Source of the DNA: Caldilinea sp. CFX5
GTDB lineage: Bacteria; Chloroflexota; Anaerolineae; Caldilineales; Caldilineaceae
DNA: 64,000 nucleotides
Direction: 5' to 3'
NCBI GenBank assembly: GCA_021405325.1
Contig: QWII01000050.1
Location: 36,851 to 100,850, forward strand
Of the stretch, positions 1 to 64,000 are shown piece after piece. Under the pieces are notes generated by a model. It made no database searches. It was not told the DNA's origin and saw only the letters and a list, made by a program, of their open reading frames with translations. The translations under genes were made by a program, and so were the position numbers. Every line of letters begins with the position of its first letter. The first letter of the stretch is position 1.

Positions 1-855
1 GCCAAAAATTGTCCCAAAGCGTTCCGCCACCCGTCGCACCGAAACCGTCTCCGGCCCGGTGACATTGAGGACAAAAGGCGGCGACGCACAGTGCGCTAAC
101 AACGCCAACGCTTGAGCATTGGCATCCCCCTGCCAGATGACATTGGCGGCGCCCATGCTCAAATCAATCGCTCTGCCCTGCTTCACCTTTAACGCCAGAT
201 CCAACAGCACCCCATAGCGTAAATCAATCGCATAGTTGAGCCGCATGATCGCACAGCGCAGCCCGCGGGTTAGCGAAAAGTGTTCAAAGATCCGCTCGCG
301 CCCCAGGCAAGAGTTCGCATATTCACCTACTGGCTCTGGCGGGTCACTTTCCACCGAACCGCCTTGCACAACTGGCGTCAACGGATAGACATTGCCGGTG
401 GAAAAGACGACAACGCGGGCATCGGTAAAGCGTTCGGCCACCAGCGCCGGCATATAGCTGTTCATCGCCCACGTTTGCGAGGGCGCGCCGGTGGTGCCAA
501 ACTTCTGGCCAGCCATAAAGATCACATTACGACTGTTCGGCAACGCCGCCAACGCGGTGCGATCCAGCAGATCACAAGCGATGGTCTGGACGCCCCAACT
601 TTCGAGTTTGGTGCGTAGCGCCGGCTGGCTAAAGCGCGCTACGGCAATGGCTTTATAAGGCGAGTTGAGGGTCCGCAACGCTTGTGCCGCCATGCGCGCC
701 AGCGTCGGCCCCATCTTGCCGCCCACGCCCAGAATCAGGAGATCGCTCTCCAGCGTTTGCAGGGCAGCCAGGGCGTGCGGCGAAGGCTCCGCCAGCGCTG
801 CTTCCAATTCAGTTTCTGTCGTTATCACAGGGGGGGTGGATAAAGTGTTTAACAT
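1..855 (-). CDS. NAD-dependent epimerase/dehydratase family protein (partial)
   Basis: The reading frame is open from the ATG at 855 to the window edge (285 codons, no stop), so the C-terminus is missing. A Rossmann glycine motif (GVGGKMG, residues 43-49) follows an N-terminal extension of about 40 residues, and a serine/tyrosine-containing region (VFSTGNVYPL) resembles the NAD-dependent epimerase/dehydratase family acting on nucleotide sugars or related substrates. The classical YxxxK is not obvious (EYANSCLGRERIF is the nearest), so the activity is uncertain. It is transcribed away from the transporter operon starting at 1256. An ATG further upstream is closed by a stop, which fixes this start. 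Confidence 0.75.
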   Translation of the reverse strand, partial: MLNTLSTPPVITTETELEAALAEPSPHALAALQTLESDLLILGVGGKMGPTLARMAAQALRTLNSPYKAIAVARFSQPALRTKLESWGVQTIACDLLDRTALAALPNSRNVIFMAGQKFGTTGAPSQTWAMNSYMPALVAERFTDARVVVFSTGNVYPLTPVVQGGSVESDPPEPVGEYANSCLGRERIFEHFSLTRGLRCAIMRLNYAIDLRYGVLLDLALKVKQGRAIDLSMGAANVIWQGDANAQALALLAHCASPPFVLNVTGPETVSVRRVAERFGTIFG

Positions 856-969
856 ATGTAGTACATCCTGAAAAGGGTTGATCGACACAGGGGTAAGTTA
901 GTTCGTGAACGAAATCATAGACAAGCGTGTCGATGAGCCACTATAGCATTGGCGCGCCAAAGTTGCAAA

Positions 970-1015
970 GCGCGTGCGTTGCACGGGTCACATCTGACCC
1001 GTGCAACGCACGCGC
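970..1015. repeat. Perfect 21-bp inverted repeat with 4-nt loop
   Basis: Positions 970-990 pair perfectly with 995-1015 around the loop CATC; the core is GCGTTGCACGGGTCA. There is no T tract. It lies 20 bases before the promoter at 1036, so it could be an operator, a terminator for leftward or rightward read-through, or a REP-like element. Confidence 0.85.
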
Positions 1016-1035
1016 TGGTTGGCAAAAAAAGCGAG

Positions 1036-1064
1036 TTGACGGCTAGAAAATGCTATGCTAGACT
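1036..1064 (+). promoter_or_regulatory. Sigma70-like promoter for the binding-protein gene at 1256
   Basis: TTGACG at 1036-1041 and TAGACT at 1059-1064 are separated by exactly 17 bases. The same two hexamers with the same spacing occur at 10602-10630, also before an ABC binding-protein gene. Confidence 0.65.
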
Positions 1065-1255
1065 ACCCACCACAACTTTTTGTTTCATACCCGAACCAAC
1101 AGGCACGCCAGTGAGACCTTACTCTAGCGATTGCGCACGCTACCCTTGCGTCGGCGACGGCTATTTTCTCACCTTTGGCAATTGCCATTCCTGCTGATGA
1201 TCCGTTCATTGCGTTCAACGTTTACCCATTCACTATTTCGCAAGGAGGAAACAGC

Positions 1256-3217
1256 ATGTTTCAATCGAAGGCGCCTCTTCACCGCACTTTGCATCCGCTG
1301 CTCATCATCCTATTGGTCACCTTGGTGGCCGCCTGTAACGTGCCAGCCGCCCCAGCTCCCAACGAAGGCGCTGCCGAGCCGGCTGCCCCCGCCGCCGCTG
1401 TCCCCGCCGCCGATCTTTCCCAGCGCGAAGCGCCCATGTTGGCCGAAAAGGTTGCCGCCGGCGAATTGCCGCCGTTGGAAGAGCGGCTGCCGGTCAACCC
1501 GCTGGTGGTTGAGCCATTTGAAAGCCCCGGTCAATATGGCGGAAGCTGGCAGATCGGCGTTCTGTCGCCACGGGCGGCCTATATGAATGCCCGCACGGTG
1601 ACCGAAAGTTTAGCCATGTGGGATCGCACGGGGTCGCAACCAGTGCCGGATATTGCCGAAAGTTGGGAGATCTCCGACGACGGCACCACCTACACCTTTC
1701 ATCTGCGCGAGGGGATGAAATGGTCGGATGGCCAGCCCTTTACCTCCGCCGATATTCTCTTCTGGTTCAATGACATTATCCTCAATACCGAATACACGCC
1801 CGCCCCGCCCGATTGGCTCAAGATCAAAGGCGAACTGGCGACGGTGAGCGCACCCGATGATTACACGGTGATCTTTACCTTCCCCCACCCCTATTCACTC
1901 TTCCTGCACAATTTGGCCTTCCGCGGCGTTGCCATGTTTGATTTCCCCAAGCATTATATTTCGCAGTTCCACCCGGCCTATGTGGACGCCGACGAATTAG
2001 CCGCCAAGATTAAAGAACTGGGCTACGAAACGTGGAACACCGCCCTGCTCGACCTGGCCTTTACCGCCAACCCCGATCTGCCCCGCCTGAGCGCCTGGGT
2101 GAATACAACCCCCAAACCGGAAACCTCGGCGCTCTTTATGCGCAACCCCTACTACTGGAAGGTCGATACCGAAGGGCGCCAGTTGCCCTATATGGATAGC
2201 ATGGAGATTAAGATCTATCAAGATCGCGAAGTTATGGTGCTAGGGGCCATGAACGGGGAGATCAACTACGAAGCGCAAGTGATTGCCCCCACCGACTTCC
2301 CGGTCTTGAGTGAAAACGAGGAGCGGGGCGGCTACACCATGCACCGCTATGCGCGCCCGGTGCCCATGGTCGTCTTCTTTAACATGGATAGCAGCGACCC
2401 GGTGTGGGGTCCCATCGTCAAGGATAAGCGCTTCCGCATTGCGCTTTCGATTGGCGTGGATCGCAATGACATCAATCAGAGCGCTTTTCTCGGCTTAGGC
2501 GAAATCACCCAGGCGCTGCCGCCGGCGATTGACCCCTATGCGCTGCCGGAATTGCGCACCAGCAACACTGAATTTAACGCCGACGAAGCCAATCGTCTGT
2601 TGGATGAAATGGGGCTGGACAAGCGGGATGGCGAAGGCTTCCGCTTAACTGCCGATGGGCAACGCTTGAGCTTTACCATGCCGGTCTTGGGTGGGCAAGG
2701 CGTGGCCGACCGCGCGTATGAAATTCTGGCTGAATATTGGCGCAAACTGGGCATCGAAGTCGCCGTCAACTTTATGCCTTCGCAAAACTGGGTGGCGATG
2801 GTGCGGGCCGGTGAGCATATCGTCGCTGGCTACCTCTCCGCCACCATTCACTGGGTGGTCGATCCCATCTGGTTTGTCCCCACCGCCGACACCGCCTACT
2901 ATGCCCCGCTGACCGGCTTGTACTATGCCACCAATGGCGCCGAGGGCGTTGAACCGCAAGGCGAATTGTTGAAGCTACAGCAACTCTTCGACGAAATGAA
3001 AGCGGCCACCGACCCGGAGGAACAGAAGCGCCTGGGCCAGGAGATTGTACGCATCAACGCCGAAAATCTCTTCCGCGTCGGCTATGTCCAGGGCTTCCAA
3101 CCCGTCTTGGCCGACAGCCGCTTCCACAACATCCCCCACGAATACGGCCTGGAAGATTTCCGCCTCTACTTCCCCCGCTATATGCAGCCGGAACAGTGGT
3201 GGCTGGCGCAGGAGTAG
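1256..3217 (+). CDS. ABC transporter substrate-binding lipoprotein, family 5 (peptide/oligosaccharide type)
   Basis: Extracellular solute receptor of a Dpp/Opp-type importer, 653 residues. A signal peptide ends in the lipobox LVAAC (Cys27), followed by an Ala/Pro-rich tether. The body has the family 5 pattern, including the stretch DGTTYTFHLREGMKWSDGQP that marks these proteins. The ATG at 1256 is chosen because AAGGAGG lies just upstream and it gives a clean signal peptide; longer in-frame starts do not. It is the first gene of a complete operon with two permeases and two ATPases. Family 5 receptors bind peptides, nickel, or oligosaccharides; the carbohydrate-like surroundings favour a sugar or amino-sugar ligand, which is an inference. 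Confidence 0.9.
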   Translation: MFQSKAPLHRTLHPLLIILLVTLVAACNVPAAPAPNEGAAEPAAPAAAVPAADLSQREAPMLAEKVAAGELPPLEERLPVNPLVVEPFESPGQYGGSWQIGVLSPRAAYMNARTVTESLAMWDRTGSQPVPDIAESWEISDDGTTYTFHLREGMKWSDGQPFTSADILFWFNDIILNTEYTPAPPDWLKIKGELATVSAPDDYTVIFTFPHPYSLFLHNLAFRGVAMFDFPKHYISQFHPAYVDADELAAKIKELGYETWNTALLDLAFTANPDLPRLSAWVNTTPKPETSALFMRNPYYWKVDTEGRQLPYMDSMEIKIYQDREVMVLGAMNGEINYEAQVIAPTDFPVLSENEERGGYTMHRYARPVPMVVFFNMDSSDPVWGPIVKDKRFRIALSIGVDRNDINQSAFLGLGEITQALPPAIDPYALPELRTSNTEFNADEANRLLDEMGLDKRDGEGFRLTADGQRLSFTMPVLGGQGVADRAYEILAEYWRKLGIEVAVNFMPSQNWVAMVRAGEHIVAGYLSATIHWVVDPIWFVPTADTAYYAPLTGLYYATNGAEGVEPQGELLKLQQLFDEMKAATDPEEQKRLGQEIVRINAENLFRVGYVQGFQPVLADSRFHNIPHEYGLEDFRLYFPRYMQPEQWWLAQE

Positions 3218-3236
3218 CGTGTAGACAGGATGACCG

Positions 3237-3393
3237 GATGACAAGATGACAAGATGACAAGATGACAAGATGACAAGATGAAGGGATGGGTGAACTCGAC
3301 GATTATGTCATCCGGCGGGTGCCCACTGGGCGCGGTCACCCGGTCATCTTGTCATCCGGTCATTTTGTCATCCGGTCATCCGGTCATCTTGCC
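3237..3393. repeat. Octamer tandem repeat with inverted counterpart
   Basis: Five copies of GATGACAA run from 3237 to 3280, and degenerate reverse complements (GTCATCTTGTCATCCG type) run from about 3341 to 3393. The two halves could fold into a long imperfect hairpin in the 183-nt leader between the receptor gene and the first permease gene. This could lower permease expression relative to the receptor. Confidence 0.8.
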
Positions 3394-3415
3394 ATCTCCA
3401 CTCGGGAGTAGATGA

Positions 3416-4408
3416 ATGTTCACTTACGTCCTCAGACGCCTGCTCTTAATGATTCCGACCCTGGCGCTGATCTCAGTGATCTCCTTTTGGGTCATCAACC
3501 TGCCGCCGGGGAATTATGTTGACGCCTTTATGGCGCAGATGGCCGGCCAGGGACAGATCCCCGACATCGAAACGCGCCAGCAGATGGAGGCGCTCTATGG
3601 CGTCAACCAGCCGCTGCATATCCAATATTATAAGTGGATTACGCGCGCTTTGCGTGGGGACTTTGGTCACTCCTTTGAGTGGCGTCGACCAGTGGTCGAA
3701 CTGGTTGGTGACCGTATGTGGCGCACGATAGCCATTTCGCTGGCGACGGTGCTTTTTGTCTATCTGGTCTCGATTCCGATTGGCATCTTTTCGGCGCTGC
3801 ATAAATACTCGCTCTGGGATTATCTCCTCACCCTTGTTGGCTTTCTGGGGCTGTCGATCCCGAATTTCAGCCTGGCTTTGATTGTCCTCTACTTGAGCTT
3901 TGAATACCTGAATCTTAATGTCGGCGGGCTCTTTTCGCCGGTCTACGAAAATGCACCGTGGAGCGTAGGGAAATTTCTCGATCTGCTTGCTCATCTATGG
4001 GTGCCGGTGGTTGTGGTCGGCGCCTCAGGCACCGCCGGGCTGATCCGGGTGACACGCGCCAATCTACTCGATGAATTGGACAAACAATATGTGGTGGCGG
4101 CGCGGGCGCGCGGGATGCCCCGGCGCAAGCTGCTCTGGAAATATCCGGTGCGGGTGGCGATGAACCCTGTGATCAGCAGCGCCGCCTTTATCCTGCCGGC
4201 GGTGGTCTCCGGCGCCACCATCACCGCCATTGTGCTGAATCTGCCCACCACCGGACCGATCTATCTGCGCGCGCTACAAAGTCAGGACATGTATGTGGCC
4301 GGCGCGTTTATTTTGCTGCTCAGTACGCTGACCGTGATCGGCACCCTGCTCTCGGATCTGCTCCTGGCTTGGGCCGACCCGCGCATCCGCTTTGGCAACC
4401 AAAAGTAA
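3416..4408 (+). CDS. ABC transporter permease, DppB/OppB type
   Basis: Inner-membrane permease of 330 residues with the N-terminal MFTYVLRRLLLMIPTL segment typical of DppB-like subunits and about six membrane helices. The coupling EAA-like loop (AARARGMPRRKLLWKY) lies near residues 228-243. It forms the channel with the next gene product. It starts with ATG after GGGAGTAG. The following gene begins 20 bases after its stop, so both are in one operon. Confidence 0.92.
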   Translation: MFTYVLRRLLLMIPTLALISVISFWVINLPPGNYVDAFMAQMAGQGQIPDIETRQQMEALYGVNQPLHIQYYKWITRALRGDFGHSFEWRRPVVELVGDRMWRTIAISLATVLFVYLVSIPIGIFSALHKYSLWDYLLTLVGFLGLSIPNFSLALIVLYLSFEYLNLNVGGLFSPVYENAPWSVGKFLDLLAHLWVPVVVVGASGTAGLIRVTRANLLDELDKQYVVAARARGMPRRKLLWKYPVRVAMNPVISSAAFILPAVVSGATITAIVLNLPTTGPIYLRALQSQDMYVAGAFILLLSTLTVIGTLLSDLLLAWADPRIRFGNQK

Positions 4409-4428
4409 CGATTGGAGGACCCGGCGTT

Positions 4429-5613
4429 GTGACCAAAGTGCAATCAACGATACTCTCCACAAGCGCAACCGGCGCTGATGAAGAAGCTACGCCCCTGCCG
4501 GGGACGGTGCAGATCAGCCGCAAGGCCGAAGCATACTATACCGCTTCGCAAGCCCAACTGATCTTCTGGCGGCTGCGCAAACATCGGCTGGCCGTCCTCT
4601 CTTTCTTTGTGGTGGTGGCGCTCTATCTCACGGCGATCTTTAGCGAGTTTCTCAGCCCCTATGACTATACGGCGCGCTACGCCGAATTTCTCTATGCGCC
4701 ACCGCAGACGCTCCACTTTGTCCATGCGGGGGAATTTCGCTTGCGCCCCTTTGTCTATGGCTACACCATGACGCGCGATCCGAAAACCCTGCTGGAAATC
4801 TATGCCCAGGATACCAGTCAACCCTACTATCTCACCTTTCTGCCGGAAGTCGAGCCGTACAAATTATGGGGGATCATCGATCTGCGCCATCGGCTCTTTG
4901 GCGTCGAGGAAGGCGGCACCCTCTTTGTATTCGGCACCGACAGCCTGGGCCGCGATCTGCTCTCGCGCATTCTCTTTGGCACCCGCATCTCCCTGTCCAT
5001 TGGCCTGGTTGGCGTGATCCTGAGTCTCTTTCTGGGCATTATGTTGGGCGGCATCTCGGGTTTCTATGGCGGCGTTGCTGACTTACTGATCCAGCGCGCC
5101 ATTGAAATCTTGCGCGCCTTTCCCGACATCCCGCTCTGGATGGGGATCGCGGCGGCGCTGCCCCCCAACTGGCCGATCTTGCGCGTCTACTTCGCCATTT
5201 CCATCATTCTGGCCCTTTTGGGCTGGACCGAAGTGGCGCGGGTGGTGCGCGGTAAGATTCTCTCGCTCCGTGAGCAAGATTTCGCAATGGCGGCGCGCTT
5301 GGCCGGTGTGCGCGAACGGCGCATCATCACTCACCACCTGCTGCCCTCGTTTACCAGCCATCTGATCGTGGTCATCACCCTCAGCATCCCGGCCATGATT
5401 CTGGGCGAGACGGTCTTGAGCTTTCTGGGGTTGGGGCTGCGCCACCCGGTCTCCAGTTGGGGCGTCTTGCTCCAGGACGCGCAAAATGTGCGCACGATTG
5501 CCAGCTACCCCTGGCTGCTGATCCCCATTCTCTTTGTGGTGATCACCGTACTGGCCTTCAACTTTTTCGGCGACGGCCTGCGCGACGCGGCTGATCCTTA
5601 TAGCAATTCGTGA
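4429..5613 (+). CDS. ABC transporter permease, DppC/OppC type
   Basis: Second channel subunit of about 394 residues. A hydrophilic N-terminus precedes a first helix (AVLSFFVVVALYLTAIF) and a long external loop; the permease domain with the coupling loop (AARLAGVRERRIITHHLL) follows near residue 287. I chose the GTG at 4429 because GGAGG at 4414-4418 precedes it at a usable distance; a start at 4369 would overlap the upstream gene and have no ribosome binding site. The long periplasmic insertion after helix 1 (about 100 residues) is seen in OppC-like subunits. Confidence 0.88.
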   Translation: MTKVQSTILSTSATGADEEATPLPGTVQISRKAEAYYTASQAQLIFWRLRKHRLAVLSFFVVVALYLTAIFSEFLSPYDYTARYAEFLYAPPQTLHFVHAGEFRLRPFVYGYTMTRDPKTLLEIYAQDTSQPYYLTFLPEVEPYKLWGIIDLRHRLFGVEEGGTLFVFGTDSLGRDLLSRILFGTRISLSIGLVGVILSLFLGIMLGGISGFYGGVADLLIQRAIEILRAFPDIPLWMGIAAALPPNWPILRVYFAISIILALLGWTEVARVVRGKILSLREQDFAMAARLAGVRERRIITHHLLPSFTSHLIVVITLSIPAMILGETVLSFLGLGLRHPVSSWGVLLQDAQNVRTIASYPWLLIPILFVVITVLAFNFFGDGLRDAADPYSNS

Positions 5614-5704
5614 TTCGTGATACGTGATACGTGTTGCGTGAAAGCGCTCGACGCACAGAACGAATCACGAATCACGTATCACGCATCACGAATCACGAAT
5701 CACG
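5606..5704. repeat. Heptamer tandem repeat with inverted counterpart
   Basis: A run of degenerate CGTGATA/CGTGATT heptamers (5606-5640) is followed by degenerate AATCACG heptamers (5660-5704), which are its reverse complement. The left arm overlaps the end of the permease gene and the element precedes the ATPase gene. Related AATCACG runs occur near 29070 and 51378. Confidence 0.8.
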
Positions 5705-5752
5705 GGTGGCGTAATTCATTTTTGGCATAGCCTAGTCCGTAGAGAAACTTTC

Positions 5753-6790
5753 ATGGAAAATGTGCTTGAAGTCAAAGGGCTGAAAACCTACTTTACCCTG
5801 GATGAAGGGGTGGTGCGCGCTGTCGATGGGGTTGACTTTCACATCAAGCCCCAGCAGACCCTCGGCATTGTGGGAGAGAGCGGTTGCGGCAAAAGTGTAA
5901 CGGCCCAGTCGATCATGCGGCTACTGCCGCGCAGTGCGACGATTGTGGCGGGCGAAATCCGCTTTCAATACGCCACCGCCCAACACCAGACAGAAATTGT
6001 CGATCTCGCCAAACTCGACGAGGAGAGCGCGACCATGCTCGCCATCCGCGGCGGCAAGATCGGCATGATCTTTCAAGAGCCGATGACTGCGCTCAGCCCT
6101 GTTCACACCATCGGCGAACAGTTGATCGAGGCGATCCTGTTGCATCAAAATTTGTCCAAGCGCGCTGCCCGCGACCTGGGCATCGAAATGCTGCGCAAGG
6201 TCGGCATCCCGCGCGCCGAACAGCGCATTGATGACTATTCCTATCAACTCAGCGGCGGTCTGCGCCAGCGCGCCATGATCGCCATTGCCCTCTGCAACCG
6301 CCCAGTCTTGTTAATCGCCGATGAACCGACCACGGCGCTGGATGTGACCATTCAGGCGCAAATTCTGCGGCTGATCAAAGAGTTACAGGCTGAATACGCC
6401 ATGTCGGTGATGATTATCACCCATGATCTGGGCGTTATTGCCCGTATGGCCAATGCGGTGGCGGTGATGTACCGCGGGCGGATTGTCGAGTTTGCCGATG
6501 TGCAGACCATCTTTCACGACCCCAAACATCCCTACACCAAGGCGCTGCTGCGCTCGATCCCCAAGGTGGACGCCCCGCGCACAGCGCGCCTGCGCTCGAT
6601 CCGCGGGACGGTGCCGGAGCCTTTCGCAATGGTGCCGGGCTGTCCCTTTCACCCGCGCTGTGAGGTGGCGGTAGATGGTCTCTGCAACCGGGGCGACCCG
6701 CCGCGCCTGGTCACGCTAGGGGCCGGTCAACAGGTGGCCTGTGTGTTGGAGAGCGAGGAGGGCTTGAGCCATGTCAACCTTGTCCGTTAA
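5753..6790 (+). CDS. ABC transporter ATP-binding protein, DppD/OppD type
   Basis: Cytoplasmic ATPase of 345 residues energising the importer. Walker A is GESGCGKS (residues 41-48), the signature is LSGGLRQR (about 166-173), Walker B is [12 protein letters not shown] (about 184-195), and the C-terminal oligopeptide-transporter extension contains [11 protein letters not shown], whose cysteines in relatives bind an iron-sulfur cluster. It overlaps the partner ATPase gene by 20 bases, which indicates translational coupling. Confidence 0.93.
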
Positions 6791-7817
6791 TCCCCTCCCA
6801 ATCGCCGATCCGGTCGCCAATGCGCCGGTGCTGGTGGTGAACGGTCTAAAGAAATATTTTACCCTGCGCAGCGGCTTGTTGCGCCGACGGCTACAGGTGC
6901 GCAAGGCTGTCGATGACATCAACTTTGTCGTCCGCCAGGGCGAGATCCTGGGGCTGGTGGGGGAGAGCGGCTGCGGCAAGACCACCACCGGCCTTTGTGT
7001 CTTGCGCGGGCTGGAGCCAACCGCCGGCGCGATTCAGATGCAAGTCGCGGGCGCACCGGTCGATCTGATGAAGCTGAACAAGGAAGAGTTGCGCACCTTT
7101 CGCCGTCACGCCCAGATGATCTTTCAAGACCCCTATTCTTCGCTCAACCCGCGCATGACGGTCTACGACAGCATTACCGAGCCGCTCAAAGCGCATGGCG
7201 TCACCCAGCGCAGCGACCTGGAGACGCGCGCCTTGGAATTGATGACGCTGGTGGGACTGGCCCCCAATTACTTGCGGCGCTACCCCCATGCCTTTAGCGG
7301 CGGCCAACGCCAACGCATTGGCATTGCACGGGCGCTGGCGCTCAACCCCAAGTTAATTGTGGCCGATGAGCCGGTGTCGGCGCTTGACGTTTCCGTGCAG
7401 GCGCAGATCATCAATCTGCTCAAAGATCTGCAAGAGCGGTTGGGCATTGCTTTTCTCTTTATCTCACACGATTTGGGCGTGGTCAAACACACCTGTGATC
7501 GCGTCGCGGTGATGTATGCCGGGAAGATCGTCGAAGAGGCTCCCACCGATGAACTCTACGCCCACCCGCGCCATCCCTACACGGAAGCCTTGCTCTCTTC
7601 TGTGCCGCGCCCCGATCCGCGCTATCGCGACGCCGAGATTATCCTGAGCGGCGAAGTGCCTGACCCGGCGCAGTTGCCGGCGGGTTGCCCCTTTCACCCG
7701 CGCTGCGCCTATGCCGAAGCGCGCTGTCGCGAAGAAGCGCCCCCCCTGCGCCCGGCCAGCGCCGATCACCGCGTCGCCTGTCTACGGGCTGAAGAGTTGA
7801 GCTTGGTTGGGTTGTAG
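6771..7817 (+). CDS. ABC transporter ATP-binding protein, DppF/OppF type
   Basis: Partner ATPase of 348 residues. Walker [10 protein letters not shown] (about 65-73), signature FSGGQRQR (about 174-181), Walker [12 protein letters not shown], and a C-terminal GCPFHPRC cysteine motif are all visible. The start overlaps the end of the preceding ATPase gene. With it the five-gene importer (receptor, two permeases, two ATPases) is complete. Confidence 0.93.
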
Positions 7818-7837
7818 CGGCAATCATCGTCGTTCAT

Positions 7838-7924
7838 GACAAGATGACAAGGTGACAAGGTGACAAGGTGACAAGGTGCAGGGGTGCGCTTCATCTTGTC
7901 ACCTTGTCACCTTGTCACCCTGTC
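7838..7924. repeat. Octamer tandem repeat with inverted counterpart
   Basis: GACAAGGT-type octamers (7838-7879) are followed after a short loop by their reverse complement, CACCTTGT (about 7892-7924). The element fills the gap before the hydrolase gene at 7939 and would fold into a strong hairpin just ahead of its start. Confidence 0.82.
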
Positions 7925-7938
7925 AGAAGTAACTTACC

Positions 7939-8757
7939 ATGCGACCAATCACTTTACGCGCTGACTACTATCAACAATTTGACGCCGACTTGACCCTGGC
8001 GATCCCTGGGGAGGGCTATGGCGGCTGGCAACAGGCGGATCTCACCATTGACCTGGATCATACGGCGGTGGTGGTGATGCACGCCTGGGCGATGGGGACG
8101 CCAATGCAATTTCCGGGCTGGTATCGGGCGGTCGAATACATTCCACGCGCCCAGCAAATTCTGACTGAACACTTTCCGCGGCTGTTGGCGACGGTGCGCG
8201 GGGCGGGCATCACCCTCTTCCATGTGGTTGATGGCGGTGACTATTATCGGGCGTATGCCGGCTATCAACGCGCCGTGGCGTTGGCCGGCCCTGAACCAGC
8301 GCTGCCCACCGTTCCCAGCGATCCAACCCTGGCTGAACTGCGCCGCTTTCGCAGCCGCCACGTCTCTGTCGGCGCACATAACCAGGCCGATGTGGACGCC
8401 GGTTTTCGGCAACTGGCCTTTCCGCCCGCAGCACTCCCGGTGGGCGATGAGGGTATTGCGGAAAACGCCCACCAACTGACGGCGCTCTGTCTGGACGCCG
8501 GGGTCAACCACCTGATCTACACCGGCTTTGCCATCAACTGGTGTCTGCTGATGTCCCCGGGCGGCATGGTCGATATGCGGCGGCGGGGGCTGCTCTGTTC
8601 GACCTTGCGGCAGGCCGTCACAGCGGTGGAGAACAAGGAGTCGGCGCGCAGCGAGGCGCACAAGGAAGAAGCGCTCTGGCGGGTAGCGCTGGCCTTCGGC
8701 TTTGTCTTTGACCTCCATGAGTTTATCGCAAAAGTGAAAAAGGAGCCGACCCATTGA
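7939..8757 (+). CDS. Isochorismatase-like cysteine hydrolase
   Basis: A 272-residue protein of the isochorismatase-like family, whose members hydrolyse amides (nicotinamide, N-carbamoyl compounds) or enol ethers with a Cys-Asp-Lys triad. The region IYTGFAINWCLLM places the nucleophile at Cys202. The usual first strand with the catalytic Asp (VVIDMQ type) reads AVVVMHAWAM here, so the standard Asp is missing or shifted. Its stop overlaps the start of the next gene, so they are coupled. The substrate is unknown. Confidence 0.7.
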   Translation: MRPITLRADYYQQFDADLTLAIPGEGYGGWQQADLTIDLDHTAVVVMHAWAMGTPMQFPGWYRAVEYIPRAQQILTEHFPRLLATVRGAGITLFHVVDGGDYYRAYAGYQRAVALAGPEPALPTVPSDPTLAELRRFRSRHVSVGAHNQADVDAGFRQLAFPPAALPVGDEGIAENAHQLTALCLDAGVNHLIYTGFAINWCLLMSPGGMVDMRRRGLLCSTLRQAVTAVENKESARSEAHKEEALWRVALAFGFVFDLHEFIAKVKKEPTH

Positions 8758-10520
8758 CTAGCGAAGCACTCATCCCCTTTGCCGTTTGCGTTCTGCCCGA
8801 AGCGCGCCTCAATGCCTCGCGCACGGTGAGTTACCCCGGCTACATCCATGAGATCCTGCGTCATGCTGGTCTCTGCTATAGCACTGTCGCAGTGACTGAA
8901 CTGGCTGCGGCCTTGCCATCAGTAGCCGTTCTACTGACCGTGGGCGACTATCCGCTACCGGCTGACTTGCTTGCGCAATTGCGGGCTTGGGTGGCGGCTG
9001 GTGGGCAATGGGTGGCGGTGGGCGGCGTCGGCGGCGCGGCGGATCTCTTTGGCGTGGCGCTCGAACCGGTGGCCTATCGCGGCTTTGGCGGCGGCGGGGC
9101 GAACAATTTGGGCGAGGGCTATCTGCAGCCGGCGGTCGCCAGTCGCCTGCTGGAACATCTGCCCCTGCCGTTACACTTTTTCAACGGTCTCCCCGTACAG
9201 GTGACGGACGCCACCGTGTTGGCGGCTGTGCTGGATGCCCACCAGCGGCCCACCACCCGTGCGGCGTTGACCCAAAAACAGGTGGCGGCGGGCTGTTGCA
9301 CCCTGCTGGCCCCCGATCTCACCGGCACAGTGGTGCGCATCCAACAGGGGGTGAGTGTGACCCGCGACGGCGTTTCGGCGCCCGACGGCAGCGCCCCCAT
9401 CGGTGACAATGTCCTCAAAACGGGCGACGGCGCTGTTCTCGACTGGATCTTTGATCGCCAACCGGTTCCCGGCATCTCAGGACTGCAAGCCTTCTTACAA
9501 CCGATTGCCGACCTCTGGCGGGAACTGCTCTTGCGCACCCTCTTGGCGGCCCTGGAAAGCGCTGATGCCACGTTGCCGCTGCTCTGGCTCTACCCACGTA
9601 ACCTGCCGGCGTTGGCCCACCTCTCCCATGACACTGATGAGAATGACCCGGCGCTGGGGCAGCGTTTATTGGAGGTGGTGGCCGAAGCCGGCATCCCCTC
9701 GACCTGGTGTGTGATTGTCCCTGGCTACCCGCCGGATCTGATGGCGCGTATCAAAGCCGCCGGTCATGAACTAGCCATGCACTACGACGCCATGAGCGCT
9801 GACTGCCCCTGGAGCCATACTCTTTTTCACCAACAGTGGGAAACCCTGGTCGCCCTCTTTGACGCTGAACCGGTTAGCAATAAGAATCACTACCTGCGTT
9901 GGGAAGGGGATGTCGAGTTTTTCCGCTGGTGTGAAGAGCATGGCATCCAGTTGGATCAATCCAAGGGGGCGTCCAAGACGGGCGAGGCGGGTTATAACTT
10001 TGGCACTTGTCATCTCTTCTTCCCGGTCGCCTTTGACGGGACGCCACTTGATGTCCTTGAATTAGCCACGCCCACCCAGGATCTGGAAATCTTTGCGCCC
10101 CCGGCCTTGTTGACGCCGCTGCTGGACGCCGTGGTGCGTTGTCATGGCATCCTGCATCTGCTCTTTCACCCGGCGCACATTGCCAAACCCGGTGTCGCCG
10201 ACGCACTGCTGACGGCGGTGGCGACGGCCCAAGCGCATGGGGTGGCCTGGTGGAGCGCCGGCCAACTCAACCGTTGGGAGCGCGCCCGGCGCCAGGTCGC
10301 GTGGCAGTGGCAAGTGTCCACCAGCGGCGCGGCAGTGGCGCTGCATACGCCAGTCGCCCTGCCGGAAGCGACGATCCTCTGGCGCTGTCGCCCGGAACAG
10401 ACCATTACGCTTGATGGCGACGTACAGCCGGTGACGCTGGTGCGCCGGTGGGGTTTTGATTTCTATGCGGTGCAAACCGATTTGGCTGCCGGCGCTACAG
10501 CCCGCTGGTGTTGTGGTTGA
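8754..10520 (+). CDS. Polysaccharide deacetylase-like protein with N-terminal glutamine-amidotransferase-like domain
   Basis: A 588-residue protein without a signal peptide. Residues 1 to about 270 look like a trehalose-utilisation or GATase-like fold (ALPSVAVLLTVGDYPLP, then VAAGGQWVAVGG). Residues about 285-500 resemble a NodB-type deacetylase, with HLSHDTDEND carrying the metal Asp pair, GHELAMHYD, and HLLFHPAHI near the end. The predicted start is TTG at 8754, overlapping the previous stop, with AGGAG at 8741-8745. The role is inferred as removal of an N- or O-acyl group from a sugar derivative inside the cell. Confidence 0.6.
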   Translation: MTSEALIPFAVCVLPEARLNASRTVSYPGYIHEILRHAGLCYSTVAVTELAAALPSVAVLLTVGDYPLPADLLAQLRAWVAAGGQWVAVGGVGGAADLFGVALEPVAYRGFGGGGANNLGEGYLQPAVASRLLEHLPLPLHFFNGLPVQVTDATVLAAVLDAHQRPTTRAALTQKQVAAGCCTLLAPDLTGTVVRIQQGVSVTRDGVSAPDGSAPIGDNVLKTGDGAVLDWIFDRQPVPGISGLQAFLQPIADLWRELLLRTLLAALESADATLPLLWLYPRNLPALAHLSHDTDENDPALGQRLLEVVAEAGIPSTWCVIVPGYPPDLMARIKAAGHELAMHYDAMSADCPWSHTLFHQQWETLVALFDAEPVSNKNHYLRWEGDVEFFRWCEEHGIQLDQSKGASKTGEAGYNFGTCHLFFPVAFDGTPLDVLELATPTQDLEIFAPPALLTPLLDAVVRCHGILHLLFHPAHIAKPGVADALLTAVATAQAHGVAWWSAGQLNRWERARRQVAWQWQVSTSGAAVALHTPVALPEATILWRCRPEQTITLDGDVQPVTLVRRWGFDFYAVQTDLAAGATARWCCG

Positions 10521-10601
10521 TAGGAGCAAGTCGTTTGCTTGGTAGATCAAGGAAGGCCCAGTAGAGACAGGGTTGTCAAGGGGGTGATGCAAAAACAGCA
10601 G

Positions 10602-10630
10602 TTGACGGGTAATAGACACCATGATAGACT
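10602..10630 (+). promoter_or_regulatory. Sigma70-like promoter for the binding-protein gene at 10786
   Basis: TTGACG (10602-10607) and TAGACT (10625-10630) with a 17-base spacer, identical hexamers to the promoter at 1036. Flanking bases AG before and GG after the -35 box are also shared. Confidence 0.65.
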
Positions 10631-10700
10631 GCCTACAGCAGAATTAATTTGATGGTATCACCTGTGTTGTCGTTGGAGTAGCTCCGCCTAGTTGCGTACC

Positions 10701-10742
10701 GCGACAGTGAACAATCATTTTTCCTTGATTGTTCACTGTCGC
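10701..10742. repeat. Perfect 17-bp inverted repeat in the leader
   Basis: Positions 10701-10717 pair with 10726-10742 around an 8-nt loop (core AGTGAACAATCA). It lies about 65 bases after the -10 box and 44 bases before the start codon, so it would be a leader hairpin or an operator. Confidence 0.8.
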
Positions 10743-10785
10743 GATCATTGATACGTTCACTGCCAAAGAAGGAGAAGATGCGACT

Positions 10786-12108
10786 ATGAGACACACCGTA
10801 AGCCGTCGTGGGTTTTTGCAAACGCTTGGCGTAGGAACTGTGGGTGTTGCATTGGCCGCTTGCGCACCCATTGCACCAGGGGCAAGCGGCGGACAAGCGC
10901 CGGCTGCCGCCAAAGCCACCACCCATGTCTTCGACTATGACCCGACCGGTACTGATACCTGGGTGGCTGCTGACGCCGAATTTGTCGAGTATTTTACCGG
11001 CAAATATCCCAACATTGAAGTTATCCGCGAGCAGGCGCCGTGGACGGGCTTCACCGAAAAGTTGTTAACCTCGATTGCCGGCGGCTCCCAATATGATGTG
11101 ATCTACGGCTATTGGGAATGGCTGCCCCTCTTCCGTGACAACGATGTCGTCGGCCCCTTGGATGACCTGATCGCCGGCGACAGCGAACTCTCCGCCGATG
11201 ATTTCTATGACTACGCCAAAGAGACCGTTGACGGGCAGACCTATGGGCTGGCCTGGTTTATCAGCGGCTGGCTGCATTGGTATAACAAGAACGCTGTGCA
11301 AGAGGCTGGTCACGCTGATCTAAAAGCGCTGGATAACGAGGGCAAGTGGGATTACGACGCCTGGTATAACTTCGCCAAAACCTTCACCAGTGAAAAAGAT
11401 GGCGCACCGCTCTATGGCTATGATATGGGCGCCACGCGCAGCGTCACCGTCTACACCATGTTAGCCTGGGCGTGGGGCACCGAGTTTTGGAATGAAGACT
11501 TTACGCAAAACATCATCAACTCCGAAGAAAATGTCAAACTCTGGCAGTGGCTCCAACAGTTCTACAGCGAAGGCTTGACGCCAACGCCCGGCGCCGGCGC
11601 CCAAGAGCAGGCGCCTGGCTTTACCAACGGCCGCGCTGTCGCCACCATGGCCGGTCAATGGTACACCCGCAACATTGTCCAGGAAAAGACGACCGACCTC
11701 TTTGACATTGGCATGGTGCGTTTCCCCAAGGGGCCAGAAGGCCAATATTCGGTGGCTGCGCTCAACTCCTTCTACTTTGCCCGCGAACCGCAAGCGCCGG
11801 AAGCGGCCTGGACCTGGTACAAAGAGCGTTCTTTCTCCGAAATGGCGGCCAAAATCTATGCCCAGATTGGGGGCGGGCGCTTCCCCTCGCGCAAGAGCGT
11901 GGCGCCGCAAAAGCTCTTTGACTGGGAGGACACCGAGGTCTATGAGGCCATCCGCCCCATTTTGCGCACCTATCGCACCAGCCCCAAAGAAGCAGAGTGG
12001 ACAGCGCTCTATCAGGCGGCCTATGATGAAATGATTTTGGCGACGCGTCCGGTCGAAGAGATTCTTGGTCAACTTGCGGAAAATGCCACCGCGCTTGTGC
12101 AGGGATAA
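10786..12108 (+). CDS. ABC transporter substrate-binding lipoprotein, family 1 (sugar type), Tat signal
   Basis: Sugar receptor of 440 residues. The N-terminus has a twin-arginine motif SRRGFLQ (residues 6-12) followed by a lipobox ending at Cys26 (ALAAC), so it is probably exported folded through Tat and then lipidated. The body has the family 1 pattern with repeated WYTRN and FPSRKSV segments. ATG 10786 is chosen for the AAGGAG at 10769-10774 and the Tat signal; a longer in-frame start lacks both. Two permease genes follow after a 502-base gap. Confidence 0.9.
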   Translation: MRHTVSRRGFLQTLGVGTVGVALAACAPIAPGASGGQAPAAAKATTHVFDYDPTGTDTWVAADAEFVEYFTGKYPNIEVIREQAPWTGFTEKLLTSIAGGSQYDVIYGYWEWLPLFRDNDVVGPLDDLIAGDSELSADDFYDYAKETVDGQTYGLAWFISGWLHWYNKNAVQEAGHADLKALDNEGKWDYDAWYNFAKTFTSEKDGAPLYGYDMGATRSVTVYTMLAWAWGTEFWNEDFTQNIINSEENVKLWQWLQQFYSEGLTPTPGAGAQEQAPGFTNGRAVATMAGQWYTRNIVQEKTTDLFDIGMVRFPKGPEGQYSVAALNSFYFAREPQAPEAAWTWYKERSFSEMAAKIYAQIGGGRFPSRKSVAPQKLFDWEDTEVYEAIRPILRTYRTSPKEAEWTALYQAAYDEMILATRPVEEILGQLAENATALVQG

Positions 12109-12119
12109 TCAGCAATCAC

Positions 12120-12154
12120 GTTCCCTTTCAGATCGTTCCAGCCTGAAAGGGAAC
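12120..12154 (+). terminator. Hairpin after the binding-protein gene
   Basis: A perfect 12-bp stem (12120-12131 with 12143-12154, arm GTTCCCTTTCAG) lies 12 bases after the stop codon. There is no T tract, so it is more likely an mRNA-end stabiliser or partial attenuator that keeps receptor mRNA above permease mRNA. Confidence 0.5.
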
Positions 12155-12200
12155 GGCGCTGCGCTGTGCTTTGCGAAATAAGTGTTGATAGGTAATGCTC

Positions 12201-12314
12201 CAGGACTTACGCAAGACGCCGGGCACCCAGAGGGTTCCCGCGCCATCCTGGCGGCAAGAGATGTGCCGCCAGGATGGCGGCGTTCCCAGGAAAGATTCGT
12301 CTTGCGTAAGTCCT
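12201..12314. mobile_element. MITE-like element with 16-bp terminal inverted repeats
   Basis: AGGACTTACGCAAGAC at 12202-12217 is perfectly inverted at 12299-12314. Inside is a second perfect hairpin (12241-12256 with 12264-12279). The hexamer ATGCTC flanks the unit at 12195-12200 and 12315-12320, as expected of a target-site duplication. The unit is about 114 bases and has no coding capacity. Confidence 0.6.
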
Positions 12315-12610
12315 ATGCTCGTTCCGCCGGTCTCCGGCGGAATGCCGCTTGGACGCTCCGCGTCCCTCAGGGACGTGGAGCGTCGGGAGCCCCTTGGGCG
12401 CGATATAACCACGCGGAGCATGGTTACGAGAAATAGGTAGTAAAGACTAATGCAGGGTAGCTAATGGTTTCGGTAATCCTTGGAACTTGTCACGCCGGCG
12501 GCGATGACCTACAGTTACCGCTTTATTTTCGTAACGTTCTTTAGTCTTTGGGCTGGCTGAACGGCGTTGACTGAGCGTATTGGCACAACCAGAGGGAGTG
12601 GCGAACTGTA
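12315..12610. other. Remainder of the 502-base operon spacer
   Basis: After the MITE-like element come two further hairpins: TTCCGCCGG paired with CCGGCGGAA near 12322-12342, and GACGCTCC paired with GGAGCGTC near 12353-12386. I see no gene and no clear promoter. The first permease start has GAGGGAGTGG some 10 bases upstream. Confidence 0.5.
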
Positions 12611-13522
12611 ATGACTGCTATTGTCAAAACCAGACGCGGTGTATTGGCGCGCCGGGAAGCCTGGGAAGGGCGGCTCTATGTGTTACCCTGGGTGTTGGGC
12701 TTCCTGATCTTCACCATTGGGCCGATGTGGGCTTCGGTTTACTTTTCTTTTACTGAGTATTCGGTGCTGGCGGGGGCAACGTGGCTTGGCGTGGATAATT
12801 ACGCCAAAATTCTGCGCAACGATCACCTCTTTTGGTTGAGCCTCTACAACACGGTCTATTTTGTGGCGCTCTCTGTGCCGCTCAACCTGCTGGCTTCCTT
12901 TCTGGTGGCGCTGCTCTTGACGATCAAGCTGCCGGGGATCAACCTCTTTCGCACGCTCTACTATCTGCCCGTCATCACACCGGCGGTTGCCAGTTCACTC
13001 ACCTGGAGTCTACTCTTTTCGGGGGAGTTCGGGCTGGTCAACGCCGTGCTGCGTTCACTGGGACTGCCCGTCTTCAACTGGCTCTTTGACCCGCAGATCA
13101 CCAAGCTCATCTTTGTGATCATGGGGCTGTGGGGAATTGGCGGCAGCGTCATCATCTTTCTGGCGGGGTTGCAAAATGTGCCAAGCGTCCTCTATGAAGC
13201 GGCGGCCATCGACGGCGCCAATCTCTGGCAGCGCTTTCGCCACATTACCATCCCCATGATGACGCCGCTCATCTTCTTCAACCTGGTGCTGGGGATCATC
13301 GGCACCTTTCAAGTCTTTACCGGCGCCTACATCATCACCGCCGGCGGCCCGGCCAACTCGACGCTCTTTTATGTACTCTATCTCTACAACAACGCGTTCA
13401 AGTTTTTCAAGATGGGTTATGCGTCGGCGTTGGCCTGGCTGCTCTTTCTCCTGATCCTGGCCTTTACCATCCTCCAACTGCGCATGGCCCGGCTTTGGGT
13501 TTTCTACGAGGCGGAACGATGA
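12611..13522 (+). CDS. Sugar ABC transporter permease, MalF type
   Basis: Inner-membrane permease of 303 residues with six helices and the coupling loop EAAAIDGANLWQRFRHITIP near residue 196. It pairs with the next gene product, whose ATG overlaps its TGA (ATGA, 13519-13522). It serves the receptor at 10786. No ATPase gene accompanies this importer; a shared MsmK/UgpC-like ATPase encoded elsewhere is likely. Confidence 0.93.
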   Translation: MTAIVKTRRGVLARREAWEGRLYVLPWVLGFLIFTIGPMWASVYFSFTEYSVLAGATWLGVDNYAKILRNDHLFWLSLYNTVYFVALSVPLNLLASFLVALLLTIKLPGINLFRTLYYLPVITPAVASSLTWSLLFSGEFGLVNAVLRSLGLPVFNWLFDPQITKLIFVIMGLWGIGGSVIIFLAGLQNVPSVLYEAAAIDGANLWQRFRHITIPMMTPLIFFNLVLGIIGTFQVFTGAYIITAGGPANSTLFYVLYLYNNAFKFFKMGYASALAWLLFLLILAFTILQLRMARLWVFYEAER

Positions 13523-14433
13523 GCGAACAACCGTTGGCGGGATCGCTACCCCGCCGTAATCAGCCGCAGATGACAGGATTGGCGCGCCCGCGGACACTTG
13601 CTATCGGACAATGGCTGCCCAAATTATTGCTCTATGCGCTTTTGACAGCGATTGCGCTGGTCTTTCTCCTGCCCAGCTTTTGGATGCTCAGCACATCGCT
13701 CAAGCCGCCGGAGGAGGTCTTCCTCTATCCTCCGCGTTTGATTCCCAGGAACATCACCTGGAGCAACTACCCGGAAGCGATCCAGAAATTTCCCTTTCTG
13801 CTCTATCTGCGCAACTCGGTGATTGTGACGAGTCTGGCGACATTGGGGACAGTGCTTTCCGCCAGCCTGGTCGCCTTTGGCTTTGCCCGGCGTCGTTTCC
13901 CCGAACGGGAGCTGCTCTTTGGCGTGCTGCTCTCGACCATGATGCTGCCGGGCATTGTCACCCTCATCCCAACCTTTGTCCTCTTTACCCAACTGGGCTG
14001 GGTCAACACCTTTTTGCCGTTAACGGCGCCGGCCTTCTTTGGCGGGGGCGCCTTTAATATCTTTTTGCTGCGCCAGTTCTATCGCACCCTGCCCTATGAT
14101 TACGATGAAGCCGCCTATATCGACGGCGCCTCCAGTCTGCGGGTCTGGTGGGAGATTATTGTGCCTTTTTCCAAAGCGCCGCTGGCCGTCATCACCGTCT
14201 TTACCATCCTGGGCGCCTGGAATGACTTTATGGGGCCGCTCATCTACATGAACAAACCCCACATGCGCACGCTGGCGTTGGGCCTGCAATTCTTTCGCGA
14301 CCAATTTGTGACCCAGTGGGGCTATCTGATGGCCGCCTCCACCTTGACGCTAATTCCGGTGTTGATCCTCTTTGCCGTGGCCCAACGCTACTTTATGGAG
14401 GGCATTTTGCTGACAGGGTTATCTGGCCGGTGA
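13519..14433 (+). CDS. Sugar ABC transporter permease, MalG type
   Basis: Second channel subunit, 304 residues. The coupling loop EAAYIDGASSLRVWWEIIVP lies near residue 197. The ATG at 13519 overlaps the preceding stop; a start 24 bases upstream is possible but would lie inside the neighbour without a ribosome binding site. Confidence 0.92.
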   Translation: MSEQPLAGSLPRRNQPQMTGLARPRTLAIGQWLPKLLLYALLTAIALVFLLPSFWMLSTSLKPPEEVFLYPPRLIPRNITWSNYPEAIQKFPFLLYLRNSVIVTSLATLGTVLSASLVAFGFARRRFPERELLFGVLLSTMMLPGIVTLIPTFVLFTQLGWVNTFLPLTAPAFFGGGAFNIFLLRQFYRTLPYDYDEAAYIDGASSLRVWWEIIVPFSKAPLAVITVFTILGAWNDFMGPLIYMNKPHMRTLALGLQFFRDQFVTQWGYLMAASTLTLIPVLILFAVAQRYFMEGILLTGLSGR

Positions 14434-14562
14434 AGACCAACGAACGGAACTGCTTAAACGCCTGGGAACGCCGCCATCTCTGGCGGCAGTCCGGCAAGGA
14501 TGCCGCGGGAACCCGCTGGGTGCCCAGGCTGTACCTACGTGATTAAAGAAAGGACTTACTTG

Positions 14563-15825
14563 ATGCAACCAACTTTGGCGCCACCCAAAGCTGAACGCGC
14601 GCTCTATGGCGCCGCTGCCTCCGCTGGTCAGCATGGCGTTCTGCCTATGCCTTTCCCGCGCATCATGGGGCCGAATTGCGAGCGCTACCTCCAAGAGGTC
14701 ATCGCCAGCGGCTTGACCATTGATATGATGGGCCGTTTTGAAAAAGCTTTCGCCGTCGAACTGGGGGTGAAACATTGCATCGCTACCCCCGGTTGCACAC
14801 CGGCGCTTGGCGTCTTGGCCGCCGCTTTCCCCTTTGACCCCGGCGACGAGATCATCGTCAGCCCCATCACCGATTTCGGCACGATCCAGGGGTTATGTTT
14901 GGAAAATTATATCCCGGTCTTTGCCGACACCGCGCCAGGGACGGTCAACGTGAGCGCGGCCACCATCGAGCCATGTATCACCGACCGCACGCGGGCGATC
15001 CTGGTTGTTCACAAAACCGGTCTGATCTGCGATATGGACGCCATCAATGCCCTGGCCGCGCGGCATGGCCTCTTTGTCTATGAGGATTGCTGTCAGGCTG
15101 TCTTTGGCAGCTATAAAGGACGCCTGGCCGGGACGTTAGCGGCGGCCGCAGCCTTCTCTTTTGACCCAGAAAAGACCCTGGGCGCCGACACCGGCGGCTG
15201 CATTGTGACCAATGACGATGCGCTGGCCGAACGGATGCGCTTCATCGGTCATAGCCGCGGGGCAGCCAATGTCCCCGATTTTGGCCGCGTTCATGCCGAG
15301 TTGGGGTACGCCTACCGGATGCCCCAATGCACAGCGGCAATCTGTCTAGGTCAACTTGAGATTATTCGCGAACAGGTGTTACATCGTGACCGCATGGTGC
15401 GCCTGTTGACCGACCTGCTGGCTGCGATCCCCGGCATCACCCCGCTGCCGATTCCCGACGATGTGGATTGCTATTCCTGTTGGATGGTCGGCTTTAGCAT
15501 CGATCCGGCGCAATTTCGCTGTTCACCGACACAATTTGCCGACCAGGTGGCCGCCGCCGGCATACCGGGCGCCGGTCAGGGCAAATATTATCTGATGCCC
15601 GCCGCCTGCACCTTCTTACAAGAACGGGCCGCCACCCAGACCTACCCCTTCACCATGCCGCCGGCCTCGCGCACCTATCGTTACGCTGGTGACAATTGTC
15701 CGAATGCCCAAGCTTTTCTGGAGAATTTCATCCGCTGGTCCACCTTCTGTGAAAAATATGAACCTGCACACTGTGAACTGGCCGCCGACATTGTACGCAC
15801 CGTCGCCGATCACAACCGTCGCTAA
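14563..15825 (+). CDS. DegT/DnrJ/EryC1/StrS aminotransferase family protein
   Basis: PLP-dependent fold type I protein of 420 residues, of the family that aminates keto-sugars (and includes 3-amino-5-hydroxybenzoate synthases). The Schiff-base lysine is Lys204 in SFDPEKTLGAD, and VYEDCCQAVFG carries the Asp that holds the pyridine nitrogen. The start at 14563 has AAAGAAAGGA upstream. It begins a tightly linked run with a deacetylase, an amidase and an oxidoreductase, so it probably acts on an amino-sugar-like compound. Confidence 0.85.
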   Translation: MQPTLAPPKAERALYGAAASAGQHGVLPMPFPRIMGPNCERYLQEVIASGLTIDMMGRFEKAFAVELGVKHCIATPGCTPALGVLAAAFPFDPGDEIIVSPITDFGTIQGLCLENYIPVFADTAPGTVNVSAATIEPCITDRTRAILVVHKTGLICDMDAINALAARHGLFVYEDCCQAVFGSYKGRLAGTLAAAAAFSFDPEKTLGADTGGCIVTNDDALAERMRFIGHSRGAANVPDFGRVHAELGYAYRMPQCTAAICLGQLEIIREQVLHRDRMVRLLTDLLAAIPGITPLPIPDDVDCYSCWMVGFSIDPAQFRCSPTQFADQVAAAGIPGAGQGKYYLMPAACTFLQERAATQTYPFTMPPASRTYRYAGDNCPNAQAFLENFIRWSTFCEKYEPAHCELAADIVRTVADHNRR

Positions 15826-15897
15826 AGCCTGCCAGTCGCGAAGCGACGGCTGAGGGTAGCCGTGGGTTTCAACCCACGATTGTTTTAGGAGACAAGC
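15826..15897. repeat. Two short hairpins before the deacetylase gene
   Basis: GTCGCGAAGCGAC and CGTGGGTTTCAACCCACG are self-complementary units in a 72-base spacer, followed by a TTAGGAGA ribosome binding site. A close relative of the second hairpin (AACGGGTTTCCACCCGTT) occurs at 21359-21376. Confidence 0.6.
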
Positions 15898-16902
15898 ATG
15901 AGCATTCAGCTTCAACCATGCACCTGGAAACATGGCAAACGCTGGGCCTATACCGTCACCTATGACGAGGCCATGTCCGAACTCTTTGACCATGTTGTCC
16001 CACTGCACGAGGAGTTGGGCATCCCCGGCCATCTGGAAGTGGTGGTCGGCCACATGGGCCAAGTGCGCGCCATTGGCAATTCAAGCTACAATGGCTATCA
16101 CCACATGCCGCCGGCCCAACTGCGCCAGTTGATCGACCGCGGCTGGGGCGTGGGCAACCACTCCTGGACTCACGGCGTCGTCGAAGAGAACATTGACCTG
16201 GAAATCTACCAGGCCAAACGGGTTCTCGAAGAGGCGATTGGCCGGCGCGTCACCAGCTACTGTGCGCCCGGCAGCAACGACAACATGACCCCCACCATCA
16301 CCGCCGCGCTGCAAGACGCCGGTTATCTCTGTGCCATGTCCGTCACCGATGACATCAATCGGCCCGACGGCGATCTCTGGTTTTTGAACCGCGCCAGCAA
16401 TCTGCACCGGGCGTGGACGCCCCTCTTTTCCGCCTTTGACCCCCATCACCGGCTGCACCAGGCGCGCCAGCAACAGGGCTGGGTGATCGACTATTGTCAC
16501 TGCCCCGCCCCCCAAATTCCGCACGAAAGCAAAGATGTCTATATCGACGAACACCGCGCCCGCTTAGAGACCGTCTTAGCCACCGGCGGCAATGAAGTGT
16601 GGCCGGCCACGGCTGAAGAGATTGTCGATTACATCCTCTGTCGGCGGCAGACGCAGATAGCGCCAATCAACAATGGCGATGGTCGGGCCGCCGTTCGCCT
16701 GGTGCTGGTTGATCTGCCTGCGCCGGTGGCGAGCCGGCAAGTCACCTTTGACATTACACTGCCGCCGGAATTGCGCCGCAATCCCTTGCTGATTGTCAAC
16801 GGTCAACCGCAGCCGGCGCTCTTAGTTTCGCTCAGTACCGCCCGTGTGACCCTGGATCTGTCACAGCCCGTCACCTTAGCCCTGGAAGGGAGTAGTCAAT
16901 GA
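15898..16902 (+). CDS. Polysaccharide deacetylase-like protein
   Basis: A 334-residue NodB-type protein lacking a signal peptide. The metal motif is NHSWTHGVVEENI (about residues 87-99), the first motif region reads AYTVTYDEAM instead of the usual TFDDG, and SYCAPGSNDNM matches the third motif. Such cytoplasmic members act on small N-acyl or amide substrates rather than polymers. The stop overlaps the start of the amidase gene by 4 bases. Confidence 0.75.
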   Translation: MSIQLQPCTWKHGKRWAYTVTYDEAMSELFDHVVPLHEELGIPGHLEVVVGHMGQVRAIGNSSYNGYHHMPPAQLRQLIDRGWGVGNHSWTHGVVEENIDLEIYQAKRVLEEAIGRRVTSYCAPGSNDNMTPTITAALQDAGYLCAMSVTDDINRPDGDLWFLNRASNLHRAWTPLFSAFDPHHRLHQARQQQGWVIDYCHCPAPQIPHESKDVYIDEHRARLETVLATGGNEVWPATAEEIVDYILCRRQTQIAPINNGDGRAAVRLVLVDLPAPVASRQVTFDITLPPELRRNPLLIVNGQPQPALLVSLSTARVTLDLSQPVTLALEGSSQ

Positions 16903-17801
16903 GACCGGTACGTCTGGCGACAGCCAGTATTTTAATCGACCCCACCCCCGCGTATCCCAGCCGTTGTATCGCGCGTTCACTCGATATGATCGACAAGGCC
17001 GGCGCTGTCAACGCCGATCTCGTTCTCTTGCCCGAAGAGCCGGATGTGGTCGGCTGCCTGCCCGATAAACAGCGGGAATTGCCCGAACCATTGCCTGGAG
17101 GCGCGCTCTTCAAGCAGTTTGCCGCGCGGGCGCGCGCCAATAACCTCTACGTGGCCTACAGCCAGCGTGAATGTGACGGCAATCGCATCTTCAACACTGG
17201 TGTCCTGATTGGCCGCCAGGGAGAACTGGTGGGCAAATATCGCAAAATGCACCTGGCCCCCGGCGAAGAGGAGGATGTGTTGCCCGGTGACATGGGTTAT
17301 CCGGTCTTTACCTGTGATTTTGGCCGCGTCGCCATCGGCATCTGTATGGACATCCACTACCCGGAGATGTGGCGCATCTATGCCCTGAAAGGGGCGGATG
17401 TGCTGCTCTTCCCCACTATGTGTCTGGATTACACCGGCGACCACATTGAGTCGATTGTCAACGCCCGCGCCATCGATAATCAGGTCTATTTGGTTTCGTC
17501 CCATTTTATCCAGTATCCCTTTTTGTCGGGGCGCTCCATGGGCCACTCCCGCATTGTCGATCCCTATGGCCGCACGCTGGCTGACACTTCCCACCGGCCG
17601 GGGCTGGCCTTTGCTGATCTTGACCTGGACGCCGGTTTCGAGACCTGGTATAATGGCGAGCTGAAGCAGCGCTATCCCACGCTCAAAGATTGTTACCTGG
17701 GCATGCGGCGCCCGGAGACCTATCAAGAACTCATTGAACTGGAGGGACCGAACCCTCCCTGGAAACTTGAGGCTACCGATCATGCGTATCGGGATCGTTG
17801 A
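16899..17801 (+). CDS. Nitrilase-superfamily carbon-nitrogen hydrolase
   Basis: Amidase of 300 residues with a complete catalytic set: Glu46 in LLPEEPD, Lys116 in KYRKMHLAP, Cys149 in GICMDIHYPE. These enzymes hydrolyse amides, carbamoyl groups or nitriles. Its ATG overlaps the deacetylase stop (ATGA), and its own end overlaps the oxidoreductase gene by 20 bases, so the three are translationally coupled and probably act in sequence. Confidence 0.88.
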   Translation: MRPVRLATASILIDPTPAYPSRCIARSLDMIDKAGAVNADLVLLPEEPDVVGCLPDKQRELPEPLPGGALFKQFAARARANNLYVAYSQRECDGNRIFNTGVLIGRQGELVGKYRKMHLAPGEEEDVLPGDMGYPVFTCDFGRVAIGICMDIHYPEMWRIYALKGADVLLFPTMCLDYTGDHIESIVNARAIDNQVYLVSSHFIQYPFLSGRSMGHSRIVDPYGRTLADTSHRPGLAFADLDLDAGFETWYNGELKQRYPTLKDCYLGMRRPETYQELIELEGPNPPWKLEATDHAYRDR

Positions 17802-18699
17802 TGTAGACACCTCCCATCCCCAAAACTGGATCCCCATTCTCCATCAACTCGGTCATGAAGTGGTCGGGGTGTGGGATGGCGGCTCCGTCCACCCACCGGC
17901 CTATGTTCAAAAGTTCGCCGCCGATCATGCTATTCCACAGGTTTATCCATCACTGTCCGCGCTCGCCAATGCCGTCGATTGCGCCATCATTCACGGTTGC
18001 GATTGGGACACCCACATTGCCAAAGCGCGCCCCTTTGTCGAAGCCGGCAAAGCGGTCTTGATCGATAAACCGCTGGCGGGCAATTTACGCGATTTGCAAC
18101 AACTGCGCCAGTGGGTGCAAGAAGGAGCGCGCATTACCGGCGGTTCCTCCTTGCGCTTTGCGGTGGAAACGCAGGAATGGCTGGCGCAACCGGTCGCCGA
18201 ACGGGGGACGCCCCATACCGTCCTCTGTGGCTGCGCCGTCGACGAGTTCAACTATGGCATTCACGCTTACGCCATGTTGAGCGGCATTTTGGGCGGCGGC
18301 ATTCGCACGGTGCGTCACCTGGGCGAAGGCGTCCAGCGGCGGATTTTCGTCCAGTGGCAGGATGGGCGCAGTGGCCTTCTCGTGATCGGTGCAACGGCCA
18401 AGTGGATGCCCTTCTATGCCACCATTGTCACCGAACGCAGCGTCACCCATCTGCGAGCGGACAACAGCAAGCTCTATCGCGCCCTACTCGAAGCCACGTT
18501 ACCCTACCTGGCCGGTGAAACCGCTACGCCACCGCTTACCCTTGATGAATGGCTGGAACCCGAATTATGCGCCTTAGCCGCGCGTCATTCCTGGCTGTAT
18601 GGCGATCAAGAAGTGACCCTGACGGATCTACCGTTGGACGACGCGGGATACGATGGCAAAACATTTGCCGAAGGCTACCGAAAAGCAAAATACCCTTAA
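17782..18699 (+). CDS. Gfo/Idh/MocA family oxidoreductase
   Basis: A 305-residue protein with an N-terminal nucleotide-binding start (MRIGIVDVDTSHPQNW) and the family EKP-like motif altered to LIDKPLAG near residue 97. The glycine motif GxGxxG is replaced by GIVDVDTSH, as in a subgroup of these proteins. The start at 17782 is inside the preceding gene; upstream in-frame starts are less likely. Presumed to oxidise or reduce a sugar acid or inositol-like substrate. Confidence 0.75.
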   Translation: MRIGIVDVDTSHPQNWIPILHQLGHEVVGVWDGGSVHPPAYVQKFAADHAIPQVYPSLSALANAVDCAIIHGCDWDTHIAKARPFVEAGKAVLIDKPLAGNLRDLQQLRQWVQEGARITGGSSLRFAVETQEWLAQPVAERGTPHTVLCGCAVDEFNYGIHAYAMLSGILGGGIRTVRHLGEGVQRRIFVQWQDGRSGLLVIGATAKWMPFYATIVTERSVTHLRADNSKLYRALLEATLPYLAGETATPPLTLDEWLEPELCALAARHSWLYGDQEVTLTDLPLDDAGYDGKTFAEGYRKAKYP

Positions 18700-18710
18700 C
18701 GTAAGGGAGG

Positions 18711-18777
18711 GAGATTGAGAGATTCAGAGATTTGCCACAACTCAATCTCTCAATCTCTCAATCTCTTAATCCCTCAA
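18711..18777. repeat. Octamer-based inverted repeat
   Basis: AGATTGAG-type octamers (18711-18733) face their reverse complement, CTCAATCT repeated three times and then degenerating (18741-18777). A sister element lies at 22749-22803. Confidence 0.8.
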
Positions 18778-18811
18778 CCACCAAAGTAACAACGCAACGA
18801 GGACGAAGAAC

Positions 18812-19789
18812 ATGGAATTACGAGCAGCATTAATCGGCTGTGGCGGCTTGGGCAAAGTTCATGCCCAGATGGTGCAACAGGTGGGCGGCATGAAGATGGT
18901 CGCCTTCTGTGATGTCGATGGGGCGCGCGCCCAACAGTTTTGTCAAGACTTTGGCGGTGACTATGCCACCAGTGACCCGCAGAAAATCTTTGACGATCCC
19001 AGGATCAATGTGGTCTACATCTGCACCCATCACGACACGCACGCCGAATTTTGCATCCGCGCCGCTCATGCCGGTAAACACATTCTGGTCGAAAAACCGT
19101 TGGCCCTGACCAGTGAAGCCTGCGTCGCCATTGGCCAAGCCGTGGCGACGACCGGCGTCAAACTGATGACCGCCTTCAAGATGCGCTACTTTGACATGAT
19201 CCAAAAGGTCAAGGAACTGATCCCCAATCCCCTCATGGTGACGATGCAGATGATGGACAACCGCTGGCCGAATGAGATGTGGGCCAACGACCCGATCAAA
19301 GGCGGCGGCAATGTCCTCAGCCAGGGCGTCCACTCATGCGACATCCTGCGCTATGTGGCCGGCAGCGACCCGGTTTCGGTCTATGCCGTCGGGCGCAATT
19401 ATTACCAACAGACCGGCGTGATCGACAACATGGCCGCCGTCTACCGCTTTGCCAACGGTGTCACCGGCAATCTGGTGCAGGGCGATGCCCATTGCCCGTC
19501 CCATGTGAGCAAATTTTACCTGCAGGTCTTTGCCGAAAACCAGTCGGCTACCCTCTCCAGTCGGCTGACCACCTTGACCTATCAGGAAAAGGGCAAAGAT
19601 CCGGTCATCTACCAGGGTACCGAAACCGGCTTTCTCGAAGAAAATCGCGATTTCATCCGCGCCCTGCAAGAAAACCGCCCTATGCCCATTGATCACCGCG
19701 ATGGCCTGCTGGCGACGCTGATGATCCTACAAGCCTTCAAGTCCATTGAAACCGAGCAACCCCAGCCGATCTTGTCCTTGTTGTCATGA
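18812..19789 (+). CDS. Gfo/Idh/MocA family oxidoreductase
   Basis: A 325-residue NAD(P)-dependent oxidoreductase with GCGGLGKVHAQM near residues 8-19 and the classical EKPLAL motif. GGGNVLSQGVHSCDILRY carries the His of the active-site region. It is followed directly by the enolase-superfamily gene; the two could run an oxidation-dehydration pathway for a sugar. Confidence 0.9.
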   Translation: MELRAALIGCGGLGKVHAQMVQQVGGMKMVAFCDVDGARAQQFCQDFGGDYATSDPQKIFDDPRINVVYICTHHDTHAEFCIRAAHAGKHILVEKPLALTSEACVAIGQAVATTGVKLMTAFKMRYFDMIQKVKELIPNPLMVTMQMMDNRWPNEMWANDPIKGGGNVLSQGVHSCDILRYVAGSDPVSVYAVGRNYYQQTGVIDNMAAVYRFANGVTGNLVQGDAHCPSHVSKFYLQVFAENQSATLSSRLTTLTYQEKGKDPVIYQGTETGFLEENRDFIRALQENRPMPIDHRDGLLATLMILQAFKSIETEQPQPILSLLS

Positions 19790-19796
19790 GGAGCGT

Positions 19797-21140
19797 ATGA
19801 TCAAACCGTCGGATGTACGCGTTGAAAGAGCGGACGTGACCTTTAGCAACGAACGGCTGGCGACGCCCTTGCGCTTGAGTCGCGGCCTGATTACAGAAGT
19901 CACCTATGCCAAGGTGGTGATCGACGTGCGCACGCGCGCTGGTCAAACTCAACAAGGGAGCGGTGCAATCTTTCTCTCTGATCTCTGGGCCTTTCCCGAT
20001 CCGGTGTATGATCACGCCCAGAAAGATGAGGTTATGCGCATCCTCTGCCAGATGATCGCTGCCCATCTGCAAGCCGATGATGACTATGGCGATCCGTTGG
20101 AGAAAGGGCATCACCTGGAAGCGGCGTTGCCAGGGTTGATCGCTGAGGTGGAAGCCGATCTACCGTTTCTCCAACCAGGCGTCATGCCCTATCTGGCGGC
20201 GCTCAACTGTCTGTCGCCCTTTGATGCCGCGATTCATGATGCTTGGGGGCGGGCGCTGGGTGGCTCCACCTATGCGTTTTATGATGCTGACTGGCTCAAT
20301 GCTGACCTGGGGGCTTATCTTGGGCCAGCCTTTCAGGGGCTTTATCCGGCTGCTTTTCTGCACCGCCCTCGGTCAACCTTGCGCGTCCAACATGTCGTTG
20401 GGGTCAGCGACGCCCTGACGCCCGTTGAACCGACCCAACCCGTCGGTACGCTCCCCACCGATTTGACCAGTTGGATCAAGCGTGATGGCTTGACCTGTTT
20501 CAAACTCAAGTCACGCGGCCAAGATCCGGCGGTGGATGCGCAACGGCTGGCCGCTGTCTATACCACAGCGGTGCAGGCCGGTATGAAACCGGAGCAGATT
20601 CACCTGTCGCTCGACCCGAATGAGGTTTGTCCTGGTCCAGACTTTTTGCTGGAGTTGTTTGCGCGCTTGGTGAAGGAGTCGCCAACGGCGTTCGCGGCCC
20701 TCGACTATATCGAACAGCCAACCGCCCGCGACCTGAGCAGCTATACGTTCACGCTACATGCCGCGGCGCAACACAAACCGATCATTATCGACGAAAGCCT
20801 GGATCGCCTGGAAAACCTGGCGCTGTTGCAACCGTTGGGCTGGTCGGGGTTGGCGCTGAAAAGCTGTAAAGGCCAAACGCATACGCTGCTGGCCTACTGT
20901 TGGGCCAGGCAACATAATTTTTTCATCACCCTGCAAGACTTGACTAATCCGGGGCTGGCGTTGGTGCATAGCGCCAACTTGGGCGCACACCTGGCCCTGT
21001 CGGTGGGCTACTTTGAAACCAACAGTCGTCAATATACGCCGACGGCTTGTCCGGCAGAGCAGGCCGCGTATCCGGCCTATTTTCAGGTGCGTGACGGTGC
21101 GTTACACCTGCCTGTTCATGCACCTTTGGGCCTGTACTGA
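19797..21140 (+). CDS. Enolase-superfamily (mandelate racemase/muconate lactonizing type) enzyme
   Basis: A 447-residue protein with the superfamily residues in order: Lys236 and Lys238 in CFKLKSRG, an Asp in LSLDPNE, a Glu in DYIEQPTARD, an Asp/Glu pair in IIIDESLD, and a late Lys in LALKSCKGQ. These enzymes abstract a proton alpha to a carboxylate and act as sugar-acid dehydratases or epimerases. The ATG at 19797 follows TGAGGAG; the longer frame overlaps the previous gene. Confidence 0.82.
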   Translation: MIKPSDVRVERADVTFSNERLATPLRLSRGLITEVTYAKVVIDVRTRAGQTQQGSGAIFLSDLWAFPDPVYDHAQKDEVMRILCQMIAAHLQADDDYGDPLEKGHHLEAALPGLIAEVEADLPFLQPGVMPYLAALNCLSPFDAAIHDAWGRALGGSTYAFYDADWLNADLGAYLGPAFQGLYPAAFLHRPRSTLRVQHVVGVSDALTPVEPTQPVGTLPTDLTSWIKRDGLTCFKLKSRGQDPAVDAQRLAAVYTTAVQAGMKPEQIHLSLDPNEVCPGPDFLLELFARLVKESPTAFAALDYIEQPTARDLSSYTFTLHAAAQHKPIIIDESLDRLENLALLQPLGWSGLALKSCKGQTHTLLAYCWARQHNFFITLQDLTNPGLALVHSANLGAHLALSVGYFETNSRQYTPTACPAEQAAYPAYFQVRDGALHLPVHAPLGLY

Positions 21141-21221
21141 CTTTTACTGAGTGCTGATTTTGTGGATCGGGCAAATTGACAACGATCTAGCGCAGCTTCG
21201 CGACGAACTAATGAATTATCT

Positions 21222-21293
21222 CTGTGTTCCTTCTATCCGTGTTTAGGCTTTGGGCAACCTTAAAACGCCTAAACACGGATAGAAGGAACACGG
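21222..21293. repeat. 26-bp inverted repeat, same family as 33388-33454
   Basis: The arm TTCCTTCTATCCGTGTTTAG (within 21222-21247) is inverted at 21268-21293, with one mismatch near the end. An almost identical arm forms the hairpin at 33388-33454, 12 kb away. It lies in the 297-base spacer before the binding-protein gene. Confidence 0.85.
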
Positions 21294-21437
21294 AGGTGAT
21301 TTAGCGTCCCCTGAATATTATGCGGATAGACTAATCTAAAACACGCTAACCACCAGACAACGGGTTTCCACCCGTTACTGTTTTGTATACGCATTTCTGT
21401 CAACGCGATTCATTGCACGGTTTGAAAGGAGCGGTAC

Positions 21438-22730
21438 ATGGTACGCAGTAAGAAAGTTTTCTTGTCGTTGTTTTGTTAGGTGAGTATGCTGGTTTTGTTG
21501 ATGAGCTGTGCTGCGCCGGTCGCACCCGGTAGCGCGCCCGCCGGTGAGGCCGCGCAAAGCACAGGGGGTGGCGGGGAAATCGTCATGTGGCGTTTCCCGC
21601 TCATGGATGACCAGGAGCAGGAGACCAAAACCTGGGATGGCCTGATTGCCTCGTTCAAAGAAAGCCACCCTGATGTCAATATTACGATTGAGACCCAGCC
21701 GTGGGATGATCGCCGCCAGAAGTTGCTCTCGGCCATCGGCAGCGGGCGCGGGCCGGATGTCTTCTATATCAACCCCGATATGATTTCACTCTTTGCCAAT
21801 AGCAGCGCCATTGTGCCGATCTCGGATTTTGTCAGCGAAGAAGAACTGGCCAAGTACAACCCCGGTACCTTGATCCCGTGGGAAGGCAAGCTCTACGCCC
21901 TGCCCATTCTGCAAAATTCGATTGTCCACATCTACAACACCGATCTGGTCGCCTCGATTGGCCTCGACCCGGCCAAACTGCCGACCACCCTCGAAGAGTT
22001 TGAACAATGGGCCACCACCGCCAAAGAACATGATCTCTTTATCAGCACCTGGGCCGGCAACACCGCCACCTCCGGGTTGACGGCGCTGATCTGGCAATTT
22101 GGCGGCGAAGTCTATGATGAAGAGGGCAATGTCATTATCAACAGCCCCGAAACCGTCGCGGCCATGACCTTCCTCAAGAAGATGTATGACGAAGGCTGGA
22201 TTCCGCCCGATTCCGTCACCGGCGGTGATGAAGTCGGCACCGAGTTGTTCCGTTCGCAAAAGGTGTTGGCCGTCCTCACCGACGGCAACCGCTTCTACGG
22301 TTCGCAAGAGACCTACATTGACAATTTCAAGTGGGCCTTTGGGCCGATCCTGAGCGGCAAACGCCAGGTGACCAGCGGCACCGTCGGCTCCTATGCCGTC
22401 AGCGCCAATGCAGAAAACCCGGAACTGGTGGTGGCGTGGATCAAGCATGTCACCGACAGCGCCAACTCGGTCACGCTCAACAAGACGGTAGGCTACCTGC
22501 CGCCGCTGAAAGATGCCGCCAGCGCGTATGAGGGTGAAGAAGGCTTCCAAACCCTCCTTGAACGCGCTTCCCATGTCCAGGTCGATCCGATCTTCCCCTC
22601 GTCCAGTCAGGCTTATCTGATCCTGGCCGAAGAAGCCCAGGCGATCATGACGGGTTCCAAAACGCCGGAAGATGGCGTGGCGGCCATGCAAGAACGCATC
22701 GAAAAGGCCAAAGCCGAGGTCGCACAGTAG
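21438..22730 (+). pseudogene. ABC sugar-binding lipoprotein gene with an in-frame TAG in the signal peptide
   Basis: The family 1 receptor body is intact from 21480 to 22730 (about 416 residues, lipobox ending LLMSC). The natural start appears to be ATG 21438, preceded by GAAAGGAGCGG, giving MVRSKKVFLSLFC, then TAG at 21477-21479, then VSMLVLLMSCAAP in the same frame. Without the first 14 codons the signal peptide has no positive n-region and is very short, and the GTG at 21480 has no ribosome binding site. One base (TGG to TAG) would explain this. It could be a real nonsense mutation, a sequencing error, or a coding sequence restarting at 21480. Confidence 0.7.
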
Positions 22731-22748
22731 CGCGTTGTAGGATCAGTA

Positions 22749-22803
22749 GAGATTGAGAGATTAAGAGATTGAGTAACACCAAATCTCTCAATCTCTTAAT
22801 CTC
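22749..22803. repeat. Octamer-based inverted repeat
   Basis: AGATTGAG/AGATTAAG octamers (22749-22773) are inverted at 22782-22803. It is a relative of the element at 18711-18777 and again sits before a gene start (22841). Confidence 0.8.
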
Positions 22804-22840
22804 CCCCTTGCCGCTCTGCCAAAGGAAGGTGGTATTTGGC

Positions 22841-23800
22841 ATGAATTCGACGACAACCTTGAGTAATGCAAAAGGTGCAATCAAGGAGAAACAGGGGCGG
22901 AAACTCTCCTGGTCGGCGCGCGTCTGGCGTGAGGTGAAGCGTAACCACTTTGCCTATACGATCATGCTTCCGCTGCTGATCCACTTTCTGCTCTTTGAGT
23001 TTGGGCCGTTTGTCTTTAGCTTTGTCTTGACCTTTATGAATTGGAAGCTGGTGGGGACGCCCCAATTTGTCGGGCTGGCGAACTGGCGCGACTCGTTTCA
23101 AGACCCGCTGGTCTGGCAGGCGCTGCGCAATACGACACTCTTTGCCCTCTACTATGTGGTGCCGACGATTGTGCTGGCCTTCTTTATGGCGCTGATCATC
23201 AACACCGGGGTGCGCGGCGCTAAAGTGTTTAAAACGCTGGTGCTAATGCCCTTTGTCACCTCCGGCGTGATTATCGCCGGCATCTGGCAACATATCTTCA
23301 AGGGGTCCGATAGCGGTCTCTTTAATGTGCTGTTGGGCTGGTTCAGCATCCCGCCGCAGATTTACTTTTCCGACCCGCAACTGGCAATGTTGGTGCTGGC
23401 GGCGTTGAGCGTCTTTCGCGTCTCCGGTTATCTGATGATCTATTATCTGGCCGGTCTCCAATCAATTCCCACGTATCTCTATGAAGCGGCTGACATCGAC
23501 GGCGCGACCGCCTGGAAGAAGACCTGGTATATTACCATCCCCCTGCTCAAGCCGATCCATTTCTTTGTCGCGATCATCACGACGATTAGCGCCTTTCAGG
23601 TCTTTGAACAGATGTTTGTCATCACCAAGGGCGGCCCGGCTTTTGGCACGACGACGATTGTCTATTATCTATACCAGATGGGGTTTAACATGTTGCGGCT
23701 GGGCTATGCCACGGTCGTCGCCTTTATTCTCTTTGTGGTGATCTTTGTGCTTTCGCTAATTCAACGCTGGTATCTGGGCAAGGAAGTGAGCTACTACTGA
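22841..23800 (+). CDS. Sugar ABC transporter permease, MalF type
   Basis: Inner-membrane permease of 319 residues. The coupling loop EAADIDGATAWKKTWYITIP lies in the C-terminal half, and a basic N-terminus precedes the first helix. ATG 22841 follows AAAGGAAGGTGG. It is paired with the MalG-type gene at 24671, from which it is separated by a dioxygenase gene that overlaps its stop (TGATG). The matching receptor is at 21438. Confidence 0.92.
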   Translation: MNSTTTLSNAKGAIKEKQGRKLSWSARVWREVKRNHFAYTIMLPLLIHFLLFEFGPFVFSFVLTFMNWKLVGTPQFVGLANWRDSFQDPLVWQALRNTTLFALYYVVPTIVLAFFMALIINTGVRGAKVFKTLVLMPFVTSGVIIAGIWQHIFKGSDSGLFNVLLGWFSIPPQIYFSDPQLAMLVLAALSVFRVSGYLMIYYLAGLQSIPTYLYEAADIDGATAWKKTWYITIPLLKPIHFFVAIITTISAFQVFEQMFVITKGGPAFGTTTIVYYLYQMGFNMLRLGYATVVAFILFVVIFVLSLIQRWYLGKEVSYY

Positions 23801-24648
23801 TGCAAACAACCACTGGTAACAATGGGCTTGCTGACGCCGAACGCGCCCGGTTTGCGGAAGAGGGGTATCTGATTCTGCGCGGCTTCTTCGCGCCGACGGT
23901 CTTGGCCGAGGCGCAGGCCGCGATCAACGAATTGGTGAGTCAACATGCCGACCGTTTGGTGGCCGCCGGCAAACGCACCGACCGCCTCGCGGACGCACCT
24001 TTTCCCCTGCGCTTGCTCAAACTCTATGAATACAACCTGGACGAAGCGCCGGTGATCTTCCGCCCGCAACTGCACCTGCCCGGCCTCTTCCCGCTCTTTT
24101 TCCATGCCGGGTTGTTGGATCTAGTCGAAAGCGTCCTGGGCGGTGAGATCCGGCTCTATCCCAACTATTCGGTGCGCCCCAAATATCCCGACTTGGCCGC
24201 GACCGAAGTCCTCTGGCACCAGGATGGCGGCTACACCGAGGGCAATGTGGCCGAGTTACGCATGGTCAATGTCTGGACGCCCTTTGTGCCGGCGCGGGTG
24301 GCGAATGGCTGTATGCAATTCATCCCCGGCACCCATAAACTTGGCCCTGTGCCGCATGAACGTCGTCAATACTATCTGGAAATTGCCGCGTCTGTGCTGG
24401 ATGCGCACCGAGAGCGGGCGGTCAACATTGAACTCGACCCGGGTGATCTTGTTCTCTTTCATAACCTGCTCTTTCACCGGGGCCTGCCCAACCACCGCCC
24501 GGAAATTCGTTGGAGCGCAGACTGGCGCTATCAAGACGCGACCCAGTCCACCCTGCGCAAAGAGAACGGTCACCTGGCCCGCAGCCGGCGTCACCCGGAG
24601 GCAGCGGTGCAAAGCGCGGCGGCATGGGCAAGCCTGTCCTTTACCTAA
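23800..24648 (+). CDS. Phytanoyl-CoA dioxygenase (PhyH) family protein
   Basis: Fe(II)/2-oxoglutarate dioxygenase-like protein of 282 residues. The metal triad is visible: His140 and Asp142 in WHQDGG and His226 in LLFHRGLPNH, with an Arg (RPEIRWS) to bind 2-oxoglutarate. The ATG overlaps the permease stop, so it is co-translated with the importer and may modify the imported compound, for example by oxidative cleavage or hydroxylation. Confidence 0.88.
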   Translation: MQTTTGNNGLADAERARFAEEGYLILRGFFAPTVLAEAQAAINELVSQHADRLVAAGKRTDRLADAPFPLRLLKLYEYNLDEAPVIFRPQLHLPGLFPLFFHAGLLDLVESVLGGEIRLYPNYSVRPKYPDLAATEVLWHQDGGYTEGNVAELRMVNVWTPFVPARVANGCMQFIPGTHKLGPVPHERRQYYLEIAASVLDAHRERAVNIELDPGDLVLFHNLLFHRGLPNHRPEIRWSADWRYQDATQSTLRKENGHLARSRRHPEAAVQSAAAWASLSFT

Positions 24649-24670
24649 GTCATGATTGGAGGGAGTACCG

Positions 24671-25513
24671 ATGAATGATGATACACCGGCCATGCCCAAC
24701 CGGCTACCGTTGATCGCCAAGACGCTGCTCATCCTGTTGATGATTGGGTTGGGATTGGCTTACCTGACGCCCTTCACATTGATGGCGTTGGGGTCGCTGC
24801 GCGAATCGATTGCCTTTATTCCCGACCTGAAGTACATGCTGTCGGAGCTGTCGTTTGCCAATTTTGAGTACATTATCAGCCGCAACCAGTTTCCGCGCTG
24901 GTTTTTGAACTCGGTGATCTTTGCCGTGATCCCGGTGATCGCCCAATCGATCTTCTGCACGCTGATCGGCTATGTGCTGGCACGGCGCGACTTCTTTGGC
25001 AAAAATGTCTTCTTTATGGTCATGCTGGCGATGGTCATGATCCCGACGCAGTTGATGGTGATTCCCCAATACATTTTGTTTGACCGCCTGAACTGGATCG
25101 ACCAATATTGGGCTATTCTGGTACCCGACCTTTGGGCAGTGATCGGCGTCTTCTTTGCCCGTCAATATATGCAGACCATCCCGCGTGAGATCGACGAGGC
25201 GGCCAGCATGGATGGGGCGAATGACTGGCAGATCTTCTTTCGCCTGATCATGCCGCTGGCTGCGCCGGCGATTGCCACCATCGCTACCTTTCGCTTTATC
25301 TGGAACTGGAATGATCTCTTTCGTCCGCTGATCTTTATGCTTTCTGAGCGGATGTTTCCACTCTCGGTGGGGCTGGCGGCGCTCTACTCGTTGCAGGGCA
25401 ACTTTGGCATCCAGATGGCGGCGGCGACGCTGGCCTTTTTCCCGACCTTTCTCACCTTTCTCTTTTTCCAGCGCTACTTTACCCAAGGCGTGCAGATGAG
25501 CGGTATTAAGTGA
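24671..25513 (+). CDS. Sugar ABC transporter permease, MalG type
   Basis: Second channel subunit, 280 residues, with the coupling loop EAASMDGANDWQIFFRLIMP. The ATG at 24671 is chosen because GGAGGG at 24659-24664 sits at the right distance; a TTG 15 bases upstream would place the ribosome binding site inside the gene. The amidohydrolase gene follows after 7 bases. Confidence 0.92.
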   Translation: MNDDTPAMPNRLPLIAKTLLILLMIGLGLAYLTPFTLMALGSLRESIAFIPDLKYMLSELSFANFEYIISRNQFPRWFLNSVIFAVIPVIAQSIFCTLIGYVLARRDFFGKNVFFMVMLAMVMIPTQLMVIPQYILFDRLNWIDQYWAILVPDLWAVIGVFFARQYMQTIPREIDEAASMDGANDWQIFFRLIMPLAAPAIATIATFRFIWNWNDLFRPLIFMLSERMFPLSVGLAALYSLQGNFGIQMAAATLAFFPTFLTFLFFQRYFTQGVQMSGIK

Positions 25514-25520
25514 GCAACCC

Positions 25521-26288
25521 ATGACCATTATCGACATGCATGTCCACCACACCTGGGCCAACCCAACCGAGCCACCCTGGCCGCTGATCGAGGAGACCTT
25601 TGCCCTGGCTGCCCAATGTGGCATTGCCAAAGTTGGGCTGTTAGGTACCTACAGCTTTCACGGTTACGATCCCACGCCGGAAGGGATTCGCGACTGCAAC
25701 ACCCACGCCGCTCGCATTGTCGAGCGCTACCCCGATCTGGCATACTCGTTCTGCTATCTCAACCCTGCCCATGATCCGGCCTTTATTCAAGCCGAATTGG
25801 ATCGTTGTGTCGGTGACTTTGGCATGAAGGGCATCAAGTTGTGGATTGCCGTCAACGCCCGCGATGCCCGCCTGGACGTGGTGATGGCAGGGGCGCGCCG
25901 CCATAATTTGCCGGTGTTACATCACGCCTGGTACAAAGCCACCAGCTACATCTACAACGAATCGACCCCGGCGGATGTGCGCGACCTAGCGTTGCGTTTT
26001 CCCGATGTGCCGATCATCATGGCGCACCTCAACGGCTGTGGCGTGCGCGGCGTGCTGGACATCAGAGATCTGCCCAATGTCTATATCGACACCTCCGGTT
26101 CGCAGCCCGACGCTGGGTTTACCGAATTTGCCGTCGAACAATTGGGCGCTGAACGCATCCTCTTTGGCTCCGATGCGCCAATTCGCGATTTTGCTGTGCA
26201 GTTGACCAAAGTCACCGGCGCGAAGATCAGCGACGCCGCCCGTCAACAAATTCTTGGCCAAAACGCCGTCAGGTTACTCAAGCTCTGA
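25521..26288 (+). CDS. Amidohydrolase 2 family (metal-dependent TIM-barrel hydrolase)
   Basis: A 255-residue protein with the HxH metal motif at residues 7-9 (IDMHVHH), a late FGSDAPIRDF carrying the metal Asp, and no signal peptide. The family includes decarboxylases and lactonases such as ACMS decarboxylase and LigI-like enzymes. It sits in the operon of the second sugar-type importer, directly before a diverged paralogue. Confidence 0.82.
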   Translation: MTIIDMHVHHTWANPTEPPWPLIEETFALAAQCGIAKVGLLGTYSFHGYDPTPEGIRDCNTHAARIVERYPDLAYSFCYLNPAHDPAFIQAELDRCVGDFGMKGIKLWIAVNARDARLDVVMAGARRHNLPVLHHAWYKATSYIYNESTPADVRDLALRFPDVPIIMAHLNGCGVRGVLDIRDLPNVYIDTSGSQPDAGFTEFAVEQLGAERILFGSDAPIRDFAVQLTKVTGAKISDAARQQILGQNAVRLLKL

Positions 26289-26299
26289 GGGAGGCACCC

Positions 26300-27058
26300 A
26301 TGATCGACGCCGATGTGTTGGCCGGTCACTACCCCTTTCGTCCCTTCCCCCATCCCAGCCAGAACCCGCACCAGATCAAAGAGTATTTGCAGGGGCGCGG
26401 CATCCAGCGGGCCTGTTTGTCTTCGCTTCATGCCGCTTTTTACACTGATCCGCAACAAGGCAATGCCGAAGTGCTGCCCCAGGTTGTTGGTGATGATTTC
26501 TTTCTGCCGGTCGGGGTGATCAACCCGTCGCTCCACAATTGGCGGGATACGTTGGCGCGTTGTGTGGAGGGGTATGGTTGCCGGTTGGTGCGCTTGCTAC
26601 CCAATTACCACATGTACCGCCTGGCGGATGGCTTTGTGACCGATTTTCTGGCGGAAGTCCACCATCGCCGCCTTGTGGTTGTCATCGTCAAACGGTTGGA
26701 AGATGAGCGGATGCACCATCTTCTGATGAAAGTGCCGGGCGTTGAAAACAGCGAAATCGTGGCGCTAGCACAGCGCTATCCCCACCCGCTGGTCATCCTA
26801 TCAGCGTATCTGGCTGAGATCAAGGAGTTGGCCGCCGCCGGCTCTCAGCTTTACTTTGACATCGCCTTTGCTGAAACCATGAACACCATGCAGCGGCTGA
26901 CGGAAGGGGTCGCCGTGGATCGCCTGCTCTTTAGCACGCACACGCCCTTCTTCTACCCGGAAGCGGCTATCGGCAAAGTCGAGCATTGGCCGGTGAGCGC
27001 CGAACAGCGCCAGCGAGTTTACAGCGGCTCACTGATGCACCTGTTAAAAGCGGTTTGA
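26300..27058 (+). CDS. Amidohydrolase-like protein lacking the first metal motif
   Basis: A 252-residue protein that resembles the preceding amidohydrolase in length and layout (IDADVLAGHYPFRPF at the N-terminus, DRLLFSTHTPFFYPE near the C-terminus). The HxH motif is replaced by DVLAGH and the late GSDAP by STHTP. It may be a non-catalytic partner or use a different metal set. The start follows GAGGGAGGC by a few bases. Confidence 0.65.
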   Translation: MIDADVLAGHYPFRPFPHPSQNPHQIKEYLQGRGIQRACLSSLHAAFYTDPQQGNAEVLPQVVGDDFFLPVGVINPSLHNWRDTLARCVEGYGCRLVRLLPNYHMYRLADGFVTDFLAEVHHRRLVVVIVKRLEDERMHHLLMKVPGVENSEIVALAQRYPHPLVILSAYLAEIKELAAAGSQLYFDIAFAETMNTMQRLTEGVAVDRLLFSTHTPFFYPEAAIGKVEHWPVSAEQRQRVYSGSLMHLLKAV

Positions 27059-27070
27059 AGGAGGATGGTA

Positions 27071-27145
27071 GCAAGCGTGCCGGGGAAGGGCCAACTGCTG
27101 ACTTCGCTGACTAAGCGTTTCCTGGCCCTTCCCCGGCACGCTTGC
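27071..27145. repeat. Perfect 23-bp inverted repeat
   Basis: Positions 27071-27093 (core AGCGTGCCGGGGAAGGGCC) are perfectly inverted at 27123-27145 around a 29-nt loop. It fills the spacer before the second PhyH gene and overlaps a spurious N-terminal extension of that gene. Confidence 0.88.
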
Positions 27146-27202
27146 GGCCCCAAGACGAGTTTTGCGGACGGGATTCTAGAAGTAACCCAGGACGATAAGT
27201 TT

Positions 27203-27955
27203 ATGTCAAACGACCAAACCCTCACCCCGGAAGAACTGTTTCTCTTTCAGCACAATGGCTATTTACTCCTGCCGCAGGCGCTTGAACCGGCTGTTGTTAC
27301 GGATCTCCGCGCGACCATTTTGCATCATGCCGAAGCGCGCATTGCTCCCATTGTCTGCGAAGACCCCGCCCGCTCCGGCCAGCCCATCAAAGGCGACGTT
27401 CCCGGCGCGCGCGTCCTGCGTCTCTCCAAAGTGATCGGGCGCGCTCCGATCTTCTGGACGGCAGCCAGCGCGCCAAAGCTCGTAGCGGCATTGACCCAAC
27501 TCCTGGAGCCGAATGTGGAATTGGTACTAAACCGACATAATCACGCCACGCTCCGTCCACCGGGCGCGGCGCAACTGGAATGGCATCGCGATGTCGCCAA
27601 CTGGAGCCGCCCCATTATTACCGCCATCTTCTATTTGGAAGCTTCCACCGTGGAAAGCGGCTGCACCTATGTCATCCCCGGCAGCCAGCACATGTTGGCG
27701 TACCACGGCACGTTAAGCGGTCACGGTCGATTGGAGACGCTGGGACGCTTGGGGCAACAGGCCCTTCCCATCTTGGCCCAAGCCGGGGATGTGTTGCTCA
27801 TGCACGGGTTGGTGCTGCACAGTGCCGGTGCGAATCGGTCCAACGCATCGCGCATGTCGATGACCCTGGGCTATCATGCCGCTGATGAACTGGGGTCCAG
27901 CGATGAGCTGCAAAAACGGCTAGTTGCGGGTGAACGTGTTTTGCGGCACAATTGA
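27203..27955 (+). CDS. Phytanoyl-CoA dioxygenase (PhyH) family protein
   Basis: A 250-residue dioxygenase with His128 and Asp130 (WHRDVANW), distal His206 (LVLHSAGANRS) and a following Arg. The ATG at 27203 is chosen because the region upstream is the inverted repeat at 27071-27145, which is unlikely to be coding. It is the second PhyH protein in 4 kb; the two share only the motif layout. Confidence 0.85.
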   Translation: MSNDQTLTPEELFLFQHNGYLLLPQALEPAVVTDLRATILHHAEARIAPIVCEDPARSGQPIKGDVPGARVLRLSKVIGRAPIFWTAASAPKLVAALTQLLEPNVELVLNRHNHATLRPPGAAQLEWHRDVANWSRPIITAIFYLEASTVESGCTYVIPGSQHMLAYHGTLSGHGRLETLGRLGQQALPILAQAGDVLLMHGLVLHSAGANRSNASRMSMTLGYHAADELGSSDELQKRLVAGERVLRHN

Positions 27956-27971
27956 GGTGTACTTGAGGCTC

Positions 27972-28083
27972 GCCTTGAAATAAATTTCAGGCTAAAAGCA
28001 TAAGTTGGCTCAAGCCAACTGCGACGTTATCACCAGTCCACTTGAGTGGACTTCTGCTATCAGCCTGAAATTTATTTCAAGGC
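27972..28083. repeat. Nested hairpin element with two inner hairpins
   Basis: The 22-bp arm GCCTTGAAATAAATTTCAGG (from 27972) is inverted at 28062-28083. Inside are two more self-complementary units, GTTGGCTCAAGCCAAC (28005-28020) and AGTCCACTTGAGTGGACT (28035-28052). It ends 26 bases before the amidase start. The fold suggests a structured leader RNA, but no known riboswitch class is recognised. Confidence 0.8.
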
Positions 28084-28108
28084 TGAATACGCTACCAAAG
28101 GAGGCGCT

Positions 28109-29029
28109 ATGACCCGAAATGTGACCATTGCTGCGATTCAATTACCCGTGTGGAGTGAGGGCGAGACAAACGTCCAGCGCAAACGCTTTCGTGTGGAAGC
28201 GATTATGCACTGGTTGGAAGAGGCGGGCAAAGCCAAAGCCGATCTTGCCTGTCTGGGCGAGACCTGCACCGGCGAGATCGAGGTCGAAGATGCCCTTACC
28301 GGCCCCACGACCCGCATGGTGCAAAAACTCGCCAGTCACTACAAGATGCACATCGTCCTGCCGCTCCATGCCAGGGTGAATGGCCTCCTGCGCAACACGG
28401 CGCTGATCATCGACGATCGCGGCCAACTGATTGGGCGTTATGACAAAGTGCATCCCACCCGCCGCGAACTGCGCGATGGGGTGATCCCCGGCAGCGATTT
28501 TCCCGTCTTTGACCTAGCCTTTGGGCGACTCGGCGTCTGTATCTGTCATGACCTGAGCTTTCCCGAAAGCACCCGTGTCCTGGGCGTGCGCGGCGCTGAG
28601 ATCATTGTCTGGCCCACCTATTGGAGCGGCTGGGGCGACGATCTCTGCTATGCCGTGATCAAAAGCCGCGCGGTTGACAACGCCGCCTGGCTGGTCAACA
28701 CCACCTTTGGTATTGAGAGTCACAAAGCGTGGCGACCGGGGATGATCCTGGGCCGTAGCGGCGTCATCGGGCCGGATGGGCAAATTCTCTCGAATGCCGG
28801 GCGCTATGTCGGCATGTCGCTCTGCACCATCGACCTGGATCGCCCGCGTATAGCCCATGATTTTTCTTTCCCTGGTGATAATGACGCACGCACCTCGATC
28901 CTGGCTGACCGCCGACCCGACGCCTACGGCCCGCTGGTCGATCCCAGCCTGGTCGTCCCGCCATCACCGCCGGCCGGTTTTTATGACGCGACTGAACGAG
29001 TGAGCGCACTGGCAACCGCCAACGTATAA
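28109..29029 (+). CDS. Nitrilase-superfamily carbon-nitrogen hydrolase
   Basis: Amidase of 306 residues with the catalytic set Glu51 (LGETCT), Lys113 (RYDKVHPT) and Cys146 (GVCICHDLSFPE). It is the second nitrilase-family enzyme in the region; it and the one at 16899 differ clearly in sequence. ATG 28109 follows AAAGGAGG. An extension to 28046 would read through the hairpin element and is rejected. Confidence 0.88.
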   Translation: MTRNVTIAAIQLPVWSEGETNVQRKRFRVEAIMHWLEEAGKAKADLACLGETCTGEIEVEDALTGPTTRMVQKLASHYKMHIVLPLHARVNGLLRNTALIIDDRGQLIGRYDKVHPTRRELRDGVIPGSDFPVFDLAFGRLGVCICHDLSFPESTRVLGVRGAEIIVWPTYWSGWGDDLCYAVIKSRAVDNAAWLVNTTFGIESHKAWRPGMILGRSGVIGPDGQILSNAGRYVGMSLCTIDLDRPRIAHDFSFPGDNDARTSILADRRPDAYGPLVDPSLVVPPSPPAGFYDATERVSALATANV

Positions 29030-29115
29030 GACAATATGAACCATACGACAGCTTTCAACAGTTCACGCAACACGAATCACGAATTACGAATCACGCACCA
29101 ACAGGAGCGTACCCT

Positions 29116-30393
29116 TTGTCAACAAGAAACAACTTGCCCCTACAACGTTCGCTCGACCTCTTTGCACGGGCGCAACGGCGCATCCCTGGCGGTTCACAGA
29201 CCAATAGCAAACGGCCTGTGCAATTTGCCTTTGGCGGCTATCCCATCTATGCGGAACGGGGTGTCGGTGGGCGGATTATCGATGTGGATGGCAACGAATA
29301 TATTGACCTGGTGCAAGCGCTTGGCCCGGTGATTCTGGGGTATTGTTACCCGGCGGTGGATGCCGCCATTGCCGCCCAACTGGAACGGGGCATTATCTAT
29401 GGGTTGCTGTCGCCGCTGGAGGTGGAATGTGCTGAGTTGATCGGAACGGTGGTTCCCTGCGCCGAGATGGTGCGCTTCTTCAAAGGGGGTGGCGAAGCGA
29501 CCGCCGCCGCGGCCCGTCTCGTGCGCGGCTATACCAAACGGCCAGTGATCCTGAACTGCGGCTATCGTGGTTGGCCTGATGTCTGGGCCATCACAACAGA
29601 CGACCCCGGTGTGCCGACTGCTTTGCAGGGGAGCGTTGTGCCATTTGGCGAGTTTGACCTGGCCGCGTTACAGCGCCTGTTCCATCAGCATCGCAATCAG
29701 GTGGCAGCGGTTTTCCTCGACATCCAGCGTACCGCCCCGCCGCCGGGTTATCTGGCTGCGGTCAAAGCGCTCTGTCATGAACATGGCGCGCTCTTGGTCT
29801 ATGATGAGATCGTCACTGGCTTTCGGCTGGCGTTGGGTGGGATGCAGGCGTATTGTGGCGTCACGCCGGACGTGGCCTGTTTTGCCAAAGCGCTGGCCAA
29901 TGGGATGCCGTTGGCTTGTGTCGCCGGTCGCGCTGAGGTCATGGCTTCCATGCAGGAACGTTCAATCTCGCTCACCTATGGCGGCGAAGCGCTTTCGTTG
30001 GCGGCGGCCATCGCTACCATTCAAGAAGTGCGCGACAAACGGGTCAACGCCCATTTGTGGGAATTGGGTACGTTTCTGCAACAGGGACTGACCGACGCAG
30101 CTCAGGAGACGGGCATTCCCTTCCAGTGTGGCGGTCTCGCCCCAATGACAACGATGGCCTTTACCGCAACCGATGGTCAGCCGGAAGCGCTCTTGTGGGA
30201 ATACCTGCTCCAGGAAATGGCGGTGCGTGGCGTCCTTTTGCGACGGGGCGGACTAAACTTTTTGACCTATAGCCACACGAAAGCGGATTTGGCGCAGGTG
30301 ATTGCTGTTGCCGCCGAGGTCTTTTCTAATTTGCGCACCCTTTGGGGAACGAGCGGGCTGGCGGTGGTGGTCGCCATGCGTAAACAAGGCTAA
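29116..30393 (+). CDS. Class III aminotransferase, glutamate-1-semialdehyde aminomutase-like
   Basis: PLP enzyme of 425 residues. RRIPGGSQTNSKRP at the N-terminus and VYDEIVTGFRLALGG are typical of the glutamate-1-semialdehyde aminotransferase branch, and the PLP lysine is Lys258 in FAKALANGMPL. The DI in FLDIQRTAPPPG replaces the usual EP motif. The predicted start is TTG at 29116 with AGGAG nine bases upstream. Its setting among catabolic genes makes heme synthesis unlikely; it is probably a catabolic transaminase or aminomutase. Confidence 0.82.
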   Translation: MSTRNNLPLQRSLDLFARAQRRIPGGSQTNSKRPVQFAFGGYPIYAERGVGGRIIDVDGNEYIDLVQALGPVILGYCYPAVDAAIAAQLERGIIYGLLSPLEVECAELIGTVVPCAEMVRFFKGGGEATAAAARLVRGYTKRPVILNCGYRGWPDVWAITTDDPGVPTALQGSVVPFGEFDLAALQRLFHQHRNQVAAVFLDIQRTAPPPGYLAAVKALCHEHGALLVYDEIVTGFRLALGGMQAYCGVTPDVACFAKALANGMPLACVAGRAEVMASMQERSISLTYGGEALSLAAAIATIQEVRDKRVNAHLWELGTFLQQGLTDAAQETGIPFQCGGLAPMTTMAFTATDGQPEALLWEYLLQEMAVRGVLLRRGGLNFLTYSHTKADLAQVIAVAAEVFSNLRTLWGTSGLAVVVAMRKQG

Positions 30394-30598
30394 TCGGTGA
30401 TGGCTTTTGGCTGGCCTGATTTAGGACAAAAAAAATCCAGTGAACATATTTACAGTTCCCCCGAAGCGGTTATTAGCCGCACTGTAAATACATCCACCGG
30501 ATAAATCCATAGTATCACGGTTCTGCGGTGTTGTCAACCCCCAATTTACAACCAATTTATAACCCCGAACAATGTTCGGTTTACCTGGAAAGGGAATT

Positions 30599-31612
30599 AT
30601 GTCTACAGCTTCCCATGCGTTGGTGGCAATTCCACCACAACTCTATCATCAATTATTTGACCAGGCCGCCGACGAAGCGTTGCGCACCCTGGTTGAAATC
30701 ACCTTCAATCCCGACGACCGGCCGTGGGATGGGGCGGAGTTAGCGCGTCGTCTGCCCGGCCACGATCTGGTTATCACCGGATGGGGAACGCCCACGTTCA
30801 CGCCGGAAGTATTGGCTGCCGCACCTGATCTCAAGCTGATTGCCCACTCGGCGGGCAGTATCAAAAAGATGTTGCCCCCCGCTGTCTTTGCCCAGGGCAT
30901 TCAAGTCACCCATGCCGCCGTCGCTATTGCCCCTGCCGTTGCGGAAATGACGATCCTGCTCATCCTGCTTTCTTTGCGTCAAGTACACCGCCTTGACCGG
31001 ATTCTCAAAGAAGGTGGTGGTTGGGCCGCGACCAAAAGCATCGGCATGGGGCAGGAACTGGCGGGCAATCGCGTTGGTGTCGTCGGAGCGGGCTACACCG
31101 GGCGCGAGGTGATCTGGCGACTCAAGGGCTTGCGGGCGGAAGTCTGGGTCTATGATCCTTATTTGTCGCCGGAACAGGCAGCGGGACTGGGCGTCCACAA
31201 AGCGCCCGACCTTGACACGATCTTCCGCGATTGCCCAATTGTCACCATGCAAGCGCCGCCGACTGCCGAGACAGAGCGCATGGTGGGGGCGCGCCATTTT
31301 AAGCTCTTGCGCGACGGCGCGATCTTTATCAACACGGCGCGCTCCCTCACGGTTGATCAAGATGCGATGCTAGCCGAATTCCAGAGCGGGCGAATCAGCG
31401 GCGCGCTCGATGTCTATGACCAAGAGCCACTCCCTACTGACAGCCCCTTCCTGCGCTTAGCGAATGTCATTACCACCCCCCATGTCGCCGGCGCATCCGT
31501 ACAGGCGCGCTATCGCCAGGGCCAGACCATTGTTGACGAGATTCGCCGCTTCATCACCGACGAAGGGCTGCGCTATCGCGTGACTGGCGAGATGTTGGCA
31601 ACAATGGCATAA
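30599..31612 (+). CDS. D-2-hydroxyacid dehydrogenase family protein
   Basis: NAD-dependent dehydrogenase of 337 residues with the dinucleotide motif GVVGAGYTGREV (about residues 159-170), an Asp in YDPYLS, and the catalytic His295 in TPHVAGAS, with ALDVYDQEPLP before it. It most likely reduces a 2-keto acid or oxidises a 2-hydroxy acid made in the pathway. ATG 30599 follows GGAAAGGG. Confidence 0.88.
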   Translation: MSTASHALVAIPPQLYHQLFDQAADEALRTLVEITFNPDDRPWDGAELARRLPGHDLVITGWGTPTFTPEVLAAAPDLKLIAHSAGSIKKMLPPAVFAQGIQVTHAAVAIAPAVAEMTILLILLSLRQVHRLDRILKEGGGWAATKSIGMGQELAGNRVGVVGAGYTGREVIWRLKGLRAEVWVYDPYLSPEQAAGLGVHKAPDLDTIFRDCPIVTMQAPPTAETERMVGARHFKLLRDGAIFINTARSLTVDQDAMLAEFQSGRISGALDVYDQEPLPTDSPFLRLANVITTPHVAGASVQARYRQGQTIVDEIRRFITDEGLRYRVTGEMLATMA

Positions 31613-31624
31613 TGAATAATTGGC

Positions 31625-31661
31625 TGCTTCGGTGATTTCGACAAGCTCAATCACCGAAGCA
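31625..31661. repeat. 13-bp hairpin before the isomerase gene
   Basis: TGCTTCGGTGATT (31625-31637) is inverted at 31649-31661. The loop is TCGACAAGCTC, a sequence that recurs in the spacer hairpin at about 52880-52960 in a variant form. Confidence 0.75.
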
Positions 31662-31700
31662 CCCACAATTGCAACCATCAAGAACCAGTGGAGTATTCCT

Positions 31701-32180
31701 ATGAAACTAGCCATCGGCGGCGATCACGCCGGTTTTCCTTTGAAAGGCCCCATCATTGAACGGCTGCGCGCCTGGGGGCATGAGGTGACGGACTATGGCA
31801 CCTATAGCACCGACCCCGTTGACTTTCCTGATATTGCGGCGCGTGTCTGCGCGCAAATTCGGGCAGGAACCGTGGAGCGGGGCATCTTGGTCTGTGGCAC
31901 CGGCGTCGGCGCGTCGATTGCCGGCAATAAGACGCCAGGGGTGCGTGCTGCGCTCTGTCATGATGTCTACTCGGCGCACCAGTGTGTTGAGCATGATGAT
32001 GTCAACCTGCTCTGTATCGGCGCCTGGATTGTGGGCATCAAACTGGCCGAGGAGATTCTCCAGGCGTACCTCAAAGCCGAATTTAGCACCGACCCTGATT
32101 TTCGCCGCCGCGTCCAGAAGTTGCATGATATGGAACTGTGGGCCGCGGAGCAAGTCATCAAGGAGCGAGGACAAAAGTGA
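31701..32180 (+). CDS. rpiB: RpiB/LacA/LacB family sugar-phosphate isomerase
   Basis: A 159-residue protein with MKLAIGGDHAGFPLK at the N-terminus (His9), the catalytic Cys65 in LVCGTGVGASI, and GNKTPGVRAA. The family interconverts aldose and ketose phosphates (ribose-5-P, allose-6-P or galactose-6-P). The gene overlaps nagA-like by 4 bases (GTGA), so it may serve an amino-sugar-related step. The exact sugar cannot be told from sequence alone. Confidence 0.88.
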   Translation: MKLAIGGDHAGFPLKGPIIERLRAWGHEVTDYGTYSTDPVDFPDIAARVCAQIRAGTVERGILVCGTGVGASIAGNKTPGVRAALCHDVYSAHQCVEHDDVNLLCIGAWIVGIKLAEEILQAYLKAEFSTDPDFRRRVQKLHDMELWAAEQVIKERGQK

Positions 32181-33382
32181 GCGCCGTTGCTCCTACCCGA
32201 TTTGCCTTAACCGGTGGACGCCTTGTCTTGCCGACCGCGCTTGTGACCAATCACGCGCTCGTCATCGACGCCGGGCGGATTGCCGGCATCGTGGCGACAG
32301 TCGATCTGCCTGCCGATCTGCCCACGATTGATGTTGGCGGGCGCTTGATCAGCCCTGGCTTGATTGATATTCACATTCACGGCGCGGTCAATCACAGTTT
32401 TAACGACGGCACCCCGGCAGCATTTGCCGCCATCACCCAGGAAACGGCGCGCCGGGGCATTACCAGTCTACTGGCGACCACGGCCACCGACAGCATGGAA
32501 AACCTGCTAACCGCGCTGGAATTGGCGGAACAGTGGATGGCCGCGCCACAAGCGGGGTCGCAACTGCTGGGCGTCCATGTCGAAGGCCCCTACTTTAGCA
32601 TGGCGCAACGGGGTGCGCAAGACCCGGCCCACATTCGCAACCCCGATGACGGCAGCGTCGAACAGTTGTTGGAATATCGTGACAGCATCCGCATCATGAC
32701 CTATGCCCCGGAACTACCGGGTGCGCTGGCCTTGACCAAGCGGTTGGTCGAACTGGGCATTGTCGCCGCCGCCGGCCATAGCTCGACGCGTGAAGAGGAT
32801 GTGAAGCCAGCCATCGACGCCGGTCTGCGTCATTGCATTCACCTGTGGAGTTCGCAATCGACCACCATTCGCGAAGGCCCGTGGCGCAAACCGGGGCTGC
32901 TCGAAGTGTCGCTCACCGACGACCGCTTGACCGGTGAGATCATCGCCGACGCCAAACATCTGCCGCCGACCCTGATGAAGCTGGCCTACAAATGTCTTGG
33001 CCCAGATCGCCTCTGCGCCATTTCGGATGCCACCAGCGGCGCCGGTCTGCCCGATGGTTCCCGCTTCCGCATGGGTGGCATGGAATATGATGTATGCGAC
33101 GGCGTGGGGATGCTCCTAGATCGCACCTCCTTTGCCGGCAGCACAACGCTGCTCAACGCCATGATTCCCATCCTGACCGAACAGGTGGGCATTCCGCTGG
33201 TTGAAGCGATCCGCATGGTCAGCCTCACGCCGGCGCGCGTGATCGGTGTAGCGGATCGCAAGGGTAGTTTGGCCGTGGGCAAAGACGCTGATATTGCCAT
33301 TTTTAACGATGACTTTACAACCTGGGGTGTCCTGATTGGTGGCCGCCTTGTCAGCGGATTTAACAACGAATTTAACCGATGA
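32177..33382 (+). CDS. nagA: N-acetylglucosamine-6-phosphate deacetylase
   Basis: Amidohydrolase of 401 residues that removes the acetyl group from GlcNAc-6-P. The HxH motif is His66/His68 (IDIHIHGA), followed by GVHVEGPYF with the metal Glu, AAGHSSTREED, and the catalytic Asp in AISDATSGAG. The predicted start is GTG 32177, overlapping the rpiB-like stop. With nagB downstream it forms the GlcNAc entry route to fructose-6-P. Confidence 0.88.
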   Translation: MSAVAPTRFALTGGRLVLPTALVTNHALVIDAGRIAGIVATVDLPADLPTIDVGGRLISPGLIDIHIHGAVNHSFNDGTPAAFAAITQETARRGITSLLATTATDSMENLLTALELAEQWMAAPQAGSQLLGVHVEGPYFSMAQRGAQDPAHIRNPDDGSVEQLLEYRDSIRIMTYAPELPGALALTKRLVELGIVAAAGHSSTREEDVKPAIDAGLRHCIHLWSSQSTTIREGPWRKPGLLEVSLTDDRLTGEIIADAKHLPPTLMKLAYKCLGPDRLCAISDATSGAGLPDGSRFRMGGMEYDVCDGVGMLLDRTSFAGSTTLLNAMIPILTEQVGIPLVEAIRMVSLTPARVIGVADRKGSLAVGKDADIAIFNDDFTTWGVLIGGRLVSGFNNEFNR

Positions 33383-33387
33383 GTAAC

Positions 33388-33454
33388 TTCCGTGTTCCTT
33401 CTATCCGTGTTTAGTCATTTCAACCGACTAAACACGGATAGAAGGAACACGGAA
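33388..33454. repeat. Perfect 29-bp hairpin, same family as 21222-21293
   Basis: Positions 33388-33416 are perfectly inverted at 33426-33454 around a 9-nt loop. The arm contains TTCCTTCTATCCGTGTTTAG as in the hairpin at 21222. It sits between nagA and nagB. Confidence 0.9.
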
Positions 33455-33476
33455 TGGTTGAAAAGGATAACATATA

Positions 33477-34256
33477 ATGCAAGAATCGCAACCACTAACG
33501 ACCTGTACTTATGGCTCACTCCCCGTTGCCATCTACCCAAGCAATCAGGCGTTGGGCCTGGCCGCGGCGCTGGATGCGCGACGCATCATCCAGGCTGCCA
33601 TTGCCGACCGGGGCGCCGCCAACATCATCATCGCCACCGGCAACTCGCAACTCACCTTTTTGCACGCCTTGCGCGACCTGCCCGGTATTGATTGGGGCAA
33701 AGTAACCGTCTTTCACATGGATGAATATGTGGGCATTGACCCAAAGCACCCCGCCAGCTTTCCCCTTTTCCTCCATCAACATATTATTGACGCGGTGAAA
33801 CCGGGTAAGTTCTATCCGGTCCCCGGCCAACCGGCTGATACGGAACAAGCCTGTCGCGACTACGAAGCGCTCCTGCGCGCCCATCCGGCCGATCTGGTGG
33901 CGATGGGGTGGGGTGAAAATGGTCACATTGCCTTCAACGATCCCCCCTACGCCGACTTTGACGATCCGGTTTGGGTCAAGGTGATCGCCCTGGCCGAAGC
34001 CAGTCGTCGCCAGCAGGTGGGCGAAGGCCATTTCCGTTCCCTGGCCGAGGTGCCGACCCATGCCATTACCCTGACCGTGCCGGCGCTCCTGGCCCCGAAA
34101 CGCATTCTCTGCATCGTGCCGGAAGCGCGCAAAGCCCAAGCCGTGCGCGCCTGTCTCACTGAACCGATCAGCGAAGATCGCCCCGGTTCGATTTTGCGGA
34201 CTGTCAGTCATGCCCAGTTGTATCTGGATCAGGATTCGGCGGCGCTGTTGTCATAA
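33477..34256 (+). CDS. nagB: Glucosamine-6-phosphate deaminase
   Basis: A 259-residue enzyme that converts glucosamine-6-P to fructose-6-P and ammonia. HMDEYVG places the catalytic Asp82 and Glu83, and GENGHIAFNDPP carries the catalytic His. It is somewhat diverged from the E. coli type but has the family length. It follows nagA after the hairpin. Confidence 0.88.
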   Translation: MQESQPLTTCTYGSLPVAIYPSNQALGLAAALDARRIIQAAIADRGAANIIIATGNSQLTFLHALRDLPGIDWGKVTVFHMDEYVGIDPKHPASFPLFLHQHIIDAVKPGKFYPVPGQPADTEQACRDYEALLRAHPADLVAMGWGENGHIAFNDPPYADFDDPVWVKVIALAEASRRQQVGEGHFRSLAEVPTHAITLTVPALLAPKRILCIVPEARKAQAVRACLTEPISEDRPGSILRTVSHAQLYLDQDSAALLS

Positions 34257-34305
34257 CCAAATACCCGTCCCGGAGGGACGCCTGAGTTTAGAAGAGAAGG
34301 TGATT

Positions 34306-35058
34306 ATGCAAAGTAATAAGTTTACCTTGCAAATGCGCAGTCAGCACTTGACGCAAGATAGTGGCGGCCACAATTACTGGCAAGTCGAGACTGTGCAACG
34401 TACCATCGTTGCTGACAAACTCGCCATCATCATCTGTGACATGTGGGACAAGCACTGGTCGCGCGGCGCGGTGGAACGAGAAGCGGCCATGATCCCGCAC
34501 ATGAATGCCGTTCTTGCCGCAGCGCGGGCCAAGGGCGCGACCATCATCCATGCCCCTTCCGAAACAATGGCGTTCTATGCCGATCACTCGGCCCGCCAAC
34601 GGATCTTGACCTTCCCCGCTGTAACGCCACCATCAGACCGCGACCACGCTACTCCGCCGCTGCCGGTGGACGCTTCGGATCAAGGCTCGGATACCGGGGA
34701 GACCCAAACCTATAAAGCGTGGAGTCGTCAACACCCAGCAGTGGTGATCGACCCTGACCGTGATCTCATCTCGGATAAGGGCGCCGAGATTTACAGCTAT
34801 CTTCACGCCAACGCTATCGAACAGGTGCTGATCATGGGCGTCCACACCAACATGTGCGTACTCAACCGCTCCTTTGCCATCAAACAGATGGTCAAGTGGG
34901 GTGTCAACATCGCCCTGGTGCGCGACCTGACCGACACGATGTACAACCCGGCTATGCCCCCCTACGTCAGCCACGACGAGGGGACGCGCCTGGTGGTCGA
35001 ATATATTGAAAAATTCTGGTGTCCGTCGCTCCACAGTGACGACCTAATCAGACCATAA
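34306..35058 (+). CDS. Isochorismatase-like cysteine hydrolase
   Basis: A 250-residue hydrolase with the Asp45 of IICDMWDKHW and the nucleophile Cys184 in GVHTNMCVLNRSF, so unlike the protein at 7939 it keeps the usual Asp and Cys. The ATG at 34306 follows GAGAAGG; an extension upstream overlaps nagB. A short hairpin (CGTCCCGGAGGGACG, 34267-34281) precedes it. Probable small-molecule amidase. Confidence 0.83.
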   Translation: MQSNKFTLQMRSQHLTQDSGGHNYWQVETVQRTIVADKLAIIICDMWDKHWSRGAVEREAAMIPHMNAVLAAARAKGATIIHAPSETMAFYADHSARQRILTFPAVTPPSDRDHATPPLPVDASDQGSDTGETQTYKAWSRQHPAVVIDPDRDLISDKGAEIYSYLHANAIEQVLIMGVHTNMCVLNRSFAIKQMVKWGVNIALVRDLTDTMYNPAMPPYVSHDEGTRLVVEYIEKFWCPSLHSDDLIRP

Positions 35059-35069
35059 AGACCTCACTC

Positions 35070-35132
35070 ACCGCTCCGAGTCAGTCCGTGACTGGCGTTA
35101 GGGCCGCCAGTCACGGACTGGCTTGGAGCGGT
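35070..35132. repeat. 28-bp near-perfect inverted repeat
   Basis: 35070-35097 pairs with 35105-35132 with two mismatches; the core is CAGTCCGTGACTGGCG. It contains the CCGTGACT core of the GCGAGTCCGTGACTCGC family that dominates 42-48 kb. Confidence 0.85.
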
Positions 35133-35159
35133 AGGTTACTAAGTGCGAAAGGATCTTTC

Positions 35160-36221
35160 ATGCAACCACTCAACTTTGCCGTGATCGGCGCCGGCAACAT
35201 TGGTAAAATCCAGGCTGAGGCCATTCGCCACATCCCCGAGGCGCGGGTGACGGTGGTTTGTAATCGAGGCGAAGCGGCGGGGCGCGCCCTGGCGGAAAAC
35301 CATGGCGCCATTTGGGTCGCCGATTTCCAAGATGCTGTTACTCGTGACGATGTCGATGTCGTCACGGTCTGTACACCAAGCGGCACGCATATGGAAATTG
35401 CAGTTGCCGCCGCGGAAGCGGGCAAGCATCTCCTGGTGGAAAAGCCGATTGACATTACCCTGCCGCGGATTGATCAGATCCTCAGCGCAGTAGAAAAAGC
35501 CGGCGTGGTTCTGGCCTGTGTCTTTCCCTATCGCTTTGCCCAAGGCGTCCACAAAGCCAAGGCTGCGCTCGATGCCGGTCGTTTGGGTCGGTTAGCGTTG
35601 GCCGATGTCTTTGTGAAATGGTATCGCCCGCAAAGTTATTATGCTGGTAACTGGCGCGGCACCTGGCAACTCGATGGCGGCGGCGCGCTCATGAATCAGT
35701 CCATCCACAGCATCGATCTGCTGCAATACTTGGCTGGCCCGGTGGCGAGTGTCATGGCGCGGACAGCCACACTGGCGCATGAAATGCAAACCGAGGACAC
35801 CGCCAGTGCTCTCCTCACCTTCAAAAATGGCGCATTGGGCGTGATTCAGGGCGCCACCAGTTGTTGGCCGGGCGACCGCGCCCGTGTCGAACTGCATGGT
35901 GACCGGGGCACGATCGCGCTGGAAGAGGGGCGTATTGTCCAGTGGAAACTGGCCGATGCTGCTCCTGGTGAGGAAGAAGCGATGTTGACCTTGGAGCAGG
36001 CGCAGGGGAGCGGGGCCGCCAATCCGACCGCGATTGGCTACGAAATGCACCGCCGGCAGCTCCTTGATCTCGTCGAAGCGATTCGCCAAAAACGTCCGCC
36101 GGCGATTCAGGGCGCCGAAGCGCGCCGATCTGTAGAAATCATTCGTGCAATTTATCTTGCAGCGTCCGAACAACGATTAGTTCCCCTTCCAATCCTTACA
36201 AAATCCACACCTGATGAGTAA
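35160..36221 (+). CDS. Gfo/Idh/MocA family oxidoreductase
   Basis: A 353-residue protein with the dinucleotide motif GAGNIGKIQAEAI near residues 10-22 and the family EKPIDI motif; GGGALMNQSIHSIDLLQY holds the active-site region. ATG 35160 follows GAAAGGATC. It closes the long catabolic superregion and is the third member of this family here. Confidence 0.9.
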   Translation: MQPLNFAVIGAGNIGKIQAEAIRHIPEARVTVVCNRGEAAGRALAENHGAIWVADFQDAVTRDDVDVVTVCTPSGTHMEIAVAAAEAGKHLLVEKPIDITLPRIDQILSAVEKAGVVLACVFPYRFAQGVHKAKAALDAGRLGRLALADVFVKWYRPQSYYAGNWRGTWQLDGGGALMNQSIHSIDLLQYLAGPVASVMARTATLAHEMQTEDTASALLTFKNGALGVIQGATSCWPGDRARVELHGDRGTIALEEGRIVQWKLADAAPGEEEAMLTLEQAQGSGAANPTAIGYEMHRRQLLDLVEAIRQKRPPAIQGAEARRSVEIIRAIYLAASEQRLVPLPILTKSTPDE

Positions 36222-36279
36222 TTTTCGGACGATTTTTGCCTTTCTCTGGTATAAAATGCGATCCAGAGAGAATCGTATT

Positions 36280-36307
36280 TTGCATATTTTCATGCTTGAT
36301 GTAGAAT
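36280..36307 (+). promoter_or_regulatory. Possible promoter for the small basic protein gene
   Basis: TTGCAT (36280-36285) and TAGAAT (36302-36307) are 16 bases apart, about 130 bases before the start codon. A weak hairpin (TACAGGAG at 36330 with CTCCTGTA at 36354) lies in the leader. Confidence 0.4.
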
Positions 36308-36434
36308 GCTCCCCCAGCGTCCAGTGGTGTACAGGAGTGAAATACACGTGCTCCTCCTGTATATCGTTGAAAAAGACGCTTCTACTGTGTGGTTAGTCGA
36401 ATTTGGATTCGTTGTTTCAAAAAGGAGAAGAAGT

Positions 36435-36689
36435 ATGGCGTACAAGTACACCAACTCCAAGGGTCGCAGCTACATTCTGCATTCGCGCGACACGACGCTG
36501 AAGAATGGCACCAAGCAGACGATCTATTTCTTTGCCTCTGAAGCCAAAGATGGCGCTTTGGATGCCATTCCGAAGGGTTACGAAGTTTCCGAGAGCAAGA
36601 ATGGGTTGCCGGTGCTCAAGCGCAAGGCTCCCGAACCGGAAAAACCGGCCAAGGCGCCACGCAAGGCTTCGAAGAAAAAAGACGAATAG
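36435..36689 (+). CDS. Small lysine-rich conserved hypothetical protein
   Basis: An 84-residue protein: an N-terminal folded part (YTNSKGRSYILHSRD, then TIYFFASEAKDGALD and GYEVSESKNGLPVLKRK) and a lysine/proline-rich tail ending in KASKKKDE. Strong ribosome binding site AAAGGAG. The basic tail suggests nucleic-acid or ribosome contact, which is a guess. It has its own promoter candidate and terminator, so it is probably a highly expressed single gene. Confidence 0.75.
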   Translation: MAYKYTNSKGRSYILHSRDTTLKNGTKQTIYFFASEAKDGALDAIPKGYEVSESKNGLPVLKRKAPEPEKPAKAPRKASKKKDE

Positions 36690-36708
36690 TTGTTTTGCCT
36701 TTGAAGCA

Positions 36709-36743
36709 AAAAGAGGGTAAGCGCCAAGCGCTTACCCTCTTTT
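36709..36743. terminator. Bidirectional intrinsic terminator
   Basis: A perfect 16-bp stem (36709-36724 with 36728-36743, loop CAA) starts with an A run and ends with a T run. It lies between the converging genes at 36435 and 36819, so it can stop transcription in both directions. Confidence 0.85.
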
Positions 36744-36818
36744 GATCACCCAGTCAATTGGGGACCCTCACGTTGGCTCTCGACAATTAATGACGAGGCA
36801 AATGAGATCTTGACAACG

Positions 36819-37031
36819 CTAGATTTTGATAACGTTGACGGCGTGAAGACCCTTGTCCCCTTGTTCAATGGTGAATTCGACGCGTTGTCCTTCACTCAGG
36901 CTCCGGTAGCCTTGCATGGCGATCGAGGTATGATGGACAAAAATATCGCCGCTTTGACCATCGCGGGCGATAAAGCCATACCCCTTGGCATCATTGAACC
37001 ACTTGACTGTTCCGGTTTGTCGTTCGCTCAT
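36819..37031 (-). CDS. Cold-shock domain protein
   Basis: A 70-residue RNA/DNA-binding protein of the CspA family with TGTVKWFNDAKGYGFIARD (RNP1 KGYGFI) and DIFVHHTSI (RNP2). It acts as an RNA chaperone. The start at 37031 is set by AAGGAGGAG on the - strand just upstream; a longer frame to 37133 has no support. A sigma70-like promoter lies about 160 bases upstream. Confidence 0.93.
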   Translation of the reverse strand: MSERQTGTVKWFNDAKGYGFIARDGQSGDIFVHHTSIAMQGYRSLSEGQRVEFTIEQGDKGLHAVNVIKI

Positions 37032-37194
37032 TGTCAAACTCCTCCTTGTACCACAATTGCTGTTCCTATTCGATGCTGCTCGTGACTGCTTGGGAGCGGT
37101 TTTGTCTGATGCAAAGCAAACAACCCAGAACAATGATCGGACTGGGTAGCAAACTTCTTCCTTTTCAGGCTAAAACCAAGCAGCATCAAATGTA

Positions 37195-37223
37195 ACTATA
37201 CATCCAATTGAGCCGGAAGTCAA
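37195..37223 (-). promoter_or_regulatory. Promoter of the cold-shock gene
   Basis: On the - strand, TTGACT (37223-37218), a 17-base spacer and TATAGT (37200-37195). Transcription would start near 37188 and give a leader of about 157 nt, a length typical of cold-regulated cspA mRNAs. Confidence 0.7.
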
Positions 37224-37251
37224 GCGAATATTTTTGTAAGGTGGGTGGAAA

Positions 37252-37548
37252 CTATTTACGCGGCGCTCCTTTGGTTGGCGTTCCGGCCGGCGTCCAGCCT
37301 TCGGGCATGGCGGCCTCCGCGCCAAAGAAGAAATCTTCCATCTGCTCGCGTAAGAATTTCTGCGCTTGTGCGTCCATCAAGCTCAGGCCATAGTGATTGA
37401 TCAAAATAACGGCCTGGCGCTTCCACATTTCCCATGCTTCCTGTGAAACATTGTCGAAAATGCGTTGCCCCAATTCGCCGGGATAGGGCGGGCGTTCCAG
37501 CCCCGGTAACTCGCGACCCAGTTTTACACATTGCACCATACGCGCCAT
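37252..37548 (-). CDS. yggX: YggX-like Fe(II)-trafficking/oxidative damage protection protein
   Basis: A 98-residue cytoplasmic protein with the hallmark N-terminus ending in Cys7 (MARMVQCVKLG), then PPYPGELGQRIFDNVS and the C-terminal FLREQMEDFFFG. In enterobacteria it protects iron-sulfur clusters. A short Pro/Thr/Lys extension follows the conserved part. Ribosome binding site AAAGGAA. Confidence 0.88.
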   Translation of the reverse strand: MARMVQCVKLGRELPGLERPPYPGELGQRIFDNVSQEAWEMWKRQAVILINHYGLSLMDAQAQKFLREQMEDFFFGAEAAMPEGWTPAGTPTKGAPRK

Positions 37549-37634
37549 CGTGGAATTCCTTTCTTGCCGTACTCACACCCGGCTAGGATTGGTGGGTTTT
37601 TACACCGCGCCAGCATGAGCCTTTAAACGACCTG

Positions 37635-37643
37635 TGTTATACT
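37635..37643 (+). promoter_or_regulatory. Extended -10 promoter candidate
   Basis: TGTTATACT matches a TGn-TATACT extended -10 box, 32 bases before the formyltransferase start. No convincing -35 box at 17 bases. Confidence 0.4.
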
Positions 37644-37674
37644 ATGGTGTTATTATAGGGCTTGCCGTAAAAGA

Positions 37675-38673
37675 ATGTCAATTATGATGGCACTATCGAA
37701 CAGTGACAATCCAAAGAAACGAAGAGTGACGAAAACAGCGTCAGGCCAGGTAGACCAAGGTCGGGGACAAGGGTTGCGGGTTGGCTTCTGGGGAACCCAT
37801 AGCCTCTTCTCGCAAGTGGTGTTGACAACCCTTCTCGAACGCTATGCCGTCACCTTGGTTGCACTGCCGGCAGGGGAAGCGGAGTCGCTGCCGGTTGCCC
37901 TATGGTCGCCGCCGCCAACGCCGGCCGCTGAGGAGCTTGTCATTGTCAACAATCGCGTTGCCTCGCCAATTGTCCAAACCACCTGGCAAAAGCAGATTGC
38001 AACCTATCAGCTACAGCAGCTACGCTCCCCACTGGTGGCCGAGTGGTTGACGGCGCAGGCGTTGGATCTCGTCTGTGTGGCCTGCTTCCCCTGGCGTATT
38101 CCGGCGACGGTACTGACCTTACCCACCTATGGCTTTTTAAACGTCCACCCTTCGTTGCTGCCGGCTTATCGCGGCCCGACGCCGCTCTTTTGGCAATTGC
38201 GCGGCGGGTTGTCGCACGGTGGGGTGACAGTCCACTGGATGGATACAACCTTTGACACCGGCCCCATTGCCGCTCAGACCGCCATTCCCTTTCCCGACGG
38301 CGCCACCAGTGCGGATCTAGATCGCTTGCACGCCATGACCGGCGCCGGTCTATTGCTCGCTGTCATCCGTCAACTGGAAGCGGGACACCGCCCTCAGCAG
38401 CCACAAGCGGCAGGCGGCAGTCAACAAAGCTGGCCGACCGCCGCAGCTTTTCGGCTGGAGCGCCAGTGGTCGGTCCGTCATGCCTATAACTTTATGTGCG
38501 GCACGGATGAGTGGCGACAACCGTATCCTGTGACGATTAACGGCGAGGAACTGTTGCTACGGCGCGCACTCTCTTATCTGCCTGACCAGGCGCTTGGTCA
38601 GCCTTTGATCCGTAGTGGCGCCGAAGTGGCGATCCAGTTTGCGCCGGGGGTGTTGCGTGCGCTGCTCTGGTAA
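37675..38673 (+). CDS. Formyltransferase family protein (methionyl-tRNA formyltransferase-like)
   Basis: A 332-residue protein with the formyltransferase catalytic set: Asn156 and His158 in NVHPSLLPAYRG, and Asp194 in TTFDTGPI. The N-terminal Rossmann-like half is diverged and lacks a clear folate loop, and the C-terminal part (about 250-332) is shorter and different from the OB domain of Fmt. It may formylate Met-tRNA or another amine such as a sugar nucleotide. Three near ATGs (37675, 37684, 37687) are possible starts. Confidence 0.72.
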   Translation: MSIMMALSNSDNPKKRRVTKTASGQVDQGRGQGLRVGFWGTHSLFSQVVLTTLLERYAVTLVALPAGEAESLPVALWSPPPTPAAEELVIVNNRVASPIVQTTWQKQIATYQLQQLRSPLVAEWLTAQALDLVCVACFPWRIPATVLTLPTYGFLNVHPSLLPAYRGPTPLFWQLRGGLSHGGVTVHWMDTTFDTGPIAAQTAIPFPDGATSADLDRLHAMTGAGLLLAVIRQLEAGHRPQQPQAAGGSQQSWPTAAAFRLERQWSVRHAYNFMCGTDEWRQPYPVTINGEELLLRRALSYLPDQALGQPLIRSGAEVAIQFAPGVLRALLW

Positions 38674-38682
38674 GCGTAGATC

Positions 38683-39873
38683 GTGAAGAAGATGAAGACA
38701 AGAAGACAAGAAGACAAGAAGACGAGAAGACAAGAAGTACAGCGCGCCGACACGGTGGTGACAGTCGAGTTGACGGATATGGCGCCGACGGGCGAGGCGA
38801 TTGGGCGGGTAGATGGGGTGGTTCTCTTTGTTCCCTTTGGTGCGCCGGGGGATCAGGCCGAGGTGTTGATCACCGAACGGAAACGCACCTTTGCCCGCGG
38901 GCGGTTGCTGCGTTTACTGGCGGCCGCGCCCCAACGGGTAACGCCGCTTTGTCCTTATTTCACGGTTTGCGGCGGTTGTGAGTGGCAACATCTGCCCTAT
39001 GCAGAACAGGTGCGGCTGAAAACCGAGCATGTGCGGTCGCACTTGACTCGCATTGGCAAACTGGTGGAGCCGACAGTTCTGCCCTGTCTGCCCAGCCCGC
39101 AACCATATGGCTATCGCAACCATGCCCGCCTGCAATGCACCCCAGCCGGCGCCATTGGTTATCGTGCGGCGCGTTCACATGAAGTAGTGGCGATCAGCAC
39201 CTGTCCCATTTTGGAACCGGAATTGGATAAAGCTGTGCAGCGCCTGGCGCTGGCGCCGCCGACCACTGCGCCAGCGGAAATCCAGTTGCGCGTCGCCATG
39301 CCGTTGCCGATTGGCGCCTACACGTACCACTTTGGCCCTGACGCCTTTTTTCAAGCCAACACAGCCATTGCCGCCCAGTTGGTGACAGCGGTGCTACAGG
39401 CATTAACGCTCCGGGGCAATGAACAGGTGTTGGAACTCTATTGTGGCGGCGGCCTCTTTACCATTCCGATAGCAGACGCCGGCGCTTCTGTCTTCGGCGT
39501 TGAAGCAAATGGCGCCGCGCTTGCCGATGCCCAGGTGAATGCTGTGCACGCCGGTGTGCATGAACGGGTGGCGTTGTTAGCCGCGCCCGTTGAAGAGGCA
39601 TTAACACAACCTGCTGTGCAGGAACGCTCGTGGGATGCCATTGTGCTGGACCCGCCGCGCGCCGGCGTCACTCCGTCGGCGTTGACCACATTGTTGACCT
39701 TTGGCGCCCCCAAAATTGTCTATATCTCCTGTGACCCGGCCACCCTGGCCCGCGACGCCCAGCTCCTCAGCGCCAACGGCTATCGCCTGTGCTATGCCCA
39801 GCCCTTTGATATGTTCCCCCAGACCCATCATGTCGAAACAGTGGCGCTTTTTGAACGGCTCTGCTACGTTTGA
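38683..39873 (+). CDS. Class I SAM-dependent RNA (uracil-5-)-methyltransferase, TrmA/RlmCD type
   Basis: A 396-residue enzyme that methylates C5 of a uridine in rRNA or tRNA. A TRAM domain (TVELTDMAPTGEAIGRVDGV) is followed by an iron-sulfur cysteine set (CPYFTVCGGCEWQ), the SAM site LELYCGGGLFTIPIA, LDPPRAG and the nucleophile Cys350 (YISCDPATLARD). The first 20 or so codons are an octamer repeat (AAGACAAG), so the true start is uncertain and may be one of the GTG codons near 38755. Confidence 0.85.
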   Translation: MKKMKTRRQEDKKTRRQEVQRADTVVTVELTDMAPTGEAIGRVDGVVLFVPFGAPGDQAEVLITERKRTFARGRLLRLLAAAPQRVTPLCPYFTVCGGCEWQHLPYAEQVRLKTEHVRSHLTRIGKLVEPTVLPCLPSPQPYGYRNHARLQCTPAGAIGYRAARSHEVVAISTCPILEPELDKAVQRLALAPPTTAPAEIQLRVAMPLPIGAYTYHFGPDAFFQANTAIAAQLVTAVLQALTLRGNEQVLELYCGGGLFTIPIADAGASVFGVEANGAALADAQVNAVHAGVHERVALLAAPVEEALTQPAVQERSWDAIVLDPPRAGVTPSALTTLLTFGAPKIVYISCDPATLARDAQLLSANGYRLCYAQPFDMFPQTHHVETVALFERLCYV

Positions 39874-39883
39874 CGATTGTGGG

Positions 39884-39912
39884 TTGCCTAGCCGGCCAAC
39901 GGCTGTTATGAT
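39884..39912 (+). promoter_or_regulatory. Promoter for the sugar dehydrogenase-like gene
   Basis: TTGCCT (39884-39889), a 17-base spacer and TATGAT (39907-39912) with an extended TGT just before the -10. A palindrome CCGGTCACGGACCGG (39966-39980) lies in the leader. Confidence 0.55.
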
Positions 39913-40018
39913 TAAGGCGAATTCGTAAACTCTAGTAAAGTTGAAGATCATGACTCCGCTCATAGCCGGTCACGGACCGGCGACGAGCGGGTGAAAAATA
40001 GTCAAAGAAGGAATTTGA

Positions 40019-41941
40019 ATGAATCATCAAGCACGCTTTGTGTCGCCGGCCACTGGACGACGCTTCATTTTTTTGTTGCTGCTGGTCACTGCGTTTCTTC
40101 CCCTGGCGCCCACTCTCCACGCCCAGTCGCCCGGTTTTAAAGTTGCCAACGGTTTCGTAGCCGAAGTGGTCGTCACCAAACTGAAGATGCCCACGGCCTT
40201 TGCGTTTGGCCCCGATGGTCGTCTCTACATCACTGAAAAAGAGGGGCTGGTGCGCGTCGCCCAGAATGGCGTTCTCCAGAGCGAACCCTTTATCGATCTG
40301 CGCGCCGAGGTCAACGCCGTGGGGCAACGGGGTTTGTTAGCCATTGCGGCCCATCCCCGCTTCCCCGCCACCCCCTATCTCTATCTTGGTTATGTCTATG
40401 ACCCGCCCGAAGCCAAAAGCTATGATCCCAATGGCGCCCGTGGCTCGCGTGTATTGCGCATTTCCGCCAACCCCGCAAATTTGAATGTCCATCAGCCGGG
40501 TAGCGGTGTGGTGATCCTGGGGAACAACAGCAATTTTACCTATATTCCCAATCCCAATGCGTCTGAAAAACAACCTTTTGCTTGTGATAACGGGCAGGGC
40601 GGCTTTGTCAATGACTGTCTGCCCAATGACGGCCAGGTTCACGCCGTGGCCGACCTGGTCTTTGGCCGCGATGGCGCACTCTATGTTGCCAATGGTGACG
40701 GGTTGAACTACGGCGTCGGCAGCCTGCGCGCCCAGGCCCTCGACAGCCTGGCCGGCAAGATCCTGCGCATTGACCCGATCACCGGCGCCGGCTATGCCAA
40801 CAACCCCTTCTACGACGGCAACCCGCAGAGCAACCGCGCCAAGGTCTATGTTTATGGCATGAAGCACCCCTACCGCTTTGCCGTACATCCCACCACCGGT
40901 GAACTCTTTATCGGTGACGTGGGCAATTTGAAATGGGAAGAGGTTTCCCGCGCCGGCGCCGGCGCCAACTTAGGTTGGCCCTGTTTTGAGGGGAAGAATC
41001 CCAACGCCTTTGACCCGGTCTGTCAGCCGTTGCTCAACGGACAACAGCCGGTTGTGCATGGTTTCCACGTCTATCCCCACGAAGATGGCTGGGGCGCCGT
41101 CATTGGCGGCGACTTCTACACCGGCAACGCTTTCCCGGCTTGGATGCGCAACGCCTATTTCTATGGCGATTTTAACAAAGGCACGATCCAGGTGACGCCG
41201 GCCAATGCCGTCAACTTTACCGACTTTGCCACCGGCATCCCCGGCATTGTACAAATCAGCAGTGGCCCCGACGGCGCCATGTATGTTCTCTCGGTCACCA
41301 CCGGCAGCCTCTACCGCATTCGTGTCGGTAGTGAGCCGCCGCCGCCACCGGCCACCGCTGTCGCGACCCCTGCCCCCGGTTCAACCTCAACCGGTAACAA
41401 AACGCCCGCCGCGGCCCCAACAACTGCCCCCGCGCCAGCCGCGCCTAGTGGCGCCGGCGCCGGCAAAATTTTGCGTGAATGGTGGACCGGCATCGGCGGC
41501 AAGAGCGTGGCCGATCTCACCAACAGCAAAGATTTCAAAGAGAAGCCCGACGGCCAGGAAATGCTCACCAGCCTCGACGCACCCCGCGGCGCCGGCAACG
41601 ATTACGGCGCCCGCATCCGTGGCTACCTGATCCCACCCGTCACCGGCGACTACCGCTTCTGGATCGCCAGCGACGACGCCAGCCAGCTCTGGTTGAGCAA
41701 CGACGCCAACCCCGCCAACAAACGGCAGATCGCCGGCGTCAACGAGTGGACGCCCGCCCAACAATGGGATCGCCACCCGTTGCAGCAATCCGAGGTGATC
41801 CGCCTGCAAGCCGGTCAGCGCTATTATATCGAAGTGCTGCACAAACAGGGCGACCAAAAAGACAACCTCAGCGTCGCCTGGCAGATTCCCGGCAGCGACC
41901 GCCAAGTGATCAGCGGCCAATACCTCTCCCCGCCCGAATAG
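40019..41941 (+). CDS. Secreted PQQ-dependent sugar dehydrogenase-like protein with PA14 domain
   Basis: A 640-residue protein. A signal peptide (LLLLVTAFLPLAPTLHAQ) leads to a glucose/sorbosone dehydrogenase-like beta-propeller (about 40-435; AFGPDGRLYITEKEG, LLAIAAHPRFP, MKHPYRFAVHP, ISSGPDGAMYVL), a Pro/Ala/Thr linker (about 440-480), and a PA14-like carbohydrate-binding domain (about 485-640; GYLIPPVTGDYRFWIASDDA). It probably oxidises sugars at the cell surface using PQQ, with PA14 as the targeting module. Confidence 0.85.
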   Translation: MNHQARFVSPATGRRFIFLLLLVTAFLPLAPTLHAQSPGFKVANGFVAEVVVTKLKMPTAFAFGPDGRLYITEKEGLVRVAQNGVLQSEPFIDLRAEVNAVGQRGLLAIAAHPRFPATPYLYLGYVYDPPEAKSYDPNGARGSRVLRISANPANLNVHQPGSGVVILGNNSNFTYIPNPNASEKQPFACDNGQGGFVNDCLPNDGQVHAVADLVFGRDGALYVANGDGLNYGVGSLRAQALDSLAGKILRIDPITGAGYANNPFYDGNPQSNRAKVYVYGMKHPYRFAVHPTTGELFIGDVGNLKWEEVSRAGAGANLGWPCFEGKNPNAFDPVCQPLLNGQQPVVHGFHVYPHEDGWGAVIGGDFYTGNAFPAWMRNAYFYGDFNKGTIQVTPANAVNFTDFATGIPGIVQISSGPDGAMYVLSVTTGSLYRIRVGSEPPPPPATAVATPAPGSTSTGNKTPAAAPTTAPAPAAPSGAGAGKILREWWTGIGGKSVADLTNSKDFKEKPDGQEMLTSLDAPRGAGNDYGARIRGYLIPPVTGDYRFWIASDDASQLWLSNDANPANKRQIAGVNEWTPAQQWDRHPLQQSEVIRLQAGQRYYIEVLHKQGDQKDNLSVAWQIPGSDRQVISGQYLSPPE

Positions 41942-42129
41942 CGAGTCGCGGACTCGCCAAGAGCAAAACCGTCCGCTCCTGGCGAGTCCGTGACTCGCCC
42001 TGCCTGCCTTGCCTGCTCTTCGCGAGTCCGTGACTCGCCTTTGCCCCTCCCCCGTGCGCTCCCCGCGAGTCCGTGACTCGCCCTGTCCCCGCGTCGCCCC
42101 ATCCCGCTCCTCGCGAGTCCGTGACTCGC
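41941..42129. repeat. REP palindrome cluster, five copies
   Basis: GCGAGTCCGTGACTCGC palindromes at 41941 (variant), 41982, 42022, 42065 and 42113, each 17 nt, placed between the sugar dehydrogenase-like gene and the REP-associated transposase gene. Confidence 0.92.
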
Positions 42130-42143
42130 CCTGCTCCCCACAC

Positions 42144-42698
42144 TCACATCAACTTCCGCGCATCGCTAATCGGAATCACCGTCCGCTTATTCGCCAAATA
42201 ATACCGCGCACTTGACCACATATACTGCTCGGCCCGCTCCGCCAACTTCCAGCGTGGTTGCAGCGGATTGTGATGGATATACTCGATCTTCTGCCGCAGA
42301 AACCACGGCGTGAAGACATTCACTGCCTCATACTCCGTCTCCCACACCGAATGTTGTTGATCGTCCGGCGCCGCCGCTGCCAGAAACGCCAATGCTGCCG
42401 TGTTCTCTTCCGCCTCATAATGACGAATGATCAAATTCGCCGTCGCCTTCTTATACTCACGAATCACCGTAATCGGCGTATGCCCGGTACAGCAGCGCAC
42501 AATAAAATGGATATGGTTGGGCATAATCACAAAGGCGTACAGTTCATACTGCCCCAAAATGCGACCATTGTTCAAACAATCAACCAAGATCCGCTTGATC
42601 ACATCCCGCTGGAACAGATGTACCCGTTTGATGGCGCTGGTTGTAAAAAAGTAAAGATGGGTGGGGTCAATATGGACCGGCCATGTGGCGGAGGCCAT
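42144..42698 (-). CDS. REP-associated tyrosine transposase (RAYT, Y1/HUH family)
   Basis: A 184-residue transposase of the IS200/IS605-related TnpA_REP family. VIMPNHIHFIVR contains the HUH pair His62/His64; a tyrosine in REYKKATANL (Tyr83) is a candidate nucleophile. RAYTs cut and move single-stranded REP hairpins. Palindromes flank the gene on both sides (41941-42129 and 42749-42948), as expected of a REP-RAYT unit. The length is normal and the frame intact, so it may be active. Confidence 0.88.
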   Translation of the reverse strand: MASATWPVHIDPTHLYFFTTSAIKRVHLFQRDVIKRILVDCLNNGRILGQYELYAFVIMPNHIHFIVRCCTGHTPITVIREYKKATANLIIRHYEAEENTAALAFLAAAAPDDQQHSVWETEYEAVNVFTPWFLRQKIEYIHHNPLQPRWKLAERAEQYMWSSARYYLANKRTVIPISDARKLM

Positions 42699-42748
42699 AA
42701 CGCTTTTCCTTTCGATTTAGCAGATCCCTGCTCGCTTGTTTGCTCTGT

Positions 42749-42948
42749 GCGAGTCCGTGACTCGCCCTGGTTGCTCGACACTACCAACGTTCGGCACAAC
42801 CGGCTCCCCGCAAGTCCGTGACTCGCCCTGGTTGCTCGACACTACCAACGCTCGGCGTAATCGGCTCCCCGCGAGTCCGTGACTCGCCCTGCTAGCCCGA
42901 CACTACCAACGCTCGGCGTAATCGGCTCCCCGCGAGTCCGTGACTCGC
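42749..42948. repeat. REP palindrome cluster, four copies with a 61-base period
   Basis: GCGAGTCCGTGACTCGC at 42749, 42810 (one change), 42871 and 42932. All four starts are spaced exactly 61 bases, and the intervening sequence (CTCGACACTACCAACGCTCG) is also conserved, so the whole unit was amplified in tandem. Confidence 0.92.
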
Positions 42949-43117
42949 CTTACTCACCCCGCAAATATGCAGTTTGTTTGTGTTTGGTATTTCTGTTACC
43001 AGACTAACAGTATCACAGAGTGTAGCGTATTAGGACGAAATTGTAAAATATTAAGTAAATAGTAAGCCATTGAGATGTAGATCCTATCAAGATGAACACT
43101 GGCTAGTGGGAACCAGG
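42949..43117. other. AT-rich spacer upstream of the retroelement
   Basis: The stretch 42970-43075 is clearly richer in A and T than its surroundings. I see no gene and no clear hairpin here; short frames lack ribosome binding sites. Confidence 0.5.
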
Positions 43118-43303
43118 GCGAGTCATGGACTCGCGGGGAGCGGGAGTGGTGGCGAGTCATGGACTCGCCGGGAGCGGGAGTGGTGGCGAGTCATGGACTC
43201 GCGGGGAGCGGGAGTGGTGGCGAGTCATGGACTCGCGGAGAGCGGGAGTGGTGGCGAGTCATGGACTCGCCGGGAGCGGGATTGGGGCGAGTCACGGACT
43301 CGC
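43118..43303. repeat. REP palindrome cluster, six copies with a 34-base period
   Basis: GCGAGTCATGGACTCGC at 43118, 43152, 43186, 43220 and 43254, each 34 bases apart, and a variant (GTCACGGAC centre) at 43287. The intervening GGGGAGCGGGAGTGGTG is conserved. The cluster ends about 30 bases before the promoter of the template repeat. Confidence 0.92.
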
Positions 43304-43333
43304 CGGGCGCGGGGTCGTGAGGGATTGGTGGAG

Positions 43334-43363
43334 TTGGTGAAATTGTGCGGGCTTCGGTATAAT
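43334..43363 (+). promoter_or_regulatory. Promoter candidate for the template repeat and target gene
   Basis: TATAAT at 43358-43363 with TTGGTG (43334-43339) 18 bases upstream. Transcription would begin near 43370, right before the template repeat at 43385, and run on into the target gene at 43733. Confidence 0.55.
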
Positions 43364-43384
43364 GGACGTGGGTGGCGACCAGCA

Positions 43385-43456
43385 GGTGCGTTGTGCGTAC
43401 CGCAACAGGAACAACCCCAGGAACAGGAACAACAACGTCGGGTATCGCCTCGCCAG
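43385..43456 (+). other. Template repeat (TR) of a diversity-generating retroelement
   Basis: This 72-nt segment aligns without gaps to 46576-46647 at the 3' end of the target gene. Twelve positions differ; ten of them are adenines here (of 20 adenines), replaced by G or T in the target, and the other two are T to G and C to T. The TR keeps runs of AAC codons (AACAGGAACAACCCC), as template repeats do. The last 20 bases (GTCGGGTATCGCCTCGCCAG) are identical in both copies and would correspond to the homing-initiation region. Confidence 0.9.
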
Positions 43457-43732
43457 CACCTCTCCCAACAGGAAATCATGCTACGAGCGGAACTCGCCAG
43501 GTCAGAAATGTCGGCGCGTTACGGCCCGCCGGCCGCGATCAAACGAAGAGAGGTCCAGGACGCTGTCCCGGTCTGGTTGCGCAGGCCGCCAGGCCAAAGA
43601 AGAAAGGTCCGTTCGCCTTTCAGTAACCGTTGGGCGACCATCGGCGGACGGGCTGCTTTGGCTAACAAACACCATACTCTGCCGCTCGTAGCTGCGGCTA
43701 CGAGCGGCAAGTCGATACGATAGGAAGATCTC
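43457..43732. other. Leader between template repeat and target gene
   Basis: No protein is recognised in any frame. It ends in a perfect 12-bp hairpin (43681-43692 with 43697-43708, GCCGCTCGTAGC) just before the ribosome binding site AGGAAG. In known diversity-generating retroelements the region after TR is part of the structured template RNA, so a similar role is possible. Confidence 0.45.
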
Positions 43733-46663
43733 ATGAGCGACTCCCCCCAGCCCCCGACCCAACCGCCAACCACCATCGGCGGCAATGTCAATCTGCGTGA
43801 TGGGCATTTTATCGGGCGCGATTACAATCACCTGGAGGTGCATTTTAGCGGCGCTGAGTTGGAGTCGCTGTTCGGTCAACTGCTGCCCCTGTTACGCAGC
43901 GTCGATGGCCGTGTGGCTGATGGGGTTGTCAGCGCGCAGGGGCAAAGCCTGACGGTGACCGCGGCGCAAGCCGAAGCCCTGGGCCAATATTTGCTTACCA
44001 ACCGTCAGCGCGACCACAGCGAACGGGAACTGCACTACCTGGCCCGCCTCTGCATCGACCCAACCTACCAGCAGTGGCAGCGGCGCTATACGCCCCTTGC
44101 CGGCGGCTATCGCCCTGCGCCCCAACTCGACCCGCGCTTTAGCGAGATCCTCGTGCGCGGCGACGGCCCACAACGGCAGATCGAACGCATCCACCTGCCC
44201 GACATTCGCGATGCTCTGGACCGCCACGCCGCCGCCGTCCTCCTGGCCCAACCGGGCGCGGGCAAGACGACCGTCTTACAACGCCTGCTGCTCGATCTCG
44301 CCCTCCAACGGCTGCAAAGCCAACCGCCCAGCGCCGCTGCCAAACCGGCGCGCCTGCCCTTCTTCGTGCGGTTGGCCGCGCAACTGCCCGACGAAACTCC
44401 GCTCGCCTTTTTGACCCGCGCCTGGCAAGCCGCCCTGCCCGGCGCCCATAGCGATGCCGCTGTCGAGTTGACCCAGGCGCTCCAGCGGGGTGAACTCTGT
44501 CTGCTCTGCGACGCCCTCAACGAGGCGCGGCGCGACCGCTACGCCGAGCGCATGGCCGACTGGCGCGACTTTGCCCGCGACCTGCCCGCCGGCAACCGGC
44601 TGCTCTTTACCTGTCGCAGCCAGGATTATTATGGCGAATTGGCCGTGCAACAGGTGGAGATCGACCCGCTTGCGCCGGAACAGATTGCCGACTTCTGCCG
44701 CCGCTACCTGGATGAGGCGCGCGGGGCGCAGCTCTGGCAAACGTTGCAAAGTGACCACGCCGCGCTCCTGCCGCTGGCCGCCATTCCCTACTACCTGCTG
44801 ATGATCGTCGAAGTTTATGGCGCCGACGGCGCCTTGCCGACCCAACGCGCCCGCCTCTTTGAGCAATTTGCCCTGCGCCTGCTCCAACGGGAAGCCGAGC
44901 GCCGCCATGCCGACTGGATCGAACCGGCGGCGCAACATTGGCTGCTGGGTGACCTGGCCTTTGCCATGCAGGCGCTGGGCGAAGGCACCGAAGTGAGCCG
45001 CGATTGGGTGGTCAACACACTGCCGACCACGGTGACGCTACCCAAAGGCCCGCCTATCCCCACCCCGGCGGCAACGCTCTTGCGCCTGGGTTGCGCCGCC
45101 ACCCTGCTGAGCGAGACGCCCAGCGGCGGCTTCAAATTTGCCCACCATCTGCTCCAGGAATATTTTGCCGCCGAAGCGCTCTTGCGGCGGCATCAACAGG
45201 GCGCGGATCTGAGCGGCAACTGGCGCGTCCCCAGCAGCGTGCGCGCCATGCCGCCGGCGGAACGGGGCCAATGGGACCCGCTGCCCGGCCCACCCACCAG
45301 CGGCTGGGAACAGACAACCATCCTGGCTGCCGGTCTCTACCCGGCCTTAATCGACAGCGTGCTGCCGGTCAACCCGGCGTTGGCGGCGCGGTGTCTGCTG
45401 GCGCTTGGGACACCCCCACCCAGCCTCCCCCAGATTGGGGGAGGAGCCGTGGTCCCGCCGACGAGCTTACGGCGCCCTCCCCAAACTGGGGAGGGCGGGG
45501 GAGGAGCCGCGAACTCACCGGGAGGATCACGGCTCCCTCCCCAAACTGGGGAGGGCGGGGGAGGGGTTGGCCTTAGCACCCAACAAGCCTTGCTGGCCCG
45601 CCTGGGCAACGTCGCCATCCACCTGCGCAGCCGGATTGAGGCGGGGTTGTTGCTGGGCAAGGTGGGCGACCCGCGCTTCCCGCTCGAAACGATCAACGGC
45701 GTCCAGGTGATCCTGCCGCCGATGGTCAACCTTCCGGCGGCCACCGCCACCATTGGCAGCGGCTGGTGGGACCGCCAGGCGAACAGCGATGAAAAGCCGC
45801 GTCACACCGTCAACCTGGCTGCCTATGCCCTGGGGCGCTACCCGGTGACCAATGCCGAATATGCCTGCTTTATGGCCGCCGGCGGCTATGAAGAGGAACG
45901 CTACTGGACGGCTGGCGGTCAATATTGGCTCCGTGGCGAACCGGTGCCGGGGGAAGAAGACCCGGTCGATTGGTGGGTGCGCACCTGGCAACGACTTAAA
46001 GAGAAACCAACAGAAATTAATGATCGGGTCAAAAAGGCTTGGTTTACTGAACGTGATGCCGAAGTTTGGCGCGATTTGATTACATGGCCGGAAGAAGAAG
46101 CAGTAGCTGCATTTCGCAACATCTATCCAACCGGCCAGAAATACCGTGAGCCACGTTACTGGCACGATGATGCCTTTAACAACCCTAGCCAGCCGGTCGT
46201 CGGTGTCTGCTGGTATGAGGCGATGGCCTATGCCGCCTGGCTGGCAACCCTGACTGGCAACCCTTACCGCTTGCCCAGCGAAGCCGAATGGGAGTGGGGC
46301 GCACGGCGGGGGCGACGGCTCTATCCGTGGGGCAGTTTCTGGGATGCAACCAAGTGCAACAGCCTGGAAGAGCGCGTTATGCGCACTACGCCCGTCGGCG
46401 CCTACCCCCACGGCGCCACGCCCGATGGTCTCTTTGACCTGAGCGGTAATGTCTGGGAGTGGACCGTTTCGCTGAATAGTGCCTACCCTTACCAGCCAAA
46501 CCGCGAGCGCGACAACGCCGATGCCACCGGCCTTCGCATAAATCGTGGCGGAGCACGGGATTCCAGTCAACAGATGGTGCGTGGTGCGTGCCGCGGCAGG
46601 AGCGGTCCCAGGGACAGGAGCATCATCGTCGGGTATCGCCTCGCCAGGCTCCCTCCTTCGTAG
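43733..46663 (+). CDS. NACHT-type STAND NTPase with C-terminal formylglycine-generating-enzyme-like variable domain (retroelement target)
   Basis: A 976-residue protein. The N-terminus carries the GGNVNLRDGHFIGRDYNH motif seen in bacterial conflict-system proteins; a NACHT ATPase follows (Walker A AQPGAGKT, residues 172-179; Walker B LLCDALNEA with Asp260), then a helical region, a repeat-derived linker (about 562-611), and an FGE-sulfatase/C-type-lectin fold (about 655-976; DLSGNVWEWTV). Residues 948-972 are encoded by the variable repeat. Inferred role: an intracellular sensor whose ligand-binding tip is diversified. ATG 43733 follows AGGAAG. Confidence 0.88.
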   Translation: MSDSPQPPTQPPTTIGGNVNLRDGHFIGRDYNHLEVHFSGAELESLFGQLLPLLRSVDGRVADGVVSAQGQSLTVTAAQAEALGQYLLTNRQRDHSERELHYLARLCIDPTYQQWQRRYTPLAGGYRPAPQLDPRFSEILVRGDGPQRQIERIHLPDIRDALDRHAAAVLLAQPGAGKTTVLQRLLLDLALQRLQSQPPSAAAKPARLPFFVRLAAQLPDETPLAFLTRAWQAALPGAHSDAAVELTQALQRGELCLLCDALNEARRDRYAERMADWRDFARDLPAGNRLLFTCRSQDYYGELAVQQVEIDPLAPEQIADFCRRYLDEARGAQLWQTLQSDHAALLPLAAIPYYLLMIVEVYGADGALPTQRARLFEQFALRLLQREAERRHADWIEPAAQHWLLGDLAFAMQALGEGTEVSRDWVVNTLPTTVTLPKGPPIPTPAATLLRLGCAATLLSETPSGGFKFAHHLLQEYFAAEALLRRHQQGADLSGNWRVPSSVRAMPPAERGQWDPLPGPPTSGWEQTTILAAGLYPALIDSVLPVNPALAARCLLALGTPPPSLPQIGGGAVVPPTSLRRPPQTGEGGGGAANSPGGSRLPPQTGEGGGGVGLSTQQALLARLGNVAIHLRSRIEAGLLLGKVGDPRFPLETINGVQVILPPMVNLPAATATIGSGWWDRQANSDEKPRHTVNLAAYALGRYPVTNAEYACFMAAGGYEEERYWTAGGQYWLRGEPVPGEEDPVDWWVRTWQRLKEKPTEINDRVKKAWFTERDAEVWRDLITWPEEEAVAAFRNIYPTGQKYREPRYWHDDAFNNPSQPVVGVCWYEAMAYAAWLATLTGNPYRLPSEAEWEWGARRGRRLYPWGSFWDATKCNSLEERVMRTTPVGAYPHGATPDGLFDLSGNVWEWTVSLNSAYPYQPNRERDNADATGLRINRGGARDSSQQMVRGACRGRSGPRDRSIIVGYRLARLPPS
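45424..45555. repeat. Three palindromes inserted in frame in the target gene
   Basis: CCTCCCCCAGATTGGGGGAGG (45424-45444) and CCCTCCCCAAACTGGGGAGG plus one base (45475-45495 and 45535-45555, 60 bases apart). They encode the low-complexity linker (PPQTGEGGGGAANSPGG type) without breaking the frame. The family differs from the GCGAGTCCGTGACTCGC palindromes. Confidence 0.9.
46576..46647 (+). other. Variable repeat (VR) of the diversity-generating retroelement
   Basis: This is the 3' end of the target gene and the partner of the template at 43385-43456. It encodes VRGACRGRSGPRDRSIIVGY where the template would encode VRCAYRNRNNPRNRNNNVGY. Asn codons have become Gly, Ser, Gly, Asp, Ser, Ile and Ile, and a Tyr codon has become Cys, all by changes at adenine. 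The stop codon follows at 46661. Confidence 0.9.
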
Positions 46664-46992
46664 CCGTTGTCCGCTGTCCTTTGTCCCCTGTCCCCTGACC
46701 CTGATCATCCTGCGCGGCGTCACCCGCCTCGCCCCGAAGGGGCGTCGCCCATTTTTTTACAAGGCCACTCCGCTCCCGGCGAGTCCGTGACTCGCCCCGC
46801 TTCCTTAACCCTCAATCCCGCTCCCGGCGAGTCCGTGACTCGCCCTGACTTCCCAAACTCCAATCCCGCTCCCGGCGAGTCCGTGACTCGCCCTGACTTC
46901 CCAAACTCCAATCCCGCTCATAGCGAGTCACGGACTCGCCGGGAGCGGGCTGGGGGCGAGTCACGGACTTGCCGGGAGCGGGTATAGTGCGC
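46664..46992. repeat. REP palindrome cluster with a 48-base period
   Basis: This gene-free spacer of 329 bases between converging genes holds GCGAGTCCGTGACTCGC at 46779, 46827 and 46875 and its complement-centred variant at 46923, spaced exactly 48 bases, plus a one-base variant at 46956. The segment 46664-46770 shows nothing else. Confidence 0.92.
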
Positions 46993-47340
46993 TTACCCTT
47001 TGCGCCAGGCCCCCAACAGTTTGCCTACCTGGTTGAGCAGATTGGCGCCCTGTTCATATTGCTTAGTGTTCAAACAGCGCAACTCATGGGCCAGGCGCAG
47101 TTGGAGACGCAGCGTATCCAGCGTTACGTCGGCTTGGAGCAATGTTTCGGCGCGGGCGGGGCCGGTTACTTTGCGGGCGCGGATCAACTGGCTGTGGCAG
47201 AGGAAGGCGCTATCCAACAGCCGGCTGCCCAGTAGAAAGCGTTGGGCGCGCGGAAACTTTTCGACACAGGGGATCAGCCAGGCGGTGAAGTCATAGAGCC
47301 GGGCAAAGACCGGCGCTTCGGTCATCGGTTGGGTGGTCAT
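46993..47340 (-). CDS. avd: Avd-like accessory protein of the diversity-generating retroelement
   Basis: A 115-residue all-helical protein (FARLYDFTAWLIPCVEKFPR, then RFLLGSRLLDSAFLCHSQLI and LRLQLRLAHELRCLNTKQYE). These are hallmarks of the Avd four-helix protein, which forms a pentameric barrel and hands template RNA to the reverse transcriptase. Its start overlaps the end of the reverse transcriptase frame by 4 bases, so the two genes formed an operon. The frame is intact. Confidence 0.88.
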   Translation of the reverse strand: MTTQPMTEAPVFARLYDFTAWLIPCVEKFPRAQRFLLGSRLLDSAFLCHSQLIRARKVTGPARAETLLQADVTLDTLRLQLRLAHELRCLNTKQYEQGANLLNQVGKLLGAWRKG

Positions 47341-48007
47341 AAGACAATCTCCTGTAACAAGCGGCGGCGCAATTGATAGGTGTCGCCGTGGCTGGCGTGC
47401 GCAATCCAGGCGACGAGGGCCTGGCGAAAACGGGCCGCGCTCATCTGCCCGGCCTGGTAGGCTTTGCGGTAGCGTTGCAGCCGTTGGCGCGCCAGCCGCA
47501 CATTGTCGCTACGCAGCCGGCGATGGGTGGGGAAGAGGCGAAAGCCCAGAAAGGGGATGCCGGTGTGCGTGGGGTAGACGACGGATCGCCGCCAGTTGAG
47601 GCAGAGGCGCAGGCCGGCCAGGTGATCCTGCACGGCTGCTTTCCAGGCGTGCAACTGCGCTTTGTCGTGGTGAAAGAGCAGAAAGTCATCGGCATAGCGC
47701 AAGTAGGCGCGACACTTCAGATGGGGTTGATCACGGCGCAGAGGGCGTGGTGGACGACGCGATCGGGAAAGGGGGCGGCGCTGATCAGGCGCAGTTTGCG
47801 TTCGCGGATGTAGAAATTGCGGTAGGAACCGGGGCGGTAGCTGCGCACTTGTAAGTCGCTCTGGAGTTGGAAGAGGTTGGCTTCCAGGTCAACTTCAAAG
47901 GCGGCGACTTCGGCGTGGTCCCGTTTGCCTTTACGCGCTTTGCGAAAGGCGGTGTGGAGGTTGGCGAAGGCGGCGATGGTGGGGTAGAGGTTGCGATAGC
48001 TTTGCAT
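47337..48007 (-). pseudogene. Diversity-generating retroelement reverse transcriptase with internal deletion
   Basis: The N-terminal part (48007-47717; RNLYPTIAAFANLHTAFRKA and FPDRVVHHALCAVINPI) matches the start of retroelement reverse transcriptases. The frame then stops, and a second frame (about 47712-47337) resumes with LKCRAYLRYADDFLLF, GIPFLGFRLFPTHRR and the C-terminal helices. The join falls directly between INPI and LKCRAYLRY, removing an estimated 140-160 residues, including the metal-binding Asp of the FPSIDH region and the SQ motif, and shifts the frame. YADD and the thumb remain. Confidence 0.88.
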
Positions 48008-48329
48008 TGGGATCCTTCTTGTTGGTTGTGATTGATGAAGCCGGGGCGAGTCACCGGTTGCCTTTTAGGCGCGCGGGGAGCGGGGAGTGGGTTAGTGTGG
48101 CGGGGAGCCGGGGCGAGTCACGGACTCGCGCAGAGCGGGTGCGGCCGGGAGCGTGCGTGGCACTGACCACGATGTCTCGCTTTACACGTCGATCAACTGG
48201 TCAGTGCCGCGCACGCGGATTCGGCGATTGGTCAGTGCCGCGCACGCGGATTCGGCGATGCGATGGGTACGGCAAACCCGCGTGCGCGGCACTGACCAGC
48301 GACTGGTAGGATCGCAGAAACGCGCTTGG
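48008..48329. repeat. Mixed repeat region with a GGTCAGTGCCGCGCACG family
   Basis: One REP palindrome (48113-48129) is followed by five copies of a different repeat: GTGCGTGGCACTGACCA (48153), TGGTCAGTGCCGCGCACGCG (48198 and 48229, 31 bases apart), its inverse (48279-48298), and a variant at 48327. Direct and inverted orders alternate. No gene is seen. Confidence 0.8.
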
Positions 48330-48494
48330 TCAGTGCCACGCACGCTCTATCTGGATCATTCGGCTAACTTGCCCAGCACATACTGGGTGGCCGGCCCGAT
48401 GGCGGGGGCAAGGGCGGGTTGGGTGAAGGTGAAAGTGAGAATTGTCGTCAACGCTAATCAACAGGGCATAGCCGTGGTCAAAAAAGGCTGACAT
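48330..48494 (-). pseudogene. Caspase-like (peptidase C14) N-terminal fragment
   Basis: A 54-residue frame starts MSAFFDHGYALLISVDDNSH, which resembles the first strand of caspase-family proteins (HGYALLIGV type) found beside retroelement conflict systems in Chloroflexota. A good ribosome binding site (GAAAGGA) precedes it. After about 20 residues the similarity ends; the adjacent frame reads QPALAPAIGPATQYVLGKLA and stops at 48356, which suggests a fusion across a deletion. It lies upstream of, and on the same strand as, the reverse transcriptase remnant. Confidence 0.5.
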
Positions 48495-48641
48495 GAGGAG
48501 TTCCTTTCGGGTAAATAGTTGTCTGGTCGTTATGCTGCCAAACACAACAGCGGATTTGGGAAGTAACGGATTTACGCCCCGGTCGATCAACTGATTGGTT
48601 AAACCGACTACTTGCTCAACCCGTGACAAATCCGCTGCTGC

Positions 48642-49625
48642 CTAAATCCGCTGTTGTGTTGCTTGTTCCACCAGCCAGCAGCGCGACTGTCGGCCCGACT
48701 CCGGTGTAAAGAGTGAGGGCGCTGTTGTCTTACAGCGATCAAAAACGTGTGGACAACGCAGGTGGAAGCGACAACCGGCGGGCGGTGTCCGCAGATCCGG
48801 CGGTGCGCCGGGGATGAAATCGGGCATGTGGGTATCATGTAGGCGTGGGATGCTGGCGAGCAATTTCTGGCTATAGGGATGGGTCGGCGCCAGCAGCATC
48901 TGTTCGGCGCTGCCCTGTTCAACCAACTCGCCGGCATAGACCACCGCCAGCCGGTCGCAAACATCACTGGCCAGGGCAATGTCATGGGTGATAAAGATGA
49001 TCGACAGCCCCAACTCGCGCTTGAGCCGCTTGAGCAGGTTCATGATCTGTGCTTGCACACTGACATCGAGCGCCGAGGTCGGCTCATCCATAATAATCAG
49101 CGGTGGTTGGAGAATGAGCGCAGCGGCGATCATGGCGCGTTGCTTCATGCCGCCGCTCAACTCATGGGCGTAGCGGGTGTAAACCTCGGCCGGCAAACCG
49201 ACCAGGGTGAGCAACTCTTCGGCTCGTGTGCGCGCCGCACGATGGCTCATCGTGCCATTGACCACCGCCGGTTCAATGATCTGTTCCCCCACACGTACCA
49301 CCGGGTTAAAACCATTGAGCGCTCCCTGTGGCACCCACGCGATCTGCCGCCAGCGTACTTCGTGGCGAAACTGGTGTTCGGGCAACCGGGCAATATCGGC
49401 GCCCTGTAAATAGATTTCGCCTTCATAGCGCGCCACGTTGGTCGGCAGCAGCCGCATCAACGCCGCCGCCAGGCTCGACTTGCCGCTGCCCGACTCGCCG
49501 ACAACGCCAATCGCTTCCCCTTTCCCGGCCAGGGTCAACGAAATGCCGTCAACGGCCCGCACGGCGCCCTTGCGGTCAGCGTAATATAAATAGAGATTGC
49601 GGATTTCTAAGAGTGGTGTGGTCAT
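48642..49625 (-). CDS. ABC transporter ATP-binding protein, DppD/OppD type
   Basis: A 327-residue ATPase with Walker A GESGSGKS (43-50), signature LSGGMKQR, Walker B LIIMDEPTSALD and the C-terminal cysteine motif (CRFHLRCPHVFDRC). It stands alone: no permease, receptor or second ATPase gene lies next to it in the window. ATG 49625 is chosen because the longer frame has no ribosome binding site. It could serve another operon or be a relic of a rearranged one. Confidence 0.88.
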   Translation of the reverse strand: MTTPLLEIRNLYLYYADRKGAVRAVDGISLTLAGKGEAIGVVGESGSGKSSLAAALMRLLPTNVARYEGEIYLQGADIARLPEHQFRHEVRWRQIAWVPQGALNGFNPVVRVGEQIIEPAVVNGTMSHRAARTRAEELLTLVGLPAEVYTRYAHELSGGMKQRAMIAAALILQPPLIIMDEPTSALDVSVQAQIMNLLKRLKRELGLSIIFITHDIALASDVCDRLAVVYAGELVEQGSAEQMLLAPTHPYSQKLLASIPRLHDTHMPDFIPGAPPDLRTPPAGCRFHLRCPHVFDRCKTTAPSLFTPESGRQSRCWLVEQATQQRI

Positions 49626-49675
49626 AGCGTGTATTGTACATGGGGGCGGCAACAAGTGGCAAGCTATCAACAGCG

Positions 49676-49875
49676 CCGGTCATGGACCGGCTAGGATCGG
49701 TTGGACAGCGCCGGTCACGGACCGGCTAGGAGCGGTCAGACTAGGAGCGGTTGGACAGCGCCGGTCACGGACCGGCTAGGAGCGGTCAGACTAGGATCGG
49801 TTGGACAGCGCCGGTCATGGACCGGCTAGGAGCGGTCAGACTAGGATCGGTTGGGCAACGCCGGTCATGGACCGG
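49676..49875. repeat. Palindrome cluster CCGGTCACGGACCGG, five copies, 50-base period
   Basis: Copies at 49676, 49711, 49761, 49811 and 49861 (CATGG or CACGG centres); the last four are exactly 50 bases apart with conserved CTAGGAGCGGTCAGA flanks. The same core occurs singly at 39966. This is a second REP-like family with the same GTCACGGAC heart as the first. Confidence 0.92.
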
Positions 49876-50451
49876 CTAGGAGCGGGGTTGACTTATCATT
49901 CGCCACTCGCCACCCTGCTGTTGAAACGCTTTGATCGCCGGCACTTCGCGCAAGGCCACGGCAATCGGCACAAGGCGACCGGCGGTGCGCCAGTAGCTGC
50001 CATCCCGTTGGCTTTGGGCGATGCGCTCGCGGAAGCGGTTCATGTTCTCGACAAACCAGGGTTTGACAAACTCCATCGGCAGACAGTAGAGCTTGCCGCT
50101 GTTGACAAAGTAGTAGAAGAGCCATTCGGCGCGGGTGATGACAAAGCCGCCGGTGGTGCTATATTGAATATTGCTGACCGTTTCAAAGAAAAAGTTACCG
50201 GTCTGGTCATAACGGTCGCCCTTGACCTCCACCGTCATGCTGCGCAGAAAGCTGCGTTCGGGGACAACCCAGAGCAGGTCAATGCCTAGCGGTTGATAGC
50301 GCGGGTCATCCTCAACACTGTGGACGATCTGCGTGGCAAACCAGGTGTTTTTGACCACAGGGCTTTGCAGAAACGCGGTGACGGCCTGTACCGCCTGTTG
50401 CCCGACGGCAAGCGATTGGTTCCACTCCTGAACGCGGTTGGGTGAGGTCAT
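49876..50451 (-). CDS. Conserved hypothetical protein with PD-(D/E)XK-like signature
   Basis: A 191-residue protein that I do not recognise by name. The segment GIDLLWVVPERS followed by TVEVKGDRYDQ gives Asp58, Glu75 and Lys77, which matches the D-Xn-ExK layout of PD-(D/E)XK nucleases. A hydrophobic segment WLFYYFVNSG and a C-terminal RFRERI helix follow. There is no membrane segment. Nuclease activity is a hypothesis only. Its 3' end runs to the edge of the 50-base repeat cluster. Confidence 0.6.
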   Translation of the reverse strand: MTSPNRVQEWNQSLAVGQQAVQAVTAFLQSPVVKNTWFATQIVHSVEDDPRYQPLGIDLLWVVPERSFLRSMTVEVKGDRYDQTGNFFFETVSNIQYSTTGGFVITRAEWLFYYFVNSGKLYCLPMEFVKPWFVENMNRFRERIAQSQRDGSYWRTAGRLVPIAVALREVPAIKAFQQQGGEWRMISQPRS

Positions 50452-50500
50452 GGTGGTTTGTTAGTTAGTTGGTTGGTTGAGCCTGTCGAAACCAACCAAC

Positions 50501-51079
50501 CTAAAGACTCTTCTCGCGATAAAACTGTTGTAACGTTGCCAGGTCGGCTGCCAGATCGCCGGTGGGCATGAGCAAGCGGCCAAAGATGACCCGCTTGCCG
50601 GGATTGTCGATGTAGATGGGTAGAATCGGCACATGCGCGCCCGTGGCGATGTAATAGAAGCCGGTCTTCCACTCTTTCACCGGGACGCCGGCCCGTTTGC
50701 GTGTACCTTCGGGCATCAAGCCGACGATCAATTGCGGGTGGGTGGCAAAGTGTTGCACGGTCTGCTCAACCACATTGTGGCGGCTTTTGCGGTCGATGGC
50801 GATGCCCCCCAGCCAGCGCATAATGCCACCCAGCGGCCAGCGGAAGAGCGCAGCTTTGCCCATCCAACTGACGCGCACGCCTAGACCAATGATCAACATC
50901 ATGCCCAGATAGAAATCCCAGGATGAAGCATGGGGCGCGCCCACGGCGACAAATTGCGCCAGATTGGGGAGCGTGCCTTCCACACGCCAGCCGAAGCGGG
51001 CCAAGGCAAAGCGGGCGAGTGCTTGCAGGATTGGTAGATTGCGTTTGGGTAAGGCTTCGCCAACAACGGGTAAACTCAT
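50501..51079 (-). CDS. 1-acyl-glycerol-3-phosphate acyltransferase-like (PlsC family)
   Basis: A 192-residue acyltransferase with the HX4D motif His50-Asp55 (APHASSWD) and the second motif PEGTR, which binds the glycerol phosphate. It is the first of two PlsC-type genes in a - strand lipid cluster. It begins just after a decayed acyl-CoA ligase gene. Confidence 0.85.
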   Translation of the reverse strand: MSLPVVGEALPKRNLPILQALARFALARFGWRVEGTLPNLAQFVAVGAPHASSWDFYLGMMLIIGLGVRVSWMGKAALFRWPLGGIMRWLGGIAIDRKSRHNVVEQTVQHFATHPQLIVGLMPEGTRKRAGVPVKEWKTGFYYIATGAHVPILPIYIDNPGKRVIFGRLLMPTGDLAADLATLQQFYREKSL

Positions 51080-51087
51080 GAACTCAC

Positions 51088-51358
51088 CTAGCTCTGTTTT
51101 TGCTCTTCTCCGACCAACACACGCCGCAAAATCTTACCGGCCTGCCTCTTGAGCAATTCATGGCGTATCGATCGGGTCGGTATTCATCACAATGGCGCCG
51201 ATCTTGCGAATCCCGAAAAAAGCCACCACACTCTGCGGCAGATGGGGCAACATGATCGCCACCTACCCCAACGGCAAGGATTTCAACAGCAGATGTACGG
51301 CAGTTTTGTGCGCATATTTCCGTACCGCATCGCTGCGGATCTGGCTCAATATCAAGTT
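51088..51358 (-). pseudogene. Long-chain acyl-CoA ligase (FadD-like) remnant with internal deletions
   Basis: On the - strand three scraps of an AMP-forming ligase remain in order: SDAVRKYAHKTAVHLL, then [20 protein letters not shown] with [13 protein letters not shown], then the C-terminal ELLKRQAGKILRRVLVGEE before a stop at 51088. They lie in different frames with a stop between the first two, and about 400 residues (including the AMP-binding core) are missing between TDPIDTP and ELLKRQ. The ribosome can make no working enzyme from it. Confidence 0.78.
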
Positions 51359-51415
51359 GCTTGTGACAAGCAGGTCACGAATCACGTTATCACGAATCAC
51401 GCAACACGAAGTATG

Positions 51416-52204
51416 CTACGTAATTTTCGTGCGGCGTATCATGCGATGATAGAGACCAGGCCACAAGCGTTTTAGGTAGACGGCCAACACCTCTTTGCCG
51501 CCAACCACGATCTCTTCTTCTTCCCGTTCAATGGCTTGACAGATGCGATTTGCCAGCGCTTCCGGCGTCATTCCTTTGGCTTGCGTCGGGTCCATCTGTC
51601 CATGCGCGCCGCCGTCACCGGTGAGGGCATGAAGCGATAGATTTGTCTTCGTGTAGCCAGGGCAAACGATGGTCACCCGCAGGCCATCTTGATAGACCTC
51701 GGCGCGCAGCGCGTCAAAAAAGCCATGTAACGCATGTTTGGAGGCGGCGTAGGCCGACCGACGCGGCGTGCTGATCTTGCCGGAGAGGCTGCTGATGACG
51801 ACGAAATGGCCGCTCTTGCGGGCAATCATGCCGGGCAAGACGGCGTGGGTGAGGGCGATGGCGCCAAAGTAGTTGATCTCCATGATCCGCCGCTGCACTG
51901 CCATGTCAGTTTCGGCCACTGTCGAGCGCTGGCTGACGCCGCCGGAGTGGATTAGCAAGTCAATGGCGCCGACTTCCGCTAATGCCTGTTGTGTTACTGC
52001 CGCAGCGTCAAAAGCTGCTAGATCCAGCGGCAAGGAGAGGTGGTTGTCGGCATTGGTACAGCGGCTGCGCACCCGTTCCAATTCGTCCAACCGCCGCGCC
52101 GAGAGAATCAGACGCGCCCCGCGCGCACTCAGCGCATAGGCCAACGCCTCGCCAATCCCCGATGAAGCGCCTGTAATCCAGGCTGTTTTGTTTTGGATGT
52201 TCAT
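51416..52204 (-). CDS. Short-chain dehydrogenase/reductase
   Basis: A 262-residue NAD(P)-dependent oxidoreductase with TGASSGIG (11-18), Ser139 in VISSLSG, and Tyr152/Lys156 in AYAASK, so the catalytic set is complete. It resembles DltE/DHRS-type reductases often linked to lipid genes. Neighbours on both sides are acyltransferase genes. Confidence 0.9.
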   Translation of the reverse strand: MNIQNKTAWITGASSGIGEALAYALSARGARLILSARRLDELERVRSRCTNADNHLSLPLDLAAFDAAAVTQQALAEVGAIDLLIHSGGVSQRSTVAETDMAVQRRIMEINYFGAIALTHAVLPGMIARKSGHFVVISSLSGKISTPRRSAYAASKHALHGFFDALRAEVYQDGLRVTIVCPGYTKTNLSLHALTGDGGAHGQMDPTQAKGMTPEALANRICQAIEREEEEIVVGGKEVLAVYLKRLWPGLYHRMIRRTKIT

Positions 52205-52216
52205 AACACGCTAAAG

Positions 52217-52855
52217 CTACTCCCACGCCGGCATTTCAACCTGTTGGGCCAGTTCGTGCATGGCTCGTTCATAAGCTTGCATCGTTTCGTTAACTGAACC
52301 GCGCCAGTAGATCGGCTCGCCGATCACCATATCGACAAAGAAGGGCACCAGCAGAAAGTCGCCGCGCGGCAGCGCCTTGCCCAGCCCGTGCATAAAGACT
52401 GGAATCAAGGGCGTCTCCGGATGGCGTTCTAATAAGCGCGCGACACCACTTTTGAAACGGCTCAACCGTTCCGGCTCCCCGCGCGACCCTTCGGGGAAGA
52501 GCAACACGATCTGCTTTTGCGCCAACATATCGGACGGCTCAGCCAGCGGATCGCTCTCCTTATCCTTGCGATTGCGATCAATGGGAATGATGTGCATGAT
52601 ATTCAGGCTAAACCAGGCCAGCTTGGCATTGGTCAGAAAATAATCCGCCGCCGCTACCGGTCGCACCTGAAAAACCCTGGCCAACGGCCAGAGCGACATC
52701 AACGTCAGTGTATCCAGGTGGCTGTTATGGTTGGCCGCAATAATCGCCGGCCCATCCATCGGCAAGTGCTCCTCAGAGCGAATCTTCACCCCCAGCACCA
52801 CTGCCACTAATGGCCGTACAATCAATAAAAAGAAGAGTGCTTGTAAAAGACGCAT
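52217..52855 (-). CDS. 1-acyl-glycerol-3-phosphate acyltransferase (PlsC family)
   Basis: A 212-residue membrane-anchored acyltransferase. A hydrophobic N-terminus (RLLQALFFLLIVRPLVAVV) precedes the HX4D motif His43-Asp48 (NHNSHLD) and FPEGSRGEPERL. ATG 52855 is chosen; the region upstream to 52927 belongs to the spacer hairpin made of TTAGTTAGTTGG and its inverse. It makes phosphatidic acid for the CdsA step encoded next. Confidence 0.87.
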   Translation of the reverse strand: MRLLQALFFLLIVRPLVAVVLGVKIRSEEHLPMDGPAIIAANHNSHLDTLTLMSLWPLARVFQVRPVAAADYFLTNAKLAWFSLNIMHIIPIDRNRKDKESDPLAEPSDMLAQKQIVLLFPEGSRGEPERLSRFKSGVARLLERHPETPLIPVFMHGLGKALPRGDFLLVPFFVDMVIGEPIYWRGSVNETMQAYERAMHELAQQVEMPAWE

Positions 52856-52879
52856 AAGCCAACCCTCAGGGAGTCGTTC

Positions 52880-52961
52880 GTTAGTTAGTTGGTTCGTTGG
52901 TTTCGACAAGCGTTCGACTGAGCTCACGCCGAAGTCTCAACCACCGAACCAACCAACTAAA
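52880..52961. repeat. Spacer inverted repeat (TTAGTTGG type)
   Basis: TTAGTTAGTTGGTTCG near 52880 is inverted in CGAACCAACCAACTAA ending at 52961. A smaller relative lies at 50458-50505, between the acyltransferase and the PD-(D/E)XK-like genes. Confidence 0.7.
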
Positions 52962-52962
52962 A

Positions 52963-53916
52963 TCAATAGTGCCACGCCAAGACCAGATAGAAAAAGAGTG
53001 GCGCCGTGTAGATCAAGTTGTCGATGCGGTTGAGGACGCCGCCGTGACCGGGGGTCATCGTGCCGCGATCTTTGATCTGGAGATCCATCTTGATCGCTGA
53101 AAGGACAATATAGCCGACAAAGGAACTGGCCGCAATAATCGCGCCCATGAGCAGCGCTTGCACCGGTGTAAAGGGCGTGATTAGGGGCGCAACCGGCCAG
53201 GCAATCAGCGCGGTGACAACCACGCTCCCGGCCAGACTAGCCCAGTTGCGCGTCTGGCTGACCTTTAAGCTCAGGCGCGGATCAGGGAACAGCCTGCTAA
53301 AGAGAAATTGAGTGAAATAGCTGAGTTGCGCCAGCCCCACGAGAAAAATAAAGAGACCGGCGCCGGTCGTTGGTGGCAGGTTGTCAGCCGGTAAGACCAA
53401 TAGATAGGCCAAATGGCCCAGACTGTAGACCGTGGTAATAATGCCCCAACCAATGGTGCTCCATGCCCGTAAAAACCCCCGCGGATCACTGACCATGACC
53501 ATGACCATTGGTAAGATCAGAAAGACATGAATCGGCGCAAAGAGAATAAAGGCGGTGCGCCGTTCGAGCAGAATCAAGATAAATTGAATTGGCAGTGACA
53601 GATAGGCCCAAAACAAAACGCGCCGGTCGGCGCGCCGCGTTGGCGTCATGGAGAAAAATTCCTTGAGCGCCAGAAAGGCGATAAACCAGATATAGAGAAT
53701 GAGAACTTTGGGGCTGTAAAGAATCGCCAACAGAAAGACGATCAACACCACCCAGAGAAAGGCAATGCGCGTACCGATCTTGGGCAGGCCGGGGCCAGGG
53801 CGAAACCAGAGCAACAACCAGTAGCCCAGGGTAATGACTGCCAACAGCGCCAGCAGGCCATTGGTCAGCATGGGCAACCCGTACTCATTCTGTAAAAGCT
53901 GTGTGAATGTGACCAT
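52963..53916 (-). CDS. cdsA: Phosphatidate cytidylyltransferase
   Basis: A 317-residue integral membrane enzyme with eight or so helices and the C-terminal CdsA signature (LSAIKMDLQIKDRGTMTPGH followed by GGVLNRIDNL). It makes CDP-diacylglycerol, the precursor of phosphatidylglycerol and related lipids. It is the first gene of the - strand lipid cluster. Confidence 0.88.
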   Translation of the reverse strand: MVTFTQLLQNEYGLPMLTNGLLALLAVITLGYWLLLWFRPGPGLPKIGTRIAFLWVVLIVFLLAILYSPKVLILYIWFIAFLALKEFFSMTPTRRADRRVLFWAYLSLPIQFILILLERRTAFILFAPIHVFLILPMVMVMVSDPRGFLRAWSTIGWGIITTVYSLGHLAYLLVLPADNLPPTTGAGLFIFLVGLAQLSYFTQFLFSRLFPDPRLSLKVSQTRNWASLAGSVVVTALIAWPVAPLITPFTPVQALLMGAIIAASSFVGYIVLSAIKMDLQIKDRGTMTPGHGGVLNRIDNLIYTAPLFFYLVLAWHY

Positions 53917-54275
53917 TGTTGGTCTCCAAAAACGCGTGGGAGGTGCGGACCGCTACTTACTAAAAGTTTACCCTGTCTCGCACACTTGCACAAATGGCGT
54001 GAATGGCGGTGGCGCTCAAATAAATATCCCGTAGGAGTGGGTATTCTATTTTGTGAAACCGCCTTACGTCCGCAACTCAGTCGTATGTTGACAAGCGACC
54101 GAACGTTTGCCCCTTGTGTGATCGCCGTCCAGTCCCATAATAAGAAACGCCATACAATCATCGCAACGATTTCGACCGGAGCGCCCAAACGCGAAGCGGC
54201 AAGCGTCGCGCCGTCATTGTTTATCACTTGCCCCGTTTTCGCACCGGGTGGTCGTATGAGAGGATAATCCTAAAG
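53917..54275. other. Divergent spacer between lipid and chitinase genes
   Basis: This 359-base region between two outward-facing genes must contain both promoters, but I do not see a clear -35/-10 pair. A TTGACA at 54088 lacks a partner at the right distance. GAGGAT lies before the chitinase start. Confidence 0.45.
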
Positions 54276-56681
54276 ATGAAAAGAAGCACGGCGCGCCACC
54301 TATTTGTTGGTCTGTTCTTTCTACTGCTGGTCTTTGTAAGTACATCTGAATTGGCCTCTGCGCACGGCTCGATGGAAGACCCAGTTAGCCGTGTCTACCA
54401 GTGTTACCAGGAAGGGCCGGAGAATCCGCAATCGGCCGCGTGCCAGGCGGCGGTTGCTGCCGGCGGCACGCAACAGTTTTACGACTGGACCGGGGTAAAC
54501 TTGTTGGCTGCTGATCAACACCGCGCCTTGATCCCGGATGGTAAATTGTGCAGCGCGGGCAAGGCAAGCCACCAAGGGTTGGATCTCGCCCGTGCCGACT
54601 GGCGCGCCAAGTCGCTTGCCCCCGATGCCAATGGCAATTACGAATTTGTCTTCCGCGCCACGGCCCCGCACTCGACCAAATATTTCGACTTCTATATCAC
54701 CAAAGATGGCTATGACCCCACCCAGCCGCTCAAATGGTCGGATCTTGAAGCTACGCCTTTCTGTCATATCACCAGCGTGACCCTGACCGATGGGCGCTAT
54801 CGGATGCGTTGTCCCCTGCCCAAAGGGAAAAGTGGCAAACATGTCATTTACAATATCTGGCAGCGGGATGATAGCGCCGAAGCGTTCTACAGTTGTCTGG
54901 ATGTCGAATTTACCAGCGGCAACGCCACCCCCACCGGCACGCCGGCCACCGCCACGCCAACCCCAGCCACCACACCGACCCCACCGGCAACGACAGCAAG
55001 TTGTCGCGTCGATTACACCATTACCAACGCCTGGAGCAACGGTTTTAATGCCGATGTCACCATCACCAACCAGAGCCACAGCGCCCTCAACGGTTGGACC
55101 TTGACCTGGAGCTTTCCGGGCAATCAACAGATCAGCAGCCTCTGGAACGGCAAGGTGACACAGAGCGGCTCAGGGGTGATTGTGACCAATGAAAGCTGGA
55201 ATGGCACGCTGGCCGCCCATGACGGCACGGCCACCATTGGCTTTGCAGCCACCTTCCAGGGCGCCAACCCGCAGCCGGCTACCTTCCTACTCAATGGCAT
55301 GACCTGCGCCACGGGCGGCGTTGCGCCAACCCCGACCGCAACGCCATCGACAACCGCCACCGCGGCGACGCCAACGCCGATGCCCTCTGCCACACCGGCG
55401 CCGCCCGGCGGTGGCAACAAACAAGTGGTTGCCTACTTTACCCAGTGGGGCATTTATGGTCGCAACTATCATGTCAAAAATATTGTGACCAGCGGCGCGG
55501 CGAGCAAAATCACGACGATCAACTACGCCTTTGGCAACATCGTCAACGGCGAATGTATCATGACCACGCAAGCCGGTGTGATGGATGCCTTTGCTGATTA
55601 CCAGAAGAGCTACACGGCGGCAGAAAGTGTGGATGGGCAGGCCGATCAGTGGAACCAGCCCTTGCGCGGCAATTTCAACCAACTGAAAAAGCTGAAGCAG
55701 CAATACCCGCATCTCAAGCTGCTCATTTCGCTCGGCGGCTGGACCTGGTCGGGCGGTTTCCATGAAGCGGCCAAGACGGCGGCGTCACGGCAGAAGGTGG
55801 TCGCCTCTTGTATCGACATCTACATTCGCGGCAACCTGCCGGTGGTCGATAACGCGGGTGGACAAGGGGTTGCGGCCGGTCTCTTTGACGGCATTGACAT
55901 CGACTGGGAATACCCCGGCGCGCCCGGCATCGGCAACCCCTATGGCCCGGAGGATACGCACAATTTCACCCTCTTGTTACAAGAGTTCCGCCAGCAGTTG
56001 GATGCCATTGATCCCAAGTTGATGCTGACCATTGCCACCGGCGCCGGTGTTGACAAATACAGCCTCTTGGAACTGGATCAGATCCATCCGCTTCTCAACT
56101 ATATCAACATCATGACCTACGACTTTCATGGCGCGTGGGAGAACATCACCGGTTTTGCTGCTCCCCTGTATACTTCGCCTGGTGCGCCCTATAGCCATCC
56201 GGCCAGCACCTATGCGGCTGCTAATGCGGTGCAGGGCTACCGCCAGGCCGGCGTGCCGGCGGCGAAGCTTGTGCTGGGCATTCCCTTCTATGGCCGCGGT
56301 TGGACGGGCGTCGGCAACACCAACAATGGCCTCTGGCAGAGTGCAACCGGCGGCGCACCCGGCGCCTGGGAAAGCGGCATTGACGACTACAAAGTGATCA
56401 AAGCGCTCGCCTACCCGGTCTATCGCGACGAAGCCGCCGGCGCCGTCTGGAAGTACAACGGCAACACCTTCTGGAGCTATGATGACCCCATCACCATCGC
56501 GACCAAGCTCAGTTATGTCAAGCAGCAACAACTCGGCGGCGTCATGATCTGGTCGCTGGACGGCGACACGGCGGACGGGGAGTTGGTGGGGGCGATCCAT
56601 GCCGGGCTGGCTGTTCCGCCCGACCCGACCGGGACGCCACGAACAGCGCTCTATTTGCCGCTTGTGGTAGGCGCCAAATAA
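54276..56681 (+). CDS. Secreted LPMO (AA10)-CBM2-GH18 chitin-degrading fusion
   Basis: An 801-residue secreted enzyme. After signal cleavage (LASA|HGSMEDPVSR) the mature N-terminal His30 and His132 (TAPHSTKYF) form the copper brace of an AA10 lytic polysaccharide monooxygenase (30 to about 215). A Thr/Pro linker leads to a CBM2 (about 242-345), another linker, and a GH18 chitinase (about 383-785) with the complete DGIDIDWEYPG motif and the catalytic Glu545. It combines oxidative and hydrolytic attack on chitin. ATG 54276 fits the signal peptide. Confidence 0.92.
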   Translation: MKRSTARHLFVGLFFLLLVFVSTSELASAHGSMEDPVSRVYQCYQEGPENPQSAACQAAVAAGGTQQFYDWTGVNLLAADQHRALIPDGKLCSAGKASHQGLDLARADWRAKSLAPDANGNYEFVFRATAPHSTKYFDFYITKDGYDPTQPLKWSDLEATPFCHITSVTLTDGRYRMRCPLPKGKSGKHVIYNIWQRDDSAEAFYSCLDVEFTSGNATPTGTPATATPTPATTPTPPATTASCRVDYTITNAWSNGFNADVTITNQSHSALNGWTLTWSFPGNQQISSLWNGKVTQSGSGVIVTNESWNGTLAAHDGTATIGFAATFQGANPQPATFLLNGMTCATGGVAPTPTATPSTTATAATPTPMPSATPAPPGGGNKQVVAYFTQWGIYGRNYHVKNIVTSGAASKITTINYAFGNIVNGECIMTTQAGVMDAFADYQKSYTAAESVDGQADQWNQPLRGNFNQLKKLKQQYPHLKLLISLGGWTWSGGFHEAAKTAASRQKVVASCIDIYIRGNLPVVDNAGGQGVAAGLFDGIDIDWEYPGAPGIGNPYGPEDTHNFTLLLQEFRQQLDAIDPKLMLTIATGAGVDKYSLLELDQIHPLLNYINIMTYDFHGAWENITGFAAPLYTSPGAPYSHPASTYAAANAVQGYRQAGVPAAKLVLGIPFYGRGWTGVGNTNNGLWQSATGGAPGAWESGIDDYKVIKALAYPVYRDEAAGAVWKYNGNTFWSYDDPITIATKLSYVKQQQLGGVMIWSLDGDTADGELVGAIHAGLAVPPDPTGTPRTALYLPLVVGAK

Positions 56682-56721
56682 CACAATTTCACCACCTTGC
56701 TAGCTTATCTCATGCGCTCAG

Positions 56722-56730
56722 TGATATAAT
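56722..56730 (+). promoter_or_regulatory. Extended -10 promoter before the AAA-ATPase gene
   Basis: TGATATAAT is a TGn-TATAAT extended -10, 53 bases before the start codon. No good -35 box, as is usual for extended -10 promoters. Confidence 0.55.
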
Positions 56731-56782
56731 GAGTCAGCGCGCTTGATGGCGCAGTGCAGAGCGTAAACGGCAAGGAGGCAGT

Positions 56783-58579
56783 ATGACATTCCCAATCAAG
56801 TTCCCCTATGGCATGCGCGACTTTTATGCCTTGCGCATGGAAGATTACCTCTATCTTGACCGGACTGACCGCATTCCCTTGCTGGAACAGGCCGGCAAAG
56901 AGGTAATTTTCCTCCGCCCGCGCCGTTTTGGGAAAAGTTTGTTGCTCTCCATGTTAGAAAATTATTATAGCGTCACCAAAGCCGCTGACTTTGAACGGCT
57001 CTTTGGCGGCCTGGCGATTGGGCGCAACCCAACGCCGCTGCACAATCAATATCTGGTGATGAAGTGGGACTTCTCGGCGATTCGCTCCCAAGGTTCGGTG
57101 CAGATCATTGAGCAAGCGTTTTACAACTACCTGAATGAACGCATTCGCAATTTCGCCATCAATCATCGTCATCTGTTGCCGGTGGAGATCTTGCTCAACC
57201 CGACGGATGCCATGGCCTCGTTTCAGTCGCTCTTGACGGCTGTCCAGCAGACGCCCTATCAACTCTATCTCTTCATTGATGAATATGATAACTTTGCCAA
57301 TGAAGTGATGATGGCCTATGGCAATGAAAGCCAGGAGCGTTATGACGCCTTGGTCTCTGGTGAAGGGCTGCTCAAGACGGTTTTCAAAAATATTAAAGGC
57401 GCCGGAGCTGGTGAAGGGCTGGCGCGCCTCTTCATTACTGGTGTTTCTCCCATTGTCTTGAGCGATGTCACCAGTGGTCACAATGTCTCAGAAAACATCT
57501 ACTGGTTCCCAGAGTTCAATGACCTTTGCGGCTTCCGCGAAGACGAAGTAAAGACCCTGGTGACACGCGTCGTCGAACATTGTCAATTGCCGGCGGAAAA
57601 GGGCGAGGAAGCGTTGGAACTCATGCGCATTTTTTATGATGGTTCGCGCTTTGCTGCGGAAGATGAACCGCTTGTCTATAACCCAACGCAGGTCTTCTAC
57701 TTTTTGAAGTATTTCCAACAGCGTTGTCGCTACCCCGATAAAATGCTTGACGGTAATATGGCGCCTGACTATCAAAAACTGGTCTACATTTCGCAACACC
57801 CGGATGGCGAACGCTTACTGCTCGACGCGATCAATGACGAAACCGTCTTAGCCGTTGAAGAAGTTGGCGAACGCTTTGGGATGCGTGAAATGTTGGCCGA
57901 AACCAAACGACGTGAACGGTTGGCCGCCTTGCTTTGTTACCTGGGTGTTCTTACCTTAGCCGGTAAGACGCACAAAGGCGAAAGCATTCTCAAAATCCCT
58001 AATTTGGTTATCCGGCGACTCTATGCCGAACGGCTGTTAGAAATGGCGTTGCCCAATCCGCATGATCAGGATGTTGGGGTCGAAGCCGCGCGCTTGCTTT
58101 ATCAAGAGGGCGCCATGCAACCAGTTTGTGACTTTGTCGAGCGGAGCTACTTCCGCGTCTTCGACAACCGCGACTATCACGGCGCCAACGAACTGACCAT
58201 CAAAACTGCCTTCCTGACGTTGCTCTATAATGACGCCTTCTACATCATGGACTCGGAAAAGGCGTTGCAACGCACCTACGCCGATTTGATCATGATCCTG
58301 CGTCCAGAGATGCGGCGCTATCAGTTGCTGGACATCCTCATTGAATTTAAGTATGTCGCCTTAACTGAAGTCACCCTGCGTGGTCGTCGCCTGCAAGAAG
58401 CGCCGGCGGCTGAGTTGGCGGCGCTGCCCAAAGTCAAAGAACAATTGGCGGCGGCAGAAAAACAGTTACAGGATTACCGCCGCAAGTTACAGGCTAAGTA
58501 TGGCGCCGACCTCCGTTTGCGCACCTATGCGGTAACTGCCATCGGCTTTGAACGGCTTGTGTGGCGAGAGGTGAAGTGA
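56783..58579 (+). CDS. AAA-ATPase-like protein with C-terminal PD-(D/E)XK nuclease-like domain
   Basis: A 598-residue protein of the AAA-ATPase_like/DUF1703 family. The N-terminus FPYGMRDFYALR and YLDRTDRIPLLE precede a P-loop RPRRFGKS (45-52); YLFIDEYDNFANE is the Walker B region; the C-terminal part (YADLIMILRPEMRRYQLLD then ILIEFKYV) matches the nuclease-like domain with an ExK. The family is widespread as multiple copies in bacteria and its role is unknown; defence or mobile-element functions have been suggested. Ribosome binding site AAGGAGG. Confidence 0.88.
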   Translation: MTFPIKFPYGMRDFYALRMEDYLYLDRTDRIPLLEQAGKEVIFLRPRRFGKSLLLSMLENYYSVTKAADFERLFGGLAIGRNPTPLHNQYLVMKWDFSAIRSQGSVQIIEQAFYNYLNERIRNFAINHRHLLPVEILLNPTDAMASFQSLLTAVQQTPYQLYLFIDEYDNFANEVMMAYGNESQERYDALVSGEGLLKTVFKNIKGAGAGEGLARLFITGVSPIVLSDVTSGHNVSENIYWFPEFNDLCGFREDEVKTLVTRVVEHCQLPAEKGEEALELMRIFYDGSRFAAEDEPLVYNPTQVFYFLKYFQQRCRYPDKMLDGNMAPDYQKLVYISQHPDGERLLLDAINDETVLAVEEVGERFGMREMLAETKRRERLAALLCYLGVLTLAGKTHKGESILKIPNLVIRRLYAERLLEMALPNPHDQDVGVEAARLLYQEGAMQPVCDFVERSYFRVFDNRDYHGANELTIKTAFLTLLYNDAFYIMDSEKALQRTYADLIMILRPEMRRYQLLDILIEFKYVALTEVTLRGRRLQEAPAAELAALPKVKEQLAAAEKQLQDYRRKLQAKYGADLRLRTYAVTAIGFERLVWREVK

Positions 58580-58583
58580 GCTT

Positions 58584-60698
58584 TTAAGCTTCAACACGTA
58601 TGTGACGCACCCGCAGCCAGTGCAACCCAATCGCCAGCGCCAGCAGGACAAAACCGGTGACATCCACCCAAAAGTTCGCATAGAGCAGACAGACCCCGGC
58701 CGCGCCGCCCAATATCCGCTCAACCGGATTGGCGGACTGAAAGATCCAGCCGCCAAAGGCAATGGCAAAGCCGCCAACGGCAATACACGCTGTCACAAAG
58801 GTGATGGCAATTGTCACCGGTTCGCCGATGAGCAGCAGCCCCAACCCTTCGGGACTGAGGGTAAACATAAAAGGCACCAAAAAGGCCGGCAGACAATATT
58901 TCCACGCCAGCATCATCGTCGGGTAGGGGCGACCGCCGGTAATGGCGGCGGCGGCAAAGGGCGAAAGCGCCGTCGGCGGCGAGACATCGGCCAGGACGGC
59001 GTAGTAGAAGACAAACATGTGCGCCGCCATCTCCGGCACCCCCACCTGTACCAAGGCCGGGATCACCATCACCGCGGCGATGATATAAGAAGCCGTCACC
59101 GGCACCGCCAGCCCCAGCACCCAGATCGCCAGTGCGGCATAGACCACCGTGAGAAAGAGACTGCCCGCACCCAAGTTCACAATCAAGCCGGAGATTTTCA
59201 ATCCCAACCCGGTCAGGGTGACAACGGAAACAATGATGCCGGCGCAAGCAGTGGTCGCCGCAATCGAAACAACGCTGCGCCCACCCGTTTCCAGCGCCTG
59301 TAAAATCCGCCAGTTGCTGTCATCTCCTGACTGGCTGTTGACTTTCGCATAGACAAGCGAAGCCGCTGCACCCACCGTCGCTACCACGAGCGCCCAAAAG
59401 GCCGCTACCGGGAGTCGCCACCCCAGCCCGTAGAGCGCCGCACCGGTCAACAGGGTCAGCGCCAAAACCCACGATGAGGTTAACCGTGTCTCCGGTCGGA
59501 GATAACTCAGGGCAAAGGCGATGATAATCGACCAGAAGACGGCCATAAAGGCGGTCATCCCGGTTGCCATCAACACGGCGACGGCGATCAGCGAGGTGAA
59601 GTGATACCCATATTTGCGCGTCAACTCCCACAGCGAGGGCGTTTCAATCGTGACCGCCGTCGTTCGCATCCGGCGCGAGTCCGCTTCGATCATGAGTAGG
59701 CAGGAGAGGTAATAGAGGATCGTCGGCAGCGTCGCCATCACCAACACATCCAGGTAGGAAATCTTGAGATATTCCGCAATCAGAAAGGCGGCGGCTCCCA
59801 GCGTCGGCGGCGACAAAATCGCCCCCAACCCCGCCGCCGACAAGATGCCGCCCGCCGTGTTGGCGTCATAGCCCGACCGCTTGAGCATGGGCCAGGCCAG
59901 CGCCCCCAACGTCACCGTTGTCGCCACGCCGCTGCCCGACACAGTACCCAGCAGAAAGCCCGCCGCCGTCACCGTGCGCCCCGGCCCCGATCCGCTCTTG
60001 GAGCGCCCCAACGCGGCAAACGACCAATCAAGAAAAAATTTGCCTGCCCCGCTATATTCGAGCAGCGCACCATAGATGGTAAAGAGGACAATAAAGGTTG
60101 CCGCCACATCAAGCGCGACGCCAAAGATGCCCTCCAGCGTCAAATAGTTCTGGCCGACCAGGCGGTCGATCCGATAGCCACGATGGTCAAAGGGTTCAGG
60201 AATATAGGGGCCAAAGTAGGCATAGACCAGAAACAGCCCCGCAATCACCGGCAAGGCCCAGCCCGTCGTCCGCCGCGACGCCTCTAGGATCAACAGAATG
60301 AGCAGCCCGCCCATAATCACTTCGATGGTGGTCGGGCGCGTCACCCGTTGGAGCGCCGATTCGTAGATGATCAGCAGATAGACCAACGACCCAACCGCCG
60401 CCAGCGCCAGGAGGATGTCATAGAGCGGCACCCGGCTGCGATCCCGCCGACTGATCGGGTAGAAACAGAAGGTCAGAAATAAAACCACTAACAGGAAGCT
60501 AGCGCGGTAGACATGGGTGGTAATCGTGTATTGCGTCCAGTAGAGGGCATAGAGCGCCAGCAGACCGGACAGGACGCCCGTCGCCAACCGCCAGCCGCCG
60601 GCCAGTTTCCGTGTGGGCGACTCCCCTTCAAACTCCTCCAAAAGCTGTTCAACATTAACGGCGTCCGGTTGCTCTTGCGTGCGCTGCTCCTGTGCCAT
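58584..60698 (-). CDS. TRAP transporter permease, fused DctQM type
   Basis: A 704-residue inner-membrane protein combining the small and large TRAP permease subunits. The N-terminal third has four helices; the rest has the DctM-like repeats (GSGVATTVTLGALAWPMLKR; DVSPPTALSPFAAAAITGG). It uses an ion gradient to import the acid bound by the TAXI receptor encoded upstream at 60847. An intergenic hairpin separates the two genes. Confidence 0.93.
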   Translation of the reverse strand: MAQEQRTQEQPDAVNVEQLLEEFEGESPTRKLAGGWRLATGVLSGLLALYALYWTQYTITTHVYRASFLLVVLFLTFCFYPISRRDRSRVPLYDILLALAAVGSLVYLLIIYESALQRVTRPTTIEVIMGGLLILLILEASRRTTGWALPVIAGLFLVYAYFGPYIPEPFDHRGYRIDRLVGQNYLTLEGIFGVALDVAATFIVLFTIYGALLEYSGAGKFFLDWSFAALGRSKSGSGPGRTVTAAGFLLGTVSGSGVATTVTLGALAWPMLKRSGYDANTAGGILSAAGLGAILSPPTLGAAAFLIAEYLKISYLDVLVMATLPTILYYLSCLLMIEADSRRMRTTAVTIETPSLWELTRKYGYHFTSLIAVAVLMATGMTAFMAVFWSIIIAFALSYLRPETRLTSSWVLALTLLTGAALYGLGWRLPVAAFWALVVATVGAAASLVYAKVNSQSGDDSNWRILQALETGGRSVVSIAATTACAGIIVSVVTLTGLGLKISGLIVNLGAGSLFLTVVYAALAIWVLGLAVPVTASYIIAAVMVIPALVQVGVPEMAAHMFVFYYAVLADVSPPTALSPFAAAAITGGRPYPTMMLAWKYCLPAFLVPFMFTLSPEGLGLLLIGEPVTIAITFVTACIAVGGFAIAFGGWIFQSANPVERILGGAAGVCLLYANFWVDVTGFVLLALAIGLHWLRVRHIRVEA

Positions 60699-60759
60699 GT
60701 CGCTCTACTGGCTCCCTATGGTTAGTATCGTTGAATAAAAATGGAGGCGTACTCACCCC

Positions 60760-60832
60760 GTCCTGTAGGGACGCTTGAGTTTAGAGGAGCGAACATTTTA
60801 CCCTTCCCTAAACTCAAGTGTCCCTAAGGGAC
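60760..60832. repeat. 24-bp imperfect inverted repeat between TRAP genes
   Basis: GTCCTGTAGGGACGCTTGAG followed by TTTA (60760-60783) is inverted, with four mismatches, at 60809-60832. A related half (GGGACGCCTGAGTTTAGA) appears at 34275-34292. It may keep receptor mRNA in excess over permease mRNA. Confidence 0.75.
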
Positions 60833-60846
60833 AGTCGCTCATGAAT

Positions 60847-62001
60847 TTACTTTGACTCTGACCACACACCCTTTTCGGCATAGAACTTAATCGCACCGGG
60901 GTGGAAGGGGATAGAGGAACCGCTGACGGCGCCTTCCAGGCTCAGCTTTTCCGCTTCGGGGTGGACGGCTTGGACTTCGGCCAGATTGGCAAAAATGGTA
61001 TCCAGCAGTTTGTAGGCCAGATCGACCGGCATCGACGCGTTGACAAAGAGGATGTTGCCAATGCCAATGCCCGGCACATCTGCCGTCAAGCCGGCATAAG
61101 TCGCCTGGGGTAGGGTGAAGGCGGTGTAGACCGGGCCATACTCTTCCCGTAGTTGATCGACAACGCCGCTGGTGTCAATAAAGGTGACGGGCAGATTCGG
61201 CGTCGAGACCAGATCAGTTACGGCGGAGGTGGGCAGACCGCCGATCCAGAAGAAGGCGTCGATCTTCTTGTCCTTCATCGCCGCCACCGACTCGGCCACG
61301 CTCAGGTTGTCGCGGGTGACGTCGGCCTGGGGATCGAGACCGGCCGCGGCCAGAATGCGATCCGCCGCGCCTTCGGTGCTGCTGCCGGCGGAACCGACCG
61401 AGACGCGCTTGCCTTTCATGTCGGCCACCGTAGCAATACCGGACTCTTGCAACGCTACCACATGGACATAGCTGGTGTAAAGGACGGCCAGCGCACACGC
61501 TTCCACGGCGCCCGTCTCTTTGTAGGCCCCCTCGCCGGTGAGGGCGTCGTAGGCCGAATCGACGGTGGACATGCCCAGATCGGCGTCGCCCACCTGGATC
61601 AGCTTCATGTTGTCCACCGAGCCGCCCGTGACTTCGGCCGTGGCTTCGGCATTTTCCAGCTTTTCAGTGAAGATGCGCGCCAGGCCGCCGCCGTAAGGGA
61701 AGAAGACGCCGCCGGTGCCGCCGGTGCCGATGACCAGGCGCAACTTGCCGTCGGGCAGGGCGCCGGTCGCCTTTTCGGGCGTACAGGGTTCGGTATAGGT
61801 GACGCCTTCCGGCAGAGTGCTCGCCGGTTCGGCCGCGGATTCCGCTGGTTGCGCCGGCGGCGCGGCTGATTGGTCGCCTGCACTGGCCGATTCGGCCGGC
61901 GCAGCGGCGCCACCGGCTGGTGCTGCCGGCGCCGTGCTACAGGCCACGAGCAAGGCCAAAATTAGGAACACGGGGAAGAAGACGCGAAGACGCTTTGCCA
62001 T
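60847..62001 (-). CDS. TAXI-family TRAP transporter solute-binding lipoprotein
   Basis: A 384-residue receptor. The signal peptide ends in LALLVAC (Cys21), followed by an Ala/Pro/Ser tether; the TAXI pattern is seen in LVIGTGGTGGVFFPYGGGLA and VSVGSAGSSTEGAADRIL. TAXI receptors usually bind glutamate or related carboxylates. It is the first gene of the two-gene TRAP operon and has its own promoter. Confidence 0.92.
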   Translation of the reverse strand: MAKRLRVFFPVFLILALLVACSTAPAAPAGGAAAPAESASAGDQSAAPPAQPAESAAEPASTLPEGVTYTEPCTPEKATGALPDGKLRLVIGTGGTGGVFFPYGGGLARIFTEKLENAEATAEVTGGSVDNMKLIQVGDADLGMSTVDSAYDALTGEGAYKETGAVEACALAVLYTSYVHVVALQESGIATVADMKGKRVSVGSAGSSTEGAADRILAAAGLDPQADVTRDNLSVAESVAAMKDKKIDAFFWIGGLPTSAVTDLVSTPNLPVTFIDTSGVVDQLREEYGPVYTAFTLPQATYAGLTADVPGIGIGNILFVNASMPVDLAYKLLDTIFANLAEVQAVHPEAEKLSLEGAVSGSSIPFHPGAIKFYAEKGVWSESK

Positions 62002-62079
62002 AGATTGTTCTCACTTTCTGTGTCGTTGCGTAAAAGTCGGTTTTGGTTCAATAGGCAGGGGCGCTAAAGCTTACGGGAA

Positions 62080-62108
62080 ATTATACTCAAGAGGTGGAGA
62101 AGTGCCAA
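62080..62108 (-). promoter_or_regulatory. Promoter of the TRAP operon
   Basis: On the - strand, TTGGCA (62108-62103), a 17-base spacer and TATAAT (62085-62080). The expected start of transcription is about 70 bases before the receptor ATG. Confidence 0.7.
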
Positions 62109-62240
62109 GAATGCGCCCAAGTGAACGGCAACACACCTTCGCCGTGACTCATTCAACGAAACTTTGCTGTTGCTTCAACGTCACTATTGTAGAGTGAAGT
62201 TACTGTCGTTATTCCCACAACTGCAAAAAGGAGAGCTACC

Positions 62241-63824
62241 ATGTCATTGATGCGAAAAATAACCCTTCATCCGTGGCTGCTGCGCTTGGTCGTGGCGCTA
62301 CTGCTTGTGGTGCTGACAACCCCCATGCTGCCGGCGTCCGCCCTCTTGGCTGCGCCAACTCAACGTCCGGTTGCCGTGACTGTCTACGCTGTTTACACCG
62401 TGCAACGGGGTGACACGCTGTCCGCCATCGCCCGCCGCACCGGTGCGACCGTTCCCGCGCTGGTTGCCCTCAATCGCCTGACCAATGCTAACCAGATTCG
62501 CGTCGGGCAAATCATTCTTGTGCCCGCGGCGACGGAAGACCGGGGCAGCACCACCACCTATGTCGTCCAACGGCGGGACACCTTGTCCGCATTGGCGCGG
62601 CGCTACAATACCACAATCGGTGTTTTGATGTGGCTCAATGGCATCACCAACCCCAACAATATCCGGGTTGGGCAAAGTTTGCTTGTCCCCGGCAGCGGTG
62701 GCGTTGGCCCGGCGCCTATGCGCATTCGTTTCCCCGCCGGCGGTACGAGCGCCACGGTGACGGGAACGGTCAATGTCGGGGATCGTGCTTGCTATCTCTT
62801 TTATGCGTCCGCCGGTCAAACCGCTACGCTGCAGATCACCTCGCCCGGCAATGTGGCGAACTTTGACTTTGCCCCAGCGGATTTGGCGGTGAATGGCGGC
62901 GTGCCGTTTAAACGACTGGTCAACGAAGATCGCACCTTTTCCCAGTTGCTGCCGGTGAATGGCGACTATATTGCCTGTGTCGCCACACCTAGCGGCCCAG
63001 TCACCTACGCGCTCACGGTGACGATTCCGCCCCTGGGCGCCGGTTGCCCCACCCCTAACACCGCCATCCGCAGCACCGACTGGAACAGCGTCATCGCCGG
63101 CGACCCGGCCTTGACCCGTGAAGTGATCGAGGGCAAAACCTACGTCACCGTTATCGGTTCGCCCACTGGCGTCGGCGGCTTCCCGTTGACTGACATGGTG
63201 GTCTATGGCGACTGGGATGAGAACTGTGTCGAAGAAGCCGCCTTCCCGCTCAACTCCGGCGGCACGGCGGGGACGGTCGGCTATCTGGTCTACCGCGCCG
63301 GCACGCCTCAGCCCCGGCTGATTGCGTCGGGTGACGGCTATAAGCTCTCCTTGAACGTCAGCGGCAACCGGTTGATTGTCACCAACGCGCTCTATGCCGG
63401 TTGGGAGCCGAACTGCTGCCCCAGCGGCTTTAGCCATGACACCTACCGCCTGGCCGGCGATGTGTTGACCCTGGTCAGCAGCACCACCGAAGGCATTCCG
63501 GGGATGCAGGTCGCCACGGTCGAGCAGTTTTATGCTAACCTCAACAGCCGTGATTTTGCCGTGGCCTATGCGCTGCTCTCGCCGGCTTTCCAGGGCGCTA
63601 ACCCCTTCGCCGCCTGGCAGGCCGGCTATAACAACACAGTCAGTTTTACCGTCTCCGTCAGCGCCGATCCGGGCATTGCCAACCGAGTGCTGGTGACGAT
63701 CGACGCCGTGGAGAATGCGGCCGGCGGCGGGACAGTCAATCGCACCTATGTGGGTAGTTGGGATCTGATCTGGGGTGGCACGGCGGGGTGGTTGTTGAAT
63801 AGTGGGTCGTTTCGTGTAGCGTAA
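62241..63824 (+). CDS. Secreted LysM-domain protein
   Basis: A 527-residue exported protein. After a signal peptide (ALLLVVLTTPMLPASALLAA) come two LysM domains (about 51-95 and 108-152; YTVQRGDTLSAIARR and YVVQRRDTLSALARR) that bind peptidoglycan or chitin-like glycans. A beta-rich region (about 160-275) resembles pre-peptidase C-terminal domains. The C-terminal part (about 430-527; VATVEQFYANLNSRDFAVAY) looks like an NTF2-like fold. Ribosome binding site AAAAAGGAGAG. No catalytic site is visible. Confidence 0.82.
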   Translation: MSLMRKITLHPWLLRLVVALLLVVLTTPMLPASALLAAPTQRPVAVTVYAVYTVQRGDTLSAIARRTGATVPALVALNRLTNANQIRVGQIILVPAATEDRGSTTTYVVQRRDTLSALARRYNTTIGVLMWLNGITNPNNIRVGQSLLVPGSGGVGPAPMRIRFPAGGTSATVTGTVNVGDRACYLFYASAGQTATLQITSPGNVANFDFAPADLAVNGGVPFKRLVNEDRTFSQLLPVNGDYIACVATPSGPVTYALTVTIPPLGAGCPTPNTAIRSTDWNSVIAGDPALTREVIEGKTYVTVIGSPTGVGGFPLTDMVVYGDWDENCVEEAAFPLNSGGTAGTVGYLVYRAGTPQPRLIASGDGYKLSLNVSGNRLIVTNALYAGWEPNCCPSGFSHDTYRLAGDVLTLVSSTTEGIPGMQVATVEQFYANLNSRDFAVAYALLSPAFQGANPFAAWQAGYNNTVSFTVSVSADPGIANRVLVTIDAVENAAGGGTVNRTYVGSWDLIWGGTAGWLLNSGSFRVA

Positions 63825-63940
63825 TCGCGCTGGTGCGTGGCATTGGCCGGGTCTATGTCATTGCGGAAGTAGACTCTGGTCAATGCCCGATCCCTAAATG
63901 GCTAGTACATGACGGCGTAAATAAACCCATAGTTGCCAGT

Positions 63941-63964
63941 GAGACAGTGAGACAGTGAGACAGT
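63941..63964. repeat. Octamer tandem repeat GAGACAGT, three copies
   Basis: Three perfect copies of GAGACAGT are followed by loosely inverted ACTGTC-like segments near the window edge. It is another member of the class of 8-nt spacer repeats found at 3237, 7838, 18711, 22749 and 38695. Confidence 0.75.
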
Positions 63965-64000
63965 GACTGACTTACTGTCCTACTGACCGACTGGCTTACT

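Follow-up and report, generated by a model that had tools for sequence, protein, structure and literature searches.

The locus examined here raises two questions: whether a short repeat and the 3' end of a nearby NACHT-type gene are the template and the product of a diversity-generating retroelement (DGR), and whether such an element could still alter the tip of the sensor that it targets. Both had been answered in the affirmative in a preliminary description of the window (the whole 64-kb stretch of DNA that was analysed), which proposed a 72-nt repeat pair with an adenine bias and a receptor with evolvable specificity. Judging from the names of the closest homologues, the host of the DGR is a Chloroflexota (Caldilineaceae-like) bacterium. 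The features of the locus are collected in Table 1.

Table 1. Features of the DGR locus and its surroundings, with positions in the window
Feature	Position	Strand	Basis
REP-associated tyrosine transposase (RAYT)-like gene	42144..42698	-	NF047646, 75.1 bits, just under the cut-off of 80; PF01797
REP-like palindrome array beside the RAYT-like gene	42749..42949	.	palindrome search
REP-like palindrome array 5' of the template repeat	43117..43313	.	palindrome search
Template repeat (TR)	43385..43456	+	adenine-biased pairing with VR; codes VRCAYRNRNNPRNRNNNVGYRLA
Conserved structured RNA (probable template-RNA spacer)	43536..43660	+	covariation; model R2, 90 bits
Target gene, 976 aa, NACHT + FGE/C-type-lectin	43733..46663	+	ORF, Pfam, predicted structure
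NACHT domain, residues 172-328	44246..44716	+	PF05729, 29.2 bits, cut-off 26.7
FGE-sulfatase / C-type-lectin-like domain, residues 662-972	45716..46648	+	domain match
Variable repeat (VR)	46576..46647	+	adenine-biased pairing with TR
REP-like palindrome array between target and Avd	46770..46982	.	palindrome search
Avd accessory gene, 115 aa, intact	46993..47340	-	NF033474, 91.5 bits, cut-off 80; PF22296
Reverse transcriptase (RT) gene, C-terminal piece with YADD	47337..47720	-	95% identity to P0001 residues 225-351
RT gene, N-terminal piece, 96 aa followed by a stop	47717..48007	-	91% identity to P0001 residues 1-96
Single REP-like palindrome upstream of RT	48112..48130	.	palindrome search

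The repeat pair and its NACHT-lectin target

In the window alignment the TR and the VR form an ungapped 72-nt pair with 12 differences. Changes were found at 10 of the 20 template adenines and at 2 of the 52 other bases (one-sided Fisher p = 1.65e-5), which confirmed the adenine-biased pair of the preliminary description. The substitutions at TR adenines comprise eight A>G and two A>T, with no A>C; nine of the ten lie within AAC (Asn) codons and one within a TAC codon, in agreement with the earlier statement that mostly Asn codons are affected. Altogether nine codons differ between VR and template, eight with adenine and one (TGT) without. The final 21 bases of the two repeats are identical, as is characteristic of DGRs. 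Together with the Avd gene and the lectin-like domain that bears the VR, the adenine bias upheld the proposed DGR origin of the VR, and the locus is a genuine DGR.

A scan of the entire 64 kb for adenine-biased repeat pairs returned the TR/VR pair and one other, at 3221-3396; the latter is a simple GATGACAA-type repeat and was rejected as a second DGR. The phage records searched with the TR region yielded no match. The TR/VR substitutions were also compared with 47 other pairs, obtained from 39 of 80 loci chosen by us (31 of the 39 gave a pair) and from four pairs of genomes G001 and G030. These pairs were hand-checked in part, the self-overlapping L039 was left out by the filter, and some rows appear to repeat one pair read in reverse (L016 and L019, second row of each, for example). 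The excess of A>G in the VR (8/10 versus 289/733 changes in the 47 pairs, one-sided p = 0.011) was dismissed as proof, because the comparison was made post hoc and a similar richness in G is seen in other single VRs (14/19 in L003 and 9/12 on contig C6 of G030). The two non-adenine differences, one of them near the 5' edge, could be drift; they were not accepted as a sign of it, since such differences occur in other DGR pairs as well (in the 47 pairs, 55 of 2602 interior non-adenine positions differ).

The VR lies at the 3' end of a target gene whose variable domain has a C-type-lectin-like fold, and the protein joins a STAND/NACHT NTPase to this VR-bearing lectin domain, as in NACHT-lectin DGR sensors. 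In the predicted structure (mean pLDDT 80.3) the NACHT part resembles NLRC4 and NLRP3, and the variable domain resembles TvpA. The NACHT and FGE-sulfatase matches, the predicted structure and the position of the VR bear out the NACHT target with a lectin-like variable tip that had been described. Pfam revealed no effector-type domain in the window protein and no match N-terminal to NACHT, and a PADLOC search with the protein gave no match. Effector-type domains are present in 7 of the 120 listed target homologues according to a precomputed Pfam column (CHAT in two, Mrr_cat in three, TIR in one, GIY-YIG in one). Six homologues, picked because of their extra domains, were rescanned: CHAT was found in two (one weak), and TIR, Mrr_cat and a C-terminal GIY-YIG in one each, while the sixth carries TPR/AAA repeats; in four of the six, CHAT (two), Mrr_cat or TIR lies N-terminal to NACHT. 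Inside the target gene, at window positions 45437-45556, are two in-frame 60-nt repeats, 80% alike; the linker in which they lie (about residues 561-609) is predicted with low confidence and varies between close homologues.

The VR pattern fits 89 of the 120 listed target homologues (189 in all). At pattern-free positions the mean entropy was 2.95 bits for the 11 adenine-bearing template codons versus 1.19 bits for the five without adenine (2.77 versus 0.79 bits when positions fixed by the VR pattern itself are included). One of the five adenine-free codons, GTC, matches the others in variability (3.19 bits), and the relatives' templates differ there. Homologues P0122 and P0123 depart from the window template at nine and six codons, respectively, all of them adenine-containing, and the templates of G001 and G030 differ from the TR peptide VRCAYRNRNNPRNRNNNVGYRLA by one and two residues. 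Judging from its fold and homologues, the target is most likely an NLR-like receptor, in which the lectin tip would bind a ligand and trigger the NACHT core. From published relatives, and from the effector-type domains in a minority of homologues, we infer a putative immune or self-recognition role; the scarcity of effector-bearing homologues (7 of the 120 listed) and the lack of such a domain in the window protein weigh against the sensor account.

A broken reverse transcriptase among REP-like arrays

The RT gene of the window is present in two pieces. Residues 97-224 of its intact relative P0001 (128 residues, including the core) have no counterpart in it; in intact relatives the lost segment includes QCDVHQFFPAID and GLPVGNLTSQ, which we take to be motifs with a catalytic role in RT. 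The gap amounts to 385 bases relative to each of L144, L145 and L143 (of G001, G043 and G030, respectively) and also shifts the frame, the N-terminal frame running into a stop at the deletion junction. With its core missing and a frameshift, the locus has no complete DGR-type RT; the window element is a degraded DGR and is not autonomous. For this reason there is no support in cis for the present-day evolvable specificity ascribed to the sensor, whose tip has probably become fixed or else depends on an RT from another place in the genome.

Among the related RTs, P0001 and P0002 are full-length. In P0003 (228 aa), columns 86-208 of the RT alignment are empty, and the endpoints differ from those of the window deletion; this protein seems to have lost an overlapping part of the core separately, and could also be an artefact. 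In P0041 the frame shifts close to the C terminus, perhaps through a sequencing error. The viral contigs searched for the RT contained one distant relative (34%), and plasmids contained relatives in 40 records, the best at 49%. Two identical 31-nt tandem repeats lie upstream of the RT gene, at 48198-48259.

The palindrome GGCGAGTCNNNGACTCGCC (at most two mismatches) occurs in 21 copies, all within 41940-48130, with 0.04 expected in the window. Within the 64 kb the REP-like palindromes are confined to the DGR neighbourhood, with the RAYT-like gene among the copies. The arrays are located at module borders, and three of the five palindromes between target and Avd are opposite in orientation, as judged from their central bases, to the six located 5' of the TR. 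The TR and target occupy one strand and RT and Avd the other; from this order alone, the TR-target block appears to be inverted relative to RT-Avd. Flipping the block would give RT-Avd-TR-RNA-target, the order found on contig C282 of G030. Of the two target types in the relatives, however, the window target more resembles the first, which counts against the inversion.

Matches to P0001 were found in 18 of the 46 genomes of the family of G001 at E <= 0.001 (many of them weak) and in 9 at E <= 1e-40, and in three of the 46 the RT lies beside a close NACHT-FGE homologue. Contig C348 of G001 is complete, with NACHT, RT, Avd, TR and RNA all on one strand; its TR and VR differ at 16 of 21 adenines and at none of 50 other bases. 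In G030 the RT is split across the ends of contigs C183 and C282, which we infer to be adjacent; on C282 the RT end is accompanied by Avd, TR, RNA and a second target. The C282 TR explains all three VRs found in this genome (10, 12 and 12 changes at the 21 adenines, and 0 at the 51 other bases), including that of a remote NACHT-FGE target on contig C6 (L146:8536-8607; 12/21 adenines, 0/51 others). Contig C106 of G043 has intact RT and Avd genes and a TR that, read by eye, appears to be cut off after its first bases (about position 6350 of L145, minus strand), which may be an assembly effect. Neither RT nor Avd was found, in the stretches examined, beside the close NACHT-FGE homologues of G044, G026, G023, G031 and C6 of G030; because some of these lie near contig ends, this is not evidence of loss. 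On contig C140 of G023 (L151:5692-6722) a DGR RT is present in two frames meeting near residue 140; the contig also carries an Avd gene and two VRs that share a template.

A structured RNA 3' of the template

The sequences 3' of the TR in the window, in G001 and in G030 can be aligned for roughly 120 bases. They share two helices with 18 pairs, all of which are kept in all three sequences; 6 of the 18 show double-sided changes, a number reached in 0 of 500 shuffles. The structure was derived from this alignment and not from single-sequence folding of the TR RNA, which was uninformative (z -0.49). Model R1, built from the three sequences, gave 18 matches at E <= 1 among 94 sources and six in 22 further short loci, the latter representing four distinct places, one of them counted before. 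Model R2, built from the 18 R1 matches, gave 43 at E <= 0.1 among the same 94 sources. Of these, 38 fall within loci L001-L080, all on the RT strand, and 13 of the 38 had gone into building R2.

An adenine-mutated template lies 54-168 bases upstream of the R2 match (measured from the best 45-base template window) in 33 of the 43 cases; one more was too weak, and in nine none was found. When 168 randomly placed positions in these loci were tested likewise, four were positive. In the alignment of all 43 sequences, which was fitted to the structure and so leans towards it, 85.7% of cells pair and double-sided changes occur in 332 cells, compared to 111.7 after shuffling and a maximum of 85 after sliding. 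By record title and with binning as given in the records, the matched loci are mostly from Chloroflexota, with others from, for example, Chromatiaceae, Rhizobium, Bacteroidales and KSB1 bins.

R2 gave no match in 8 of the 30 loci of L001-L062 with an accepted TR/VR pair (L016, L026, L036, L037, L049, L052, L057 and L062). Under stricter filters it matched 5 of the 46 family genomes, and the RT-bearing G043, G023, G024, G027 and G031 are not among them. G026 has two copies of the RNA, 89% identical to each other, at L185:152-274 (contig C349) and L186:1408-1531 (contig C504). No TR/VR pair, RT or Avd match was found on these contigs, and the genome has no P0001 match; such template-less copies count against strict DGR specificity of the model. 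Rfam 15 gave no match at the window RNA, and a literature search that covered mainly journals without subscription found no description of the element, although one may exist. The window also contains a match to the Acido-Lenti-1 RNA (15834-15879, minus strand).

In the text available from PMC12875486, the spacer 3' of the TR in phage BPP-1 is reported to fold and to recruit RT-Avd. By analogy, the window RNA may be the counterpart of this spacer, at which R2 gave no convincing match. We see an even chance for a broader view: the RNA would be a structured family outside Rfam 15, common to a large DGR lineage of cellular genomes that spans several phyla, gripped and primed from by RT-Avd, and marking DGR templates, including those left stranded when their RT was lost, as here; in the host clade, repeat arrays would repeatedly break the machinery and lock the chosen sensor tip. 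The RNA is the most novel part of the locus. It offers a sequence-and-structure handle for locating DGR template RNAs, and bears on how RT-Avd may recognise templates in cellular DGRs.

Present state of the element and comparison with known systems

The adenine-biased VR shows past DGR activity, and we consider it likely that the locus is a once-active DGR that has since lost its RT core, leaving the NACHT-lectin sensor frozen in cis. In its working form, as in characterised DGRs, RT and Avd would have bound the template RNA (TR plus the structured 3' element) and copied it with errors at adenines, and the cDNA would have replaced the VR at the 3' end of the NACHT-lectin gene. The local RT would then have lost its core through the internal deletion, and the TR-target block would have been turned opposite to RT-Avd, probably by recombination between inverted REP-like arrays. 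The intact sensor gene would stay frozen, in cis, with its last variable tip.

Continued diversification, by an RT from elsewhere in the genome working on the TR RNA of this locus, perhaps together with its Avd, is compatible with the RT lesion, and we regard it as possible though rather unlikely. Avd, TR and structured RNA are intact in the window and would fit use with an RT in trans; remote targets exist in the family, as on C6 of G030; and 5 of the 46 family genomes (G001, G023, G024, G031 and G034) have at least two RT matches at E <= 1e-40, those of G023 being partial. However, no second RT matching P0001 was found within the 64 kb, in genomes with several RTs the additional ones mostly share 50-58% identity with P0001, and the templates are not the same from one locus to another.

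The RT deletion could alternatively stem from misassembly, or it could be a minority variant. That it is an artefact, and the real locus an ordinary complete DGR, appears improbable: misassembly is possible in metagenome-derived contigs, and the frameshift of P0041 and the aberrant C terminus of P0166, whose listed contig is equally long (56309), indicate that errors or lesions occur in such data, but the lesion is a clean internal deletion and not a homopolymer slip, and P0003 (possibly itself an artefact) has a gap in the core that overlaps this one and ends at different places. Moreover, intact and degraded RT variants are mixed in one population at the DGR loci of Dore et al. 2024 (PMC10907252). 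The accessible text of that paper also describes MITE-like arrays in place of RT or TR. There is next to no probability that the TR/VR pair arose by chance or by ordinary duplication of an Asn-rich lectin tail with no DGR involved. A mechanically called ORF of 109 aa encloses the TR, which could thus be a gene fragment, but duplication is refuted by the adenine bias, by the Avd gene and RT pieces next to the pair, by the covarying RNA common to other DGR templates, and by homologue variation concentrated at template-adenine codons.

A degraded DGR, the reading that we favour, beside an intact NLR-like target amounts to a natural experiment on whether an immune-type sensor shaped by hypermutation is still worth retaining after mutation stops. 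The sensor of animal NLRs consists of leucine-rich repeats; that of the window protein, which is 15% identical to NLRC4 and NLRP3, is an FGE/lectin domain. The NACHT antiphage protein EruA (NF058535) matches residues 250-489 with 52.8 bits, and membership in its family, which has a cut-off of 1000 bits, was rejected. The solved chain of Treponema denticola TvpA (PDB 2y3c, 278 residues) aligns only to residues 648-974, the variable domain of the window protein being fused to an NLR-like core. With the DGR of Bordetella phage BPP-1 (mtd-avd-TR-spacer-brt) the locus shares TR, VR, RT and accessory gene, whereas the BPP-1 target is a phage tail protein and the gene order differs.

FGE-type domains and DGRs have been tied to conflict systems, according to the text available from Kaur et al. 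2020 (PMC7159879). The sensor idea for NACHT-lectin targets is already in published work and is not new: the accessible text of Dore et al. 2024 (PMC10907252) reports such targets in multicellular bacteria, including DGR 3 of Thiohalocapsa PB-PSB1 and clade 5D loci, and proposes them as antigen sensors, a proposal that its authors call untested. As far as that text describes them, these loci resemble the window in the fusion of NACHT to a DGR-diversified C-terminal lectin/FGE domain, and resemble the window and its family in their repeat arrays (MITE-like there) with degraded RT or TR and in their remote targets. The window differs from them in its Caldilineaceae-like host, in an internal RT deletion whose junction carries no insertion, and in a TR and target opposite to RT-Avd. 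What is new at this locus is the broken RT, the probably frozen state of the sensor copy and the template-downstream RNA.
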